This document shows positions 1 through 64,000 of a stretch of 64,000 nucleotides of DNA, piece by piece. The stretch is from Pedobacter puniceum (GTDB lineage: Bacteria; Bacteroidota; Bacteroidia; Sphingobacteriales; Sphingobacteriaceae): positions 186,001 through 250,000 of the forward strand of contig NZ_WKJI01000001.1 of NCBI RefSeq assembly GCF_009674685.1, read 5' to 3'. The notes beneath the pieces are model-generated. The model ran no database searches. It was not told where the DNA came from and was given only the letters and a program-made list of their open reading frames with translations. Within the stretch, counting starts at the first letter, position 1; the number at the start of each line of letters is the position of its first letter. A program made the translations under genes and the position numbers.

Positions 1-1
1 T

Positions 2-2680
2 GTAAAGAAAAGCGATTTAACAGGTTCTGTAAGCTCTATCAAAAGTAAAGAATTAACAGCTTTTCCATCAGCCGGTGTACAACAGGCCATCCAAGGAAGA
101 GCTGCTGGTGTTACCGTACAATCTAATAACGGTGAGCCCGGTGGTGGTTTTAAAATCAGAATTAGAGGTGGTACTTCTGTTAATGCTAGTAGTGATCCAA
201 TTTTCGTGGTAGATGGTTTTGCTGGTGCAGTCTTGCCTCCGCCAGAGGATATAGAATCTATGGAGATTTTAAAAGATGCTTCAGCAACAGCAATTTATGG
301 TTCTAGAGGTGCTAATGGGGTAATATTAATTACTACTAAAAGAGGTAAGTCTGGAAAACCTCGTATAGAATTTAATACTTCTTACTCTGGCCAACAAGAA
401 ATCAATAGGTTAGATTTATTAAATGCCAATCAGTTTGCAGACTATATTAAAGAAGTAAATGCCTCTTATGTACCAGGTACTGCCAATACAGATTGGCAAG
501 ATTTAATCTTCAGACAAGGAAATATTAAAAACTCACAACTATCTTTTGCGGGTGGTAACGAGTCGGTTAAATACTATGTTTCTGGTGCGATGTATGATCA
601 ACAAGGTGTTATCATCAACTCATCATTTAAAAGATTCTCGGTAACCAGTAATCTTGATTTTCAAGCCTCCAAATGGTTAAAAATGGGCTTAAACTTCTTT
701 GCAAGGTCTAGCCAGACAGATGGTGTTAGAACCCAAGAAGGTAGCGGTGGGGCTAATGGTACGGGTGTTATTGCCAGTGCTTTTAAATTTGGTCCAGATC
801 AACCTGTATTTACCCCTACTGGTGTTTATACCACTGCTATTATCGGAGACCCACATGATAACCCGGTTGCTGTTGCCAGAGAGTTACAAAATAATACTAA
901 AGGTGGTTTATATCAGTATAATTTATATGCTGAAGCCGATTTATTGAAGAACTTAAAATTTAAAACAACTTTTGGTTCTTTCTCTACATCAGAAAGAACG
1001 GGAGTATTTACACCAACTACTTTAAATGCAGGTAGATTAAATGGCGGAGAGGCAAGTATCAATCAATCTACCAATTTAAGTTACATCAATGAGAATTTCT
1101 TAACCTACAGCAAAACTTTTAATGAGAAGCATACAGTATCTGCTTTAGGTGGTTTTTCATATCAAAAATTTGTGAATGAAGATTTTGGTGCTGCTAGTCA
1201 ATCTTTCTTATCTAACTCGGTTTCTTTCCAAGATTTAGATGGAGGGTCAGTTGTTTTAGCGCCCAACTCAGGTATATCAGATTCTAAATTGGCTTCTTAT
1301 TACGGAAGGTTAAATTATAATTATGCAGACCGTTATTTGTTAACTTTTAATGCTAGGTATGATGGTTCGTCTAATTTCAGTATCAATAATAAATGGGCAT
1401 TTTTCCCATCAGCTGCTTTTGCTTGGAATATGCATAACGAGTCTTTTATGCAAGATATCGAGTTCATCAGTAGTTTAAAATGGCGTTTAAGTTATGGTTT
1501 AACAGGTAATCAGGCGATTAGCCCTTACCAAACCTTAGCCAGATTTTCATCGGTATTTAGTGTAATAGGAAACGTACCTGTAAACGCAGTAAGACCAACC
1601 ACAATAGCTAATAACGAGTTGAAATGGGAAACTACTGCTCAGCAAAACTTAGGTGTTGATATAGGTTTAATAAATAACAGAATAAATTTTACGGCAGATT
1701 ATTATAAATCTGTTACCTCAGATTTGTTATTTAATGTTCCATTGCCACAGTATTCTGGTTATTCTACTCAGTTACAAAATATCGGTAAAATCCAGAATAC
1801 AGGTTTAGAGCTAAGCTTAAATACCAGAAATCTTACCGGAGCATTTACTTGGAGTACAGATTTTAACATCTCTTTTAATAGAAATAAAGTGTTAGAATTG
1901 CCAAATGGTAATGATATCATTTATGCTAATGCACCAGGCCATTTAGTGGGTATTGGTAGTACATCGCAAATATTACGTGTTGGTTATCCTGTTGGTAGTT
2001 TCTTTGGTTGGGTATATGATGGTGTTTACCAAACCGGAGAGACTTTTTTACCAGGAGCAGGTTTTGAGCAAGCAGCAGGTGGAGAGAAGTTTAGAGATAT
2101 AAGCGGTAAAAAAGATGCTAATGGTGTTCCCTTAAATCAACCTGATGGATTATTAAATAATGATGATAGAACTATTATTGGTAATCCAAATCCTAAATTT
2201 ACTTGGGGTTTCAATAACGATTTTTCTTATAAAAACTTTGATTTAAACTTGTTTTTCCAAGGCTCTGAGGGGAATGATATGTTAAGCTATACTTTATTAG
2301 AGCTAGAAACACTTTCTGCAGGTAATAATGCTACTACAGAAGCTTTAAGAAGATGGACACCAACCAATACCAACACAGATGTACCAAGAGCTTTCACAGG
2401 AAGATCTAGAAGAGTTTCATCAAGATGGATTTTTGATGGTAGCTATATTAGACTTAAAAACATTGCTCTAGGTTATACTTTACCAAAAAGCGCTTTAAGT
2501 CAACTCAAAATTCAAAGAATGAGAGTTTTTGTAAGTGCTCAAAACCTATTTACTTCTACAAATTACAGAGGTTTTGATCCAGAAGTAAATTATCGTAGCT
2601 CAAACTTAAATGCTGGGGTAGATTATGCAAGTTATCCTAATGCTAAATCTATTACAGCTGGCTTAAACATTGGTTTCTAA
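2..2680 (+). CDS. SusC/RagA family TonB-dependent outer-membrane receptor (5' truncated)
   Basis: The open frame runs into the window edge, so the start, signal peptide and carboxypeptidase-like N-terminal domain are missing. The first residues visible (VKKSDLTGSVSSI) lie just after the usual TonB-box region. The plug domain follows with QGRAAGV and IRGGTS, then IFVVDGF, MEILKDASATAIYGSRGANG and ITTK, all hallmarks of SusC plugs. The rest is the beta-barrel, ending in a terminal Phe (GLNIGF) as expected for outer-membrane insertion. About 893 residues are visible. SusC forms the channel that imports oligosaccharides captured by SusD, energised by TonB. The SusD gene begins 15 bases downstream of the stop and an alginate-lyase-fold enzyme follows, so this is the end of a PUL. 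The substrate cannot be read from the receptor itself. Confidence 0.96.
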   Translation, partial: VKKSDLTGSVSSIKSKELTAFPSAGVQQAIQGRAAGVTVQSNNGEPGGGFKIRIRGGTSVNASSDPIFVVDGFAGAVLPPPEDIESMEILKDASATAIYGSRGANGVILITTKRGKSGKPRIEFNTSYSGQQEINRLDLLNANQFADYIKEVNASYVPGTANTDWQDLIFRQGNIKNSQLSFAGGNESVKYYVSGAMYDQQGVIINSSFKRFSVTSNLDFQASKWLKMGLNFFARSSQTDGVRTQEGSGGANGTGVIASAFKFGPDQPVFTPTGVYTTAIIGDPHDNPVAVARELQNNTKGGLYQYNLYAEADLLKNLKFKTTFGSFSTSERTGVFTPTTLNAGRLNGGEASINQSTNLSYINENFLTYSKTFNEKHTVSALGGFSYQKFVNEDFGAASQSFLSNSVSFQDLDGGSVVLAPNSGISDSKLASYYGRLNYNYADRYLLTFNARYDGSSNFSINNKWAFFPSAAFAWNMHNESFMQDIEFISSLKWRLSYGLTGNQAISPYQTLARFSSVFSVIGNVPVNAVRPTTIANNELKWETTAQQNLGVDIGLINNRINFTADYYKSVTSDLLFNVPLPQYSGYSTQLQNIGKIQNTGLELSLNTRNLTGAFTWSTDFNISFNRNKVLELPNGNDIIYANAPGHLVGIGSTSQILRVGYPVGSFFGWVYDGVYQTGETFLPGAGFEQAAGGEKFRDISGKKDANGVPLNQPDGLLNNDDRTIIGNPNPKFTWGFNNDFSYKNFDLNLFFQGSEGNDMLSYTLLELETLSAGNNATTEALRRWTPTNTNTDVPRAFTGRSRRVSSRWIFDGSYIRLKNIALGYTLPKSALSQLKIQRMRVFVSAQNLFTSTNYRGFDPEVNYRSSNLNAGVDYASYPNAKSITAGLNIGF

Positions 2681-2695
2681 TTTAAATTGATAAAC

Positions 2696-4222
2696 ATGAA
2701 AAAGATATATATAGTTACTCTTGCAATCATCTCGTCTTTATTAGGAGTTAGTTGCACTAAGTTGCTAGAAGAAAAACCAGTAGGTTTATTAGCTCCCGAA
2801 GGATTCTTTAAAACAAAGAAAGATGTAGAATCTGCCATATTTGGAGCTTACGGGAGAGTGGCGTCTGAGCCTTTATTTGGAAGGCAATTTACTTGTGCCT
2901 TAATGTTTAGAAGTGATATGGTTGATATTGGCAACCGTGGTACAGGTGTAGAGCGTATCCAAGTAAATGATTTTAATATGGATGCCAGTAATGGTATGGT
3001 TGCTGCTTTTTGGCCGGTTTGGTATCAAGTAGTGTCTGCCGCAAATTCTGCTGAGGATGGTGCTAAAAAGATTGGTTTATCCGAGACCGAGACAAATCCA
3101 TTAATTGCAGAGGCTAAATTTGTTAGGGCATTTGCATATTACCATTTGGTTAGAAATTTTGGCGATATACCTTATATAGACAAATTTATCTCAGACCCTG
3201 CTATTTTAAAAACCATTTCTAAAACTAAAGAAGCAGATGTATACGCTAAAATCATTGCCGATTTACAGTTTGCAAAACAATGGTTGCCAGACAGACAGCC
3301 TAATGATGTTAGAACAAGACCAACCAAAGCAACAGCTGCGGCTTATTTAGCATCTGTTTATCTTACCAATGCAAATTATCAGGCAGCTTATACAGAAGCT
3401 AAATGGGTGATAGATAATAGAGCGACCTACAACTACATCTTAGAACCAGACTTTCAAAATCTATTCAGAGCTAATCTGGGTAATAACATGAAAGAGCATA
3501 TTTTTGCTGTTGATTTTATGGGGCAGTTAAGTAGAGGCTCAGAAAATGATGATTTATTGGGCCCAATGGTTGGTATTAGAGGTAGTAATATCCCAGAAAA
3601 TGGATTTGGTGTTTGTGTACCTGCTTTAAGAGTTTTTACCACTTGGGATGCTAATGATTACAGAAGAAAAGTGAGTTTTAATGATAGCATTACCACTACT
3701 AGCGGAGTTAAAATTCCTTATACTGCTTATCCAAACGAGAAAAGACCACATATAGCAAAATGGATTCGTTTTCCAGGAAATTCAATTGCCAATGGTAGAT
3801 ATTCTGATTTTAATTATCCAGATATGCGTTATGCCGAAATTTTATTGATAGCGGCTGAAGCTGCTACAGAACTTAATGGGCCAACGCAAGAAGCTATTAA
3901 TTACATAAATGAAGTAAGAACCAGAGCTAGAAACTGGCCAGGGCGTGTAACTACAGCTCCTGCTAATTTAATATTGACCAATTTCACTTCTAAGCAACAA
4001 TTAATTGATGCTATTTTAGAGGAGAGAAGGTTAGAATTAGCGTTTGAATTTAAGCGTTGGTATGATATTAAGAGAAGAAGATTAGGCGATGAAGTGTTTA
4101 AAGGACCTAATGCTTTAGAACCACGCTCTAATTTTTCTAGCGATAGAGATTACTTAATGCCTATACCGCTTACAGAAATTCAAATCAATCCTAATTTAAA
4201 ACCACAAAATCCTGGTTATTAA
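2696..4222 (+). CDS. SusD/RagB family starch-binding-like outer-membrane lipoprotein
   Basis: Surface glycan-binding lipoprotein that caps the SusC barrel. The ATG at 2696 is preferred over an in-frame TTG at 2687 because it gives a clean lipoprotein signal (MKKIYIVTLAIISSLLGVSC, with Cys20 as lipidation site). The N-terminal TPR-like region contains AEAKFVRAFAYYHLVRNFGDIPY, and the C-terminal RagB/SusD region contains RYAEILLIAAEA, INEVRTRA and ILEERRLELAFEFKRWYDIKR. The end, PIPLTEIQINPNLKPQNPGY, is the usual SusD terminus. The length (508 residues) is normal. It is co-transcribed with the truncated SusC upstream, and a strong terminator follows. Confidence 0.96.
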   Translation: MKKIYIVTLAIISSLLGVSCTKLLEEKPVGLLAPEGFFKTKKDVESAIFGAYGRVASEPLFGRQFTCALMFRSDMVDIGNRGTGVERIQVNDFNMDASNGMVAAFWPVWYQVVSAANSAEDGAKKIGLSETETNPLIAEAKFVRAFAYYHLVRNFGDIPYIDKFISDPAILKTISKTKEADVYAKIIADLQFAKQWLPDRQPNDVRTRPTKATAAAYLASVYLTNANYQAAYTEAKWVIDNRATYNYILEPDFQNLFRANLGNNMKEHIFAVDFMGQLSRGSENDDLLGPMVGIRGSNIPENGFGVCVPALRVFTTWDANDYRRKVSFNDSITTTSGVKIPYTAYPNEKRPHIAKWIRFPGNSIANGRYSDFNYPDMRYAEILLIAAEAATELNGPTQEAINYINEVRTRARNWPGRVTTAPANLILTNFTSKQQLIDAILEERRLELAFEFKRWYDIKRRRLGDEVFKGPNALEPRSNFSSDRDYLMPIPLTEIQINPNLKPQNPGY

Positions 4223-4234
4223 TAAGGTACTGTT

Positions 4235-4273
4235 AACAGAAAAGACTAGCAATTGCTGGTCTTTTCTGTTTTA
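4235..4273 (+). terminator. Rho-independent terminator after the first SusCD pair
   Basis: A 16-bp stem (4235-4250 with 4255-4270, one T-G wobble) closes an AATT loop and is followed by a short T run. It separates the susCD pair from the lyase gene at 4305, which therefore may have its own promoter or depend on read-through. Confidence 0.85.
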
Positions 4274-4304
4274 AATGATATTTTAGCTTAAATATTAAAC
4301 CAAA

Positions 4305-5459
4305 ATGAACCGTATTTTAATCTTTATTTGCCTTTTCTTCTTAGGCTTTAGTACTAATGCTGCTCCTCAGTTAGAAAAACAAATTACCCACGTATTAAAA
4401 AAGCAAATACTTCAAGAAGCTACTTGGGCTTTAAAAGAGCAACCTGTTACCATAACAGCAAGCATATCACCAAGAAGTGCTGGTGGCAAAAATGATTTTT
4501 ATTCTGAAGGCGATTATTGGTGGCCAGACCCACAGAATCCTAATGGACCCTATATACAAAAGGATGGTTTAACCAATCCAGATAATTTTGTGGCGCACCG
4601 TTTTGCGGTGATTAGGTTAGGTAAAATTATTGGCTCTTTAGCATCAGCTTACAAGCTAACCGGAGATAAAAAATATATTAATCATGCTGTAAAACATTTA
4701 AAAGCTTGGTTTATAAATGCTGATACAAAGATGAATCCTCATCTTTTATATGCACAGGCCATAAAAGGCCGTTTTACAGGCAGAGGAATCGGTATTATTG
4801 ATACCATTCACCTCATGGATGTTGCACAAGGTGTAATCGTAATGGAAAAAGGAATTTTACCAGAAGATTTAAAAGCCATAAAAAATTGGTTTACCCAATA
4901 TTTGAACTGGCTAATGACACATCCATATGGTAATGCAGAAATGGAAGCTAAAAATAATCATGGTACTTGCTTTACCATGCAGGTAGCTTCTTTTGCTAAA
5001 CTAACTGGCGATGAAAAGCTTCTAGAATTTTGTAGAAATAGATATAAAACTGTTTTATTACCTAATCAAATGGCGTTAGATGGAAGTTTTCCTTTAGAAA
5101 TGGCTCGTACCAAACCTTATGGTTATTCGCTATTTAATTTAGATGCTATGGCCACGCTTTGCCAAATATTATCAACCCCTCAAGATAATTTATGGGCTTA
5201 TAAAACAGAGGATGGAAAATCTATCCAAAAAGGTATCACTTTTTTATATCCTTACCTAACTGATAAAAGTAAATGGCCATTAAAACCCGATGTGATGTAC
5301 TGGAACGAGTGGCCTGTGGCGCAACCAGCACTAGTTTTTGGGGCAAATGCTTTTAAACAAATACAGTGGTTTAAAACTTGGGCGGGCTTAAATCATCAAC
5401 CTCAGGTAGAAGAAGTTATTAGAAATTTAGTTATCAAATATCCCATTATTTGGCTTTAA
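4305..5459 (+). CDS. Alginate-lyase-fold polysaccharide lyase (PF05426; PL38-like)
   Basis: Predicted secreted lyase cleaving a uronic-acid polymer by beta-elimination. An N-terminal signal peptide (MNRILIFICLFFLGFSTNA) precedes an all-alpha alginate-lyase domain over nearly the whole 384 residues. Recognisable elements are the GDYWWPDP motif near residue 68, the Asn-Asn-His motif (NNHG, His219), which fits the catalytic Asn/His neutraliser-base region of this fold, and a late YWNEWP segment. The layout resembles CAZy PL38, which includes alginate and glucuronan lyases; this subfamily placement is by recollection and not certain. It lies behind the SusCD pair and its terminator and probably belongs to the same PUL. 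Alginate, glucuronan or another uronan are possible substrates. Confidence 0.82.
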   Translation: MNRILIFICLFFLGFSTNAAPQLEKQITHVLKKQILQEATWALKEQPVTITASISPRSAGGKNDFYSEGDYWWPDPQNPNGPYIQKDGLTNPDNFVAHRFAVIRLGKIIGSLASAYKLTGDKKYINHAVKHLKAWFINADTKMNPHLLYAQAIKGRFTGRGIGIIDTIHLMDVAQGVIVMEKGILPEDLKAIKNWFTQYLNWLMTHPYGNAEMEAKNNHGTCFTMQVASFAKLTGDEKLLEFCRNRYKTVLLPNQMALDGSFPLEMARTKPYGYSLFNLDAMATLCQILSTPQDNLWAYKTEDGKSIQKGITFLYPYLTDKSKWPLKPDVMYWNEWPVAQPALVFGANAFKQIQWFKTWAGLNHQPQVEEVIRNLVIKYPIIWL

Positions 5460-5556
5460 GCCGATGTTGGTTTGTTAAATCATCATCATAAATGTTTAAA
5501 AACTCAATATCAAAAAGGTAAAAGCTTTATCTTAGAAAAAAATCATTTTATAAATA

Positions 5557-6198
5557 ATGGCAAGCCTTTCTGCAAACGATTATCTAAATAAATATTTCCC
5601 TCAGTTTGAACTGGCTTTAAAAGAGAAGCTAGCTCAGCACACCAGTATCAAAACATTTGAAACTGGCGAGTTGATGATGCAGCCAGGGCAATATTTTCGT
5701 TCTACCATGCTGGTAGTGGAGGGAAAGGTGAAACTTTATAGACAAGGCGAAGATGGTGGCGAATTTTTTATGTACTATCTAGAACCAGGTAATGCCTGTG
5801 CTTTGTCTTTAATTTGTGCCACTAAGCAAGAAACCAGCGAGGTAATGGCTAAAGCCGTAGAAAAGACTACGGTTTTATCTATCCCGATAGAAATTATGGA
5901 CGATTTGGTTCGTAATTACAAAACCTGGTATTATTTTACACTCGAAACCTATAGAAATCGTTTTGAAGAACTTTTACAAGTGATAGATAGTGTAGCATTT
6001 AAAGGTTTAGATGAACGCTTGATGTTCTACCTCAAAAAACAAACAGAAAAACTCAATACCAAGCAATTACCCTTAACACATCAAGAAATTGCGGCCGATT
6101 TAAACTCATCCAGAGAAGTAATCTCAAGGCTACTTAAAAAAATAGAGCAAAGAGGCGATGTTATTTTGCATCGTAACTATGTAGAGTGGTTAAAATAA
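5557..6198 (+). CDS. Crp/Fnr family transcriptional regulator of the sulfur module
   Basis: This is a 213-residue regulator with an N-terminal cyclic-nucleotide-binding-like beta-roll (about 20-120), a long dimer helix and a C-terminal winged helix (LTHQEIAADLNSSREVISRLL). The recognition helix carries Arg186, Glu187 and Arg191 in the R-E-x-x-x-R spacing that E. coli CRP uses to read GTGA half-sites, and two TGTGA-N6-TCACC palindromes stand before the next two transcription units. The only cysteines, Cys81 and Cys87, sit close together (CALSLIC) in the sensor domain, so thiol or persulfide sensing is possible but inferred. There is no Cys cluster for an Fe-S centre as in FNR. It stands at the head of the sulfide/thiosulfate genes and is its likely regulator. 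Confidence 0.9.
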   Translation: MASLSANDYLNKYFPQFELALKEKLAQHTSIKTFETGELMMQPGQYFRSTMLVVEGKVKLYRQGEDGGEFFMYYLEPGNACALSLICATKQETSEVMAKAVEKTTVLSIPIEIMDDLVRNYKTWYYFTLETYRNRFEELLQVIDSVAFKGLDERLMFYLKKQTEKLNTKQLPLTHQEIAADLNSSREVISRLLKKIEQRGDVILHRNYVEWLK

Positions 6199-6221
6199 TT
6201 TTTTTGATGTTTTTTTAACGA

Positions 6222-6237
6222 TGTGACAAAAGTCACC
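6222..6237. promoter_or_regulatory. Crp/Fnr-type operator upstream of the TauE/SafE gene
   Basis: TGTGA-N6-TCACC palindrome (core GTGAC-AAAA-GTCAC, 6223-6236). Its centre is 36.5 bases upstream of the last G of a -7-like box (6259-6266), which would put it near -41, the class II activation position. A nearly identical copy lies at 7078-7093 with the same spacing. Confidence 0.7.
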
Positions 6238-6258
6238 AATAAGCAGTAGCCATTGCAG

Positions 6259-6266
6259 CATCTTTG
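6259..6266 (+). promoter_or_regulatory. Candidate -7 box for the TauE/SafE gene
   Basis: CATCTTTG matches the Bacteroidota -7 consensus TAnnTTTG at seven of eight positions, counting the two n as free, and lies 16 bases before the ATG at 6283. No -33 element is evident; the operator at 6222-6237 overlaps that place, which fits activator-dependent transcription. Confidence 0.45.
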
Positions 6267-6282
6267 TTGTAAATTACAATAA

Positions 6283-7077
6283 ATGGAAATAGCAGGTTAC
6301 TTAGCTTCGGCTCTTATTGGAATATCATTAGGATTAATTGGTGGCGGTGGTTCTATTTTAACAGTGCCCGTACTAGTTTATTTATTTGGGATACATCCTT
6401 TATTAGCCACTTCTTATTCTTTGTTTATAGTAGGTTTAACTAGCTTAATTGGCTCTTACAATAATTTTAAAAATAATTTGGTAAGCGTTAAAACCGCTAT
6501 CTATTTTGGTGCAGCATCTATCATCACTGTTTTTTTAACAAGAAAATTTTTGGTGCCTAGTATTCCTCATCATTTATTTACGGTAGCAGGTTTTGAGTTT
6601 ACTTCATCTGTTTTTACCATGGTTTTGTTTGCCATTTTAATGCTGGCAGCATCTGTAAGTATGATAAAAAACGGAAATCTAGCAGCTCCTGATAAAGAAT
6701 GTACAGATTGTATTAAATTTTTAAAGCTGTTAGGGTATGGTGTAACTATTGGTATTATAACCGGTCTTTTAGGTGCCGGAGGTGGCTTTTTATTAATACC
6801 TGCACTAGTGTTCTTGGTTAAACTACCCATGAAGAAAGCTATCGGCACATCTTTACTCATTATTGCTTTAAACTCTTTAATAGGCTTTGCCGGAGACTTA
6901 GGTCATTTTAAAATCGATTGGATTTTCTTGTTAACCATAAGTACGATAGCGATAGCAGGGATTTTTATGGGAGGAATTTTAGGGAAGAAGATAACTGGAG
7001 ATAAACTTAAAAAAGGTTTTGGTTGGTTTGTATTGTTGATGGGGATATATATACTGATTAAAGAAATATATCTGTAA
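6283..7077 (+). CDS. TauE/SafE family sulfite/sulfonate exporter
   Basis: Integral inner-membrane protein of 264 residues with about eight hydrophobic segments arranged as two homologous halves. Each half begins with a glycine-rich motif, GLIGGGGSILTVPVLVYLFG near residue 19 and GLLGAGGGFLLIPALVFLVK near residue 162. This is the TauE/SafE signature. The family exports sulfite, sulfoacetate or related organosulfur anions. In this setting, export of the sulfite produced by the persulfide dioxygenase encoded next door is the most economical role. A Crp/Fnr-type palindrome lies upstream, and a second one follows the stop codon at once, so the exporter and the dioxygenase operon may be separately promoted. 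Confidence 0.9.
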   Translation: MEIAGYLASALIGISLGLIGGGGSILTVPVLVYLFGIHPLLATSYSLFIVGLTSLIGSYNNFKNNLVSVKTAIYFGAASIITVFLTRKFLVPSIPHHLFTVAGFEFTSSVFTMVLFAILMLAASVSMIKNGNLAAPDKECTDCIKFLKLLGYGVTIGIITGLLGAGGGFLLIPALVFLVKLPMKKAIGTSLLIIALNSLIGFAGDLGHFKIDWIFLLTISTIAIAGIFMGGILGKKITGDKLKKGFGWFVLLMGIYILIKEIYL

Positions 7078-7093
7078 AGTGATAAAAGTCACC
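7078..7093. promoter_or_regulatory. Crp/Fnr-type operator upstream of the persulfide dioxygenase operon
   Basis: AGTGA-N6-TCACC palindrome starting one base after the TauE/SafE stop. It differs from the first site at two positions, the outermost base of the left half and the first spacer base. Its centre is 36.5 bases upstream of the last G of the -7-like box at 7115-7122, exactly as for the first site. Confidence 0.7.
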
Positions 7094-7114
7094 AAATAAA
7101 TCACAAACGAAGTC

Positions 7115-7122
7115 GAAATTTG
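7115..7122 (+). promoter_or_regulatory. Candidate -7 box for the persulfide dioxygenase operon
   Basis: GAAATTTG matches TAnnTTTG except for the first base. It lies 35 bases before the ATG at 7158 and at the same distance from its operator as the box at 6259-6266. Confidence 0.4.
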
Positions 7123-7157
7123 AATACATAAAATAGAAAAATTAAAAAATTATATAT

Positions 7158-8579
7158 ATGACAATTGAGCAAATTTATACCGGATGTTTAGCACAAGGTG
7201 CATACTACATTCAATCAGGTAATGAAGCCGCCATTATAGATCCTTTAAGAGAAGTTGGTCCTTACATTGAAAAAGCTAAAGCTAATGGCGCTACCATCAA
7301 ATACATTTTTGAGACCCATTTTCATGCAGATTTTGTATCCGGTCACGTTGATTTAAGTAAGCAAACAGGTGCAAAAATCATTTATGGGCCACAAGCAAAT
7401 CCAAGTTTTGATGCTTATATCGCTACAGACGGAGAAATTTTTAAACTTGGTGATATTAGCTTCAAAGTATTACACACGCCAGGCCATACCATGGAGTCTA
7501 GCTGTTATTTACTATTAGATAAAAATGGTAAAGAAACGGCTCTTTTCTCTGGCGATACCTTGTTTATTGGTGATGTTGGTCGGCCAGATTTAGCCCAAAA
7601 AGCAGCACACATGACACAAGAAGAACTAGCAGCTACTTTGTTTAACTCGTTAAGAAATAAAGTGATGACTTTGCCAGATGAGGTAATTGTTTACCCAGCA
7701 CATGGTGCAGGTTCTGCTTGTGGTAAAAATATGAGTAAAGAAACTACTGATACTTTAGGCAATCAGAAAAAATATAACTATGCTTTAAGAGCCAACATGA
7801 CACAAGAGGAGTTTGTAAAAGAAGTAACAGATGGTTTAACTCCGCCGCCAGCCTACTTCCCTGAAAACGTGAAAATGAATAAAGAAGGTTATGAAAGTTT
7901 TGAGAAAGTTTTGGAAAAAGGTACACAGGCTTTATCTCCGGATGCTTTTGAAGCGGCCGCTAATGAAACAGGTGCTGTTTTACTAGATACCAGAGATGCG
8001 CAAACTTTTGCGGCAGGTTTTATCCCTAACGCTATTAATATCGGTATCGATGGAAATTTTGCACCTTGGGTTGGTTCTTTAATTCCGGATATTAAACAAG
8101 AAATATTATTAATAACCGATGAAGGTAGAGAAGAAGAAGTTGTAACCCGTTTAGCGAGAGTAGGTTATGATGCTGCTATTGGTTATTTAGCAGGCGGTAT
8201 GAAAGCTTGGGAAGCAGCTGGTAAAGAAATAGATAAAATAGCATCTGTTTCTGCTGAGGAGTTAGCTGAAAAAGTAGCAACAGGCGAAGCTGTAAATATT
8301 GTTGACGTTAGAAAGGATACCGAGTATTTTGCTGAGCATATTATTGATGCCGAAAACGTAGCTTTAGATTATATTAATAACCATATGAGTACTTTAGATA
8401 AGGATAAAACTTATTATATACACTGTGCAGGTGGTTATCGTTCAATGATTTTTAATTCGATATTAAGAGCCCGTGGATTTGATAAATTAATAGATGTAAA
8501 AGGCGGCTTTAAAGCAATTAAAGAAACCGGAAAATTTAACATCAGTGCTTACGTTTGTCCAAGCACCATGAAATCTTAA
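7158..8579 (+). CDS. Persulfide dioxygenase-rhodanese fusion (CstB-like MBL-fold protein)
   Basis: A cytosolic 473-residue protein with an N-terminal metallo-beta-lactamase domain (about 1-245) and two rhodanese domains (about 260-355 and 370-470). The first domain shows THFHADFVSGH (His54, His56, Asp58, His63), HTPGH and FSGDTLFIGDVGRPDL, as in ETHE1-type persulfide dioxygenases that oxidise glutathione or low-molecular-weight persulfide to sulfite with one Fe(II). The second rhodanese has an active-site loop with Cys423 (HCAGGYRS). In the first rhodanese the corresponding place reads LLITDEGREEE with no cysteine, so that domain is probably not catalytic. This MBL, pseudo-rhodanese, rhodanese order is that of staphylococcal CstB. 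The start is preceded by an A-rich leader. It heads an operon with the USP and YeeE/YedE genes. Confidence 0.92.
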   Translation: MTIEQIYTGCLAQGAYYIQSGNEAAIIDPLREVGPYIEKAKANGATIKYIFETHFHADFVSGHVDLSKQTGAKIIYGPQANPSFDAYIATDGEIFKLGDISFKVLHTPGHTMESSCYLLLDKNGKETALFSGDTLFIGDVGRPDLAQKAAHMTQEELAATLFNSLRNKVMTLPDEVIVYPAHGAGSACGKNMSKETTDTLGNQKKYNYALRANMTQEEFVKEVTDGLTPPPAYFPENVKMNKEGYESFEKVLEKGTQALSPDAFEAAANETGAVLLDTRDAQTFAAGFIPNAINIGIDGNFAPWVGSLIPDIKQEILLITDEGREEEVVTRLARVGYDAAIGYLAGGMKAWEAAGKEIDKIASVSAEELAEKVATGEAVNIVDVRKDTEYFAEHIIDAENVALDYINNHMSTLDKDKTYYIHCAGGYRSMIFNSILRARGFDKLIDVKGGFKAIKETGKFNISAYVCPSTMKS

Positions 8580-8583
8580 TAAA

Positions 8584-9396
8584 ATGGAAACTTTAAAAAT
8601 TTTAGTGCCAACAGATTTTTCTGGCACTTTTAACGCAGCAGATGCTGTAGTTAACTTACTTCAAAATAAGGTAAATACTCAGGTCACTTTATTACATGTT
8701 ATACCTGCAAGTGGGAATATTTTAGATGAAGAAGCTGCAGAAAAAAAGGTATTGGCCCAAATAGAAGAAGCAAAACAAAAGTTTAAAGCTTTACAGTTAA
8801 ACTGGAAGTTTGATTACATCTTGAAGAAAGGATCTATAACCTCTACCATTAACGAAATGGCAGAAGAGTTGGGTGTAGATGTTATCATTATGGGAACAAA
8901 AGGTTCATCTGGTTTGATGGAGCATTTAGTAGGTTCTGAAGCGCAACATGTTGCAAGAGGCGCTGCTGTGCCTATCATTACGGTAAACCAATATAGTACC
9001 CCAACCAAACTTCAGCAGGTTTTATTATTGTTAGATTTTGAAAAGCCAAGTACGCATCATCAATTACAGTTTATTAAAAAAATTGTAGATAAAGATGCTT
9101 GTATAAATCTCTTACACATACTAAAACCTAATGAAATAGCTTATACTGAAGATATTGAACACAATATGCGAGAGTTTGCAGCCATCAATAATTTAGAAAA
9201 CTATAACGTTTTTCTTCATTCTGATGATCAGGTTGATGAAGGGGTGTACAATTTCAATAAAGACCATGAGATGGATTTGGTGTGTATAGGAACACACGGA
9301 CGTAAAGGGTTTAATCATTTACTGTTTGGTAGTGTAGCAGAGCGTATCATAAACCATTGTGCAAAACCGGTTCTTACTTATCATTTAAATAGTTAA
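8584..9396 (+). CDS. Tandem universal stress protein (UspA family)
   Basis: Two Usp domains are joined head to tail (about 1-138 and 145-270). Each retains the nucleotide-binding motif G-2x-G-9x-G-S: GTKGSSGLMEHLVGS in the first half and GTHGRKGFNHLLFGS in the second, so ATP binding is expected in both. The gene starts 4 bases after the dioxygenase stop and ends 2 bases before the first YeeE/YedE gene, so it is surely co-transcribed with the sulfur genes. Its role there is unknown; a stress or redox-linked regulatory function is an inference from the family. Confidence 0.92.
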   Translation: METLKILVPTDFSGTFNAADAVVNLLQNKVNTQVTLLHVIPASGNILDEEAAEKKVLAQIEEAKQKFKALQLNWKFDYILKKGSITSTINEMAEELGVDVIIMGTKGSSGLMEHLVGSEAQHVARGAAVPIITVNQYSTPTKLQQVLLLLDFEKPSTHHQLQFIKKIVDKDACINLLHILKPNEIAYTEDIEHNMREFAAINNLENYNVFLHSDDQVDEGVYNFNKDHEMDLVCIGTHGRKGFNHLLFGSVAERIINHCAKPVLTYHLNS

Positions 9397-9398
9397 TT

Positions 9399-9956
9399 AT
9401 GTTAGAAATATTACAACAGCCATGGCCATGGTATGTATCTGGTGCGGCCATAGCTTTTATTATGATTTTATTATTGTTTTACGGAAAATCATTTGGTTTT
9501 TCATCAAATCTAAGGGCTATGTGTAGCATGGCTGGTGCAGGTAAAAAAGTTAAGTTTTTTGATTTTGATTGGAGAACTCAAAAATGGAATTTACTATTCT
9601 TATTAGGAGCAATTATTGGCGGTACTATAGCATCCACCATCTTAAGAAATGATGAGCCATTAGCGCTTTCAGCATCAACCATACAAGATTTGAAAGAACT
9701 GGGGGTAGCATTTGACGGGCAACTAAATCCGTCTCATATTTTTGGGCTAGAGTTTGCCACTTCTTTTAAAGGCATATTGGTATTATTGATAGGTGGTTTA
9801 TTAGTAGGTTTTGGATCAAGATACGCTGGTGGTTGTACCTCTGGCCATGCTATAAGTGGTTTGTCAAATTTACAAATACCTTCTTTAGTAGCAGTAATAG
9901 GCTTTTTTATTGGAGGCTTAGCCATGACATATTTTATTTTACCATTAATATTCTAA
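9399..9956 (+). CDS. YeeE/YedE family thiosulfate-type transporter, first half
   Basis: This 185-residue membrane protein of the YeeE/YedE (Sulf_transp) family has about five hydrophobic segments. It carries the signature GGCTSGHAISG with Cys146, and another cysteine, Cys42, in RAMCSMAG. In the single-chain thiosulfate transporter TsuA, conserved cysteines along the pathway relay thiosulfate through S-H-S hydrogen bonds. Here the protein is about half the length of TsuA, and the following gene encodes the other half. The start is 2 bases after the USP stop. Uptake of thiosulfate, or movement of another reduced sulfur anion, is the family-based prediction. Confidence 0.88.
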   Translation: MLEILQQPWPWYVSGAAIAFIMILLLFYGKSFGFSSNLRAMCSMAGAGKKVKFFDFDWRTQKWNLLFLLGAIIGGTIASTILRNDEPLALSASTIQDLKELGVAFDGQLNPSHIFGLEFATSFKGILVLLIGGLLVGFGSRYAGGCTSGHAISGLSNLQIPSLVAVIGFFIGGLAMTYFILPLIF

Positions 9957-9959
9957 GAC

Positions 9960-10373
9960 ATGAAAGGATTAAAATTTATACTAGCAGGTGTTATTTTTGG
10001 AATCATTATGGCTAAATCAGAAGCTATATCTTGGTATCGTATCCAAGAAATGTTTCGCTTTCAATCTTTCCATATGTATGGTATTATTGGTACCGCAGTA
10101 ACCTTAGGTGTATTAGCCGTTTTCTTGATTAAAAAGTTAGGTTTAAGAGATACAGAAGGTAATCCAATAGTTTTTTTGGATAAAGATAAAAGCTGGAAAA
10201 AGTATATCCTCGGAGGGACTATTTTTGGCTTAGGCTGGGCTTTAACAGGTGCTTGCCCTGGGCCAATGTTCGTAAATGTTGGCTATGGATATTTTGCTAT
10301 GCTTATTGTAATAGCAGGTGCCTTAGGCGGAACATATCTTTATGGCGTCATAAAAGATAAATTACCACATTAA
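9960..10373 (+). CDS. YeeE/YedE family thiosulfate-type transporter, second half
   Basis: A 137-residue membrane protein with about four hydrophobic segments and the signature GWALTGACPGP, including Cys99. It begins 3 bases after the first-half gene and probably pairs with it to form one channel. The two together (322 residues) approach the length of single-chain TsuA-type proteins. It is the last gene of the sulfur operon, and a strong terminator follows at 10391. Confidence 0.88.
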   Translation: MKGLKFILAGVIFGIIMAKSEAISWYRIQEMFRFQSFHMYGIIGTAVTLGVLAVFLIKKLGLRDTEGNPIVFLDKDKSWKKYILGGTIFGLGWALTGACPGPMFVNVGYGYFAMLIVIAGALGGTYLYGVIKDKLPH

Positions 10374-10390
10374 CATCTAAAACGCTTTCC

Positions 10391-10428
10391 AAACATCTCG
10401 AAGCTTTTGCTTCGGGATGTTTCTTTTT
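10391..10428 (+). terminator. Rho-independent terminator ending the sulfur operon
   Basis: A 14-bp stem (10391-10404 with 10409-10422, one T-G wobble) with a TTTT loop, followed by CTTTTT. It separates the YeeE/YedE genes from the MFS gene. Confidence 0.88.
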
Positions 10429-10445
10429 AATATTCATAATATTTC

Positions 10446-11657
10446 ATGACTAAACCAATAAAATTTGGGCTTAAAGCCAACTGGAAGCAATTTACCCTAT
10501 TGATTATTGTAAATGCTTTTGTAGGTGGAATGGTAGGTTTAGAAAGAAGCATACTACCCAATTTTGCTCAAGAAATATTTGGGATAGCATCTAAAACAGC
10601 TATCCTATCTTTTATTATAGCTTTTGGCATCTCTAAAGCTTTTACCAATTATTTTACAGGTAAACTAGTTAATTGGTACGGTCGTAAATCTATACTTTTA
10701 ATAGGATGGCTTATAGCTATACCTATTCCTTTCTTACTCATTTATGCCCCTAATTGGAATTGGGTGATTTTTGCAAATGTTTTATTGGGTATTAGTCAAG
10801 GAATAACATGGAGTACAACCATTCTCATGAAAATTGATTTGGTTGGCGAGAAAGATAGGGGCTTGGCTATGGGGCTAAATGAGTTTGCAGGTTATTTAGC
10901 AGTTGGTTTAGCTTCCTTTCTATCATCTTATTTAGCCGGTAAATACGGTTTTACACCATATATTTTTTATTTAGGTGTTTTGATATCTATTACAGGTTTT
11001 ATAATAAGTTTATGGGGTGTAAACGATACTCAAGACTTTGTAAATGCAGAAAGTAGACTGGTAGCATCTAAGAGCAGTAATAATTCTCATCATATATTTT
11101 TAGAGACAACCTTTAAGAATAAAACCTTAAGTGCTGTAACACAAGCAGGTTTGGTTAATAATTTAAATGATGGTATGATGTGGGGAATTCTACCCGTTTT
11201 TTTATTTTCTATTAAATTCTCAGCTTATGATGTAGGACTTATCACAGCAATTTATCCTATGGTATGGGGTATTAGTCAGGTTTTTACGGGTAAACTAGCC
11301 GATATCTATCATAAAAAACATATTTTGTTTTTAGGGATGTTGCTACAAGGTTTAGTGATTTTGGTAATGCCATTTATGGATGATTTTATCTCTTTATTTA
11401 GTCTTGCCGCACTATTGGGTTTAGGTACCGCATTAGTTTATCCAACTTTTATCGCAACCATTGCACAAGTAAACCATCCCCAAGATAGGGCAGAAAGTAT
11501 TGGCACTTTTAGGCTTTGGAGAGATTTGGGTTATGCTTTTGGGGCTATCATTTCTGGTTTAATAGCAGATTTATTGGGTATACATGATGCAATTATTGCT
11601 GTAGGGGCTTTAACTCTTTTATCGGCTATAATCATTGGTGTTAGGATGAAAAAGTAA
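10446..11657 (+). CDS. Major facilitator superfamily transporter
   Basis: A 403-residue inner-membrane protein with about 12 hydrophobic segments. The loop between segments 2 and 3 reads GKLVNWYGRKSIL, and the equivalent in the second half is GKLADIYHKKHILF, both variants of the MFS A-motif. The substrate is not evident. It follows the sulfur operon on the same strand but behind a terminator, and no TGTGA-N6-TCACA-like operator is visible before it, so membership in the sulfur regulon is possible but unproven. Confidence 0.9.
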   Translation: MTKPIKFGLKANWKQFTLLIIVNAFVGGMVGLERSILPNFAQEIFGIASKTAILSFIIAFGISKAFTNYFTGKLVNWYGRKSILLIGWLIAIPIPFLLIYAPNWNWVIFANVLLGISQGITWSTTILMKIDLVGEKDRGLAMGLNEFAGYLAVGLASFLSSYLAGKYGFTPYIFYLGVLISITGFIISLWGVNDTQDFVNAESRLVASKSSNNSHHIFLETTFKNKTLSAVTQAGLVNNLNDGMMWGILPVFLFSIKFSAYDVGLITAIYPMVWGISQVFTGKLADIYHKKHILFLGMLLQGLVILVMPFMDDFISLFSLAALLGLGTALVYPTFIATIAQVNHPQDRAESIGTFRLWRDLGYAFGAIISGLIADLLGIHDAIIAVGALTLLSAIIIGVRMKK

Positions 11658-11694
11658 TTTTTAGTCATCCATTTCAGCAAGTAGTTTTTTAAGG

Positions 11695-11738
11695 GAGACT
11701 TATTTAATGTTAAATAGCATTAGATGAGTCTCTTTTTT
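11695..11738 (+). terminator. Rho-independent terminator after the MFS gene
   Basis: A 16-bp stem with three T-G wobbles (11695-11710 with 11717-11732) and a six-base loop, followed by a run of six T. Confidence 0.78.
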
Positions 11739-12026
11739 ATTTTAATCGTGATTTCTATTTTTTTAGAACCCTAATACATAAACCAAATTATGAGTTTTGG
11801 TTTGGATTACTGAGTTCTAATTTTATATACAGTAAAATCTTTATCTGTTCATTTTTGAGTGATTAAGATAGGTTTTATAAAAATCATCCTAAAAATTTAA
11901 AATAATCACCAATCTGATTATTGCTTTAAGCATTAATTTGTTTCAACCAATTATTGTGGACGCCTAGATGTGGAACATTGCTTCTTAACTCTTCGCATCC
12001 TTTCATAAAACTTAAATAAATCATTC
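11739..12026. other. Long AT-rich leader region before the second PUL
   Basis: No gene is visible in these 288 bases. The region must hold the promoter of the PUL operon. An 8-bp inverted repeat, AAACCAAA/TTTGGTTT, lies at 11780-11787 and 11796-11803 and could be a regulator site or a hairpin. No exact TAnnTTTG box was found close to the start; the nearest candidate, around 11934-11941, deviates. Confidence 0.4.
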
Positions 12027-12115
12027 ATGAAAACTATTACCTGGTTTTATCCATCAATAAAATCATTCAAATGAAAACAAAGACTCCTATTTCTAAACTT
12101 AAATTATTGGTATGA
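12027..12115 (+). other. Two tandem upstream mini-ORFs coupled to the SusC start
   Basis: An ATG at 12027 opens a 15-codon ORF (MKTITWFYPSIKSFK) whose TGA overlaps a second ATG at 12071. That opens a 14-codon ORF (MKTKTPISKLKLLV) whose TGA overlaps the SusC ATG at 12112. Both junctions are ATGA. They may be leader peptides coupling translation or simple chance; there is no coding conservation evidence. Confidence 0.3.
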
Positions 12116-15100
12116 ATAAACTTAAACTTAGTTATCGTGAGAAAATTATAACCTGCGTTAGGGTTGTGTTTTTCTTTCATCTTTTCATTATTAATGCTTA
12201 TGCACAAAAAATAACCGTTAGTGGGGTTGTTTTAGATAATCAGGGAGAAACACTTCCTGGCGTAAGTGTGAAAGTTAAAAATGCTACACAAGGTACTATC
12301 ACAGATAGTGATGGTAAATATTCTATTGTAGTACCAGCGCCTTCTTCAATATTAGTATTTACTTATTTAGGTTTTACCTCGCAAGAAGTTGCAGTCAATA
12401 ATAGAACTAAAATCAATATTAATTTAAAACCTTCAACATCATCTCTAGAAGAAGTAGTTGTAGTTGGTTACGGAACCTTAAAACGTAAAGATGTAACAGG
12501 TTCTGTTGCATCTGTTAATATTGCTGATTTTGAAAAAGCTCCTATAACTTCTTTTGATCAAGCACTAGCAGGACGTATTGCAGGTGTACAAGTTTCTGGT
12601 AATGATGGGCAACCAGGCTCTGTTAATAACATTATTATAAGAGGGGCAGGATCTATAACGCAAGATAATTCTCCACTTTATGTAGTAGATGGTTTCCCTT
12701 TAGAAGATGCCAATAATAATGCAATAAATCCGGCAGATATAGAATCTATAGAAGTACTAAAAGACGCATCTGCAACGGCTATTTATGGTGCCAGAGGTTC
12801 TAACGGTGTTATCATGATAACTACCAAAAAGGGCAAAGTAGGCGATCCGGTAATAGGAATTAACAGCTACTATGGTTTTCAGGAAGTAATACGCACCATG
12901 AAGTTGATGAATGCCTATGAATTTGTGAGTTATCAAAATGATTTAAATCCAAGTGCAACTGCTGCTACTTATTTTACAGGTGGGAAAAACTTAGAATCTT
13001 ACCGTAATGCGCCTACCTTAAACTTGCAGCAAAGTCTTTATAGAAACTCGCCTATGCAGAATTATGATTTATCTGTAAGAGGTGGAACAGAAAAAACTAA
13101 GTATTCTATTTCTGGAAATATCATAGACCAAGAAGGGATTATTATCAATTCTGGGTTTAAGCGTTATCAAGGTAGGTTGTCTTTAGACCAAACGATTAAT
13201 AAAAAACTAAAGGTTGGTACAAATATTAACATCAGTAATTCTGTAAATAATGGTACCATTGTAGCGCAATCAAACTTTTCTGCTACATTAAGTTTAATGT
13301 CTTCTGTTTGGGGCTACAGGCCTATAACAAATTCTAACGTTGACCTCTTAGATGAACCGTACGACCCAGAGATAGATCCACTTTTAGCAGGTGATTATCG
13401 CTTTAACCCTATATTGAGTGCTAAGAACGAGTTAAGAGAGCTTATTAATAATAACCTAAACGTTAATGCTTATGCACAATACGAAATTACACCACATTTA
13501 ACCCTACGTATTACAGGAGGTATTACAAAAATAGGTCAGGAGAATAATCAGTTTAATAATTCTAGAACCAGTTTAGGAAATCCAAGAAATATTAATGGCG
13601 TATTTGGCTCTATTAACAATAATTTATCTAATACTTGGCTAAACGAAAACACACTTACTTATAACAAAAGTTTTAATAAGAAACATAATTTAAACGCTGT
13701 TATTGGTTTTTCATCGCAGCAAAATAATAGTAAATTTTACGGTTTTCAATCTATAACAGTTCCTAATGAAGATGCAGGCTTAGATGGCTTAGATGAAGCT
13801 CCGTTTGGAAGTACCACACCAACAAGTAGAAGTAGTAGATGGACATTGGCTTCTTTCTTAGGCCGTATAAATTATAATATCAATTACAAATATCTTTTCA
13901 CAGCATCTTTAAGATCTGATGGTTCTTCTAAATTTTTAGGAAACAATCAATGGAGCTATTTTCCGTCGGGCTCATTTGCATGGAGGTTCAATAAAGAGAA
14001 ATTCATGAAGAATATCAAAGTTATTGATGATGCCAAATTAAGGATGAGTTACGGGTTAACTGGTAATAACCGTGTAACAGATTTTGCCGGATACTCTCAG
14101 TTAGCTTATTTGATAAATTCTGGATATACGTTTAACAATAGTTCTGTTTTAGGGGCAACATTTACTGCTTATGGTAACCGTTCTTTAAAATGGGAAACAA
14201 CAGCTCAAGCAAATATAGGTTTAGACTTAGCCATGTTTAAACAACGCTTACTATTTACTGCGGATGTTTATAGAAAAACCACCAAAGATTTGCTCTTAAG
14301 AGCAGATATTCCTGCTACAACGGGTTTAACAAATGCCTTTAAAAATATCGGAAAAGTAGAAAATAGTGGTTTAGAATTATCATTAACCTCTACCAATATA
14401 AAAAGCAAAAATTTCTCTTGGGTAAGTAATTTTAATATCAGTTTTAATAGAAATAAAATTCTTCAGTTAACTGAGGGCCAAGATGCTTTGCTATCATCTG
14501 TAAGTTTTGATATTCTTTATAATAATAACCCTACTTATATAGCGCAAATAGGGCAGCCAATAGCGCAAATGTTCGGTTTAATTTGGGATGGTGTTTATCA
14601 ATACGAAGATTTTGATATTACACCTTCTGGTGGATATACTTTAAAGTCTAATTTGCCAGATAATGGAGGAACAAGAGGAGGTGTAGCACCAGGTTCTATT
14701 AAATATAAAGACATTAATTTAGATGGAACTATAAATTCTAAAGATTTTGCCATCATTGGTAGGGCAACTCCTATACATGTAGGTGGGTTTTCAAATAATT
14801 TCACTTATAAAGGTTTTGATCTTAATGTTTTCTTCCAGTGGTCTTATGGCAACGATATTTTAAATGCTAATCGTTTAATTTTTGAAGGAAACGGAAACAA
14901 TAGGATTAATTTAAATCAGTTTGCATCTTTTAATAATAGATGGACACCTACAAATCCTAGTAACACTTTATTTAGGGCTGGCGGACAAGGGCCTGCATTC
15001 TACTCATCCAGAGTAATAGAAGATGGCTCTTTTTTAAGGTTAAAAACGGTCTCTTTCGGTTATAACTTATCAAATAGCTTGTTAAAACAGTTTAAACTTA

Positions 15101-15267
15101 AAGGATTAAGAGTTTATGCTTCTGCACAAAATCTTTACACCTGGACAAATTATACAGGTTCAGATCCGGATGTTTCAGCTAGAAACTCTAACCTAACTCC
15201 TGGATTTGATTTTTCAAGTTATCCGCAAGCAAGAACATTAATATTTGGCTTAAATGTCTCTTTATAA
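12112..15267 (+). CDS. SusC/RagA family TonB-dependent outer-membrane receptor
   Basis: A full-length SusC of 1051 residues. It has a signal sequence ending near residue 31 (NAYA-QKI), a carboxypeptidase-regulatory-like domain (about 34-112, GVVLDNQGETLPGVSVKVK), a TonB-box region (LEEVVVVGYGTLKRKDVTGSV), a plug with AGRIAGVQV, IRGAGS, PLYVVDGFP and IEVLKDASATAIYGARGSNG, and then the barrel, ending in GLNVSL. There is no STN domain, so regulation by a FecR-type anti-sigma factor is not indicated; the hybrid regulator at 19251 is the likely sensor. The SusD gene starts 9 bases after the stop. It imports oligosaccharides of the second PUL. Confidence 0.97.
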   Translation: MNKLKLSYREKIITCVRVVFFFHLFIINAYAQKITVSGVVLDNQGETLPGVSVKVKNATQGTITDSDGKYSIVVPAPSSILVFTYLGFTSQEVAVNNRTKININLKPSTSSLEEVVVVGYGTLKRKDVTGSVASVNIADFEKAPITSFDQALAGRIAGVQVSGNDGQPGSVNNIIIRGAGSITQDNSPLYVVDGFPLEDANNNAINPADIESIEVLKDASATAIYGARGSNGVIMITTKKGKVGDPVIGINSYYGFQEVIRTMKLMNAYEFVSYQNDLNPSATAATYFTGGKNLESYRNAPTLNLQQSLYRNSPMQNYDLSVRGGTEKTKYSISGNIIDQEGIIINSGFKRYQGRLSLDQTINKKLKVGTNINISNSVNNGTIVAQSNFSATLSLMSSVWGYRPITNSNVDLLDEPYDPEIDPLLAGDYRFNPILSAKNELRELINNNLNVNAYAQYEITPHLTLRITGGITKIGQENNQFNNSRTSLGNPRNINGVFGSINNNLSNTWLNENTLTYNKSFNKKHNLNAVIGFSSQQNNSKFYGFQSITVPNEDAGLDGLDEAPFGSTTPTSRSSRWTLASFLGRINYNINYKYLFTASLRSDGSSKFLGNNQWSYFPSGSFAWRFNKEKFMKNIKVIDDAKLRMSYGLTGNNRVTDFAGYSQLAYLINSGYTFNNSSVLGATFTAYGNRSLKWETTAQANIGLDLAMFKQRLLFTADVYRKTTKDLLLRADIPATTGLTNAFKNIGKVENSGLELSLTSTNIKSKNFSWVSNFNISFNRNKILQLTEGQDALLSSVSFDILYNNNPTYIAQIGQPIAQMFGLIWDGVYQYEDFDITPSGGYTLKSNLPDNGGTRGGVAPGSIKYKDINLDGTINSKDFAIIGRATPIHVGGFSNNFTYKGFDLNVFFQWSYGNDILNANRLIFEGNGNNRINLNQFASFNNRWTPTNPSNTLFRAGGQGPAFYSSRVIEDGSFLRLKTVSFGYNLSNSLLKQFKLKGLRVYASAQNLYTWTNYTGSDPDVSARNSNLTPGFDFSSYPQARTLIFGLNVSL

Positions 15268-15276
15268 TTTATCGAT

Positions 15277-17142
15277 ATGAAACAGTTAAAAACATTAATA
15301 TTTACAATTCTGGTTTTGGTAACCAGCTCTTGTGAGAAATTTTTAGATACAAAACCTACTGATTTTATAAGTCCAGAGGCTTATTACAATACACCTCAAC
15401 AATTAGAAATTGCTTTAAACGGTGTTTATGACCAGTTAGGTGCAAATGATTTTTATGGCAGCTTATATATAGATTATCTGAACTGGAGCACCGATGAAAG
15501 TTGTGATAAAAATGCCTTGCCATCTATAAGAACATACAATTATGCAGCTTCTGAACCTAATATTTTTAATTTATGGAGGGGATTGTATAGCGCTATTAAT
15601 AGGGCAAATAATTTATTAGCCAATATAGATAAAGTAGAAATGAATGAAGCTAGAAAAAAGGCTATTAAAGGCGAAGCACTTTTTTTACGAGCTTACTACT
15701 ATTTTATTCTGGTAAGTAATTGGGGCGATGTACCTCTAATTCTTGAACCTATAAAAGAGATAAGTCCGGATGTTTCTACAGATGTTGCAAGGGCAGAAAC
15801 CAGAGTGGTATACGAACAAATTCTGAAGGATATGAAGGAGGCAGAAGTATTATTAGACCGTCAAACAGCTACTTCATTAGGTGCTGGAGGCAGGGTTTCT
15901 AAAACTGCTGTACAAGGTATTATAGGCAGAGTTTGTTTATATATGGCTAGCTATCCTTTAAGAGATTTATCAAAATATACAGAAGCTATTACTTATTTAA
16001 ATAAAGTAATAAATTCTCAGGAGCATGCCCTAAATCCTGATTATAAACAAATTTTCATCAATTATGCTCAAGATAAATATGACGTTAAAGAATCTATCTG
16101 GGAAGTAGAGTTCATGAGAACCTCATCAAATATTGGTGGTGATGGCGGTAGAGTAGGTAATAATGGAGGTATATTATGTAATGATCCTCAAATAGGCACA
16201 TCTTACTCGCTAGCTAATGCTTCAGGTAAATTATTTAAACTATATCAGCAAGATCCTAACAGCGTAGTAACACCTTTTAAAGCTTCTTTTGATATTAGAA
16301 GAGATTGGAATTGCGCCAATTATAATTACACAACGGCAACGCCAGGGGTATTTACCAGAATTACCGATCCTTATGCCATGAGTATGGGTAAATACAGAAG
16401 AGAATATGAGTTGGTTTTTCCGAAAAATAGAAACTCCACACCTATTAATTTCCCTATTCTTAGATATGCTGATATTTTGTTAATGCTTGCAGAAGCAGAA
16501 AATGAGGTGAATAATGGACCTACAGCAGCAGCATATGATGCCATAAACCAAGTAAGAAGAAGAGGTTATGGTATATTAGAAGGTAATGTTCTAAAATCTA
16601 TCACCGTAACAGCAGGTGGTTCTGGCTACAGTGCAGCCAACCCTCCAAGAGTATTAATTACCGGAGGTGGAGGCAGTGGTGCGGAAGGTACTGCAATTAT
16701 TTCAAATGGTAGAATTATAGGGGTAGACATTACAAGCAGAGGAAGCTTAAGACCTGGTACTTATTTTACCTCGGCACCAACTGTTACTTTCATAGGTGGT
16801 GCAGGTTCTGGTGCAACTGCTACAGCAACTATTACACAAAGTACTGATGCAGATTTAACCCCTGGCTTAGGATATCAACAGTTTTTCCAAGCTATTCAAG
16901 ATGAAAGAGCGAGAGAACTGTGCTTTGAATCTTTACGAAGGTCTGACTTAATCAGATGGAAACTGCTTATACCGGTAATGAAAGATTTAATCATCGATAT
17001 TACTTCTTCATCAACAACAACAGCATTAAAGAGTAGCTTATCTACAGCCGCAAGAAATGTTGATACCAGACATTATCTTTTCCCAATCCCTATTAAAGAG
17101 ATTTCTTTAAATAAGCTATTAACTCAAAATCCAGAATGGTAA
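15277..17142 (+). CDS. SusD/RagB family lipoprotein with a Gly-rich insertion
   Basis: Surface glycan-binding partner of the SusC encoded upstream. The lipoprotein signal ends in LVTSSC (Cys19). SusD elements include GEALFLRAYYYFILVSNWGDVPL, RYADILLMLAEAENEV and INQVRRRGYG before the insertion, and DERARELCFESLRRSDLIRWK and HYLFPIPIKEI after it. At 621 residues it is longer than a typical SusD (about 500-550). The excess is a segment at about 441-525, rich in Gly, Ser, Ala and Thr, with two similar halves (TVTAGGSGYS...ITGGGGSGAEGTAII and TFIGGAGSGATATATI). It splits the usual VRRRG...DERARE region, so it probably projects as a loop or small beta domain from the SusD core. Confidence 0.95.
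   Translation: MKQLKTLIFTILVLVTSSCEKFLDTKPTDFISPEAYYNTPQQLEIALNGVYDQLGANDFYGSLYIDYLNWSTDESCDKNALPSIRTYNYAASEPNIFNLWRGLYSAINRANNLLANIDKVEMNEARKKAIKGEALFLRAYYYFILVSNWGDVPLILEPIKEISPDVSTDVARAETRVVYEQILKDMKEAEVLLDRQTATSLGAGGRVSKTAVQGIIGRVCLYMASYPLRDLSKYTEAITYLNKVINSQEHALNPDYKQIFINYAQDKYDVKESIWEVEFMRTSSNIGGDGGRVGNNGGILCNDPQIGTSYSLANASGKLFKLYQQDPNSVVTPFKASFDIRRDWNCANYNYTTATPGVFTRITDPYAMSMGKYRREYELVFPKNRNSTPINFPILRYADILLMLAEAENEVNNGPTAAAYDAINQVRRRGYGILEGNVLKSITVTAGGSGYSAANPPRVLITGGGGSGAEGTAIISNGRIIGVDITSRGSLRPGTYFTSAPTVTFIGGAGSGATATATITQSTDADLTPGLGYQQFFQAIQDERARELCFESLRRSDLIRWKLLIPVMKDLIIDITSSSTTTALKSSLSTAARNVDTRHYLFPIPIKEISLNKLLTQNPEW
16597..16851 (+). other. Gly/Ser/Thr-rich repeat insertion within SusD
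   Basis: Residues 441-525 of the SusD protein. Two copies of a pattern with GG(S/A)GSGA followed by T-A-T/A-I sit between the conserved INQVRRRG and DERARE elements. The reading frame is intact and base composition is like the flanks. See the separate finding. Confidence 0.7.
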
Positions 17143-17164
17143 TTCTCTAAGCAATAATTAAAAA

Positions 17165-18043
17165 ATGAAAAAAATAATAATATTAGCTGTAATTGCTTTT
17201 TATTTTACGGCTTGTGAAAAAACTTTAGAAGTAGAAGCACCTAGTTTTGATGCTACCTTACCCAAGTTAACTTATCGGGTAGGAGAGCAGGTAAAATTCA
17301 ACTTCACAGGAAATGCTAATAATATCTCTTTTTATTCTGGTGAGACAGGATCAGAATATATCCACCGAGAAAGAACCATAGCAGAAGGTGTGCCTCAGTT
17401 ACAATTTCTTTCTTTCGGACGATTTTTGGGGCAAACCAATACTTTAAGGTTATTGGCTACAACAGATCTTCAAAGAATAGATTCTACAGCTGTAGTTAAT
17501 GCTAATTGGATTGATATTACAGACAGGGCAACTTTATCTACAGGTGCAGATAATACATCATCAGGTATTGTAAGTTTGGCAGATTTACTTGCAACAGGTA
17601 AACCGGTAAGCTTTGCTTTCAGGTTTACTACCAGTACAGGCTCTGTACAGCCACAGTGGACAATCAGGTCTTTTGATATTGATAATATATTGGCTAATGG
17701 TCAGGCATATCCAGTTATGAGATTAAGTTCTGGAAGTTGGGTAAGAATAAATGTGAATAATCCAACAGTTAATTGGACAGTTGGTACTACTTTATTTATA
17801 AATGGAGGTGGCTCCACATCGGCAGGAAATTTAGACTATGTGGTTTCTAGAGCTGTAAAATTAAATGAAGTTGCTCCAGATAAGGCTTTATCTATCAAAG
17901 ATTTAAGTGGCAATGCTTTAAAAGAATATAACCACGTTTATAATACACCAGGCACTTATAAAGCCACTTTTTTAGCTATTAACCAAACAACTGATGAAAG
18001 GAAAACAGTTGTTAAAGAATTTGAAATTACTGTTACACCTTAG
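17165..18043 (+). CDS. DUF5017-type surface lipoprotein of the PUL
   Basis: A 292-residue lipoprotein (FYFTAC, Cys17) lying 22 bases after the SusD gene. The N-terminal part (FDATLPKLTYRVGEQVKFNFTGNANNISFYSGETGSEY) matches the pattern I associate with DUF5017 proteins that follow SusD in Bacteroidota. The middle part is a beta-sandwich-like region, and the C-terminus (YNTPGTYKATFLAINQTTDERKTVVKEFEITVTP) looks like a PKD/Ig-type strand set. By position it is a SusE/F-like surface glycan-binding protein; no catalytic motif is seen. The DUF assignment is by recollection. Confidence 0.78.
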   Translation: MKKIIILAVIAFYFTACEKTLEVEAPSFDATLPKLTYRVGEQVKFNFTGNANNISFYSGETGSEYIHRERTIAEGVPQLQFLSFGRFLGQTNTLRLLATTDLQRIDSTAVVNANWIDITDRATLSTGADNTSSGIVSLADLLATGKPVSFAFRFTTSTGSVQPQWTIRSFDIDNILANGQAYPVMRLSSGSWVRINVNNPTVNWTVGTTLFINGGGSTSAGNLDYVVSRAVKLNEVAPDKALSIKDLSGNALKEYNHVYNTPGTYKATFLAINQTTDERKTVVKEFEITVTP

Positions 18044-18059
18044 TTATCTGATACTTTAA

Positions 18060-19142
18060 ATGAAAACAAAATTTATCAAAATCTGCGTATTGTTTATTCT
18101 TTGCAATCTAAGTTCATGGTCTAAACCCAACGAAACACCTTCTATTTATTCTAAAAATTATATAGAAAGTATGATGCAAAAAGTTTTTACATGGCAAGTA
18201 AAAAATCCATTAGAAGTTAATTTAGGAGAAGATTGGGCAAGAGCAGTTTTATACTCTGGCGCCATGAGAGCTTTTGAACATACACAAAACAAAAAATATT
18301 TAAAAGCTGCAATGAAATATGCAGATAGCGTAAATTATGTAGCGGGCAAAAGATTTAGACATGCTGATGATATGACACGTGGGCAAGCTTTTATTAAAAT
18401 ATATCAGGTTAAGAAAAAGCCTAAGATGTTAAACGGCATTAAAGGAAGAATAGATTCTTTAATACAAGACCCAAAACCTGGACGTGAAGATTGGTGGTGG
18501 TGCGATGCTTTATTTATGGAGCCACCTGTGCTTGTTTTATTAAGTAAAGAAACTAAAGACCCAAAATATAATAACTACCTTAATAAGATGTGGTGGGATG
18601 CTACAGATTTTCTTTTTGATAAAGAGGAAAACTTGTATTACCGAGATAAAAACTTCTTTAATAAACGTAGTGTAAATGGAAAAAAGGTTTTTTGGTCTAG
18701 AGGCAATGGTTGGGTAATGGGTGGTTTGGTGCAAGTTTTAGAGCATTTACCTAAAACAGATACTTATTACTCGCAGTACGAAAAGCAATTTACAAGTATG
18801 GCTAAAAAAATAGCTACGTTACAACAACCAGATGGTTTGTGGCGAGCTAGTTTACTAGATCCTCAAGAAATTCCTGTAAAAGAAACTAGTGGCTCTGCCT
18901 TTTATACTTTTGCATTGGCCTGGGGTATAAATAATGGGTATTTACCTAGAGAAACTTATTTACCTGTTGTTAAAAAAGCTTGGAAAGCACTAACAGATGC
19001 TGTTGAGCCTAGCGGAAAACTAACTTGGGTACAACAAATAGGAGCCAAACCAGAAAAGGTACAGCAAAGTGATAATCAGGAATATGGTACCGGAGCATTT
19101 TTAATGGCCTCTACTGAAATTATTAAATTAAAGATTAACTAG
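18060..19142 (+). CDS. GH105 unsaturated uronyl/rhamnogalacturonyl hydrolase
   Basis: This 360-residue (alpha/alpha)6-barrel enzyme hydrolyses the terminal 4,5-unsaturated uronic acid left by polysaccharide lyases. Family motifs are DDMTRGQAFIKIY (about 102-114), EDWWWCDALFMEPPVL (about 143-158, with the Asp expected to start hydration of the double bond) and WSRGNGWVMGGL. A signal peptide (MKTKFIKICVLFILCNLSSWS) suggests the periplasm. It starts 16 bases after the DUF5017 gene, so it is in the susCD operon. GH105 and GH88 share this chemistry; the motifs fit GH105 better. Confidence 0.9.
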   Translation: MKTKFIKICVLFILCNLSSWSKPNETPSIYSKNYIESMMQKVFTWQVKNPLEVNLGEDWARAVLYSGAMRAFEHTQNKKYLKAAMKYADSVNYVAGKRFRHADDMTRGQAFIKIYQVKKKPKMLNGIKGRIDSLIQDPKPGREDWWWCDALFMEPPVLVLLSKETKDPKYNNYLNKMWWDATDFLFDKEENLYYRDKNFFNKRSVNGKKVFWSRGNGWVMGGLVQVLEHLPKTDTYYSQYEKQFTSMAKKIATLQQPDGLWRASLLDPQEIPVKETSGSAFYTFALAWGINNGYLPRETYLPVVKKAWKALTDAVEPSGKLTWVQQIGAKPEKVQQSDNQEYGTGAFLMASTEIIKLKIN

Positions 19143-19250
19143 CTTAAAAGCTATTTTCCTTTAAGGCTATATGAGTTTGCTTATAATTGTTTTTTTGTTA
19201 TTTTAGATATGTTACTATTCTCAATTTAAACCAAACTTGTATAGCCAATT

Positions 19251-22200
19251 ATGAAATTAAATAGGCAATTAATAAGCCCGATATGGAAGGCTATTAAGGT
19301 TGTATTTTTAAGCTTTTTATTGGTAATAAAGATACAGGCACAACCTAACAAATTACAATTTAGTCATCTAACAGTAGAAAAAGGTCTATCGCAAAGTGGT
19401 GTAATATCTATAGTGCAAGACCGCATGGGGTTTATGTGGTTTGGCACAAGAGATGGGCTCAATAAATATGATACTCAAAAAATTGAAATCTTTAAGCATA
19501 AAGCTAATGATACAAGCTCTTTAAGTTCAAGTCTAAATATTTATGCTTTATTGAGTGATCGTAAAGGTAGATTATGGGTAGGCACTATGAGGGGGCTTAA
19601 CTTATATCAGCCAGAAACCAATAATTTTAAAAGATTTATCCATCATCCTAAAAATCCTCGAAGTATTAGTAATGATGTTATAAGATGTTTATTTGAAGAT
19701 CGCCAAGGTCAATTATGGATAGGTACCGATAGTGGTTTAAATATATTAAACAGTAAAGGAGAATTTAGCCGGATATTTAAGAAACAGCATCAGCATAATA
19801 GCCTTCCCGATAATAGTATCAAGGTAATTTTTCAGGATACATTCTCTAATATTTGGGTAGGTACCGGAAACGGTTTAAGCAAAATTTCTAAAAAAGGAAA
19901 CAGCCTTTTATATCAAAATTTTTATGCCAATCCTCAAATAAAAGGAAGCTTAATTGATGACCATATCACCTCTATTGCTGCCGATAAAAATGGAAACCTA
20001 TGGTTAGGTACGCATTCTGGGGGTATATCATCTTTTAACTACAAAACTCAAAAATTCAATAACCTAACCCATCAAGATGGTCCTAATAGTTTAGTAAGTA
20101 ATATTGTTAGGAAAGTATTTTTTGATAGAAATAATAAACTTTGGATTGCCACTATACAAGGCTTAAATATTTATAATCCGGATACTAAAAAGTTCCAGCT
20201 CTACCAGAACGATTCTAACGATAGTAAAAGTTTAAATCAAAATTCTGTTTATGATATTTATCAAGACAAAACTGGTAGCATCTGGATAGGAACTTATTTT
20301 GGAGGCGTAAATGTTTATGATGCAAATTCTACTCCTTTCAAAGTTTTTAATTATAAAACATCTAGTAATAGTGTAAGTAGTAATATTGTTAGGTCTATTG
20401 TTGAAGACAGAGATAGAAACCTCTGGATAGGTACAGAAGGTGAAGGTTTAAATAAATACAATGTAAAAACAGGTAAATTTACTACCTATAAGAGTATTCC
20501 GGGTAAGTCAAATTCTTTAAGTTCTAACCTTATAAAAGCTATTTGTATTGATAAGGATAATAAGATTTGGATAGGCTCTCATGATGGAGGATTAGATATT
20601 TTCGACCCTGATAAAGAAATTTTTACTCCTTATAAAGCAAACCCTAATGATCCACTAGATTTAAAATCCAGAGATATTCAAACAATTTTTTATGATAGTA
20701 AAGGAAGATTTTGGGTAGGTACCTTTAATCAAGGGCTTTTTTTGTTTAACAAACAAACAGGAAAGTTTAAATCATTATTACTATCAAATGATGCCTTAAA
20801 ATTTAAAGTAAAGTTTATTAAGAATTTATTTGAGGATAATCAAAACAATATTTGGGTTTCTACAGATAAAGGAGCTTTTCTATTAGAAAATCAATCATCA
20901 AAGTTTAAAAACATTAGTGATTTATTAAAGATTAAGCTTACGGATGTTAATCTGGTACAGCAAGATTCTAAAAACACTATTTGGATTGGCACATACAATG
21001 ATGGGTTGTTTGCTTATCATCCAAAAACAAAAAAAATTACCCAATATACACAAGAGAATGGTTTACCAAGCAATAATGTATTAGGTATTTTAGAAGATAA
21101 TTCTGGTTTTTTATGGCTAAGTACCGATAACGGTTTAAGTAAATTTAAGGGTAATAATTTTAAAAGTTATACGGCAAGAGATGGTTTGCCGGGCAATGTA
21201 TTCAACAATAATTCTTATTTAAAAGATAAAAACGGAAGATTATATTTTGGTGGTTACATGGGCTTGGTAAGTTTTATGCCAGCAGAAATTAAGGAGAATT
21301 TTAATACTTCGTCTATAGTTTTTACAGGTTTAAAACTGTTTAATAAGCCTGTTTCCATCAATGATGAAAGCGCACTTTTAACTAAAAACATCAATCTTAC
21401 AAAAGAAATCACCTTCTCTCATGATCAAAATATTTTTACTGTAGAGTTTGCACTTTTAAATTTTATAAAATCAGAAAAAAATCAATATGCCTACAAGTTA
21501 GAGGGCTTTGAGGGTGATTGGAATTATGTAAATAATCCTACTGCTACTTTTACAAATTTACCTTCCGGTACTTATCAACTCATGGTAAAAGGTAAAAATA
21601 ATGATGGGTATTGGAGTAAAACTCCGGCTATATTAGAAATTAAAATAAACCCACCTTTCTGGAAAACGTGGTGGGCATTTATCTTGTATGTTTTAATATT
21701 TGCTGGTGTATTATTTCTGTTTATAAGATACTTAATTATAAGAGAGCGTTTAAAAAAGGAAAGTGAAGTTCATCAAATGAAATTAGACTTTTTTACCAAC
21801 GTTTCTCATGAAATTCGTACGCCCCTAACCTTAATCATGGGCCCATTAGAAAACTTGTTAGATTATACTCAGGGTAATCAATTTGTGAATAAACAATTGC
21901 TATTGGTAAGAAATAACGCTAACAGGTTATCAAGATTAATAAATGAATTATTAGATTTTAGAAAGGCAGAATCTGGAAAACTTAAATTAAACATTACTGC
22001 TTCTAACATTGTAGACTTTACTAAAGAGATATTTCTATCTTTTCAGCATTTAGCTGCTGAGCATCAAATTACCTACAATTTTGAAACTAGTGATGAAGAT
22101 ATTGAGCTTTACTTTGATAAAGAGCAGTTAGAAAAGGTTTTTTTTAACCTACTTTCAAATGCTTTTAAATTTACACCAGATAAAGGTAAAATTACAGTTA

Positions 22201-23351
22201 CTGTATCTACTGATGATGAATATACCTATATCAATTTTGAAGATAACGGGAAAGGTATTTCTGTACAAGACAAAGAAAAGCTCTTCACTAATTTTTTTCA
22301 GGTAGAAGATTTAAGTAAGCGTAATATTGGTACTGGTATAGGTTTAGCTTTGTCAAAAAAAATAGCGTTACTGCATCATGGTGATATTTTTGTAAGTACA
22401 GAAGGTTTAAATAAAGGCTCTGTTTTTACATTAAAACTAAAAAAAGGGATTAAGCATTTCCGAAAAGACGAAATCAATTTACGCTATAGAAATAGTGATG
22501 ACCTTTCGCATTATACCTTAGTAGATACAACAGTTCTTCCTGAAGAGGAAATTTTTACTAAAACTGATATTAAAGATAAACCTACCATCTTAATTGTAGA
22601 AGATAATCAAGATGTAAGAAATTTTATTTTACAATCTTTAAATGGCTATCATGTTTTAGAAGCAGAGCATGGTCTTTTAGGTTGGGATTTAGCTGTAGAA
22701 CATATTCCTGATGTTATTGTGAGTGATGTAATGATGCCAGAATTAGATGGTTTAGAACTTTGTAGAAGGTTAAAAACCGATGATAGAACAAGCCATATTC
22801 CGGTAATTTTGTTGACAGCTCGTTCTGGTAATATTCATCAAGTTTCGGGCTTAAAAACTGGGGCTGATGTTTATTTAACAAAACCATTTAGTGTACAGAT
22901 TTTGCTATTAAATATCAACAACCTCTTGTCTTCAAGAGAGCAAATGCGCAAAAAATTTATCAGGCAAATGACATTAGAGCCAACCAATGTTTTGATAGAG
23001 TCTAATGATCAAGAATTCTTAAATAAAGTTTTAACACATATAGAAGATAATTTAAGTAATCCAGATTTTGGGGTAAACGAGCTAGCTACAAAAATTGGCA
23101 TGAGTACACCAGTTTTTTATAAAAAAATTAAATCTCTAACAGATATGTCTGTTAACAATTTTATAAAAAGTATCAGGTTAAAAAGGGCAGCCCAACTTCT
23201 AGAGCAAAATGTTTTAACGGTATATCAAGTTTCTTATGAAGTAGGTTTTAATGATACCCGGTATTTTGCCAAAGAGTTTAAAAAGCAATATGGTAAATCA
23301 CCCTCCTTGTATGCAGAGAAATTAACTGATGAAAAAGAGGAAGACTTATAA
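19251..23351 (+). CDS. Hybrid two-component system regulator (HTCS) of the PUL
   Basis: A single 1366-residue chain joins sensor, kinase and regulator. After a signal/anchor there are 14 recognisable two-bladed-propeller (Reg_prop) motifs from about 59 to 670 (for example LWIGTDSGLN), a Y_Y_Y domain (about 735-800), a membrane segment (about 809-830), a HisKA domain with NVSHEIRTP (His853), an ATPase domain (NLLSNAFKFT, DNGKGIS, GTGIGLAL), a receiver domain with Asp1159 (VSDVMMPELDG) and Lys in LTKPF, and a C-terminal AraC-type helix-turn-helix (about 1265-1350). HTCS proteins bind periplasmic oligosaccharide and activate their PUL. The location between GH105 and PL8 makes this PUL its target. 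Confidence 0.96.
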   Translation: MKLNRQLISPIWKAIKVVFLSFLLVIKIQAQPNKLQFSHLTVEKGLSQSGVISIVQDRMGFMWFGTRDGLNKYDTQKIEIFKHKANDTSSLSSSLNIYALLSDRKGRLWVGTMRGLNLYQPETNNFKRFIHHPKNPRSISNDVIRCLFEDRQGQLWIGTDSGLNILNSKGEFSRIFKKQHQHNSLPDNSIKVIFQDTFSNIWVGTGNGLSKISKKGNSLLYQNFYANPQIKGSLIDDHITSIAADKNGNLWLGTHSGGISSFNYKTQKFNNLTHQDGPNSLVSNIVRKVFFDRNNKLWIATIQGLNIYNPDTKKFQLYQNDSNDSKSLNQNSVYDIYQDKTGSIWIGTYFGGVNVYDANSTPFKVFNYKTSSNSVSSNIVRSIVEDRDRNLWIGTEGEGLNKYNVKTGKFTTYKSIPGKSNSLSSNLIKAICIDKDNKIWIGSHDGGLDIFDPDKEIFTPYKANPNDPLDLKSRDIQTIFYDSKGRFWVGTFNQGLFLFNKQTGKFKSLLLSNDALKFKVKFIKNLFEDNQNNIWVSTDKGAFLLENQSSKFKNISDLLKIKLTDVNLVQQDSKNTIWIGTYNDGLFAYHPKTKKITQYTQENGLPSNNVLGILEDNSGFLWLSTDNGLSKFKGNNFKSYTARDGLPGNVFNNNSYLKDKNGRLYFGGYMGLVSFMPAEIKENFNTSSIVFTGLKLFNKPVSINDESALLTKNINLTKEITFSHDQNIFTVEFALLNFIKSEKNQYAYKLEGFEGDWNYVNNPTATFTNLPSGTYQLMVKGKNNDGYWSKTPAILEIKINPPFWKTWWAFILYVLIFAGVLFLFIRYLIIRERLKKESEVHQMKLDFFTNVSHEIRTPLTLIMGPLENLLDYTQGNQFVNKQLLLVRNNANRLSRLINELLDFRKAESGKLKLNITASNIVDFTKEIFLSFQHLAAEHQITYNFETSDEDIELYFDKEQLEKVFFNLLSNAFKFTPDKGKITVTVSTDDEYTYINFEDNGKGISVQDKEKLFTNFFQVEDLSKRNIGTGIGLALSKKIALLHHGDIFVSTEGLNKGSVFTLKLKKGIKHFRKDEINLRYRNSDDLSHYTLVDTTVLPEEEIFTKTDIKDKPTILIVEDNQDVRNFILQSLNGYHVLEAEHGLLGWDLAVEHIPDVIVSDVMMPELDGLELCRRLKTDDRTSHIPVILLTARSGNIHQVSGLKTGADVYLTKPFSVQILLLNINNLLSSREQMRKKFIRQMTLEPTNVLIESNDQEFLNKVLTHIEDNLSNPDFGVNELATKIGMSTPVFYKKIKSLTDMSVNNFIKSIRLKRAAQLLEQNVLTVYQVSYEVGFNDTRYFAKEFKKQYGKSPSLYAEKLTDEKEEDL

Positions 23352-23433
23352 TTATCGCCATAAAAATTTAAGATTTTCTTCTTCTTAAACTTTTTGATAA
23401 GGATACTTTTGATCATCAATAATTAAACCTTAC

Positions 23434-25581
23434 ATGCAATATTTTCTTACTTTATTATTCTGCTGTGTTTTTACTGTGGTAAATGCACAACAATCTCTTT
23501 TTAGCATTTTAGAAAAAAATGTTAAAAGTTATTATTTGATGAATGATGATAACTATAAAGAGCTAAATGAAATTATCAAAAGTCTAGATCAAGACCCCAA
23601 AGCTGTAGACCAAGTTACTGTAGAAGTTTATCAAAAAAAGAAGAGCGATTCTGTTATGGTAAACACTGCATTAAAATTGTTAAATAATGATGGTAGCTGG
23701 AGCGATATTAATTATAAAGACGACAAACTCTCCGGATGGTCGCCAAAAATACATGCTGATAGAATTCTTGCTTTGACTTTGCTTTACAGCAACTCAGAAT
23801 CCGGATTTTATAAAAATCCTGATATAAAAATTGCGCTTCATAAAGCTATGGACTTTTGGTTTAAAGCTAAGCTAGTATGCCGTAATTGGTGGTATAATGA
23901 AATAGGAATACCTAAAACTTTAGGTCCTGCATTTATATTTTTAAAGAATGAGTTATCCGTAGAAGAGATGCAGCAAGCTATTGTTGTACTTAATAAATCC
24001 GGATTCAAGCAAACCGGGCAAAACAAAGTATGGCAAGCAGGAAATGTTTTATTTAAAGCTATTTTATTAGAAGATGAAAAGCTTGCTAAAAGAGCAAGAG
24101 ATACTATTTTTTCAGAGCTTAGAATTACTACAGAAGAAGGTATACAGCCAGATTTTAGCTTTCATCAACATGGTCCACAACAGCAATTTGGTAATTATGG
24201 GCTCAGTTTTGTAACATCCATGAGTTTTTGGGCTCGTGTGTTATCTGGTACCACTCTAAAACTTCCCGAAGAAAGTTTAAATATTATCAGAAATTTAATT
24301 TTAGAAGGTTTTAGCTGGGTAAATTGGAAAGGTACAATGGATGTTAATGCTTTGGGAAGGCAGTTTTTTAAAGGTGCTCAAAGGTCAAAATCTTTAGCAT
24401 TAGCTTACGCTGTTATTGATATGATTTATGTAGATGAAAAGTTTAAAGACAGTTACAAAGCTTATATAAGTAGCAATTATGCACCTTCAAAAGCACCTCA
24501 TATTACAGGAACCAAGCATTTTTGGCGTTCAGATATGACAATTCATCGTTCTTTAAATTGGTCTTCCTCTGTTAAACTATCTTCAAACAGAATACAAGCC
24601 ACAGAAGCATTAAACAGAGAGAATTTAAAAGGTTACCATGTAGGGAATGGAACAACATTTTTATATGTAGATGGAACAGAATATGATGATATTTCACCTG
24701 TTTGGAATTGGAAAAAATTACCTGGTGTTACAAATTTCCAAAAATCTGGCCCATTACCTATTTTAACAATAGAAGGGTATCGTAATAAAGGAGACTTTAC
24801 AGGCGGAGTAACCAATGGTAAATTTGGAATAACTGCTTTTCAATTAAACAGAGATTCTTTAACAGCTAATAAAGCTTGGTTTTATTTAAACGATAAACTT
24901 ATCTGTTTAGGCTCAGATATTAGAACAAATCTTCCAGATTCTGTTTTTACAACAATAAATCAAACTTATGCTAATGGCGATGTTTTAGTATTTGATAAAA
25001 GTCTTAAAACGTTATCAAAAGGCGAATTAAGCTCATCAAACTTTAAATGGATTTATCATAATAAAATTGGATATTATCCGCTGTCATCAACCAAGTTAAA
25101 AATAACTAAGCAATTACAAAGCGGAAGTTGGGGTGAAATAGCTTTTGTTTATGATAAAGAAAAAGAGTTAAAGAAAGATATTTTTACTTTAGAGATTGAG
25201 CATGGCAAGCAAGTTAAAGGGGCCAGCTATGCTTATGTTGTTTTGCCAGGTGTCGCTAAAGCAGAAATTATGAATTACCAACCAGATTTTTTACTGCTTG
25301 ATAATAGTAAAACCGTACAATCAATCATTAATAAAGATAAAACCTTATGTATGTTAGCTGTATATCAACCTACAAAACTTAATGTTGCGGGTATTGGTGC
25401 TATTGATTTTAAACAAGCCGGTTTATATATGTTTGAGAAAAGCTTGAACGGTTGGATGCTTTACGTAGCAGATCCTACTCATAAATTATTAAAAATTGAT
25501 ATGAGTTTTATGGGCAAAAAAATATCTTTAAATATGCCTCAAGGGGCTGATGCAGGTAAAACAACTAGCCTCAAGATTTAA
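23434..25581 (+). CDS. Polysaccharide lyase family 8 enzyme
   Basis: This 715-residue secreted lyase has a signal peptide ending near VVNAQ. An N-terminal alpha/alpha toroid carries NWWYNEIGIPKTLG (about 151-164) and FSFHQHGPQQQFGNYG (about 243-258), which are the PL8 Asn/His/Tyr-bearing motifs. An RSKSLALAY-type segment and C-terminal beta-sandwich domains follow. PL8 members cleave hyaluronan, chondroitin, xanthan or, in some subfamilies, alginate. The unsaturated products would be substrates for the GH105 encoded in the same locus. The gene begins 82 bases after the HTCS gene and ends before a terminator, so it closes this PUL. Confidence 0.87.
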   Translation: MQYFLTLLFCCVFTVVNAQQSLFSILEKNVKSYYLMNDDNYKELNEIIKSLDQDPKAVDQVTVEVYQKKKSDSVMVNTALKLLNNDGSWSDINYKDDKLSGWSPKIHADRILALTLLYSNSESGFYKNPDIKIALHKAMDFWFKAKLVCRNWWYNEIGIPKTLGPAFIFLKNELSVEEMQQAIVVLNKSGFKQTGQNKVWQAGNVLFKAILLEDEKLAKRARDTIFSELRITTEEGIQPDFSFHQHGPQQQFGNYGLSFVTSMSFWARVLSGTTLKLPEESLNIIRNLILEGFSWVNWKGTMDVNALGRQFFKGAQRSKSLALAYAVIDMIYVDEKFKDSYKAYISSNYAPSKAPHITGTKHFWRSDMTIHRSLNWSSSVKLSSNRIQATEALNRENLKGYHVGNGTTFLYVDGTEYDDISPVWNWKKLPGVTNFQKSGPLPILTIEGYRNKGDFTGGVTNGKFGITAFQLNRDSLTANKAWFYLNDKLICLGSDIRTNLPDSVFTTINQTYANGDVLVFDKSLKTLSKGELSSSNFKWIYHNKIGYYPLSSTKLKITKQLQSGSWGEIAFVYDKEKELKKDIFTLEIEHGKQVKGASYAYVVLPGVAKAEIMNYQPDFLLLDNSKTVQSIINKDKTLCMLAVYQPTKLNVAGIGAIDFKQAGLYMFEKSLNGWMLYVADPTHKLLKIDMSFMGKKISLNMPQGADAGKTTSLKI

Positions 25582-25646
25582 AAATTATAGCACTTTAACA
25601 GATAGCTACTCGGTAAATTAAAATCAATATTTATAGGTGTATTTCA

Positions 25647-25678
25647 AAGCTTCGGTTTAATCTGCCGGAGCTTTTTTA
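25647..25678 (+). terminator. Rho-independent terminator after PL8
   Basis: A 9-bp stem with one wobble (25647-25655 with 25665-25673) and a nine-base loop, followed by TTTTT. Confidence 0.75.
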
Positions 25679-25809
25679 TTTAGAAGCTTGTCAAAAAAAG
25701 CGTTTTAAAATTTTCAGCCTATTTAGATAAGATTTTCCTCGATACATTTTTTTGAAGCTACTTAATATTGGTTAATCAATTAATTATAAAACCTTAATTC
25801 TTCAAAAAA

Positions 25810-26463
25810 ATGAAAAGACTTTTATTTAGTACTTTAATGGCAATCTCTTGCTTTCAACTGAAGGCGCAAACAATTTTTATGACAGAGTATGTAGAAGGCG
25901 ATAAAAACCAGCATGCTATAGAAATTGTAAATAATTCTGGTGCTCCTATAGATATTTCAAGTCTAAGAATTTGCACTTATTACAATGGTGGTTTAACACA
26001 TTCTAGCCCTAGTTTTGCTACCCTAGCAGATGATGGCGTTACCAATAAAATTCCTCATCAAGGTGTTTTTGTTTTCTATTTTACAGGGCAAGACGGCTTT
26101 CAAGATGCTGATGCTACATTTCCTAATGCAAAGAAATCTCAAAGAGCAGGGATTTCTAAAGGAGGCAGTTTAGGTTTTAATGGTAATGATGCCATAGAGT
26201 TACAGTACAATAATGGTAGCGGATGGAAGAGAGTTGATTTGTTTGGTAAAATAGGTGATAATCCTGATATGCAAGCTTGGAAAGTTAGTGGAACAAAACT
26301 AACAGCATCTAATAGGGCATTGTACAGAATTTCATCAGTTAAAACCGGAGTAGTAGAAAATCCTGAGGTATTTGATTTAGCTAAAGAATGGGCTTTAGTA
26401 AATAATGAAATTCCTGCTGCACCTATAAATTCTTTAGGTCAAGCTGGTCCTCCGATGAAATAA
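25810..26463 (+). CDS. Secreted lamin-tail-like domain protein without sorting domain
   Basis: The product has 217 residues with a signal peptide (MKRLLFSTLMAISCFQLKAQ). The rest is one beta-rich domain starting IFMTEYVEGDKNQHAIEIVNNSGAPIDIS and continuing with SLGFNGNDAIELQYNNG and KRVDLFGKIG. This is the pattern of bacterial lamin-tail (LTD)-like domains. It is clearly similar to the first half of the next gene's product, so the two arose by tandem duplication. Unlike that neighbour it has no C-terminal sorting domain and ends directly after the domain (GQAGPPMK), so T9SS export is not predicted. Function is unknown. Confidence 0.82.
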   Translation: MKRLLFSTLMAISCFQLKAQTIFMTEYVEGDKNQHAIEIVNNSGAPIDISSLRICTYYNGGLTHSSPSFATLADDGVTNKIPHQGVFVFYFTGQDGFQDADATFPNAKKSQRAGISKGGSLGFNGNDAIELQYNNGSGWKRVDLFGKIGDNPDMQAWKVSGTKLTASNRALYRISSVKTGVVENPEVFDLAKEWALVNNEIPAAPINSLGQAGPPMK

Positions 26464-26516
26464 TAGAACTACTACTATTATATAAACCAATTTTTATCAT
26501 TTCATAATCAAGTTCC

Positions 26517-27731
26517 ATGAGAAAATATATACTATTTTTTATGCTATCGGCTATAGCTAAGATTACTTTAGCGCAGGTTCCAAATATTTATATAACAGAG
26601 TATTTTGATGGAAGTAGTTCGCAAAATGCAATTGAAATTATCAATGCCTCTGGTGCAGCAGTAGATCTTTCTAAAATTAGAATTAGAAGTTACTATAATG
26701 GCTCCACCACATCCGCAACAGCTTCTACTACTTCTATTGCAGATGACGGAACTACATCTCAAATCCCTGCAGGAGGTCTTTTTGTCTATTATTTTACTGG
26801 TACTAATGGCTTTTTAACAAGCGAGGTAGCTACAAATTTGCCAAATGCCACAGCTTCTAAAAGAGCTGGTTTATCTACAGGCGGTGCACTTGGTTTTGGT
26901 GGAGATGATGCTGTAGAGCTAGAATATAATACTACTGGTACCACTTGGGAAAGAGTAGATTTAATAGGTTGTATAGGTGAAGACCCAGGTACCTCTTGGA
27001 GTAAAACTGTTAATGGTGTTTTTATATCAACTGCTAGCCGTTCTTTATACCGTAAGTTAAGTGTAACTACAGGTGTAAAAGTCAATCCGGCGATAGGCAC
27101 ATTTGATATTTCATTGGAGTGGGGGCTTAACTATGGAGCTGCACCCGTTGCTCCTTATACTTCTTTAGGTGTACTAGGAGAAACTTTACCAGTAGAGCTT
27201 GATAAATTTGAAGCAAAAGCTGGTACAGATGGTAATTATTTAAGTTGGGTAACTTTATCAGAGCAAAACAACTCCTATTTTGAAATCTCTAGCGCTAAAG
27301 ACGGTAAAAGTTTTAATCCAATTGCTAAAATAAACGGAGCTATTAATTCTTCATCTTTAAAACGTTATGATTTTACAGATAAAAATGCTTCTCCAGGTGT
27401 AACATATTATATTTTAAAACAGGTTGATTTAGATGGAGTATCTAAAATATATGGTCCCATTTATGTAAATAATGCCCTTAATGGTGCTGTTTCCGATATT
27501 AAAATTATTCCTAGCCAAGAACAAGTAAAGCTTCATATATCTGCTTTGCAAAAAGAAGAAGTAAGCGTTAAAATATTTAGTATCCAAGGCCAAAATATTT
27601 TTACAAAAAGGGTTTTGCTAAATAATGGATATAATGAAACTGTTCTTCCATTATCATTAAATAAGGGTATATACCTATTAACGTTAGAAGGTAGCCACAC
27701 ACGTTATGGTGGTAAATTTTTGATGAATTAA
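26517..27731 (+). CDS. Secreted lamin-tail-like protein with T9SS type A sorting domain
   Basis: A signal peptide (to about LAQ) precedes a lamin-tail-like domain (about 20-215; ITEYFDGSSSQNAIEIIN, LGFGGDDAVELEY, ERVDLIGCIGEDP). A linker domain follows, beginning LPVELDKFEAKAGTDGNYLSWVTLSEQNNSYFEIS, and the C-terminal sorting domain comes last (about 325-404; VSVKIFSIQGQNIF, KGIYLLTLEG, GGKFLMN). The last two parts are the standard ending of proteins secreted by the type IX system and then anchored or released at the surface. The upstream gene is its shorter paralogue. Function is unknown; adhesion or a role in glycan contact would be inference. Confidence 0.85.
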   Translation: MRKYILFFMLSAIAKITLAQVPNIYITEYFDGSSSQNAIEIINASGAAVDLSKIRIRSYYNGSTTSATASTTSIADDGTTSQIPAGGLFVYYFTGTNGFLTSEVATNLPNATASKRAGLSTGGALGFGGDDAVELEYNTTGTTWERVDLIGCIGEDPGTSWSKTVNGVFISTASRSLYRKLSVTTGVKVNPAIGTFDISLEWGLNYGAAPVAPYTSLGVLGETLPVELDKFEAKAGTDGNYLSWVTLSEQNNSYFEISSAKDGKSFNPIAKINGAINSSSLKRYDFTDKNASPGVTYYILKQVDLDGVSKIYGPIYVNNALNGAVSDIKIIPSQEQVKLHISALQKEEVSVKIFSIQGQNIFTKRVLLNNGYNETVLPLSLNKGIYLLTLEGSHTRYGGKFLMN

Positions 27732-27774
27732 AGTTAGTGCTCTCCTCATTTATTCACCTAAAATTTTAAATCAA

Positions 27775-30486
27775 ATGAAACTAAGAATTTTCTTCGGATT
27801 GCTGTTTTGTTTTTGGGTTAATGTCTTATTTGCCCAAACAGAAACTCCCGCTTTTACTGAGTTTAAAACTCAAAGCTCAACAAATATTTTACCCGATTTT
27901 TCTTTTGCAGGTTATCATCATGGAGAAAAGAGAATACCTCGGGTAAATTTCCCTGTTTTTGATGTAACGGCTTATGGTGCCATTGCAGATGATACTGTTT
28001 CAGATAAAACAGCAATACAAAATGCTATCAACGCGGCAGCTTCAACTAATCAGCCTGCTATTGTGTTTTTTCCAAAAGGAAAATTTATCATAGCTTCTGC
28101 TACAGATGATAAATACACTCCTATTAAAGTTAATGCTTCAAACATTGTATTAAGAGGTAGTGGTTCTGGTCCAGGAGGTACAGAATTATTTATGAAAACA
28201 TTTAATGTTCCGCAAGTTGTAGGCTCTAATCCTCCGGCTCCAGATACTTTAAATAACCAATGGAAAATTAATCCTGGTATTTTTCTGGGATATGATGATG
28301 GAACAAATGCCGAGACTTTTATCACCAATACCACAGCAGCATCTGCCAAAGGTAGCTTTACTATTACGGTTTCTAATGCTTCATCTTCTTTACTACAACC
28401 TGGTAAATGGGTTTTATTAACTTATTTTGATAATGATATTAATGCTATTAATGCAGAGCTTACACCTCATACTAAACAAAGCTCAATGACAAATCTTACG
28501 GCGTTAAGAATTAGCGTGTATCATCAAATTGTTGCAGTATCTGGTAATCAGATAACTTTTAAAGAACCCTTAATTTATGATATATCTGCATCTAAAAGTT
28601 GGTCTGTTAGAAAAGCTAATTACATAGAAGAAGTAGGTGTAGAAGATATTGCTTTTAGTGGAAATTGGAAAAGAACATTTTCCCATCATCGTACTTGGCA
28701 AGATGATTCTGGTTGGGTAATTTTTGATTTGAACAGAATAACAAATTCTTGGATATCTAACTGTGTTTTCAAAGATGTCAACAGAATTGGAATTACGAAA
28801 AATTCTGGATGTGTATCTTTTATTAATAATAAGCTTATTGGAAATGCTGGGCATGAAGCTTTTTCTTCAGGCGGTAGCTGGACATTAATAGGTAATAACA
28901 CTGATGAAACTTATAAAGGAACTGTGTTATCTGGTCAGCAGCATTCTTATGGTATGGTAGAAAGATCCGTAGGAGCAGTTCTGTGGCGTAATACCTTTCC
29001 TGCAGCAACAGGTTTTGAGTGCCACGCTGGGCAACCCCGTAATTCGTTACTAGATGTAAACAAAGGAGGATTATATTACAATAAGGTTGGTGGGGCCGCA
29101 GAGAATTTGCCTCATCATATGCAAAATCTTGTACTTTGGAACTATAATAGAACAAACTCAAATTCTAGTGCTGCTCCAACCTCTAATTTTAGTTTCTGGA
29201 ATCCTGATAATAGTGTGAATTTCAAATCAGCACCTGTAACCATTATAGGTTTAAACGGTGTAGCAACAACATTTGTATCTAATACGGTTAAAAGGTTAGA
29301 ATCAAACGGAACCAAAGTTTTTCCAGAATCTTTATATGAAGCACAATTAAAATTAAGATTAGGTTATCAACCAGGATGGTTAAATGAACTTTATCAAACT
29401 AACTTAAACCAAGTTTTGGTTTATGATAAAAGTAATTTTAACGGTATAGTAGTAAACCTTTCAGAAGGTAATTATTTACAAGCAGACTTAGCAGCGCTAG
29501 GATTGTTAAATGATTCTATTTCATCTGTTAAAATACCTTTAGGATATAGTATAGAACTATACGTAGGAGACAATTTAAGCGGTACTTCTTTTGTTTATAC
29601 TGGTGAAGCAAATGTTTCGGTGCTAGATGTATCAATCTTAAAGCAAGTATCATCATTAAAAATAAGTAGGGTTGCTATAGGTTACGATGAATTGAATGGT
29701 TTAGGAACTGTTAAAATGAGTTTTTTACCCGGAAATTATAGTTCTTTTCCATCAGGTTTTGATAATAAATTTTCCTCATTTTATATCCCCTCAGGGTATA
29801 AATTAACCATATTTTCAAACGCTAATTTTTCAGGTAATAGTCAAATTATTGATGGAAATAACAGTCATGTTAATTTGAATTCTCAACTCAGTAACTGGGC
29901 TAGTTCGTTAAGATTAGAACCCATTGCTACACAGCAAGCCTTACCGGTAACTCTAAACAAATTTGAAGTAAAAACTTTAGGTGATATGAATGTGCTAAGC
30001 TGGACTACTTCAGCAGAGCCAAATCACTCTCATTTTGATGTTTTAAGATATGATGATTTTAAAAGAGAAACTTTCTTAAAAAGGATAGAGAGCGATAACA
30101 GACCAGAAGACAATAAGGAATATTTTTATCTTGATAAACAACCATTAAAAGGAAATAATTACTACGTCCTGAAACAGGTAGATTTTGATGGAAAATTTAA
30201 GCTTTATGGACCAAAAGTAACAGAAAATGCTTTACAAGATATAGATAGATTAAGTGCGTATGTTAATGGCGATAATTTAATTATAAAAATTAATGCCTCT
30301 TCTCATTTAAATAAGCAAGCTACCTTAGCTCTTTTCGATATTGGCGGAAAAAGGCTTTATGAAGAATCACTTCAAATGAGGGAAGTTTTAAATCAGGTAG
30401 TTATCAAAAAGCCAGTTGCAGGTTTATATTTTGTAATGGTTAACGGGCAAGGTTTTAAAGACTATCAAAAGGTTTTGATAAACTAG
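27775..30486 (+). CDS. T9SS-exported beta-helix protein with crystallin-like domains
   Basis: This is a 903-residue multidomain secreted protein. After a signal peptide (to LFAQ), a pectate-lyase-3-like right-handed beta-helix starts at about 60 (FDVTAYGAIADDTVSDKTAIQNAI) and runs to about 530. Two beta/gamma-crystallin-like segments follow (about 548-630, YDKSNFNGIVVNLSEGNY; and 640-715, FSNANFSGNSQIIDG). A linker beginning LPVTLNKFEVK (about 721) and a T9SS sorting domain (ATLALFDIGGKRLY, VAGLYFVMVNGQ, YQKVLIN) end the chain. The beta-helix fold hosts lyases and hydrolases of acidic polysaccharides, so an extracellular glycan-active role is plausible next to the PUL. I cannot identify catalytic residues with confidence. 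Confidence 0.83.
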   Translation: MKLRIFFGLLFCFWVNVLFAQTETPAFTEFKTQSSTNILPDFSFAGYHHGEKRIPRVNFPVFDVTAYGAIADDTVSDKTAIQNAINAAASTNQPAIVFFPKGKFIIASATDDKYTPIKVNASNIVLRGSGSGPGGTELFMKTFNVPQVVGSNPPAPDTLNNQWKINPGIFLGYDDGTNAETFITNTTAASAKGSFTITVSNASSSLLQPGKWVLLTYFDNDINAINAELTPHTKQSSMTNLTALRISVYHQIVAVSGNQITFKEPLIYDISASKSWSVRKANYIEEVGVEDIAFSGNWKRTFSHHRTWQDDSGWVIFDLNRITNSWISNCVFKDVNRIGITKNSGCVSFINNKLIGNAGHEAFSSGGSWTLIGNNTDETYKGTVLSGQQHSYGMVERSVGAVLWRNTFPAATGFECHAGQPRNSLLDVNKGGLYYNKVGGAAENLPHHMQNLVLWNYNRTNSNSSAAPTSNFSFWNPDNSVNFKSAPVTIIGLNGVATTFVSNTVKRLESNGTKVFPESLYEAQLKLRLGYQPGWLNELYQTNLNQVLVYDKSNFNGIVVNLSEGNYLQADLAALGLLNDSISSVKIPLGYSIELYVGDNLSGTSFVYTGEANVSVLDVSILKQVSSLKISRVAIGYDELNGLGTVKMSFLPGNYSSFPSGFDNKFSSFYIPSGYKLTIFSNANFSGNSQIIDGNNSHVNLNSQLSNWASSLRLEPIATQQALPVTLNKFEVKTLGDMNVLSWTTSAEPNHSHFDVLRYDDFKRETFLKRIESDNRPEDNKEYFYLDKQPLKGNNYYVLKQVDFDGKFKLYGPKVTENALQDIDRLSAYVNGDNLIIKINASSHLNKQATLALFDIGGKRLYEESLQMREVLNQVVIKKPVAGLYFVMVNGQGFKDYQKVLIN

Positions 30487-30538
30487 ATTTTAATTTATTA
30501 AATAATTAAGATTGATAGCTTAATAAAAGCTTGAAATC

Positions 30539-30568
30539 AAAAAAGCCACTTTTAAAGTGGCTTTTTTT
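30539..30568. terminator. Bidirectional terminator between the T9SS gene and tRNA-Met
   Basis: GCCACTT/AAGTGGC stem (30545-30551 with 30555-30561) flanked by six A and seven T. It can stop the plus-strand T9SS gene transcript and, read on the minus strand, the tRNA transcript that ends at 30573. Confidence 0.82.
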
Positions 30569-30572
30569 GTTG

Positions 30573-30649
30573 TGGTAGCGGGGAGCAGGATCGAACTGCC
30601 GACCTCAGGGTTATGAATCCTGCGCTCTAACCATCTGAGCTACCCCGCC
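30573..30649 (-). tRNA. tRNA-Met (anticodon CAT), probably elongator
   Basis: A 77-nt cloverleaf on the minus strand with encoded CCA end, D-arm GCTC...GAGC, anticodon loop TTCATAA and T-loop TTCGATC. The acceptor closes with a G1-T72 wobble. The anticodon stem CAGGA/CCCTG has an A-C mismatch next to the loop. It lacks the three G-C pairs and the 1-72 mismatch of initiator tRNA, so elongator Met is likely. An Ile2 tRNA (lysidine-modified CAT) cannot be fully excluded from sequence. Confidence 0.93.
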
Positions 30650-30676
30650 AAATGATGGTCTTTTTTAAAAGGTTTG

Positions 30677-30684
30677 CAAATATA
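30677..30684 (-). promoter_or_regulatory. Candidate -7 box of the tRNA-Met gene
   Basis: On the minus strand the bases read TATATTTG, an exact match to TAnnTTTG, 28 bases upstream of the tRNA 5' end. Confidence 0.5.
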
Positions 30685-30764
30685 AAGTAAAATACCTTTC
30701 TTTAGAAAAGTTTGTGAAAAAAACTTTAATATATTTTTACCCTAGCAATTTATAAATCTTATAC

Positions 30765-31148
30765 ATGGCTGATAAAGTTAAGTTTACATTAGAATACGAG
30801 ATTAAATGCTCACCAAAAATTTTATATAGTTTCATAAGCGAACCTAATGGTTTATCGCAATGGTTTGCTGATGATGTGTTCATAAAGGACCATGTGTATA
30901 CTTTTGTTTGGGATGATGGGGAAGAGCAAAAAGCTAAAATGCTTTCTTCTAAAGAGGCTAAATCAGTAAAATTTGCCTGGATAGATGATGAACCCTATAC
31001 TTTTTTTGAGTTAGAAATTATCAAAGATGAGTTAACCAATGATGTAGCCTTGGTTATCACAGATTTTGCACTCCAAGAAAATCTAAAAGACCGTCAATTA
31101 ATCTGGAATATCCAAATAGAAAACCTTTTAAGTGTAATAGGCGCCTGA
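30765..31148 (+). CDS. START-like/SRPBCC domain protein
   Basis: A cytosolic protein of 127 residues. MADKVKFTLEYEIKCSPKILYSFISEPNGLSQWFADDV, followed by FVWDDGEEQKAKML and KFAWIDDEPYTFFELEI, is the START-like (AHSA1/SRPBCC) helix-grip pattern common in Bacteroidota. The ligand is unknown. It lies 19 bases before the lptF/G-type gene, which may be co-transcribed or start from its own promoter in the gap. Confidence 0.85.
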   Translation: MADKVKFTLEYEIKCSPKILYSFISEPNGLSQWFADDVFIKDHVYTFVWDDGEEQKAKMLSSKEAKSVKFAWIDDEPYTFFELEIIKDELTNDVALVITDFALQENLKDRQLIWNIQIENLLSVIGA

Positions 31149-31155
31149 TTTTTGC

Positions 31156-31163
31156 TACTTTTG
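31156..31163 (+). promoter_or_regulatory. Candidate -7 box directly before the LptF/LptG gene
   Basis: TACTTTTG is an exact TAnnTTTG match ending 4 bases before the GTG start at 31168. If used, the transcript would be leaderless or nearly so. Confidence 0.35.
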
Positions 31164-31167
31164 CAAA

Positions 31168-32610
31168 GTGAAAAAGGTACACCTACTCATAATTAAAGCT
31201 TTTATTAGGCCTTTTATCGTCACATTTTTTATTGTGATGTTTGTGCTATTGATGCTTTTTCTATTTAAATATATTGATGATTTAATAGGTAAAGGTTTCG
31301 AATGGTATGTAATTCTACAGCTACTTATGTATGCCGCAGCTACCAATGTGGCTATGGCACTACCTTTAGCTGTTTTGCTATCCTCCATCATGACTTTTGG
31401 TAACCTTGGAGAAAATTATGAATTGGTTGCCATAAAATCAGCAGGTATTTCTTTACAAAAAGCTATGGCACCATTGGTAGCTATGGTTGTTGGGCTTAGC
31501 ATAGCTGCTTTCCTTTTTTCTGATTTTATGTTGCCAGTAGCGAATCTAAAAATGGGTTCTTTGCTTTATGATGTCAGAAATCAAAAGGCAGCTTTTTTAA
31601 TAGAAGAAGGTATTTTTAATAATAGCATACCAGGATATTCTATCCGTGTTAAACAAAAACTTCAAACAGATAGTGGCGATGTTTTAAAAGATATTGTGAT
31701 TTACGACCAATCTAAAGGCACAGGAAACACCAATGTTTTGATGGCGAACGAAGGAGAGATGTATAAAACTGAGGATAAAAAGTTCCTGATTTTAAAATTA
31801 AAAGACGGTGTACGCTATGAAGAGAGCAATGGAAAAGGCTATGACCCCAGAGAGCGTTTAACACGTTTCAATTTTAAGGAGACAGAGCAGCGTTTTGATT
31901 TATCATCATTTAACTTCAAAAGGGAAGATGAAAATTTGTTTAAAAACAACTTCCAAATGATGAATTTAAAAGAATTAGATTCTGCGGAGAAAGATACCCG
32001 AGTAAGGTACGATAGCATCAGAATGGTAGGTGCAAAATCCTTAGAATCTTATTATAAAATATTTTATGGCACTGCCAAGTATAACACAGCGGTTGGTAAA
32101 TCGGGTTTAAACTTTAAAAAAGATGGCGTTTTTGCAGGTTTAGACAGTACACAATATGCTTCTGCTGTAACATCTGCTTTAGATAATGTAAGATATGCTA
32201 AAGATGGTTTAGAACCTCATATATTTCAAGCAGATGAATTTATGAAAACTATCAGGAGGTATTTGGTAGAATACAATCGTAAGTTTACCCTCTCTGTTTC
32301 TTGTTTAGTACTTTTCTTCATTGGCGCTCCATTAGGTGCAATTATTAGAAAAGGAGGTTTAGGTTTACCTGTAGTGGTTTCAGTAATTTTCTTTTTAATT
32401 TATCATATCATCAGTACGGTTGGTGAAAAATCGGTAAAAGAGGGCGGACTTTCTCCGGTTGTTGGAATGTGGATTGCCATAATTGTACTTACACCTCTTG
32501 GTTTATTTCTTACCTATAAAGCAACTGTAGATTCGGCCTTATTTGATGCAGATTTCTACAAAAACTTTTTTAAAAGATTTTTTAAGAAGAAAGAAAAAAG
32601 TACCTTATAA
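31168..32610 (+). CDS. LptF/LptG-type lipopolysaccharide export permease (YjgP/YjgQ)
   Basis: This 480-residue inner-membrane permease of the Lpt ABC exporter extracts LPS from the inner membrane for transfer to the periplasmic bridge. Its family layout is three N-terminal membrane helices (about 10-120, including ALPLAVLLSSIMTFGNLGENYELVAIKSAGIS, a typical YjgP/YjgQ segment), a periplasmic beta-jellyroll-like region and three C-terminal helices (from about 375: FTLSVSCLVLFFIGAPLGAIIRKGGLG). The start codon is GTG, and no ATG alternative would preserve the first helix. A terminal Lys/Phe-rich tail faces the cytosol. Whether it is the F or G subunit cannot be decided here. Confidence 0.93.
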   Translation: MKKVHLLIIKAFIRPFIVTFFIVMFVLLMLFLFKYIDDLIGKGFEWYVILQLLMYAAATNVAMALPLAVLLSSIMTFGNLGENYELVAIKSAGISLQKAMAPLVAMVVGLSIAAFLFSDFMLPVANLKMGSLLYDVRNQKAAFLIEEGIFNNSIPGYSIRVKQKLQTDSGDVLKDIVIYDQSKGTGNTNVLMANEGEMYKTEDKKFLILKLKDGVRYEESNGKGYDPRERLTRFNFKETEQRFDLSSFNFKREDENLFKNNFQMMNLKELDSAEKDTRVRYDSIRMVGAKSLESYYKIFYGTAKYNTAVGKSGLNFKKDGVFAGLDSTQYASAVTSALDNVRYAKDGLEPHIFQADEFMKTIRRYLVEYNRKFTLSVSCLVLFFIGAPLGAIIRKGGLGLPVVVSVIFFLIYHIISTVGEKSVKEGGLSPVVGMWIAIIVLTPLGLFLTYKATVDSALFDADFYKNFFKRFFKKKEKSTL

Positions 32611-32741
32611 TTATTGCATAGGCCTGACTTTACAATGAGTTAAAAATCAAAAGGCGTATTAAAAATCATTAAATTTGTCTGTATCAAAAACTAAAATGAG
32701 TAGCCAATTTGTTTACGTTTTAGATATTTAAATAATAAAAC

Positions 32742-33947
32742 ATGCTTAATACAATAGAAGAAGCAATTGAGGATATTAAAGCGGGTAAAATTATCATAGT
32801 TGTAGATGATGAAGACCGCGAAAATGAGGGTGATTTTTTAACAGCTGCTCGTAACGCCACACCAGAAGTTATCAACTTTATGGCTAAGCATGGAAGAGGT
32901 TTAATTTGTGCCCCCATCACTACAGACAGAAGTAGAGAGTTAAATTTAGATTTGATGGTGGGTAAAAATACTGCCACTTACGAAACCAATTTTACTGTTT
33001 CTATAGATTTAATTGGTCATGGTTGTACTACTGGTATCTCAGCATCAGACCGTTCTAAAACCATTATGGCACTTATAGATCCTAAAATTAAAGCAGAGGA
33101 TTTAGGCAGACCAGGCCATATTTTTCCTTTAATTTCTAAAAATGGCGGTGTTATTAGAAGAGCCGGACATACAGAAGCTGCTGTTGATTTAGCAGAATTA
33201 GCTGGCTTTGAACCTGCCGGAGTGATTTGCGAAATCATGAACGAAGAAGGAGAAATGGCTCGTTTACCAGAACTGCTAGAAATGGCAAAAAAACTGGATA
33301 TGAAGATTGTTTCTATTCAGGATTTAATTACCTATCGTTTAAGAACAGAATCGCTAATTAAGAAAGAAGTTTCTGTAAAATTACCAACCGAGTGGGGCGA
33401 TTTTGAAATGGTTGCTTTTACACAGGTAAACACCGGAGAAAACCATTTAGCTCTCGTAAAAGGTAGTTGGGAAGAAGATGAACCTATCTTGGTAAGAGTC
33501 CATAGTTCTTGTATAACAGGAGATATTTTTGGCTCTTGCCGATGCGATTGTGGTCCGCAGTTACATAAAGCCATGGAGATGATAGAGAAAGAAGGGAAAG
33601 GCTTAATTGTTTATATGAACCAAGAAGGTAGAGGAATTGGTTTAGTAAACAAACTAAAGAGCTATAACCTTCAAGAAAATGGGATGGATACTTTTGAAGC
33701 CAACATAGCTTTAGGTTTTGGTATGGATGAGAGAGATTATGGAGTTGGAGCTCAGATTATTAGAAGCTTAGGCGTTAGAAAGATGAAATTAATGTCTAAC
33801 AACCCTACAAAAAGAGCTGGTTTAATAGGTTATGGTTTAGAAGTAGTTGATAATGTGCCTATAGAAATTGAATCTAACAAGCATAACGAACTTTATTTAA
33901 AAGCTAAAAGAGATAAAATGGGGCATACCATTATGAAAGAAAGATAA
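32742..33947 (+). CDS. ribBA: Bifunctional DHBP synthase/GTP cyclohydrolase II
   Basis: Catalyses the two entry steps of riboflavin synthesis. The N-terminal RibB domain (about 1-200) makes 3,4-dihydroxy-2-butanone 4-phosphate from ribulose 5-phosphate and shows [23 protein letters not shown] and [10 protein letters not shown]. The C-terminal RibA domain (about 205-400) opens GTP and shows the Zn site in [17 protein letters not shown], plus NQEGRGIGL and GVGAQI. The length (401) is usual for the fusion. The 131-base upstream gap was checked by eye for an FMN riboswitch and none is seen. Confidence 0.97.
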
Positions 33948-33975
33948 TTTAGATTGAAAGAGGAAGGTTAAGAAA

Positions 33976-36900
33976 TTAATTTTCCTCTTCTTCTTTTGGG
34001 GTAACTATAATAGGTTTGCTAAGTGTTTTTCTTCTGTCCTCAGCATTTTCCTTGCTTTCTGCTTCTCGTTTTCCTCTGGCAAAAGTATTTCTAATAAATT
34101 CTTTAAATGTATCGTATTCTTGGGTATAAACCAATCCAAAGCCGTTTACATATAAATCTGTATTCAAGTTAAATAAATCCTGATTGGTTGGCCTCTGGAA
34201 AGATTTAGCTACAAAGCTTCCATCCTTATTAATATTAAAAGACATTTCCACATCTCTGGTTAAATCATTCAAATTAGAATTTAACAAGTTGTTGTTTAAC
34301 ACGTCATTAGAGTATCTGTTATTAACGAAGTTTCCTGTAATTCTTAACCTGTTATTGAAAAAGCTATAACTACCACCAATTTCATTTTGTGAACGTACGT
34401 TAATATCTAAGTTTTTAATATTTAAAGATTGGGAGATGATATTATTGATTTTACTAAAAGCAAGCTCTAAACCAGATCCCAATAAATCATTATTAGTAAA
34501 GCCAATACCTGCACCAGAATTACCGTTAAAACTGTTTCTTACTACCAAGTTAATTACTTGTTGCGCTTCATTATCTTCGTTATCTAGATAGCCTTGTAAA
34601 CGTGTTTTAATATCTGTATTATTTGGGAAAGCTAAGTTGAAAGTAATATCAGGATTTAATAAAGAGCCTTTAAGCATCATCTCAGCCTCAGCTAAAACAC
34701 GTAAATTTCTTTGGTCATCCGGAAGGGTAGTTCCGGCAGCTTGGTAAAGTGGTAAAAGGCTAGTTCTGGTACTATAAACTGCATTTAAATTGATGTTTGC
34801 ATCGCTAGGGTCGCCAGTCCAGCGTATGGTACCACCTTTTCTAATGTCAAAGGTTTTATTAATAACGTTATTGGCCGTAAAATCAAATTTACCTTCGTTA
34901 ATGATATAATCACCAAACATTTCAAAATCACCTAAACTGGTAATTCTTAGTCTTAACTGCCCATCGCCTTTACCAGAGAGGTTTCCTACCTCGGTTAAAA
35001 TATTGGTTACAGAGCTTTGCCCTACTTCAAGCTCAAACTCCATGGTTAAACCATTAAAGAAGTTCTCTTTTTTAGTTTTATTTAATGAAGTGTCTTTTGC
35101 TACATAAGTAATAAAATCATTATTTCCTACGGTTGATGCATTGTTTAGCGGAATGGTAAATACAGTACCTTCTTCTGTTTTAGCTTTGATATTGATGTTC
35201 ATGGCATCTGTACGGCCTTTGAAAGTAAAAGTACCCGTTCCAAATGCAGTACCATAATAAATTCCATTATCCTTAGAGGTGGTGTTAAGTGCCATAAAAT
35301 TATTGGCTTTCACACTTATATCAAGCAATGGATTTGATGGATTTTTTAAATCTACACTGCCATTTGCTATGGCTTTATTTTTAAAAGCATCAACAATTTC
35401 TAAATCTTCTATTTGTATAAGGCTATTATCTATACTAACATCGTCATTAATGGTATAAGCTGTTTTTAGATAATTAACCATAAACCCGGCATTAATTAAC
35501 TTCACATCTCCATCAATTTGTGGATTGCTAAACTTGCCGGTGATTTTTAAATCTGATGATATATTTCCTTTAAGTTTGGTGATTAAGCTTTTCACAAAGG
35601 GTTCAAACAAAATAAGTTCTGTTTGGTCTAAGCTCATTACCAAGTCTAAGTTATTGGTCTCGCTTTTAAAATCGATAATGCCAGTAATGTCTGTGGTTTT
35701 CTTTTCGTTTTTTTCTACACTTGCTTTGATATTGATATTATTTTCTTCATTATCATAAGCAGAAGTCAAGTTTACAAATCCTATTTCTGTTCTGTTGTAA
35801 CGTAAAGAATCTACTGTAATATCTGCTCCAATATTGGGGTTGCCCAAAATGGCCGACATGTTAGCTGTACCATTCATCACACCTTTTAACTCTACTCCAA
35901 AGTTTTTGGTAAGCTGGCTCAAAGAAGACATTTGTAGATTTTCTATAACTACTTCTAATAAATCATCTTCTGAGGCTGATATAGCACCATTAACGGCTAC
36001 CAATTGGGTGCTGTTAGATAGCTCAAAACCTTCTATAATGGTTTTATTTTCTTCAAATTTAATACTGGCTTTATCTTCAACTTTCCATATCTGATTATCA
36101 ATAATAATATCAGATGGTAATACGCTAACTTTAGCTAAAGTATCACTACCAAATTCTACTAAACCGTACAAGTCTAACTGGTTAACAGCATCTTTATCAG
36201 ATAATTTAACGTTAAAAGTTAAGCTGTCACTCTTTAATGTATTCTGAAGAACAATGTTTTGAACAAATAAGCCATTTTCAGAAAACTCTACTTTATCTAA
36301 TGATAAAATAGCCTCAAAAGATTTAGGATTAGTATTTTGGTCGATAATCAAATTATTAAAAACCATATTGTTGTACTTAATGGTTTTTACATATCCGTTT
36401 AAATTAACCAAGTTGTTTTTTGAATCGAATTTTCCGTTAAAAACACCTCTTTCCGGAATTTTAAGTTGTGGAAAGAAGATATTAGAAACATAATCGAAAT
36501 TCTTTAAATCAATATTAAACTCAAAATTTTGATCTTTTGGAGGTACAATTTTAGTTTTTAAAGATGGGATATACTTTTTGATTACTGTTTTAAATGCCGA
36601 TGGTAGTGTTGCCAAATCATACTGACCTTTTATGCTGGCATCACCAATATCAGAACTAAGTGCGAGCAATCTATCTTTACCAATTCCTCTAGCTCTTAAA
36701 TAAACAGAATCTATTACAAAAGAACTGTCTTTTGTAGTGGCTTTAACTTGGCTAAGTTCTAAGTTTCCTTGTATATTATCTAAGCTGTTACCTGTAAAAT
36801 CTGTGGTAAAGTCTGCATCAATTTGTATGGTGTCTTTATAAAGGTTAAGCTTATGAAGATTTGCTTGTCTTATTTGAGCTTTGAATTTAAACTCGGGTAA

Positions 36901-38412
36901 GCTTGGGTTAAGATTAGCTATACCATTAAAATCAAGCTTTAAATTTTTATCATTAACTTTTACTTTACCGTCAAAAAGTTGCTTGTTAATGGTGCCATCA
37001 ACCTTAATATTGCTGTAACGATAACCTTTAAAATCAAAATATTTTACAGATGCTGCAACTTCTTCATAAAGGTTATTCAGCTCAAAATCTCTTCCTTTTA
37101 CATCAACCGTAAAGCTTGTACGATTTAAAGTAGACTGGTTTGTGAGCTCCCCAATATTAAAATCAAAAGCTTGTAAGTTACCCGTATAAGAAGGAATACC
37201 AGCTTTGTCAATTTTCATGTTGATGTCTGATTTTAATCTGCCTAGTTTAGTTTTAAACTCTCCATAGGCAATAAAATCATTTTGGAAACCGGTAAACTGT
37301 CCATTGAAATTGATGTTACCAAATTTATCAATAATAGCAGGGATTGCTTTTACTTTATGAGCAGTAGCTTTTCCTAAGATATAATCAATATCTTTTTTAT
37401 TGCTATAAACTTGGTCAAACCTGAGGTCTAAGAAAGTGTTATCCCAATCTGGTAAACCTCGTAAATTAAAGTCTCCTTTTATATAAGTTGCTTGCCCGGC
37501 TTTTATGGTTAAATCTCTGGCCTTTAGATTATTAATGCGCCCTTTTATATTTCCAGTTACATCTAAAACTAATTCCATTTTAGCCAACTGTGGGGCAAAA
37601 TAGGCGATATCTTTAGCTACAACTTTTGCGTTTTTAAAATGTGCTTCAACAGTTACTTTATTATTAAAATCCTGAAAATCTTTAAAGCTTTTAAAACGCA
37701 TACTATAATAATCAGTTAGCGTGGTGCTTGGCGTTTGTAAAAGCATATTTTCTACCGTAATGCTATTGGTATCAATAGTTAAAGCGCCAGTAAGATTATT
37801 TAAAACAAAACCTGTTTTCTCCTTAAATCGGAGTTTATTGATTTGAGCTTTGAAAAGATGGTTTTTGGTGTCTAAATCATTAATATCTGCACTAAAATTC
37901 CATAAATGTATATTGTTATAATCAATACCTTCTTTATAAACTATTTGAGATAGGTAGTTGATATACCTAAAGTCTAAATTTTTGATGATAATGTTGTTTA
38001 GACTAAAGTTGAAGGGGCGTTTTTTAGTGGTGTCAACTTTGCCAGAATCAAAGTAATTGATGATAAAGGTTAAGTTAGTAGTGCTATCTTTATAAGATTT
38101 CAAGAAGAACTTAGCATCGGTAAGTTCTACATAGTCTAAATCAATTTTTCTTTCAGAAAATGGAGCAAAATAATCTATATCAACTTCTAGTTCTGGCGCT
38201 AGTAAAAGTGTATCACCTTCTAAATCCTCAACCAATAGCCCCTCTAATACTAAAGATTTGAAGGGCTTTAAATACAAAGAATTAATTTCTATACGGGTTT
38301 TAAGCTCATCAGCTAAGAAAGAAGCGGCTTTTTTTGCTGCCCAAGTTTGTACAGGTTTAAATTGCAAAGAAAAAATAAGTGTTCCTATCATCAAGATGAT
38401 AGTTAATAACAC
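33976..38412 (-). CDS. TamB-like translocation/assembly module protein (DUF490)
   Basis: A 1478-residue, mostly beta-strand AsmA/TamB-type protein anchored in the inner membrane by one N-terminal helix and spanning the periplasm. Such proteins form lipid-transport bridges or work with the Omp85 protein TamA. The TamB domain occupies about the last 450 residues (for example GKGDGQLRLRITSLGDFEMFGDYIINEG and NVRSQNEIGGSYSFFNNRLRITGNF). The GTG at 38412 is the only standard start near the 5' end, but a basic stretch typical of the cytosolic end (KSKIIKKVFKISLY) is encoded upstream in the same frame before a stop at 38464-38466. The true start may thus be a non-standard codon such as ATT. Confidence 0.92.
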   Translation of the reverse strand: MLLTIILMIGTLIFSLQFKPVQTWAAKKAASFLADELKTRIEINSLYLKPFKSLVLEGLLVEDLEGDTLLLAPELEVDIDYFAPFSERKIDLDYVELTDAKFFLKSYKDSTTNLTFIINYFDSGKVDTTKKRPFNFSLNNIIIKNLDFRYINYLSQIVYKEGIDYNNIHLWNFSADINDLDTKNHLFKAQINKLRFKEKTGFVLNNLTGALTIDTNSITVENMLLQTPSTTLTDYYSMRFKSFKDFQDFNNKVTVEAHFKNAKVVAKDIAYFAPQLAKMELVLDVTGNIKGRINNLKARDLTIKAGQATYIKGDFNLRGLPDWDNTFLDLRFDQVYSNKKDIDYILGKATAHKVKAIPAIIDKFGNINFNGQFTGFQNDFIAYGEFKTKLGRLKSDINMKIDKAGIPSYTGNLQAFDFNIGELTNQSTLNRTSFTVDVKGRDFELNNLYEEVAASVKYFDFKGYRYSNIKVDGTINKQLFDGKVKVNDKNLKLDFNGIANLNPSLPEFKFKAQIRQANLHKLNLYKDTIQIDADFTTDFTGNSLDNIQGNLELSQVKATTKDSSFVIDSVYLRARGIGKDRLLALSSDIGDASIKGQYDLATLPSAFKTVIKKYIPSLKTKIVPPKDQNFEFNIDLKNFDYVSNIFFPQLKIPERGVFNGKFDSKNNLVNLNGYVKTIKYNNMVFNNLIIDQNTNPKSFEAILSLDKVEFSENGLFVQNIVLQNTLKSDSLTFNVKLSDKDAVNQLDLYGLVEFGSDTLAKVSVLPSDIIIDNQIWKVEDKASIKFEENKTIIEGFELSNSTQLVAVNGAISASEDDLLEVVIENLQMSSLSQLTKNFGVELKGVMNGTANMSAILGNPNIGADITVDSLRYNRTEIGFVNLTSAYDNEENNINIKASVEKNEKKTTDITGIIDFKSETNNLDLVMSLDQTELILFEPFVKSLITKLKGNISSDLKITGKFSNPQIDGDVKLINAGFMVNYLKTAYTINDDVSIDNSLIQIEDLEIVDAFKNKAIANGSVDLKNPSNPLLDISVKANNFMALNTTSKDNGIYYGTAFGTGTFTFKGRTDAMNINIKAKTEEGTVFTIPLNNASTVGNNDFITYVAKDTSLNKTKKENFFNGLTMEFELEVGQSSVTNILTEVGNLSGKGDGQLRLRITSLGDFEMFGDYIINEGKFDFTANNVINKTFDIRKGGTIRWTGDPSDANINLNAVYSTRTSLLPLYQAAGTTLPDDQRNLRVLAEAEMMLKGSLLNPDITFNLAFPNNTDIKTRLQGYLDNEDNEAQQVINLVVRNSFNGNSGAGIGFTNNDLLGSGLELAFSKINNIISQSLNIKNLDINVRSQNEIGGSYSFFNNRLRITGNFVNNRYSNDVLNNNLLNSNLNDLTRDVEMSFNINKDGSFVAKSFQRPTNQDLFNLNTDLYVNGFGLVYTQEYDTFKEFIRNTFARGKREAESKENAEDRRKTLSKPIIVTPKEEEEN

Positions 38413-38473
38413 ATAAAGCGATATTTTGAATACTTTTTTAATAATTTTGCTTTTAAACTTTATCTAATAACTT

Positions 38474-39493
38474 GTGGCAATAATTCTCGGAATAGAATCT
38501 TCTTGTGATGAAACCTCGGCATCTGTATGTATAGACGGCGTAATAGCATCTAATATTATAGCAAACCAAACTATTCATCATCAATATGGTGGTGTAGTAC
38601 CAGAATTAGCTTCCAGAGTACATCAACAAAATATTATTCCGGCTGTTCACCAGGCCATAGTTGAAGCAAAAATAAATAAAAATCAGATAGATGCAGTAGC
38701 TTTTACACGCGGCCCTGGTTTATTAGGCTCTTTATTAGTGGGAACCTCTTTTGCCAAGGCTTTTGCTCTAGCAAATGAAATACCATTAGTAGAGGTAAAC
38801 CATATGCAGGCACATATTTTAGCTCATTTTATCCCCAACCAAAGAGAGGATAAAAAGCTTCCTGAGTTTCCTTTTATTTGCTTAACAGTTTCTGGAGGGC
38901 ACACCCAAATTGTTTTGGTTAAAGATTATTTTGAGATGGAGATTCTAGGAGAAACTACAGATGATGCCGCAGGCGAAGCTTTTGATAAAACAGCAAAAAT
39001 TCTTGAACTGCCTTATCCAGGAGGGCCTTTAATAGACCAATATGCTAAAACGGGTAATCCACACGCTTATCAATTTCCAGAACCACAAATACCGGGCTTA
39101 AATTTTAGTTTTAGCGGCTTAAAAACTTCTATTCTGTATTTTGTTAGAGATAACGTAAAGCAAAACCCCAATTTTATTCAAGAAAATCTAGCCGATATTT
39201 GTGCTTCAGTACAGCATCGTATTGTCTCTATCTTGTTAAACAAGCTTAAAAAAGCTGCTCAAGAACATCAAATTAAAGATATTGCCATTGCTGGCGGAGT
39301 ATCAGCAAATTCTGGCCTACGTACCGCTTTAACAGCCTTGGCGCAGCAAAAAGGCTGGAATGTTTTTATCCCAAAATTTGAATATTGTACAGACAATGCG
39401 GCCATGATTGCCATTGCTGGTTATTATAAGTTTTTGAAAAAAGATTTTGTTGGCCAAGATGTTGCGCCTTTAGCTCGTATGCCTATCGTATGA
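38474..39493 (+). CDS. tsaD: tRNA N6-threonylcarbamoyladenosine transferase TsaD
   Basis: Transfers the threonylcarbamoyl group to A37 of ANN-reading tRNAs, with TsaB and TsaE. The N-terminal ASKHA motif is GIESSCDETSASV, the metal-binding HMQAH site is at about 111-115, and TVSGGHTQIVLV and AGGVSANSGLR are also family hallmarks. The length (339) is standard. The start is GTG at 38474, 61 bases from the divergent tamB gene. A TAnnTTTG match (TAATTTTG) lies at 38442-38449 and could serve as its promoter. The stop overlaps the start of the next gene by 4 bases. Confidence 0.97.
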   Translation: MAIILGIESSCDETSASVCIDGVIASNIIANQTIHHQYGGVVPELASRVHQQNIIPAVHQAIVEAKINKNQIDAVAFTRGPGLLGSLLVGTSFAKAFALANEIPLVEVNHMQAHILAHFIPNQREDKKLPEFPFICLTVSGGHTQIVLVKDYFEMEILGETTDDAAGEAFDKTAKILELPYPGGPLIDQYAKTGNPHAYQFPEPQIPGLNFSFSGLKTSILYFVRDNVKQNPNFIQENLADICASVQHRIVSILLNKLKKAAQEHQIKDIAIAGGVSANSGLRTALTALAQQKGWNVFIPKFEYCTDNAAMIAIAGYYKFLKKDFVGQDVAPLARMPIV

Positions 39494-41493
39494 GGTATTT
39501 TACCCATAAAAGAAAACTAAGCGGGCTTGCTATTATTTTAGCTGGATTTTTTCTTTTGGTTTTTCAGCACTTATTTGCTTACACCGGACATTTTGGTTTT
39601 GATGATTTAAATTATGCAGAGCTAGCTCATGCTTTTTTTCAAAAGCAGCCTATCTGGGATAATACTTTTACATTTCGATTTGGTATTGTCGTTCCTTTAG
39701 GGATTTTATACTGGCTTTTTGGTGTTTCTGATGGTGTTTCTATCATTTTTCCCATGTTGGTTTCCTTGGGTTTATTGCTATTAGTTTATGATCATCTAAA
39801 AGGAGAAACCTATAAAACTTGGATAGCCACAGCTATTTTACTTTCAAACCCTTGGATAACTTTTTATAGCGACAAAATTGGAGTAGATATTCCGATTACC
39901 TTTTTCATATTGCTAGCTATTACTTTCTTATATAAAGTAAAATATAGTGTTTATTGGCAAAGAAAGCAGGTTTTAAGTGGTCTCCTGTTTACAAGTACTA
40001 TTTTCTTAGGTTTATTAACCAAAGAAACTATTTGGTTTATATTTCCGCTAATTGTTTTTTTCTTTATTGTTGATTTAGTAAGACTTCAGCGAGTAAAATT
40101 TTGGTTTAGCGCTATACTTTCGTTGAGCTTATTATTGGCTGTTTATTTTTATTGGCAATATTTACAATTTGGTAATTGGTTTTATAGGTTCGAACTCATC
40201 CAAAAATATGATAATACCAATTTATGCTCTTACGATAGACAACCTTTAGAGGTGGTTTTAAATCGTGTTAGTTACGAGTTATTTCTTCACTTTTTTAAAG
40301 AAGCTGCTTTTATATTGCCTGTTTTAGCGGTGTTTTTATGCTTAACCAAACACACTTTTACCAATAGCAGAACTAAAGAGAACTTTTGGCTTTTAAGCGC
40401 TATCATTCTTATTTTAACTGCTAATTTTTGGAGTATTTCTTATCATTCTTACCATCCGTTATGCGTTGATATCAGACATTATTTATTCATTATGCCTGTA
40501 TCTGCTATAGCTATTGCTCATCATTATAAAAAGCTGTTTAGATTTTGGCCAATTATTTTCCTTTTGGCTACAAGTATGCTCGTTATTATTTTGGATGAAT
40601 ACTGGGATATAAAGACTGTTGCTATCTATCAAGCAGTTTCTTTAATTCTAATTTTTGGTTTGATGCTAGTATTTAAGAAACATCAAAAGTATATTTTCTT
40701 AGGTATTGCTTTGTTGCCTTTGCTTAATGTATTTGTTCAGAAGAAATCGTCTGATGAGTATAATTATGCTGAACAAAGATTAATAGCTCAAAAATTCATC
40801 AGAGATAAGAAAAATACAACGGTTTATGCTTCAGAGACCCAAATTAGACTGTTTAAATATTATTTAGGTTTTCAATTTGATAGGATAAAATTAATTCCAT
40901 ACGAAAACTTCCAAAAGCTTGAAGATGGCTATCATTATTGGAATTATCATGCTGCTTATGCTGCTGGAGAATTAGATTTTGTGCCCCCTCAAGTAAATCA
41001 CTTTTCTGCATCAGAAAATCAACTTTTAGATACACGTGATATAAAGATTTGGCGCATCAATAAAAAAGATTTAGAAGATAAGCAAGAATTTTACGAAGCT
41101 AAAAAGTCTTCTTTATGGGAGGGCTTTACAGCCGATACAGTTGTGATAAAACCTCAAGATGAGTTTGGTCCAACTTTTAAAACAACCATTAATCCGGATA
41201 CGAAAAGAATAAATATCTCAGTTAAATGGAGATTAAGAAAAAGGGATATGAAAGGGGCAACCTTGATTTTTACTTTAGAAGAGCAAGGTAAAATGATTTT
41301 TTGGAAGCCATTTAGTATATATTCTGATAGGGCCGTGGTAGATAATTGGTATGTATTGTATAAGTCTGTTAGGTTTGAAAATTTTAAGATTTCTAAACAG
41401 GCAGAACTTAAAGTTTATATTTGGAATAATTTTAAAACAGAATTGGAAATTGCCGAAGCTAGCGTTTCCTTAGTAAGAGCTCATAAAGATTAA
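39490..41493 (+). CDS. GT39/ArnT-like membrane glycosyltransferase
   Basis: This integral membrane protein of 667 residues has about 10-11 hydrophobic segments in the first 420 residues and a soluble C-terminal domain. An acidic pair in the first external loop (HFGFDDLNYAELAHAF, about 34-49) and the TKETIW and YSDKIGVDIP segments fit the dolichyl-phosphate-mannose/ArnT (GT-C) superfamily. Such enzymes move sugars from polyprenyl phosphate to lipids or proteins. The acceptor is unknown; the C-terminal beta-rich domain is not recognised. Its ATG overlaps the tsaD stop in ATGA, and pth starts 2 bases after it, so translation is coupled. Confidence 0.8.
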   Translation: MRYFTHKRKLSGLAIILAGFFLLVFQHLFAYTGHFGFDDLNYAELAHAFFQKQPIWDNTFTFRFGIVVPLGILYWLFGVSDGVSIIFPMLVSLGLLLLVYDHLKGETYKTWIATAILLSNPWITFYSDKIGVDIPITFFILLAITFLYKVKYSVYWQRKQVLSGLLFTSTIFLGLLTKETIWFIFPLIVFFFIVDLVRLQRVKFWFSAILSLSLLLAVYFYWQYLQFGNWFYRFELIQKYDNTNLCSYDRQPLEVVLNRVSYELFLHFFKEAAFILPVLAVFLCLTKHTFTNSRTKENFWLLSAIILILTANFWSISYHSYHPLCVDIRHYLFIMPVSAIAIAHHYKKLFRFWPIIFLLATSMLVIILDEYWDIKTVAIYQAVSLILIFGLMLVFKKHQKYIFLGIALLPLLNVFVQKKSSDEYNYAEQRLIAQKFIRDKKNTTVYASETQIRLFKYYLGFQFDRIKLIPYENFQKLEDGYHYWNYHAAYAAGELDFVPPQVNHFSASENQLLDTRDIKIWRINKKDLEDKQEFYEAKKSSLWEGFTADTVVIKPQDEFGPTFKTTINPDTKRINISVKWRLRKRDMKGATLIFTLEEQGKMIFWKPFSIYSDRAVVDNWYVLYKSVRFENFKISKQAELKVYIWNNFKTELEIAEASVSLVRAHKD

Positions 41494-41495
41494 AG

Positions 41496-42071
41496 ATGAA
41501 ATACCTAATTGTTGGTCTTGGAAATATAGGTCCTGAGTATGCTGATAATCGCCATAATATAGGTTTTATGGTGTTGGATGAATTAGCAAAACAAGAAAAT
41601 GCTAAATTTTCTATGTTAAAGCTAGCTTATTATACAGAGGTTTCTTTTAAAGGCCGAATGCTGCATCTAATAAAACCAACTACTTATATGAATTTGAGTG
41701 GCAAAGCTGTTAGTTATTGGATGAAAGAACTAAAAATCCCGATAGAAAATGTTTTGGTAGTTGTTGATGATTTAGCCATTCCTTTCGGTTCTATCAAGCT
41801 GAAACCAAAAGGCAGCCCAGCCGGACATAATGGTTTAAAAAGTATTGAAGGTTTGTTAGGTTCTAACGAGTATAGTCGCATTAAATTTGGTATTAGTGAT
41901 CATTTCCCAAAAGGCCGCCAGGCTGATTATGTTTTAAGTGGTTTTGACCAAGATGAGCTACCCGATTTACCCGCTTTGATAGAGCGTTCTATTGCTATCA
42001 TCAAGAGCTTTGTAACAGTTGGTGCAGAACTTACCATGACTAATTTTAATAACTTGAAACTGCCTAAGTAA
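41496..42071 (+). CDS. pth: Peptidyl-tRNA hydrolase
   Basis: Releases peptides from prematurely dissociated peptidyl-tRNA. The 191 residues carry all family motifs: NRHNIGFMVLDEL with the catalytic His near 21, KPTTYMNLSGKAV, VVDDLAIPFG with the conserved Asp, and KGSPAGHNGLKSIEGLLGS. It is the third gene of the tsaD-GT39-pth operon. Confidence 0.96.
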   Translation: MKYLIVGLGNIGPEYADNRHNIGFMVLDELAKQENAKFSMLKLAYYTEVSFKGRMLHLIKPTTYMNLSGKAVSYWMKELKIPIENVLVVVDDLAIPFGSIKLKPKGSPAGHNGLKSIEGLLGSNEYSRIKFGISDHFPKGRQADYVLSGFDQDELPDLPALIERSIAIIKSFVTVGAELTMTNFNNLKLPK

Positions 42072-42820
42072 GCTTTTTATTTTTGTGGATTTAAGAAAAA
42101 CTAACTATTACGCAAAGGGCTTTCTTACCCTAGCCGGGTATCGGCTTCTTTCTTTTCCTTGATGAAAGGAAACAAAAACGAGGAACGAGTTTATGAATGC
42201 CTAAGAAAAACTATAAACAAAAAATGAATAAATCAAGGCTGATGAATATTTGTTGTTTCATCTAAATAAATCTTCATCCACAATCCTGAGTGGTGGGAGT
42301 GGTTTTACTTGATGAAGGTATCTACAACACCCGTCGGATTGTTTTCTGCCAGTTTTTTATTAAAGTTTATGCAAAAGATTTATTTGACTCCAATCCAAAT
42401 CTTCATAGGCCATCATTCGTTGTAGGTAAGTTTGATTTAATATGAGTGGAATTTCCTAAATATTCGCTCTTGACTTACTTTCTACTCAGTACTTTATACT
42501 TTCTACTTCCAGAAAGGAACAACCATTCAAAAATCACAGCCTAACCCGAAACGCATGAGCAATCCCCCAGAGCCGGAAAGACGAAAAATCAGAAGCAGAA
42601 ATAATTACAATCTTGCACAACCAAGCCTATAGCGAATGCGGTTTTGCGTTCGAGTTTATAAAAACTTTCATAAAGCATAAATGAGCAAAAATAAGCGCTC
42701 ACTGTTTTTGAGTGTACATAGGCCTTGTGCGGCAAAGGCTCCTGCGGGATTGTTCAGGACTTTTGGTTCCTTTTGGTCCCGCAAAAGGAACGAGCCTAGC
42801 CGGCGATAGAGGCGGATAAT
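42072..42820. other. Hairpin-rich non-coding stretch
   Basis: No credible gene in about 750 bases on either strand. Visible structure includes TTTCCTT/AAGGAAA (42154-42172), AGCCG/CGGCT around 42132-42146, CGAATGC/GCGTTCG around 42634-42654 and a perfect 10-bp stem GTTCCTTTTG/CAAAAGGAAC (42766-42791). The TAGCCGG motif occurs twice (around 42130 and 42797). The end flows into the tandem repeats. It looks like intergenic repeat material. Confidence 0.6.
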
Positions 42821-43132
42821 TTTTCTTATAAAAGATTCCTAAACTATAATATGGTTTACGACTCATCGATGTAATCGAGAAACCATATTAAGCACTCGTT
42901 ACAAACGAGCGCAAGAAAAGAATTTTCTTATAAAAGATTTCTAAACTAAATATGGTTACGACTTTATCGATGTAATCGAGAAACCATATTAAGCACTCGT
43001 TACAAACGAGCGCAAGAAAAGAAGAGCGGATAGTTTTTCTTATAAAAGATTTCCAAACTATAATATGGTTACGACTCATCGATGTAATCGAGAAACCATT
43101 TTAAGCACTCGTTAGAAACGAGCGCAAGAAAA
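42821..43132. repeat. Three tandem imperfect repeats of about 98 bp with internal hairpins
   Basis: Units run 42821-42919, 42923-43020 and 43035-43132. Each begins TTTTCTTATAAAAGATT and ends AACGAGCGCAAGAAAA. Inside, ATATGGTT pairs with AACCATAT across about 20 bases that contain CGAT/ATCG, and CTCGTT pairs with AACGAG over a 3-base loop. Units 1 and 3 are also preceded by GCGGATA. The third copy has C/G changes such as CGTTAGAAACG. The 63-codon ORF on the minus strand across them is not regarded as a gene. Confidence 0.88.
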
Positions 43133-43136
43133 TTTT

Positions 43137-44132
43137 CTATAAACTCAATTGAAGCTTATCAAGCTCGGTACTGATAAACTTAATCTCTTCTTTTGATAAT
43201 TGTACCCTTGCAGCTTTAGCATTTTCTACCGCTTGTTTTGCGTTTCTGGCACCAACTAAGGCTATGGTAATACCTGGTTGTTCTAACGTCCAACGGAGTA
43301 CAATTTGAGAAACCAACATATTTCTTTCATCTGCTAAAGGTTTTATCTTATTTAAGAAAGCATCAACTTTAACTAAGTTTTCATCTTTAAAGAAATATAT
43401 TCCAGCTCTATGGTCGCCTTGATTAAAAACATGACCTGGTTTCATTTTACCTGTAAGTAAGCCTCTTTCTAAAGGGCTATAAGCCAAAATGCCTTTGTCA
43501 TGAGCTAAACAATAAGGAACTATTTCTTGCTCAATATCTCTTTTAACCATGCTATATGGTATTTGATTAGAAGCTAGTTTGATGTATTTCTCCGCCTCAG
43601 TCATTTGTGCTACATCGTAGTTACAAACACCCGCATACCTTACTTTCCCTGCTTTAATTAACTCTTCCACGGCTTCCATGGTTTCTTGTATTGGCGTTGT
43701 AACATCTGGCCAATGAATTTGATAAAGGTCTATATAATCTGTACCTAATCTTTTAAGAGAATCTTCACATTCTTTAATGATACTTTCTTTGGCAGCATAT
43801 TTATAAATATCTATATCCTTACCAAAATTATCTACACTTTTAAAACCAAAATCGCCTTTGTTATCATCCCAACGCATCCCAAATTTGGTGAGTATTTGTA
43901 CTTTATCTCTGTTTAATTCTTTTAGAGCTTTACCTACCAAAACCTCACTATGGCCTTGCCCATAAATAGGAGCTGTATCAATTGCGCTTACACCTTCATC
44001 ATAAGCAGCCAGCATAGCTTTAATAGCTTCTTGGTCATCTGCACCACCCCACATCCATCCGCCAGCTGCCCAAGCACCAAAAGTAATTACGGGTAATTCT
44101 AAATCTGTATCTCCTAGTTTTCTGTATTGCAT
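43137..44132 (-). CDS. Aldo/keto reductase
   Basis: An NADPH-dependent oxidoreductase of 331 residues with a TIM-barrel fold. The catalytic tetrad is seen in AIDTAPIYGQGHSE (Asp, Tyr), ILTKFG (Lys) and YQIHWPD (His). The cofactor-binding end shows ALVGARNAKQ. It is the last gene of a minus-strand operon with the TonB receptor and the sugar dehydrogenase (gaps of 12 and 9 bases), which suggests oxidation/reduction of a sugar-like compound; the substrate is unknown. The stop codon abuts the repeat array. Confidence 0.94.
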   Translation of the reverse strand: MQYRKLGDTDLELPVITFGAWAAGGWMWGGADDQEAIKAMLAAYDEGVSAIDTAPIYGQGHSEVLVGKALKELNRDKVQILTKFGMRWDDNKGDFGFKSVDNFGKDIDIYKYAAKESIIKECEDSLKRLGTDYIDLYQIHWPDVTTPIQETMEAVEELIKAGKVRYAGVCNYDVAQMTEAEKYIKLASNQIPYSMVKRDIEQEIVPYCLAHDKGILAYSPLERGLLTGKMKPGHVFNQGDHRAGIYFFKDENLVKVDAFLNKIKPLADERNMLVSQIVLRWTLEQPGITIALVGARNAKQAVENAKAARVQLSKEEIKFISTELDKLQLSL

Positions 44133-44144
44133 AATTTTAATTAT

Positions 44145-46175
44145 TTACCATTTTAATGCCAGCCCAGCATAGTAGTTTCTAGTTGCAGCCGGATTAAAAT
44201 ATCGGTTACCAAAAGCATTAATATCATTACCTAAACTGTATTGTTCGTTTAATAAATTATCAACAGCAAAAGTAATGTGTAGCTTAACTTTACTAAAAGG
44301 CACTATATAATTAAGCTTAGATTGTATTAAATGGAAGCTATCAGCAAAAACGGTTTCTGCATCGTTTAAAGATGTTTTACCATTGTATTGATGTTGAATA
44401 AAAAGATTAAGCCTATCTAAAATTAAGACATTTAAACCATTAACCCAGTTAAGTTTAGGTACTCCTGTAAGCATATTTCCAGAGAAATTGCTGTTGCCGA
44501 TGATGTAGTCTCTAAACTCAAATTTAGAAATGGTTATAGCGTTATAATAGTCTAAGCTTTTTAATATTCTCCTTTCAGATTTAATGATATTAGCATTCAA
44601 CTGAATTTCTGCACCTAACTGATTAGTACCACCTGCATTAACATAAAAATCTTCATCATTAGTATTAACCCTTCTCACAATAGCATTGTCTAAGCGGTAA
44701 TAAAAAGCACTTACATCAGCATAAATGCGTTCATCTCTAGTTCTAACCCTTAAACCAGCTTCATAATTCCAGCCTTCTTCTGCGTTTAAAGAAGTATTAA
44801 TAATTCTGTTTGATGGTCTTATTTCATCTTTAGTAGGTGTAGAATAGCCTTTACTTACTAAGGCCCTTAAAGAAAAATGCGGAGTAACTAAATAAGATAA
44901 AGCAAGTTTAGGCATTAATGTTGGGTCAAAATTTACATTACCTTGTGCTGCTATTTGCGGTGATTGTGGAAGCGTTCTAAAATTAAATCTGTTAAAGTTT
45001 AAACTTACAGAAGCTTCTGCTTTAAATTGAGGCGATAATTGAACAGCGACCCGGTTAAATATAAACTCGTTAAAATTTTTAATTTCGTCGGCATCTCTTA
45101 AAGTTGTTGGATTACCTGCTTGGTTACCATAATTAAGGAAATCTGTCTTAGTTCTTTGGTATTCGTAACCTAAGTTCCATTGCAATTTAATAGGACTGGT
45201 TTCTTTATTTTTTAATTCTAAATATGTTCTTAAGGCATAAGAATTCTCATCTCTAAACTCGTAATTGGTAAAGAAAGGGTTTTTAAAATCGGTTATTAAA
45301 CCCGATATTCCAATATAATGTCTTAAGCTATTGGTTATTTTATAATCATGACTTAAACCTAAAAACACACTTTTATTATAAATACCAGTATTCAACTCTT
45401 CTGCTCTAGCTCTTGCTGCTCTAGGATTTTCTACTAATTGTACTTCTGTTAAACCACCTGGCGTATTATAATTCATATCAGCATAAAAGCCAGAAAATTT
45501 TAAAGTTCCATTTTGGTTGTACTTCCACTTTTGTTGAGTTTGAACAAAAAGTCTTCGCATGGCGCTATTGATACGGTAGCCATCTGCTTCTTGGTATGCT
45601 TGGTTAAAACTATATTCATAATTTTTAACCTGATTTTGCACACCAAAATGTTGTCCAAATAAGCCAAATGAGCCTCTTCTGGCGCTAAATTCTGATGTTT
45701 TTTCTGCTGATGAGGAATTAATTAAGACTACACCTCCAGAGTTTGCTCCAAACAAACTCCCGTCTGGGCCTTTCAAAATTTCTATTCCCTTAACTGTATT
45801 TTGGTCTATTAAATTCAAGTAAGTATTACCACCAGCATCTGTTAAAGGAAAATCATCATAATAAACTTTTACATTTCTTACCCCAAACGGAGAGCGGATT
45901 AAACTACCTCTGATAGATAAACGATAACTACCTGGTGAACGTTCTTCCATTTTTACACCACTAATGCTATTTAAAGCGGGTAATAAGGTGTTTTGCGTAC
46001 GCTGCTCTAGCTGTGCTTTATTAATAATGGTAGCTGTTGCTGGTAAGCTGATGAGGATTTGCTCGCCCAAATAAGCATTTATTTTAACTTCATTAAGTGT
46101 TTTAGTGCTATCTAATTTTTGAGCCTGTGTTGTACCAGCTACTATTGTAGCTAGTAATAAAAGATGTAGTTTCAA
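44145..46175 (-). CDS. TonB-dependent outer-membrane receptor
   Basis: This 676-residue receptor has a signal peptide (to TTQAQ), no carboxypeptidase-like domain and no SusD partner, so it is not SusC. A TonB-box-like LNEVKINAY is followed by a plug (LPALNSISGVKMEERSPGSYRLSIRGS, VKGIEILKGPDGSLFGANSGGVVLI) and a 22-strand-type barrel ending in YYAGLALKW. Its size and plug resemble siderophore or small-metabolite receptors. The flanking genes for a periplasmic sugar dehydrogenase and an aldo/keto reductase make uptake of a non-polymeric sugar or an iron complex possible. Confidence 0.93.
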   Translation of the reverse strand: MKLHLLLLATIVAGTTQAQKLDSTKTLNEVKINAYLGEQILISLPATATIINKAQLEQRTQNTLLPALNSISGVKMEERSPGSYRLSIRGSLIRSPFGVRNVKVYYDDFPLTDAGGNTYLNLIDQNTVKGIEILKGPDGSLFGANSGGVVLINSSSAEKTSEFSARRGSFGLFGQHFGVQNQVKNYEYSFNQAYQEADGYRINSAMRRLFVQTQQKWKYNQNGTLKFSGFYADMNYNTPGGLTEVQLVENPRAARARAEELNTGIYNKSVFLGLSHDYKITNSLRHYIGISGLITDFKNPFFTNYEFRDENSYALRTYLELKNKETSPIKLQWNLGYEYQRTKTDFLNYGNQAGNPTTLRDADEIKNFNEFIFNRVAVQLSPQFKAEASVSLNFNRFNFRTLPQSPQIAAQGNVNFDPTLMPKLALSYLVTPHFSLRALVSKGYSTPTKDEIRPSNRIINTSLNAEEGWNYEAGLRVRTRDERIYADVSAFYYRLDNAIVRRVNTNDEDFYVNAGGTNQLGAEIQLNANIIKSERRILKSLDYYNAITISKFEFRDYIIGNSNFSGNMLTGVPKLNWVNGLNVLILDRLNLFIQHQYNGKTSLNDAETVFADSFHLIQSKLNYIVPFSKVKLHITFAVDNLLNEQYSLGNDINAFGNRYFNPAATRNYYAGLALKW

Positions 46176-46184
46176 AGCGTTATG

Positions 46185-47417
46185 TTATGGTTTATTTGCT
46201 GATATTTTGAAAATAACTCCTGCGGCATCATCTGCAACCAATAAATTTCCATCTTTTAAAAAGCATAAGCCAACCGGTCTTCCGTATACTTCTGAGGTTG
46301 ATGAGTTAGCAATAAAGCCTGTTAAAAAATCTTGTGGTTTGCCTTTTGGTTTGCCATTTTCAAACGGCACAAATATAACTTTATATCCCGAAAATTCTGA
46401 GCGATTCCAAGAACCATGTTGGCCTATAAAAGCTGCATTTTTATACACGTTCGGAAATGTGTTTCCATTGTTAAAAGCTAATCCTAAAGATGCTGTATGA
46501 GCTCCTAAAGCAACTTCTGGGACTATTGCTTTAGCAACAAGTTTTGGTTTAGGGTCATCTTTCCAGCGTGGGTCTGGGTGTTGTCCAAAATAAGAATAAG
46601 GCCAACCATAAAAACCATCTCTTTGTACACTAGTTATGTAATCGGGTACTAAATCATCACCTAAATTATCACGCTCATTAACAGCAGTCCAAAGGGTAGA
46701 AGTGCCAGGCGCCCAATCCATACCAACAGGATTTCTTAAGCCCGTAGCAAATACTTTTTCACCTGTTCCGTCCGGATTGATTTCTATAATACACGCTCTT
46801 CTTACTTCATGCTCCATACCGTTCTCGCCAACATTACTTCCAGAGCCTACAGAAATATAAATTTTCTTGCCATCTTTACTAGCAATAATATTTCTAGTCC
46901 AATGGTTATTATAACCTCCGGCAGGAAGACTTAAGATTTTATCTCCTTTTTGAGATATTTTATTTTGTGATGTTTGATAAGGAAACCTCATTAAGCCATC
47001 CGTATTAGCAACATAGAAATAGTTATTTAAAACCAGCATCCCAAAAGGCTGATTTAAATTCTCTAAATAAGCTAGTTTAACATCGGCAACACCATCATTA
47101 TTGGTATCTTTTAATAAAGATATTCTGTTGGCGCTTTTGCCTGTACCAGATTCGGCTACAAAAATATTTCCGTCATCAGCTTGGTAAATCCAACGGGGGT
47201 TATCTAGTTCAGTAGCAAATTTTGTTACGGTAAATCCTTCTGGTGCTATTGGGAGTTTATCGCTAGGCCAGCCTATAACTTTACTGATTTTTGTACTTGG
47301 TTGTGTCTCAAAAGGATTTGGTAATGCTAAAGAATCTTGTTGCTGACTTTGCTGTTTGTTGGCAGAACCACAGCCAGCTAATATCAATGTAAGTAAGGTA
47401 AAAACTGTGTTTTTCAT
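46185..47417 (-). CDS. Soluble glucose/sorbosone dehydrogenase-like lipoprotein
   Basis: A 410-residue lipoprotein (LTLILAGC, Cys16) of the six-bladed propeller family that includes PQQ-dependent glucose and sorbosone dehydrogenases. The characteristic segments are PEGFTVTKFATELDNPRWIY, GLRNPVGMDWAPGTSTLWTAVNERD, DYITSVQRDGFYGWPYSYFG and FIGQHGSWNRSEFSGYKV. It would act at the outer membrane or in the periplasm. Cofactor use is not proven by sequence, and no PQQ synthesis genes are in view. It is the first gene of the operon with the TonB receptor and aldo/keto reductase. Confidence 0.88.
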   Translation of the reverse strand: MKNTVFTLLTLILAGCGSANKQQSQQQDSLALPNPFETQPSTKISKVIGWPSDKLPIAPEGFTVTKFATELDNPRWIYQADDGNIFVAESGTGKSANRISLLKDTNNDGVADVKLAYLENLNQPFGMLVLNNYFYVANTDGLMRFPYQTSQNKISQKGDKILSLPAGGYNNHWTRNIIASKDGKKIYISVGSGSNVGENGMEHEVRRACIIEINPDGTGEKVFATGLRNPVGMDWAPGTSTLWTAVNERDNLGDDLVPDYITSVQRDGFYGWPYSYFGQHPDPRWKDDPKPKLVAKAIVPEVALGAHTASLGLAFNNGNTFPNVYKNAAFIGQHGSWNRSEFSGYKVIFVPFENGKPKGKPQDFLTGFIANSSTSEVYGRPVGLCFLKDGNLLVADDAAGVIFKISANKP

Positions 47418-47539
47418 ATTTACTATTTTAAGGGTAACTGATAAATTTAATTTTTGTTTTTGATTGTGATGAATCAGCTATTCAAACAATTATGCCAAAG
47501 AAGTGTATAAAATAGGTAAATCATTAAATTAAACTCATT

Positions 47540-48166
47540 ATGAAAACACTAAAATTAGGATTAATTGCAGCAGTTTTTTTAACAGCTTGTTCTAATAATC
47601 CAAAAGGAGACAAAGCGGCTACCGCTGATGCTGAAGCTGTTCAAACTGTTGATGGTGAAACTTTAAATGTAGACCCTGCTACCTCTAGTGTAACGTGGAC
47701 AGGTAGTAAGGTTACGGGTAGCCATACAGGAACTATTAATATCCAGTCTGGAAATGTAGTAATTGATGAGGGTAAGTTGGTAGGTGGAGAGTTTATTATT
47801 GACATGGCATCCTTAACAAATAAAGATTTAGAAGCAGATGCAGAAAACAAGGCAAAACTTGAAGGTCATTTAAAAGCTGATGATTTTTTTGCTGTAGAGA
47901 AATATCCAACAAGCAAATTTGTAATCACGAAAGTGACTTATAAAGAAGACGGTAAAGCAGAAATAGCGGGTAATTTAACTTTAAGAGATATTACTAAAAA
48001 CATTTCTTTTATTGCTGAAGCACCTGCTGCAACTGAAGATGGTTTTCATGCTATGGCAGATTTTAATATCAATAGAAAGGATTGGGGTGTGATGTATGAA
48101 GGAATGAAAGACGATTTAATTGCCGATGAAATTAATCTGAAAGTTCATTTAATGGCAAAAAAGTAG
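47540..48166 (+). CDS. YceI-like lipoprotein
   Basis: A 208-residue lipoprotein (FLTAC, Cys17) with the YceI lipocalin-like barrel: SSVTWTGSKVTGSHTGTINIQSGNV, LEGHLKADDFFAVEKYPTSKFVITKV, AGNLTLRDITKNISF and FNINRKDWGVMYEG. YceI proteins bind isoprenoid-type lipids in the periplasm and are stress-linked in several bacteria. It is a single gene flanked by a divergent operon and a convergent gene that shares its terminator. Confidence 0.93.
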   Translation: MKTLKLGLIAAVFLTACSNNPKGDKAATADAEAVQTVDGETLNVDPATSSVTWTGSKVTGSHTGTINIQSGNVVIDEGKLVGGEFIIDMASLTNKDLEADAENKAKLEGHLKADDFFAVEKYPTSKFVITKVTYKEDGKAEIAGNLTLRDITKNISFIAEAPAATEDGFHAMADFNINRKDWGVMYEGMKDDLIADEINLKVHLMAKK

Positions 48167-48185
48167 ATGCCTAAATGATGTATAA

Positions 48186-48228
48186 AGAGAGGTCGGGATA
48201 ATCTAAAAATCCCGACCTCTCTTTTTTA
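48186..48228. terminator. Bidirectional terminator between yceI-like and lactonase genes
   Basis: A perfect 14-bp stem (48186-48199 with 48209-48222) with a T run to the right and an A-containing left side. It serves the converging genes on both strands; the lactonase stop codon lies inside the T run. Confidence 0.9.
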
Positions 48229-49365
48229 AAGCTTTGGTGTAAATTTTAAACAAACTGGTGCGCCAACATTTACAGTCTCTCCCGTATAAGTTAAAAGACC
48301 GGTTTTTGTGTCTCTTTTAAAAACAAAAATATCATTACTATCTTGATTGGCTACTAAAAGAAATTTATCTGAAGGGTCTATATTAAAGTTTCTTGGTGTT
48401 TTTCCTTTGCAGCTAACGTTGTCAATTTTAGTTAAAGTGCCATCAGTTTTATTGACTTTAAAAATCACTATTTCATTTGCACTACCACGATTTGTTGCAT
48501 ATAAATAATTTCCATCTTGTGATAAATGAATATCTGCAGCGCCATTAGTACCTTTAAAATCAGGTGTATTCATGCTGATTCTTTGTACTTGCTTTAACGC
48601 TTGGTTTTGATAGCTGTAAACACTAACATGTGCAGTAAGTTCTTCTACCAGATACGCAAAAGTTCCTTTATTATTAAAGATAAAATGTCTTGGTCCGCCA
48701 CCAGGTGTAACGGTAGTAAAAGCTTGTTTAGCAGGTACAAGAGGTTTGCTTGCATCGGCTTGGTATTGGTAAGCAAAAACTTTATCTGCGCCTAAATCAG
48801 GCACATAATAGTGGCTACCATCTACAGATGGGTAAATACAATGTGCATGAGGTTTATTTTGTCTCCTTTCGTTGATGCTTGTACCTTCATGCTGTATAAG
48901 CTGGCTTAAGGGTTCTACTTCTCCACTAGCTTTAACAGGGAAAACGCTAACACTACCACCACCGTAATTAGCTGTAAAAACATGTTTACCATCATGAGTT
49001 AATGAAATATAACATGCTCCAGGACTAGTAGTAGGCTGAAAGTTCTTGTGTGTAATTTCTCCAGTTTTATTGTTGAACTCAAAATAACTCACACCCGAGG
49101 CTTCCTGCTCACTCACACTGTAAACTTTAGTACCTTCTTTGTTTATAGTTAAATAAGATGGGTTTTTGATACCTTCTGTAGTGTGTTCAAGTTTAAGTTT
49201 TCCGGTTTTACTATCAAACTCGTATACAAATATGCCTTGGTTCTGGGTTCTGGTATAGGTGCCAACTAATAAATGATAATAGCGTTGCTTTTTGTTTTGA
49301 GCGTTTACTGATAAACTTAAAGCACAAATTAAAAAGGTAAATAGGTTTAATAAGAGATTTTTCAT
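48226..49365 (-). CDS. Lactonase-family seven-bladed propeller (6-phosphogluconolactonase-like)
   Basis: This secreted protein of 379 residues has a signal peptide (to SVNAQ). Propeller motifs include LLVGTYTRTQNQGIFVYEFD, NPSYLTINKEGTKVYSVSE, KPHAHCIYPSVDGSHYYVPDLGADKVFAY, GGGPRHFIFN and GKTPRNFNIDPSDKFLLVANQDSN, the Lactonase (PF10282) signature as in E. coli Pgl. Export of the protein makes a sugar lactone other than cytosolic 6-phosphogluconolactone the likelier substrate. It could act on lactones formed by the nearby sugar dehydrogenase; that link is an inference. Confidence 0.9.
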   Translation of the reverse strand: MKNLLLNLFTFLICALSLSVNAQNKKQRYYHLLVGTYTRTQNQGIFVYEFDSKTGKLKLEHTTEGIKNPSYLTINKEGTKVYSVSEQEASGVSYFEFNNKTGEITHKNFQPTTSPGACYISLTHDGKHVFTANYGGGSVSVFPVKASGEVEPLSQLIQHEGTSINERRQNKPHAHCIYPSVDGSHYYVPDLGADKVFAYQYQADASKPLVPAKQAFTTVTPGGGPRHFIFNNKGTFAYLVEELTAHVSVYSYQNQALKQVQRISMNTPDFKGTNGAADIHLSQDGNYLYATNRGSANEIVIFKVNKTDGTLTKIDNVSCKGKTPRNFNIDPSDKFLLVANQDSNDIFVFKRDTKTGLLTYTGETVNVGAPVCLKFTPKL

Positions 49366-49399
49366 ACTCCTAAAATAGGAAATTCAACCAGATATAAAT

Positions 49400-50203
49400 C
49401 TAAATTTGAGCAGAAAAATGATTTGCTACAGTCTGATAGTTCAATAATGTTGAATTATAATTTGGAACATCTGCATTAATAAATAAACATGTTTTTCCTT
49501 TGATTAAGTTTATCACTTGTTGATTTAGCTCTTGAGGTACAGCAGGGCAACCATGGCTTCTACCTAATCTTCCGTGTTTACTAATAAAATCAGCACTTAC
49601 ATAATCTGCACCATGTACAACAATAGCTCTGGCTCTAGCTAAATCATTGATGCCTTTATCTAAACCATCTAACTTTAAGGATAGTCCATGTTTGCCAAAA
49701 TAAGTTTCATTGGCAATATAAAAGCCTAAACTACTTTGATGAGATTCTGCCTGATTAGAGAATCGTATTGCTTTATCATCACCACTTCCTCTGCCATGTG
49801 CTACATAACTATGCAGTAGTAATTTTTGATTTTTGATATCAATTATCCACATTCTTTTAGATGTACTTGGCAAATCAAAATCTATAATGGTTAAAATATT
49901 TTTATCACGATTTAACAGATTTGCTAATTGCATATTTAAAAAACCTGTGAAAGCTTTTTCAAATACAGTTTCTGATAAACCAACTTCTTTAAGATTAATT
50001 TTTTGATAAGTAGCCTGTATAAAATTTTGATAGGTTGCAGCAGTATCTACAGAAGTTTTTTGAAGTGTAGTATCTTGAATAGAAACTTGTTTGTTTTTTA
50101 AAACTGGGCTTTTCCAACTGATATTGGTTAAGGTGAAAATAGCTAAAAATAGTACTAAAATGGTAACAGAATAAATGTTGAATCTTTTTTGTATTCCTCT
50201 CAT
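49400..50203 (-). CDS. Murein L,D-transpeptidase catalytic-domain protein (YkuD_2)
   Basis: Membrane-anchored, periplasmic protein with 267 residues from the ATG at 50203, which is preferred because it puts the hydrophobic anchor (IYSVTILVLFLAIFTL) near the start. The frame also has an ATG at 50263. The catalytic region shows HGRGSGDDKAIRFSN, SSLGFYIANETYFGKHGLSLKLDGLD, IVVHGADYVS and SKHGRLGRSHGCPAVPQ with the active-site Cys. The family is thought to modify peptidoglycan cross-links. A predicted metalloprotease gene lies 43 bases downstream on the same strand. Confidence 0.9.
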   Translation of the reverse strand: MRGIQKRFNIYSVTILVLFLAIFTLTNISWKSPVLKNKQVSIQDTTLQKTSVDTAATYQNFIQATYQKINLKEVGLSETVFEKAFTGFLNMQLANLLNRDKNILTIIDFDLPSTSKRMWIIDIKNQKLLLHSYVAHGRGSGDDKAIRFSNQAESHQSSLGFYIANETYFGKHGLSLKLDGLDKGINDLARARAIVVHGADYVSADFISKHGRLGRSHGCPAVPQELNQQVINLIKGKTCLFINADVPNYNSTLLNYQTVANHFSAQI

Positions 50204-50305
50204 AATGAAGATGTTTTTCTTTGTATTCCTAAATATATACCTTTTTAAACCAAAGGTAATCATGTTTGTCTTGAAGCTGACTTAAAATCAACTTTCGGCT
50301 TACCT

Positions 50306-50962
50306 TTAAATGACCTTTGCGTATAAATACTGGTAATTTTTTCTCTTTAATACACTTTTTTTGCTGTGATATAACCTATATAAGGCCAACTTATCTAAAA
50401 GCGGAATAGCCTTATTAGAACGTACTTCTTGTTGATGTTGAAGACTTTTAAAGATAATGTTAGCCAGCATATTCTCTTGTTTAAAAGATATATTAGAATG
50501 CCCCAATAATCCTAAAGCATGTAATAATTCATGTCTTAATACTTCATGTTTTTTAGGATAAATAAGTGCCGGATGCAAGTAAATAGCGGCATTAAAAATT
50601 TGCTTCTTGCTAATAGTTGGTTTCATATAACCTAAAGGGCAATTTTGCTTTAAAGTTTCAAACCTATTATGATAACTTGTCGTATCTGCATCAAAATGTA
50701 TTTTTAAATTACCCTGATTTTTAACCAAGCTTATATTAACATTTAAATAGGGTTTAATATCTTTTATAATTTCTTGTACAGTTAATGCATCCTCTAAGCT
50801 GTAAATGCCAGATAGTTCTACTTGAATAGGTTTTTGCCATTTAGCATAGCTATCCTGTTTATAAAAAGTGGTTTCAGCAAAATAAAGCAACTCCGTATCG
50901 CTATATTCATGCTTTACGATATTAAAAGGTAAGGTTATAAATAAGATGATAAATTGTAACAA
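50306..50962 (-). CDS. Metzincin-like secreted zinc metalloprotease
   Basis: An uncharacterised protein of 218 residues with an N-terminal signal/hydrophobic segment. The zinc-site motif HExxHxxGxxxH is complete (HELLHALGLLGH, about 146-157), and a Met (ENML) follows at a distance suitable for a Met-turn. The N-terminal half (ELSGIYSLEDALTVQEIIKDIKPYL) is not recognised. It is upstream of the L,D-transpeptidase gene on the same strand. The substrate is unknown; a role in envelope maintenance is an inference from its neighbour. Confidence 0.75.
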   Translation of the reverse strand: MLQFIILFITLPFNIVKHEYSDTELLYFAETTFYKQDSYAKWQKPIQVELSGIYSLEDALTVQEIIKDIKPYLNVNISLVKNQGNLKIHFDADTTSYHNRFETLKQNCPLGYMKPTISKKQIFNAAIYLHPALIYPKKHEVLRHELLHALGLLGHSNISFKQENMLANIIFKSLQHQQEVRSNKAIPLLDKLALYRLYHSKKSVLKRKNYQYLYAKVI

Positions 50963-51009
50963 GCTGATAATCTTTATTCTTTATACGTAAAAGAAAAAGA
51001 AATATTACT

Positions 51010-53214
51010 TTAGTTTATATATTTAGGTATAGTAAATGAAAATGTACTGCCTTGGCCCAGAACACTTTCTACCTTAAATTCTCCGCCACATTTCTTAACT
51101 AAATCATTACAGAAGTATAAGCCTAGCCCAGTGCCTTTCTCTTTTTTAGTGCCTAATGTACTTTTGTTTTTGGTGGTAAATAAATTATCAATTTGTTCTT
51201 GAGACATCCCAATACCACTATCTTTTACTTTAACCTCATAATTATTTGGATGCTCTTCTAGTTGGATGATGATTTCTTTATTTTCATCAGAAAATTTAAT
51301 AGCATTTAGAACCAAATTTCTAATAATAATCATGTTTAACATAGCATCCAGCTTAAGCCTAAGCTCAGGATTTATTTGGTTAATGATATTGATATTTTTC
51401 TCTTTTGCAAAAGGCTGTAAAGAAGCTGTTTTTTCATTTATAAAAGTGAATAGGTTTTGCTCAGTGATTTTTAAACTAAATCCTTTAAGTTGAGATTTGG
51501 CCCAAAAAAGTAAGCTGTCCAGAATTTCAGAAGTGTCTTTTACGTTTTTGGATATTTGTGGGATAAAACTTTTAAAATCATCCGCATCTAAAATATTGTT
51601 TTCTAAAAGTTCTAATACAGATGAAAGATGTCCAATAGGTTTCCTTAAATCATGAGAAATGATAGTAAATATCTGATCTTTATGATTATTTAAGTCAGAA
51701 AATGCTTGAGATTGTTTATTTAATTCTATCTGACTTATTTCTATTTCATGGTTTTTTTGAGCTAAATCTTCGTTAATCCTTTTCTGCAGTTGATGATTTC
51801 TAAAGCTGATAAAAGTAAATATCCCTAGTGTAATAAGAATAAAAATGACCAAAGCTAGGGTATACCTCTGGGTTTTTATTTTTGATTCTAATACTTTTTG
51901 TTCTTGATTTTTGAGGAGATTTTCTATTTGACTTTTTTTATCATAGTCTCTTGTTGCAATTAATACAGCAATCTGCTTTAAATTATCTTCTAGCTTTAAA
52001 GATTCTTCTAGTTTTAATGCTTCTTCTTGGGTAGCAAATGCTTTTTCAAACATTTTTTGTTTAGCATAGGTTTCCTTCAAGAATTCTAAAATATTTATTT
52101 TTAAAGGAGTTTGCTCTGTATTTTTACAAAGCTCTAAAGCCTTTAAGGCTACATCTTCTGCCTCTTTTAATTTATTCTGCTTATTTAACAAATCTATCTG
52201 ATGAGCTAAAGCAAAAGTTTTGTGAAAAGTTAAAGATTTTTGGTCTGCAATATTTAGTGCTGTATCTAAATAGGCTTCAGCTTTATCAAGAGTTTTGTTT
52301 TTAATAGCTAGCATTCCCAAATTGCTATAAGTTAAACTCACAATCTCATGCTCTTGTAAGTTCATCGCTTTTGCTAATTTTAACGCTTTTTCTAAATAAA
52401 ATTTAGCTTTTAAAAGCTCGTTTTTACTTAAGTAGTTTGCTCCTAAGTTTTCATAAGCATAACAAAGCGTAGCCGTATCTTTTAAACTGATGGCAATAGC
52501 TTCACTCTTTTTGAGGTAATAAATAGCTTTATCGTAAATTTTTAGTGTAGAAAAAAGCTGACCTAAATTACTAGATGATGTACCTAATGCTTCGTTATTT
52601 TTTAGAGCCTTATTTAAAGTATAAGATTCTAAATAATGTAGAATAGCCTTTCCATAATCGCCACTGTAATCATAACTAACGCCTAAATTGGTATGTACAT
52701 CGGCTATTAATAATGTGTCTTTTTTCCCTTTATCTAGGCATTTTTTGTAAGTTTCAACAGCTTTAGAAGTTTCATCTAAAGATTGATAGCAATAAGCAAT
52801 ATTAAATAAAGCTTCTGCTTCAGAAATATCAGACTTTAAAAATTGTGCATTTTCATAGGCTAATTGAAAGTTATCAAGGGCTTTTTTGTATTGATAATCG
52901 TCTAAAAGAACATTTCCTTTAAGAAAATAACCTTTAAACAGGCCAAATTTATATTGGTGTTTCTTAGAAAGCGTTATAACATCTTCGCTTATTTTAAACA
53001 CCTCTTTTTTATTTTTCTTTATAGCTTTTGCTTCTTTAATGAGCTTATTAATTTCAATGGTGTCTTTTTGTATGTCATAGCCGTAAGAAGCACTTACCAG
53101 AAACATATGAACAATGAGAAAGAAAAAAAAGTTATAAAGCGTAAATCTTTTACAAAACAACGCTTTAAACGCTTTAAAAATTAGGTTATGAATTTCTTTT
53201 TTTCTCATTATCAA
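51010..53214 (-). CDS. TPR-containing sensor histidine kinase
   Basis: A 734-residue sensor kinase. A signal/anchor segment is followed by tetratricopeptide repeats (about 55-420, for example AETLFNIAY and SSNLGQLFSTLKIYDKAIYYLKKSE), a transmembrane helix (YTLALVIFILITLGIFTFISF), a coiled coil, a HisKA domain with IISHDLRKPIG (His521) and an ATPase domain (NLVLNAIKFSDE, KDSGIGMS, GTGLGLYFCNDL). There is no receiver or DNA-binding domain, and no response regulator gene in the window. The start could be either ATG of MIM (53214 or 53208). TPR kinases of this type are common orphans in Bacteroidota. Confidence 0.92.
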   Translation of the reverse strand: MIMRKKEIHNLIFKAFKALFCKRFTLYNFFFFLIVHMFLVSASYGYDIQKDTIEINKLIKEAKAIKKNKKEVFKISEDVITLSKKHQYKFGLFKGYFLKGNVLLDDYQYKKALDNFQLAYENAQFLKSDISEAEALFNIAYCYQSLDETSKAVETYKKCLDKGKKDTLLIADVHTNLGVSYDYSGDYGKAILHYLESYTLNKALKNNEALGTSSSNLGQLFSTLKIYDKAIYYLKKSEAIAISLKDTATLCYAYENLGANYLSKNELLKAKFYLEKALKLAKAMNLQEHEIVSLTYSNLGMLAIKNKTLDKAEAYLDTALNIADQKSLTFHKTFALAHQIDLLNKQNKLKEAEDVALKALELCKNTEQTPLKINILEFLKETYAKQKMFEKAFATQEEALKLEESLKLEDNLKQIAVLIATRDYDKKSQIENLLKNQEQKVLESKIKTQRYTLALVIFILITLGIFTFISFRNHQLQKRINEDLAQKNHEIEISQIELNKQSQAFSDLNNHKDQIFTIISHDLRKPIGHLSSVLELLENNILDADDFKSFIPQISKNVKDTSEILDSLLFWAKSQLKGFSLKITEQNLFTFINEKTASLQPFAKEKNINIINQINPELRLKLDAMLNMIIIRNLVLNAIKFSDENKEIIIQLEEHPNNYEVKVKDSGIGMSQEQIDNLFTTKNKSTLGTKKEKGTGLGLYFCNDLVKKCGGEFKVESVLGQGSTFSFTIPKYIN

Positions 53215-53315
53215 ATCAGCGGAGCTAAAGTACTTGTTTTTAAAAGATTAGAAAAATAGATTTAAATTATTTTAACTGTTTTTTAATTTTTTAACTCTGA
53301 TATTGCTTTTAAGCA

Positions 53316-53344
53316 TAAAAAAAGGGATAAATTTCTTTATCCCT
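53316..53344 (-). terminator. Rho-independent terminator of the glycyl-tRNA synthetase gene
   Basis: AGGGATAAA/TTTATCCCT stem (53323-53331 with 53336-53344); on the minus strand it is followed by seven T. Confidence 0.82.
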
Positions 53345-53368
53345 AATCTATAAGTTTATTTGAAAAAC

Positions 53369-54829
53369 TTAGTTCAATATATTCTTCCAGCTTACAAGTT
53401 TTGCAATCATATTCTCTAATTCATCAATAGCAACACGTTCTTGTTCCATGCTATCTCTATGTCTTATGGTTACGGTATTATCTTCTAAACTTTGATGATC
53501 TACCGTAATACAGAAAGGCGTACCAATAGCATCTTGTCTTCTGTAGCGCTTGCCGATAGAGTCTTTTTCATCATAAGCCATATTAAAATCTAATTTTAAA
53601 CGGTTCATGATTTCTCTGGCTTTCTCTGGCAAACCATCTTTTTTGGTTAACGGTAAAACAGCAGCTTTGTATGGCGCCAATGCCGGGTGCAGGTGTAAAA
53701 CACTTCTAGAATCTTGCTTATCAGCTGTGCTTAAATCTTGCTCTTCAAAAGAGTTTATCAGCGTAAGCAAAAAGAAACGGTCTAAACCAATAGAAGTTTC
53801 TATCACGTAAGGAACATAGTTTTGATTAATTTCTGGATCAAAAAACTGCATTTTTTTACCAGAAAACTCTTGGTGTTGACTTAAATCAAAATCTGTTCTA
53901 GAATGTATACCCTCAACTTCTTTAAAGCCAAAAGGGAATTCAAATTCAATATCTACGGCCGCATTTGCATAATGCGCTAGTTTGGTATGGTCATGAAAAC
54001 GGTATTTATCAGGATTGGTACCTAATGCTAAATGCCATTTTAAACGGGTTTCTTTCCAATGCTTGTACCATTCCATCTCTGTGCCAGGGCGTACAAAAAA
54101 TTGCATCTCCATTTGTTCAAACTCACGCATACGCATGATAAATTGGCGAGCTATAACTTCATTTCTGAAAGCTTTACCAATTTGCGCAATCCCGAAAGGT
54201 ATTTTCATCCTTCCAGATTTTTGAACATTTAAAAAATTCACGAAAATACCTTGTGCAGTTTCTGGTCTTAAATAAACTTCATCAGAACCATCTGCCATAG
54301 CACCCATCTGGGTAGAAAACATTAGGTTAAACTGACGAACATCCGTCCAATTTCTTGTACCAGAAACAGGGCAAACAATTTCATGTTCTTCTATCAAAGC
54401 TTTTAAGCGTGGTAAATCTTCTGCTTTTAAAGCTTCATCCATATCCTGCTGAAGTTTCTCTGCTTTATCAGTTTTACCGTCTTTCTCGTATCTGCTGATT
54501 TTATCCTCTAATAATTGGTCGGCTCTGTAACGTTTTTTAGAGTCTTTATTATCAATCATAGGGTCGTTAAAGCCATCTACGTGTCCACTGGCTTTCCATA
54601 TTTTGGGGTGCATAAAAATTGCAGAATCAATACCTACAATATTTTCATTCATTTGCACCATGGCTTTCCACCAATAGGTTTTGATGTTATTTTTCAACTC
54701 GGCACCTAATTGCCCATAATCATAAACAGCGCTAAGTCCGTCGTATATTTCACTGCTTTGGAAAACAAAACCATATTCTTTAGCGTGTGATATTACATTT
54801 TTAAAAAGTTCGTCGTTATTTTTTGCCAT
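53369..54829 (-). CDS. glyS: Glycyl-tRNA synthetase (single-chain class II type)
   Basis: Charges tRNA-Gly in the cytosol. The 486 residues carry class II features: SSEIYDGLSAVYDYGQLGAELKNN, LRPETAQGIFVNFLNVQ, FGIAQIGKAFRNEVIARQFIMRMREFEQMEMQFF, and motif 3 IGLDRFFLLTL, followed by an anticodon-binding domain (LHLHPALAPYKAAVLPL). This is the single-chain homodimeric type rather than the GlyQ/GlyS tetramer. The ATG at 54829 is only 7 bases from an exact -7 box, so the mRNA may have almost no leader. Confidence 0.96.
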   Translation of the reverse strand: MAKNNDELFKNVISHAKEYGFVFQSSEIYDGLSAVYDYGQLGAELKNNIKTYWWKAMVQMNENIVGIDSAIFMHPKIWKASGHVDGFNDPMIDNKDSKKRYRADQLLEDKISRYEKDGKTDKAEKLQQDMDEALKAEDLPRLKALIEEHEIVCPVSGTRNWTDVRQFNLMFSTQMGAMADGSDEVYLRPETAQGIFVNFLNVQKSGRMKIPFGIAQIGKAFRNEVIARQFIMRMREFEQMEMQFFVRPGTEMEWYKHWKETRLKWHLALGTNPDKYRFHDHTKLAHYANAAVDIEFEFPFGFKEVEGIHSRTDFDLSQHQEFSGKKMQFFDPEINQNYVPYVIETSIGLDRFFLLTLINSFEEQDLSTADKQDSRSVLHLHPALAPYKAAVLPLTKKDGLPEKAREIMNRLKLDFNMAYDEKDSIGKRYRRQDAIGTPFCITVDHQSLEDNTVTIRHRDSMEQERVAIDELENMIAKLVSWKNILN

Positions 54830-54836
54830 GATGCTG

Positions 54837-54844
54837 CAAATATA
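54837..54844 (-). promoter_or_regulatory. Candidate -7 box of the glycyl-tRNA synthetase gene
   Basis: Reads TATATTTG on the minus strand, an exact TAnnTTTG match, ending 7 bases before the start codon. Confidence 0.5.
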
Positions 54845-54963
54845 ACATTGCAGTAATTTTTAACTCTATTTTATGCTAATTTTTTTTAATGTATGGATAA
54901 AGGCTTATTTATAAACCTCGCTGAATAATAATATATTAGCAAAACCAATTTTAAACCAACAAC

Positions 54964-56895
54964 ATGAAAAAATTATTACTTGCTGTTATTCTTATAGCAA
55001 GCCTGCAACAAGCAGTTGCTCAAAATTTATTGAGTGCTAAATACAATACGGAAGCTTTAAAGCAGTTACTCATCTCGCAATCTACTTGGAAACCATTTCC
55101 AAAAATTGAAGAACGCCAAGAATGGGCAAAAGCAAATCAAGAAACTTTAAAAGATAATCTTGTAAAAGCAGAAACTTATCTAGATTATGAGTGGCCATCT
55201 ATACCTGCTACAATTTCTTTGTTGATAGAAAGAACTGGAGATAGGGAACAATATCAGAACATAAGTTTCAAAAAGAGAGAAATTTTACTGGCGCTCTTAT
55301 TTGCAGAGATTTATGAAAATAAAGGTCGCTTTACAGATCAAATTATCAATGGTATTTGGTCTATCAGCGAAGAATCTTTCTGGGGAGTATCGGCGCACTT
55401 ACCAAAGAAAAAGGAAAATTCTGGCTTGGTTGATGTTTCTGAGCCTTTTGTTGATTTATTTGCCGCAGAAACCGCAACCTTACTTTCTTGGGTTGATTAT
55501 TACTTGGCAGAAAAACTGGATAAAGTCTCTCCACAACTCAGAAAGCGTATTTATTTTGAGATTAATCAAAGAGTTTTAACTCCGCTGATGACAAAAAATC
55601 ATGGGTTCATGGGTAATAATAATGATGGTAGAAGACCTAATAACTGGAACCCATGGATTTGCTCAAACTGGTTAAATACCGTTTTATTAATAGAAAAAAA
55701 CGAGGATAAAAGGGCAGAAGCTGTACATAAAATCTTAAGCGTTTTAGATAATTTCTTAAATCCATACCCTTTAGATGGCGGTTGTGATGAAGGTCCGGGT
55801 TATTGGGGTGCCGCCGCTGCATCTTTGTATGATAACCTTTCTCTTTTAAACTTAGCCACCAATAATGCTTTTAGCTATTCTTATCAAGATGAAAAAGTCA
55901 AAAATATGGCTGCATTTATTTATAAAGCACAAATTAGTGAAACCTATTTTATCAATTTCGCTGATGCAAATCCAAAACCGAGTATGGATGCTCCTATGAT
56001 TTACCGTTTTGGAAAAGCCATAAATGATGAAAACATGAAGAAATTTGGAGCCTATTATTATAAGCCAGGTACTAAAGTGTCTAGGTTTCATATTTTTAGA
56101 AATTTCTTTGAACTTTTCTTAGATGAAGAATTAAAGAAGGTACCTAAACAGCTTCCGCTTCCTAAAAGTGTTTGGTTACCAGAAACTGAAGTGATGTTAG
56201 CTCGTGATAAAGCAGGCAGCACTAGAGGATTTACCGTAGCGGCAAAAGGTGGCCATAATGATGAAAGCCATAACCATAATGATATTGGAAATTTTATTGT
56301 TTACGTATATGGAAATCCTTTATTGATAGATGTTGGTAGTGGTACTTATACCAGAAGAACATTTTCTGGTGATAGATACGATATTTGGTTTAATTCATCT
56401 GATTATCATAATACACCTACTATTAATGGCTGTGTACAAATGCCAGGTAAAGATTTTAAAGCAACCCATGTAAGTTTTGAAGAAGCTCAATCTAAAGTTG
56501 TTTTCGCCTTAGATATTGCTAAATCATATCCAAAAGAGGCTGGGATAACCAGTTGGAAAAGAGCTATTACTTTAAACAGAGGGAAAAACGTTCAGATTAG
56601 AGATACTTATCAACTAAAAGCTGAAGGGAAGTTTATCAATCATTTGATGACTTGTTATCCGGCAGAACTAAAAGCGCCCGGTGTAATTATCCTTAAATAC
56701 GAAACCAAAGAAGATAAAAAAGATTATACCATAACTTATGACGCTTCTTTGTTAAACGCCAGTATAGAAAACGTGAAATTAGGTATTCCTGAAGATAAAA
56801 GTGTAAAACGTAATTGGGGAGATAGTATTTACCGTATCAACTTAAGTTTAATAAAACCATCTGAAAAGGGTAGTCTTAGTTTGATGATAAAATAA
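54964..56895 (+). CDS. Heparinase II/III-fold polysaccharide lyase
   Basis: This 643-residue secreted enzyme has a signal peptide (to QAVAQ), an alpha/alpha toroid domain (about 40-360) and a C-terminal beta-sandwich typical of heparinase II/III. Seen are NNNDGRRPNNWNPWICSNWLN, GGCDEGPGYWGAAAAS (about 272-287) and the C-terminal-domain motif GGHNDESHNHNDIGNFIVY (about 429-447), which provides the conserved His/Asn site. The family acts on uronic-acid polymers such as heparin/heparan-type glycans, alginate or oligouronides. The PL subfamily cannot be fixed by eye. It stands alone, away from the two PULs. Confidence 0.88.
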   Translation: MKKLLLAVILIASLQQAVAQNLLSAKYNTEALKQLLISQSTWKPFPKIEERQEWAKANQETLKDNLVKAETYLDYEWPSIPATISLLIERTGDREQYQNISFKKREILLALLFAEIYENKGRFTDQIINGIWSISEESFWGVSAHLPKKKENSGLVDVSEPFVDLFAAETATLLSWVDYYLAEKLDKVSPQLRKRIYFEINQRVLTPLMTKNHGFMGNNNDGRRPNNWNPWICSNWLNTVLLIEKNEDKRAEAVHKILSVLDNFLNPYPLDGGCDEGPGYWGAAAASLYDNLSLLNLATNNAFSYSYQDEKVKNMAAFIYKAQISETYFINFADANPKPSMDAPMIYRFGKAINDENMKKFGAYYYKPGTKVSRFHIFRNFFELFLDEELKKVPKQLPLPKSVWLPETEVMLARDKAGSTRGFTVAAKGGHNDESHNHNDIGNFIVYVYGNPLLIDVGSGTYTRRTFSGDRYDIWFNSSDYHNTPTINGCVQMPGKDFKATHVSFEEAQSKVVFALDIAKSYPKEAGITSWKRAITLNRGKNVQIRDTYQLKAEGKFINHLMTCYPAELKAPGVIILKYETKEDKKDYTITYDASLLNASIENVKLGIPEDKSVKRNWGDSIYRINLSLIKPSEKGSLSLMIK

Positions 56896-57025
56896 AATAT
56901 AACATCATCAAAACTCAAAAAATAAAATATTATTAATTATAGAGGTTTTTATTTATTTTTAAGTTAATTTACATTAAATTTTTATTATATTAATGATGTT
57001 GAGATAGGTTTTTTTGTAATATTAT

Positions 57026-57033
57026 TAACTTTG
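57026..57033 (+). promoter_or_regulatory. Candidate -7 box for the lipoprotein gene at 57058
   Basis: TAACTTTG is an exact TAnnTTTG match, 24 bases before the ATG. A TTTG at 57013-57016 is too close to act as the -33 element. Confidence 0.4.
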
Positions 57034-57057
57034 TAAAAATATGGAATAACTACTCTC

Positions 57058-58260
57058 ATGAATAAATTAACATTCACTCTTTTATGCTTTAGTTTGGTTC
57101 TTTTTTCTTGTAAGAAAGAAAATATAGATACGCCTAATGATGATGTAAATGCTGAAAAAATCATCAAAATCGATAATAACCCAGATTTTTCAAGAGTATC
57201 GCAAGGAAATGGTTTTGTAGATTTCACTACAGAAAATAGTGTCTCTTCTTTAAAAGGAAATAGAACATCGTCAACATCATCAACAAGATTAGTTTTTAAA
57301 GGTAGAATAAGTGCTTTACAGCATAATGGCGAGCCCTTAAGTGCTATTCAAGTAGCAGCTTTCGGTAATTTATTTGCTGTTTCTTATCTTAAGGCCGGAG
57401 ATGAATTTTCTGGAGGTCTAGATGTTTTTAGACTTAATAATGGTGTTCCACAATTATTGTCAACCATAAAAACTCCAGATGCAGATATTACAAGTATTAC
57501 TTCCGGTGGAGGTAAATTTTTTATGGGTGCAGATCTTAAAAATTTCGAATCATTCAATTATCAAGCCCCAGCTACGGTTGGAGTAGTTAGTATAAATGGA
57601 GGTAATTTAACTAATCCTCAAATCATTCCTTTAGCAGGTTTTTCTGTTAAAGATTTATTGTATCATCAGGCAAACCAAAAATTATACGTAGCAACTAGTA
57701 CCAGAGGCGGACTAAGTATTATATCTTTTAATAATAATGGTATAGGTTCTAGAACAAACTTTACCAATTATGATAGGTTAAGGTCTTTAGTGGTTTCTAG
57801 AAATCAAATTATCGGCACTACAAGTACAGAGTACAGAACCTTTAATATTAATAATGGTAGATTAGTAGGGAACAGTAGATTGTGGCCTATTCCAAGCGAT
57901 ATTAAAGAGATTGGACGACTAAACATTCTATCAAATGGGAATTTGGTTTTTGGTAATAACTTTTCTCTCATTTACGTTAATCCTAATAACAATCGTCTTA
58001 TAGATGAAATTAAAGTTGGAGGTTGGATAAATTCTATTACAGTATTGAATGATGAGTTATACATAACTACAGGTAATAGCATTATACTAGCTAGAATAGA
58101 AAACGATAAGATAAAAATTGTAGCAAAAGCACATTTATATTCACTATTTCCCGGAATTAATTTTAACGTAGTTAGCCTAAAAGTGGTGGGTAATTATGTG
58201 GTTGCAGCTTGTGGTACAGCAGGTGTTTATGTTTTTGAGTTAACTCAAAGGCCCATTTAA
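57058..58260 (+). CDS. Uncharacterised lipoprotein, probable beta-propeller
   Basis: Not recognised as a named family. The lipoprotein signal is clear (LVLFSC, Cys18). After a low-complexity Ser/Thr stretch (about 60-80), repeated units such as ISALQHNGEPLSAIQVAAFGNLFAVSYL, DITSITSGGGKFFMGADLK, LLYHQANQKLYVATSTRGGLSIISFN and VSLKVVGNYVVAACGTAGVYVFEL suggest an LVIVD-like or similar six- to seven-bladed propeller over the remaining length. It is likely on the cell surface or in the periplasm. A candidate promoter precedes it; no operon partner is evident, as the ABC gene starts 79 bases later. Confidence 0.72.
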   Translation: MNKLTFTLLCFSLVLFSCKKENIDTPNDDVNAEKIIKIDNNPDFSRVSQGNGFVDFTTENSVSSLKGNRTSSTSSTRLVFKGRISALQHNGEPLSAIQVAAFGNLFAVSYLKAGDEFSGGLDVFRLNNGVPQLLSTIKTPDADITSITSGGGKFFMGADLKNFESFNYQAPATVGVVSINGGNLTNPQIIPLAGFSVKDLLYHQANQKLYVATSTRGGLSIISFNNNGIGSRTNFTNYDRLRSLVVSRNQIIGTTSTEYRTFNINNGRLVGNSRLWPIPSDIKEIGRLNILSNGNLVFGNNFSLIYVNPNNNRLIDEIKVGGWINSITVLNDELYITTGNSIILARIENDKIKIVAKAHLYSLFPGINFNVVSLKVVGNYVVAACGTAGVYVFELTQRPI

Positions 58261-58339
58261 TAAGTCTTAATTCTTATATTTTTAACTCCCAAAGAAAGCA
58301 ATATTTAGAATAGATATTTCTATTTACTAAATTGCGCCT

Positions 58340-59053
58340 ATGTCTGTAAAGGTATCGGGTTTATTTAAAGTTTATGGCGTTCAAAAAGCGGTTAACGGAA
58401 TTTCTTTTGAGGCTTTCCCTGGCAGGGTATTAGGTTTTCTTGGGCCTAATGGTGCAGGTAAATCCACAACAATGAAAATTTTAACGGGTTATTTACCTCA
58501 AACTAGCGGGAAGGCTAGTGTTTGTGGTTTTGATGTAAATACCCATACCCTTGATGCTAAAAAGCATATTGGTTATTTGCCAGAAAGTAATCCTTTATAT
58601 CCAGAAATGTATGTAAAAGAGTTTCTAGCTTTTGTTTGCGATATGCATCAAATAAAAAATCCTAAAACACGCATTCAGGAAGTTATACAACTTACAGGTT
58701 TAGGGCCAGAGCAGCATAAGAAAATCGGCCAGTTGTCTAAAGGATATAAACAAAGGGTTGGCTTGGCTCAAGCTATCATCCATGACCCCGAAGTACTTAT
58801 TTTAGATGAACCAACATCGGGCTTAGACCCAAACCAACTCATAGAAATTAGAAAGTTGATTAAAGATTTAGGGAAAACGAAAACCGTTATTCTATCAACC
58901 CATATTATGCAAGAAGTAGAAGCCATTTGTGACGATGTCATCATCATCAATAAAGGTGAAATTGTGGCCCATGACCGTTTAGATACACTATTACAAAAGC
59001 ATCATACCCAAAATATTGAACCTATATTTGTGGCTTTAACTAAAGAGAATTAA
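58340..59053 (+). CDS. gldA: ABC transporter ATPase, GldA-type
   Basis: Cytosolic ATP-binding subunit of 237 residues with Walker A GPNGAGKSTT, Q-loop LPESN, signature QLSKGYKQR, Walker B VLILDEPTSGLDP and the switch His in STHIM. The order ATPase, ABC-2 permease and GldG-like protein is that of the GldAFG exporter associated with gliding motility in Bacteroidota. The C-terminal extension often seen in GldA is short here, so the motility role is inferred from the gene set, not proven. Its stop overlaps the next start (TAATG). Confidence 0.85.
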   Translation: MSVKVSGLFKVYGVQKAVNGISFEAFPGRVLGFLGPNGAGKSTTMKILTGYLPQTSGKASVCGFDVNTHTLDAKKHIGYLPESNPLYPEMYVKEFLAFVCDMHQIKNPKTRIQEVIQLTGLGPEQHKKIGQLSKGYKQRVGLAQAIIHDPEVLILDEPTSGLDPNQLIEIRKLIKDLGKTKTVILSTHIMQEVEAICDDVIIINKGEIVAHDRLDTLLQKHHTQNIEPIFVALTKEN

Positions 59054-59781
59054 TGCTAACGATTTTTATAAAAGAACTTAATTCTTATTTCAGCTCATTA
59101 GTGGCTTATATCACTATTGTGATTTTTCTTACAGCAATGGGCTTATTTTTATGGCTTTTCCCAGAAACGAGTATTTTAGAATATGGCTATGCAGGTTTAG
59201 ATAGCTTATTCGATATAGCGCCATACTTATTCATGTTTTTGATACCAGCTATAACCATGCGTTCTTTGGCTGAAGAGAAAAAAGAAGGCACTTTTGAGCT
59301 ATTGGCAACCAAACCACTTACAGATTGGCAAATTGTATTGGGTAAATACTTAGCAGCCTTAGTTTTAGTCGTGATAGCGATATTACCAACCGGAATTTAT
59401 TATTATACTGTTTATCATTTAGGCGCAGTTGAAGGAAATATTGATTCTGGGGCTGTTATAGGCTCTTACATTGGGTTAATTTTATTAGGCGGAGCTTATG
59501 TGTCAATAGGTGTTTTCTGTTCATCTATAACTAAAAACCAAATTATAGCTTTTGCTATTGCAGTTTTTTTAAGCTTTTTCGCTTTCAGCGGATTTGATTC
59601 TATCAGTCAGCTTTTATTTTTACAAAAAATAGATGATATCATTATCAATTTAGGTATTAATCATCATTATCAAGCTATCAGTAGAGGGGTTTTAGATACC
59701 AGAGATTTATTATATTTCTTAAGTGTAATTACTGTTTTTTTAGTGCTTACGAAAACTATTTTGGGAGGTAGAAAATGGTAA
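59053..59781 (+). CDS. gldF: ABC-2 type permease, GldF-type
   Basis: A 242-residue inner-membrane permease with six hydrophobic segments. The ABC-2 coupling region reads FMFLIPAITMRSLAEEKKEGTFELLATKPLTDWQIVLGKYLA, typical of NosY/GldF. It overlaps the ATPase gene by one base and the following GldG-like gene by seven, so all three are translationally coupled. Confidence 0.87.
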   Translation: MLTIFIKELNSYFSSLVAYITIVIFLTAMGLFLWLFPETSILEYGYAGLDSLFDIAPYLFMFLIPAITMRSLAEEKKEGTFELLATKPLTDWQIVLGKYLAALVLVVIAILPTGIYYYTVYHLGAVEGNIDSGAVIGSYIGLILLGGAYVSIGVFCSSITKNQIIAFAIAVFLSFFAFSGFDSISQLLFLQKIDDIIINLGINHHYQAISRGVLDTRDLLYFLSVITVFLVLTKTILGGRKW

Positions 59782-61460
59782 ATCAAAAGAAAAAAGACCT
59801 GCTACATTTAGCTCTGGTATTACTTGTAGTTGTTTTGGTACAAGTTTTTGCTCAGTTTTTCTTTACTAGGATAGACTTTACCAAAGAGAAAAGATTTACC
59901 CTATCAGCAACTACAGAAGAAATATTACGCAATTTAAAAGAGCCTGTTAAAATAACGGTTTATTTGGAAGGAGATTTTCCGGCTGGCTTTAAAAGGTTAA
60001 GAAGTGCAACTAAGGATTTATTAGGTGATTATAAAGCTTATGCAGGCTCAAACCTTCAATTTGAGTTTATAGACCCCGCTGCTGATAAAAATCAGCAAGA
60101 GCAACAAGTATTTTTTGAGGAGCTTTATAATAAAGGGATAGAACCCACAAACCTTAGCGTTAAGCAAGAAGGTGGTTTAACGCAAAAACTCATATTCCCT
60201 GCGGCCATGGTAAGTTTTAATGGTAGAGAAATACCAGTTAAACTTTTACAAACCAGAATAGGTTTAAATCCTGAAGAGGTTTTAAATAACTCTATCCAAA
60301 ATTTAGAATACGCTTTTACATCAGCTATAAAAAAAATAACAGCAGGCGGTAAACCTCGTGTAGCTTTAACAGAAGGGCATGGCGAACTTACTGATTTGCA
60401 ACTTCAGGATGCTATGCAGGCCTTATCAGAAGGTTATGAGGTAGGTAGGGTAGATTTAAAAGAAATCACTTGGGAAGGTTTAAAAAAGATAAAACTTCTC
60501 ATCATCCCTAAGCCTAATGAAGAATTTACAGAGTTAGAGAAATTTAAAATAGACCAATATCTGATGCAAGGCGGTAAGGTATTTTGGGCTATAGACCAAG
60601 TACATGCCGAATTGGATAGTATGCAAAGAGGCGATGGCGAGCAGCTTGCATTTCCCAAGAAATTGAATCTTGATGATCAATTATTTAAATATGGCATCCG
60701 CGTAAATTATGATTTGGTTGGCGATATGAATTGCATGCAAATTCCGCTAAATGTAGGTAATATAGCAGGAGAGGGGCAAATACAAATGGTTCCTTGGTTG
60801 TTTTATCCTATCATTATGCCTTTTTCTCACAACCCAATAGTTAAGAATTTAGAAGGCATCAAAACCGAGTTTATCAACACCATAGATACCATTGCTGTTG
60901 ATGGTTTAAGGCAAGAAGTATTATTAACAACGTCTCCTTTTAGTAGAAAGTTAAATACGCCTACCTTAATTTCTTTAAACATGGTTGAGCAAACACCAGA
61001 TCCTAAAACTTTCCAAAGCGAGCCCAAGCCTGTATGTGTTTTAGTTGAAGGTAAGTTTACTTCTATATTTAAAAACAGAATGTTGCCAGATGGTATTCCA
61101 GCTTCGGCTTTTATTCCAGAAAGTAAGTTTACCAAAATGGTAGTCTTTAGTGATGGCGATGTACTTAGAAATCAGATAAGTGCTACAGATGGTTCTGTTT
61201 TTCCATTAGGTTACGACCGTTACACACAACAAACCTTCGGTAACAAAACCTTTTTACTCAATTTAGCAGATTATTTAACTAACGATGCCGAACTTATTAA
61301 GCTTCGTAGCAAAGAAATTAAGCTAAGATTATTGGACAAAGCTAAAATTGTAGAAGAGAAATTAACATGGCAGCTTATAAATATGCTGTTTCCTATTGTT
61401 TTAATTGTAGTTTTTGGAATTTTTCAACATATTTATAGGAAACGCAGGTATACTGCTTAA
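59775..61460 (+). CDS. gldG: GldG-type ABC transporter auxiliary protein
   Basis: A 561-residue protein with an N-terminal membrane helix (LALVLLVVVLVQVFAQFFF), a large periplasmic domain of the ABC_transp_aux type (VKITVYLEGDFPAGFKRL, PRVALTEGHGELTD, QYLMQGGKVFWAIDQVHA) and a C-terminal membrane helix (INMLFPIVLIVVFGIFQHIY). This matches GldG, the third part of the GldAFG complex. Spontaneous loss of these genes abolishes gliding in some Flavobacteria, while non-gliding Bacteroidota also keep them. Confidence 0.86.
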   Translation: MVNQKKKDLLHLALVLLVVVLVQVFAQFFFTRIDFTKEKRFTLSATTEEILRNLKEPVKITVYLEGDFPAGFKRLRSATKDLLGDYKAYAGSNLQFEFIDPAADKNQQEQQVFFEELYNKGIEPTNLSVKQEGGLTQKLIFPAAMVSFNGREIPVKLLQTRIGLNPEEVLNNSIQNLEYAFTSAIKKITAGGKPRVALTEGHGELTDLQLQDAMQALSEGYEVGRVDLKEITWEGLKKIKLLIIPKPNEEFTELEKFKIDQYLMQGGKVFWAIDQVHAELDSMQRGDGEQLAFPKKLNLDDQLFKYGIRVNYDLVGDMNCMQIPLNVGNIAGEGQIQMVPWLFYPIIMPFSHNPIVKNLEGIKTEFINTIDTIAVDGLRQEVLLTTSPFSRKLNTPTLISLNMVEQTPDPKTFQSEPKPVCVLVEGKFTSIFKNRMLPDGIPASAFIPESKFTKMVVFSDGDVLRNQISATDGSVFPLGYDRYTQQTFGNKTFLLNLADYLTNDAELIKLRSKEIKLRLLDKAKIVEEKLTWQLINMLFPIVLIVVFGIFQHIYRKRRYTA

Positions 61461-61466
61461 AATTTA

Positions 61467-61474
61467 TATTTTTG
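61467..61474 (+). promoter_or_regulatory. Candidate -7 box of dnaN
   Basis: TATTTTTG is an exact TAnnTTTG match, 34 bases before the dnaN ATG and just after the gldG stop. No -33 element is evident. Confidence 0.35.
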
Positions 61475-61508
61475 GTACTTAATAATAGCATTAAACACAA
61501 CCGATAAG

Positions 61509-62633
61509 ATGAGATTCATTGTTTCTACGTCAACGTTATTAAAACATTTACAAGCAGTAAGTGGCGCATTAAGCAGCAGTGCTGTTTTACCCATATTAGA
61601 AAACTTTTTATTTGAGATAAAAGAAGGTAGTCTGGTTATATCTGCAACAGATTTACAAACCAGTATGATTACTTCTTTGGCTGTAGAGTCTAAAGAAGGC
61701 GGTAAAATTGCAGTGCCATCAAAAATATTATTAGATACTTTAAAAACACTTCCTGAGCAGCCAGTTGCTTTCTCTGTAGATGATAAAACTTTTGCTATTG
61801 AGATTAGCGCCGGAGACGGTAAGTATAAACTAAGTGGAGAAAACGGTGACGATTTTCCAAAAATTCCTACAGTTGAAAATGCAGCTACAGTTAATTTACC
61901 AGCATCTGTTTTAGCAGAAGCTATTAATAAAACCATTTTTGCTGTAAGTAATGATGAACTACGCCCGGCTATGACAGGTGTTTTTTGTCAGCTATCTCCA
62001 CAAAATATTACTTTTGTTGCTACTGATGCGCACAAATTAGTAAGATATAGAAGAAATGATGCACAAGCAGAAAGCGCAACATCTTTTATCTTACCTAAAA
62101 AAGCTTTAAACCTTTTAAAATCATCATTACCGGCAGAAGATGTTAATGTAGCAGTAGAATATAATGCAACTAGTGCTTTCTTCAAATTTGCTAACATCAG
62201 TTTAATTTGTAGGTTGATAGATGAGCGTTACCCAGATTACGAAGCTGTAATTCCTCAAAACAACCCTAATAAATTAACTTTAGACAGAGGTTTATTCTTA
62301 AACTGTTTAAAAAGGGTAGTTATTTTCGCTAACAAAACTACACACCAAGTAAGATTAAAAATCAGCGGTAGCGAATTACATATTTCTTCAGAAGATATTG
62401 ATTTCTCTAACGAGGCTCACGAGCGTATTGGCTGCCAATACGATGGTGAAGATATGGAAATAGGTTTCAATGCTAAATTCTTAATAGAGATGTTAAACAA
62501 CTTATCTGGCGAAGAAATTACTTTAGAAATGTCTACTCCAAACAGAGCAGGTTTGCTTTTCCCAAGTATTAAAGACGAAAATGAAGATATTTTAATGTTG
62601 GTTATGCCAGTAATGTTAAATAATTACGCATAA
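61509..62633 (+). CDS. dnaN: DNA polymerase III sliding clamp (beta subunit)
   Basis: Ring-shaped processivity clamp of the replicative polymerase, 374 residues in three similar domains. It has MRFIVSTSTLLKHLQAVSGALSSSAVLPILENFLFE, GEDGDFPKIP-like ENGDDFPKIP, NDELRPAMTGVFCQL, ATDAHKLVRYR and the conserved end VMPVML. It is not next to dnaA or recF in this window. A terminator follows. Confidence 0.97.
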   Translation: MRFIVSTSTLLKHLQAVSGALSSSAVLPILENFLFEIKEGSLVISATDLQTSMITSLAVESKEGGKIAVPSKILLDTLKTLPEQPVAFSVDDKTFAIEISAGDGKYKLSGENGDDFPKIPTVENAATVNLPASVLAEAINKTIFAVSNDELRPAMTGVFCQLSPQNITFVATDAHKLVRYRRNDAQAESATSFILPKKALNLLKSSLPAEDVNVAVEYNATSAFFKFANISLICRLIDERYPDYEAVIPQNNPNKLTLDRGLFLNCLKRVVIFANKTTHQVRLKISGSELHISSEDIDFSNEAHERIGCQYDGEDMEIGFNAKFLIEMLNNLSGEEITLEMSTPNRAGLLFPSIKDENEDILMLVMPVMLNNYA

Positions 62634-62656
62634 TTACTTATTAAAGTTCTAAAAGT

Positions 62657-62690
62657 AAATGGCCTGATGTTTATCAGGCCATTTATATTT
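62657..62690 (+). terminator. Rho-independent terminator after dnaN
   Basis: A perfect 12-bp stem (62657-62668 with 62673-62684) with a GTTT loop, followed by a T-rich ATATTTT. Confidence 0.83.
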
Positions 62691-62712
62691 TAAAATAATC
62701 TATAAAAAGCAA

Positions 62713-62720
62713 TACCTTTG
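62713..62720 (+). promoter_or_regulatory. Candidate -7 box for the DUF4397 lipoprotein gene
   Basis: TACCTTTG is an exact TAnnTTTG match, 34 bases before the ATG at 62755 and after the dnaN terminator. Confidence 0.45.
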
Positions 62721-62754
62721 TGCCTTATTAAGGTTTAACATCGGCGGCAGCCTT

Positions 62755-63447
62755 ATGAAAAATAGAGTTCAAATTATTGTATTTTTTAGTATGGTAGTAT
62801 TAGGCTGGGTTTCTTGTACAGACCCAACCGAGGTTATACCTCAACCTACTACAGCAACACGTATCATGCTTATTAACGCTTCTCCTGATATTGGTGCTAT
62901 AGATTTTTACCTTAATGGAGAGAAAATAAATGCTTCCCCATTGGCTTTCAGAGATAATACGGCTTATTTAAACGTTGCTCGTAGCGGTACATTTACTGCA
63001 GAGGCAAAGCAAGGGTCAAGAACACTATTTAGCCAGACTATATTTTTGCAACCCGGCAGAAGTCATTCTTTGTTTTTAACAGGTGCTGTTGCAGATACTT
63101 CTTTGTTTTATGTAGCAACTTTAGATAATATTGATACGCCAGCATTAAATAAAGCTAAGCTCAGATTCATCAATTTAAGTCCAAATTCTCCAACTTTTAA
63201 TGTTATAAATTCTGATAGCACTGCCTTGTTTAACAATGCTGCTTACAGAACAGCTTCAAACTTTTTGGAATTGGATGCGCAAACTTATAGTTTAAGAGTT
63301 TTAGCATCTAACAATAGATTATTATGGCTTAATTTGCCAACTTATAATTTCGAAAACGGCAGGATATATACCCTTTTTGTGAGCAATTTAGTTGATACCG
63401 CAAGCAGAACAGGTTTAAGAGCCGATACCATTATAGCTCAATATTAA
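62755..63447 (+). CDS. DUF4397-type lipoprotein
   Basis: A 230-residue lipoprotein (LGWVSC, Cys21). The pattern RIMLINASPDIGAIDFYLNGEKI and AKLRFINLSPNSPTFNVIN, with two similar beta-rich halves, is that of DUF4397 proteins found on the surface of many Bacteroidota. No catalytic motif is seen and the function is unknown. The DedA-type gene begins 11 bases after its stop, so the two are probably co-transcribed. Confidence 0.83.
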   Translation: MKNRVQIIVFFSMVVLGWVSCTDPTEVIPQPTTATRIMLINASPDIGAIDFYLNGEKINASPLAFRDNTAYLNVARSGTFTAEAKQGSRTLFSQTIFLQPGRSHSLFLTGAVADTSLFYVATLDNIDTPALNKAKLRFINLSPNSPTFNVINSDSTALFNNAAYRTASNFLELDAQTYSLRVLASNNRLLWLNLPTYNFENGRIYTLFVSNLVDTASRTGLRADTIIAQY

Positions 63448-63458
63448 ATCAAATTTCA

Positions 63459-64000
63459 GTGGAACTTATTAAACAATTAATAGATTTTATACTTCACATA
63501 GACCGCCATTTAAGTGAAATCATCAGAGATTATCAGTTTTGGACATATCTCATTTTATTCCTTATCATCTTTGCAGAAACAGGTTTTGTGGTAACTCCTT
63601 TTTTGCCTGGAGATTCTTTGCTGTTTGCCGCTGGTGCTTTAATAGGTACAGGTAATACAGGTTTAAATATCTATTTGTTGGCAGTGCTGCTTTTTATTGC
63701 TGCTTTTGCTGGCGACTCTCTAAATTACGAATTGGGCAAGCGTTACGGCATAAGAGCATTTAACGGTAGAATACCTTTCCTTAAAAAAGAGTATTTGGTA
63801 AAAACACAAAACTTTTTTGCTAAGCATGGCGGTAAAACCATCATTTACGCCAGATTTGTACCTATTGTGCGCACATTTGCACCTTTTGTTGCCGGTATTG
63901 GCGAAATGGATTATAAAAAATTTGCTTCTTTTAATGTTATTGGAGCGTTTTTATGGATCGTGATTTTCCTCTTTCTAGGATATTTCTTTGGTAACTTAAC
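63459..64000 (+). CDS. DedA/VTT-domain membrane protein (3' truncated)
   Basis: The frame opens with GTG at 63459 and runs off the window, 180 codons visible. The sequence VELIKQLIDFILHIDRHL is followed by hydrophobic segments, then ETGFVVTPFLPGDSLLFAAGAL, DSLNYELGKRYG, FFAKHGGKTIIYARFVPIVRTFAPFVAGIGEM and GAFLWIVIFLFLGYFFGN. These are the DedA signatures, with the conserved Glu, the PGD and the FxRFxPxxRTxxPxxAG-like motif. The family acts in undecaprenyl-phosphate or phospholipid recycling and membrane homeostasis. The GTG start is inferred from position; no ATG fits better. Confidence 0.92.
   Translation, partial: MELIKQLIDFILHIDRHLSEIIRDYQFWTYLILFLIIFAETGFVVTPFLPGDSLLFAAGALIGTGNTGLNIYLLAVLLFIAAFAGDSLNYELGKRYGIRAFNGRIPFLKKEYLVKTQNFFAKHGGKTIIYARFVPIVRTFAPFVAGIGEMDYKKFASFNVIGAFLWIVIFLFLGYFFGNL

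Follow-up and report, generated by a model that had tools for sequence, protein, structure and literature searches.

The three tandem units at positions 42821–43132 of the window, the 64 000-nt stretch of Pedobacter puniceum DNA analysed here, each contain a core of about 55 nt belonging to a dispersed, structured repeat family, copies of which flank the gene of a REP-associated tyrosine transposase (RAYT) on contig C3 of the same genome. At a probability of roughly 85%, the core is a non-autonomous REP-like mobile repeat of this RAYT, and the array is its later amplification in place. A likeness to RAYT-mobilised REP elements had been proposed from the letters alone (the sequence-only reading below); this idea was right in substance, as a dispersed palindromic family flanking a RAYT gene was found, but the units are not canonical GTAG REPs.

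The region 42821–43132 was recovered as a single array by TRF (2.9 copies, 87% matches, 9% indels, score 471), with scores of at most 64 for the remaining four TRF arrays of the window. The tandem array of the sequence-only reading was thereby confirmed, but start-to-start spacings of the copies were 101 and 112 instead of a uniform 98 bp, and the similarity of more than about 90% estimated by eye held for copy 2 (91% identity to copy 1 over 75 ungapped nt) and not for copy 3 (85%). Copy 3 is longer because of an extra GCGGATA-like stretch at its left. The array is intergenic, the genes pth and aldo/keto-reductase converge on it, and the stop codon of the aldo/keto-reductase gene is 5 to 8 nt away from its end. 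In the following list, R1 denotes a covariance model of the unit, matches of which were counted at E ≤ 0.001.

41496–42071, + strand: pth (PF01195)
42812–42858, + strand: left flank of unit 1, copied with the unit and outside the dispersed element (repeat family D2; flank in G011)
42821–43132, + strand: whole tandem array of direct repeats, three units each made of the ~55-nt dispersed element and ~45 nt of local flank (TRF score 471)
42849–42856, + strand: arm ATATGGTT in the left flank of unit 1
42859–42916, + strand: conserved dispersed core of unit 1 (R1 match G000:C1:228859-228916, 75.2 bits)
42960–43017, + strand: conserved dispersed core of unit 2 (R1 match G000:C1:228960-229017, 75.2 bits)
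43072–43129, + strand: conserved dispersed core of unit 3 (R1 match G000:C1:229072-229129, 70.2 bits)
42866–42878 (unit 1), 42967–42979 (unit 2), 43079–43091 (unit 3), + strand: hairpin 1, TCGAT-GTA-ATCGA (outer-pair counts, 73 rows)
42892–42912 (unit 1), 42993–43013 (unit 2), 43105–43125 (unit 3), + strand: hairpin 2, GC-A.C-CTCGTT-ACA-AACGAG-GC, with an A.C mismatch (pair counts)
43137–44132, − strand: aldo/keto-reductase gene (PF00248)

Folding of single units, a check named in the sequence-only reading, placed all three below dinucleotide shuffles on both strands, with z values for units 1, 2 and 3 of −4.5, −3.2 and −2.7 on the + strand and −4.7, −3.4 and −2.7 on the − strand. Rfam at gathering thresholds returned only a tRNA (30576–30649) in the whole window and no match to the array, and at relaxed thresholds the region 42060–43140 gave chance-level matches only. 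A known RNA family for the units was rejected, as Rfam gave none above the gathering score.

Using 42812–43140 as query, 25 matches were obtained in the own genome (G000), mostly confined to about 50 nt per unit, so that conservation extends over less than the tandem unit. With R1, 34 matches were found in this genome, and matches were present in 8 of 60 genomes (G000 34, G008 6, G009 26, G011 19, G013 51, G018 9, G021 7 and G029 9), those of G021 being weaker (best E 5.8e-6). The search for further copies, which the sequence-only reading had recommended, was therefore positive in both own and related genomes, the opposite of the first part of the result it had named as speaking against its proposal. 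Among 32 own-genome hits evaluated by script, four share more than 10 nt with an ORF of 100 aa or longer, among them a chance hit and the 3′ end of the RAYT gene itself; a rough ORF-based survey placed many own-genome units between convergent ORFs. In G013, 12 units of the same family stand in a row (G013:C1:88226-89486, L071) at a spacing of ~106–112 bp, with a long palindromic spacer.

The unit of ~55 nt is composed of hairpin 1 (CGAT-NNA-ATCG), a linker, hairpin 2 (CTCGTT-NCA-AACGAG) and CGCAAGA; the two hairpins are ~13 nt apart and the unit ends in CAAG. For a structural alignment, 24 loci were scanned with a pattern in which hairpin 2 and the right arm of hairpin 1 were obligatory (at most 3 mismatches) and the left arm of hairpin 1 was free. 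From 94 hits, 8 were dropped as chance or wrong-orientation hits, and the remaining 86, of which 73 were distinct, gave alignment A1 with the consensus nnAAAAAnCGATnnAATCGnnAAACCATnTTAAGCACTCGTTACAAACGAGCGCAAGA. Because the pattern fixed hairpin 2 and left one arm of hairpin 1 free, the unbiased structural evidence is that for hairpin 1. Its outer pair is GC in 29, UA in 21, AU in 15 and CG in 1 of the 73 rows, with 6 rows unpaired and 1 gapped. Over the whole structure, 91.9% of cells pair (85.0% in shuffles), changes on both sides of a pair were counted in 63 cells (19.2 in shuffles), and the covariation score was 0.164, slid versions reaching at most 0.050 and shuffles 0.045. Hairpin 1 is supported by these compensatory changes, and in relatives it can be replaced by other paired stems, namely TGGTT/AACCA (G008) and TCGTT/AACGA (G018, G029). 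The consensus structure of RNAalifold by itself retained hairpin 1 and not hairpin 2, support for the latter coming from single folds and pair counts: 96.4% of its cells in A1 are paired, and its outer pair (38–58) is CG in 59, AU in 8 and UG in 2 of the 73 rows, mostly with an A.C mismatch below the stem.

The CTCGTT/AACGAG stem pointed out in the sequence-only reading was present in all three window units. The other stem it had named, ATATGGTT/AACCATAT, matches exactly in the first two copies and has one arm change in copy 3, as had been said, but did not survive as the first stem of the unit, since it is confined to the array and its left arm is part of the co-duplicated flank. By script, 7 of 84 units were assigned an 8-nt arm, within ~40 nt upstream, that complements their linker with at most 1 mismatch; one of these 7 was empty (no arm definable), and exact complementarity was limited to window units 1 and 2. 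As a stem of the family, ATATGGTT/AACCATAT was rejected on this count; in the family at large, the inner CGAT/ATCG forms the first hairpin. Tests for the known REP tags failed in the 73 units: GT[AG]G was not conserved at the 5′ hairpin foot and occurred anywhere in the unit in 1 forward and 12 reverse, and CGTC was found on either strand in 1. The last six bases vary (GCAAGA in 33 rows, GCAAAA in 7, TCAAGA in 6, GCAATG in 5, GCAATA in 5), and the 3′ terminal AG, CT on the other strand, might conceivably mark a C|T cleavage site.

The sequence-only reading had also called for a search for a RAYT/Y1 transposase, and by a PF01797 search combined with the ORF list such a gene was located outside the window at G000:C3:277923-278501 (− strand). 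Its product of 193 aa (P0001) matches PF01797, passes the NCBIfam model for REP-associated tyrosine transposases (NF047646, 96.7 bits, cut-off 80) and stays below that of the IS200 equivalog (25.3 bits, cut-off 55). By sequence, solved structures gave only weak matches, to transposases of the IS200 type (best E 0.26); the structural claim therefore depends on a predicted model (mean pLDDT 88.1), for which the best match was 4er8_A, a RAYT bound to a REP hairpin (Foldseek E 5.3e-8; VIA-align Z 16.2 with rmsd 2.2 over 142 residues, the runner-up having Z 11.4). In 24 aligned RAYTs, the HUH residues H60 and H62 are invariant and the tyrosine Y144 is nearly so. By its profile scores, the structural match and these residues, the protein is a RAYT, of RAYT rather than IS200 affinity, with a predicted HUH/Y1 fold and catalytic tyrosine. 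It carries the motifs NHLH, WQ and YIHNNP, and its named relatives are nearly all Bacteroidota. A second RAYT of the genome (43% identity; G000:C3:138794-139333, L103) is accompanied by a different inverted repeat, GCACAAGTC...GACTTGCGC.

Four R1 matches lie within 600 bp of the RAYT gene on C3 (277775–277832, 277879–277935, 278529–278586 and 279097–279154). Five of the 60 genomes, namely G000, G013, G009, G018 and G029, have a RAYT with an identity of 60% or more, and in all five R1 units adjoin it. The G009 gene (L108, G009:C15:102729-103276; 87% identity) is broken after residue 148; the match resumes in another frame with a stop, and the genome still has its 26 units. Among named loci outside model building, R1 matched at E ≤ 0.001 in 11 of 63, comprising three Mucilaginibacter MAGs, Pedobacter sp. 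BS3, Paludibacter, Petrimonas and other Bacteroidales. R1 matches were present at 16 of 93 loci. Of the nearest upstream units there, 12 of 15 were inverted, and of the nearest downstream ones 13 of 16 were forward; these were counted by hand, one locus had no upstream unit within 250 nt, and weak matches were included (L108 downstream, E 0.026; L110 nearest, E 0.0065). The arrangement of units around the RAYT gene is thus usually, not uniformly, inverted.

Perfect triloop hairpins of at least 6 pairs were counted at 76 RAYT loci and amounted to 5.47 per kb within ~250 nt of the gene and 0.48 per kb farther away, with NCA loops in 104 of 206 near and 15 of 107 far hairpins. Labels for nine stem types were assigned to 40 of 69 rows of the RAYT tree, many of which are close relatives and not independent cases; the labels require 12 changes on the tree, compared with 19–24 in 300 shuffles and a minimum of 8, and stem type thus follows RAYT phylogeny. 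Two observations count against the link: G008 and G011 carry 6 and 19 units and no RAYT above 44% identity, for which loss of the gene has been assumed, and the 58% RAYT of G021 is flanked by GGATTNCAAATCC hairpins and not by an R1-type unit. These hairpins are those of the Solitalea longa locus L151, the RAYT proteins of the two being identical, which along with the remaining named hits points to Sphingobacteriaceae as the probable source of the window.

At the pth locus, no unit is present in G009, one degenerate unit in G011 and three in the window. As the window units share their left flank with the single unit of G011, the array would represent duplication in place of one unit; on sequence comparison, it probably arose by local duplication of the unit with ~45 nt of flank, of which the ATATGGTT arm is part, and not by three insertions. 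Window copies 1 and 3 both carry GCGGATA, which adjoins the upstream dispersed repeat. Locus G000:C1:989540 corresponds to two units with a repeated piece of flank in G013, a partial unit in G009 and none in G011. No clean empty site or target-site boundary was obtained at the pth, G000:C1:989540 and G000:C1:981028 loci, because in addition to absent, partial or duplicated units they show other rearrangements.

That the RAYT itself produced the three copies, through repeated insertion or rolling-type copying at one site in place of ordinary tandem duplication, would accord with the recurrence of unit clusters, such as the 12 in a row in G013, and with the presence of several beside RAYT genes. 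However, the repeated segment takes in ~45 nt of non-element flank, plus GCGGATA in copies 1 and 3, and this flank is also found beside the single G011 unit; separate insertions of ~55 nt would not bring flank along, and this origin is quite unlikely. The array could also have been retained to serve the convergent pth and aldo/keto-reductase transcripts as a common 3′ end element, acting as terminator or stabilising the mRNA, with the transposase accounting for its origin only. The position between convergent genes, a few nucleotides from a stop codon, the frequent placement of own-genome units between convergent ORFs and the stable folding on both strands are in favour of this, but no terminator-like site was detected in the window units, and because G009 has no unit and G011 a degenerate one, a 3′ end structure is not required at the pth locus. 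As the main explanation, retention for this purpose is unlikely; as a secondary one, a role at transcript 3′ ends is a possible candidate. Since MITEs and VNTRs likewise give dispersed or tandem short repeats, the units might have no relation to RAYTs and be plain VNTRs, or derive in the manner of MITEs from another insertion sequence. This is very improbable given that own, related and named genomes repeatedly show them specifically associated with one RAYT clade, and dispersal in 8 of 60 genomes excludes a purely local VNTR.

For the preferred reading, a RAYT-mobilised repeat amplified in place, the following course is proposed by analogy with the transposase family. In single-stranded DNA, e.g. 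the lagging-strand template, the unit would fold into its two hairpins, which a RAYT dimer may recognise by loop and stem, not via a GTAG guide. The catalytic tyrosine would then nick beside the unit, and the RAYT would move or copy it into other, mostly intergenic sites. In an ancestor, one unit would have been inserted between pth and the aldo/keto-reductase gene; ordinary tandem duplication, through slippage or unequal exchange, would later have amplified it with ~45 bp of flank. Tentatively, the units may even form a distinct class of Y1 substrates, in which the stem of hairpin 2 is clade-specific, hairpin 1 is recognised by shape (its stem varies and stays paired), both hairpins carry triloops, a GTAG-type guide is dispensed with and one dimer possibly binds both hairpins. 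If true, a single two-hairpin unit does the job of an inverted REP pair (REPIN).

The kind of repeat is already known, and this family is a further member. In the passages of Quentin et al. 2018 (PMC6006769) on TnpA-Y1 subclass 2.6 (Bertels group 5), the subclass is described as mostly from Bacteroidetes, with the motifs NH[LIV]H, WQ and YIH[QN]NP, an average of ~179 aa and genes flanked by ‘atypical secondary structures’ without GT[AG]G, found by eye, which have copies elsewhere in the genome. P0001 appears to fit this subclass by its motifs (NHLH, WQ, YIHNNP), its 193 aa and its Bacteroidetes host, and its flanking repeats likewise lack GT[AG]G and have dispersed copies; the two-hairpin anatomy, covariation and triloop described here go beyond those passages. 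TIRtrons/TIRYTs, as presented by Di Nocera et al. 2013 (PMC3733652), consist of a RAYT-like gene enclosed by terminal inverted repeats, which in some cases are double-palindromic; they resemble the present system in this arrangement and in the copies dispersed in the genome; among the terms tried in the text of PMC3733652, no Bacteroidetes genus was named. With canonical GTAG REPs, BIMEs and REPINs (group 2 or 3 RAYTs), the units share that they are short, palindromic, intergenic and RAYT-associated, and the A.C mismatch low in hairpin 2 recalls the bulge of the E. coli REP; they differ in having no conserved GT[AG]G, two unlike hairpins per unit and tens instead of hundreds of copies. IS200/IS605 elements also belong to the Y1/HUH superfamily and have subterminal hairpins, whereas P0001 falls under the IS200 equivalog cut-off and most present copies are small, gene-less units. 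The finding of a structured repeat dispersed in the genome, with copies flanking a RAYT gene of the same genome, agrees in these respects with a REPtron in the wide sense, in which the cognate RAYT would process or mobilise the repeat. Relevant RAYT/REP literature comprised PMC6006769, PMC3733652 and PMC8266576. In open-licence PMC full text, four 15-mers of hairpin 2 were absent and no description of the family was found; it may already be listed in the supplementary repeat table of PMC6006769.

For the window itself the result is an ordinary one, a repeat-family member with a local triplication. By the covariance model and the two-hairpin architecture, repeats of subclass 2.6 become searchable across Bacteroidota, and the units provide a concrete substrate for studying DNA recognition by a Y1 enzyme that has no GTAG guide.

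Just upstream of the array, at 42080–42812, a further dispersed repeat of ~600–730 bp was noted, with 49 own-genome matches (7 above 600 bp) and no ORF of at least 80 aa; several of its copies adjoin RAYT-type units. In G011, a copy of the last 26 pth codons (73% identity; G011:C16:239915-239992, L094) adjoins the single unit; after it come two small ORFs (72 and 100 aa), which we take, by eye, to resemble a ParE-type toxin-antitoxin pair.
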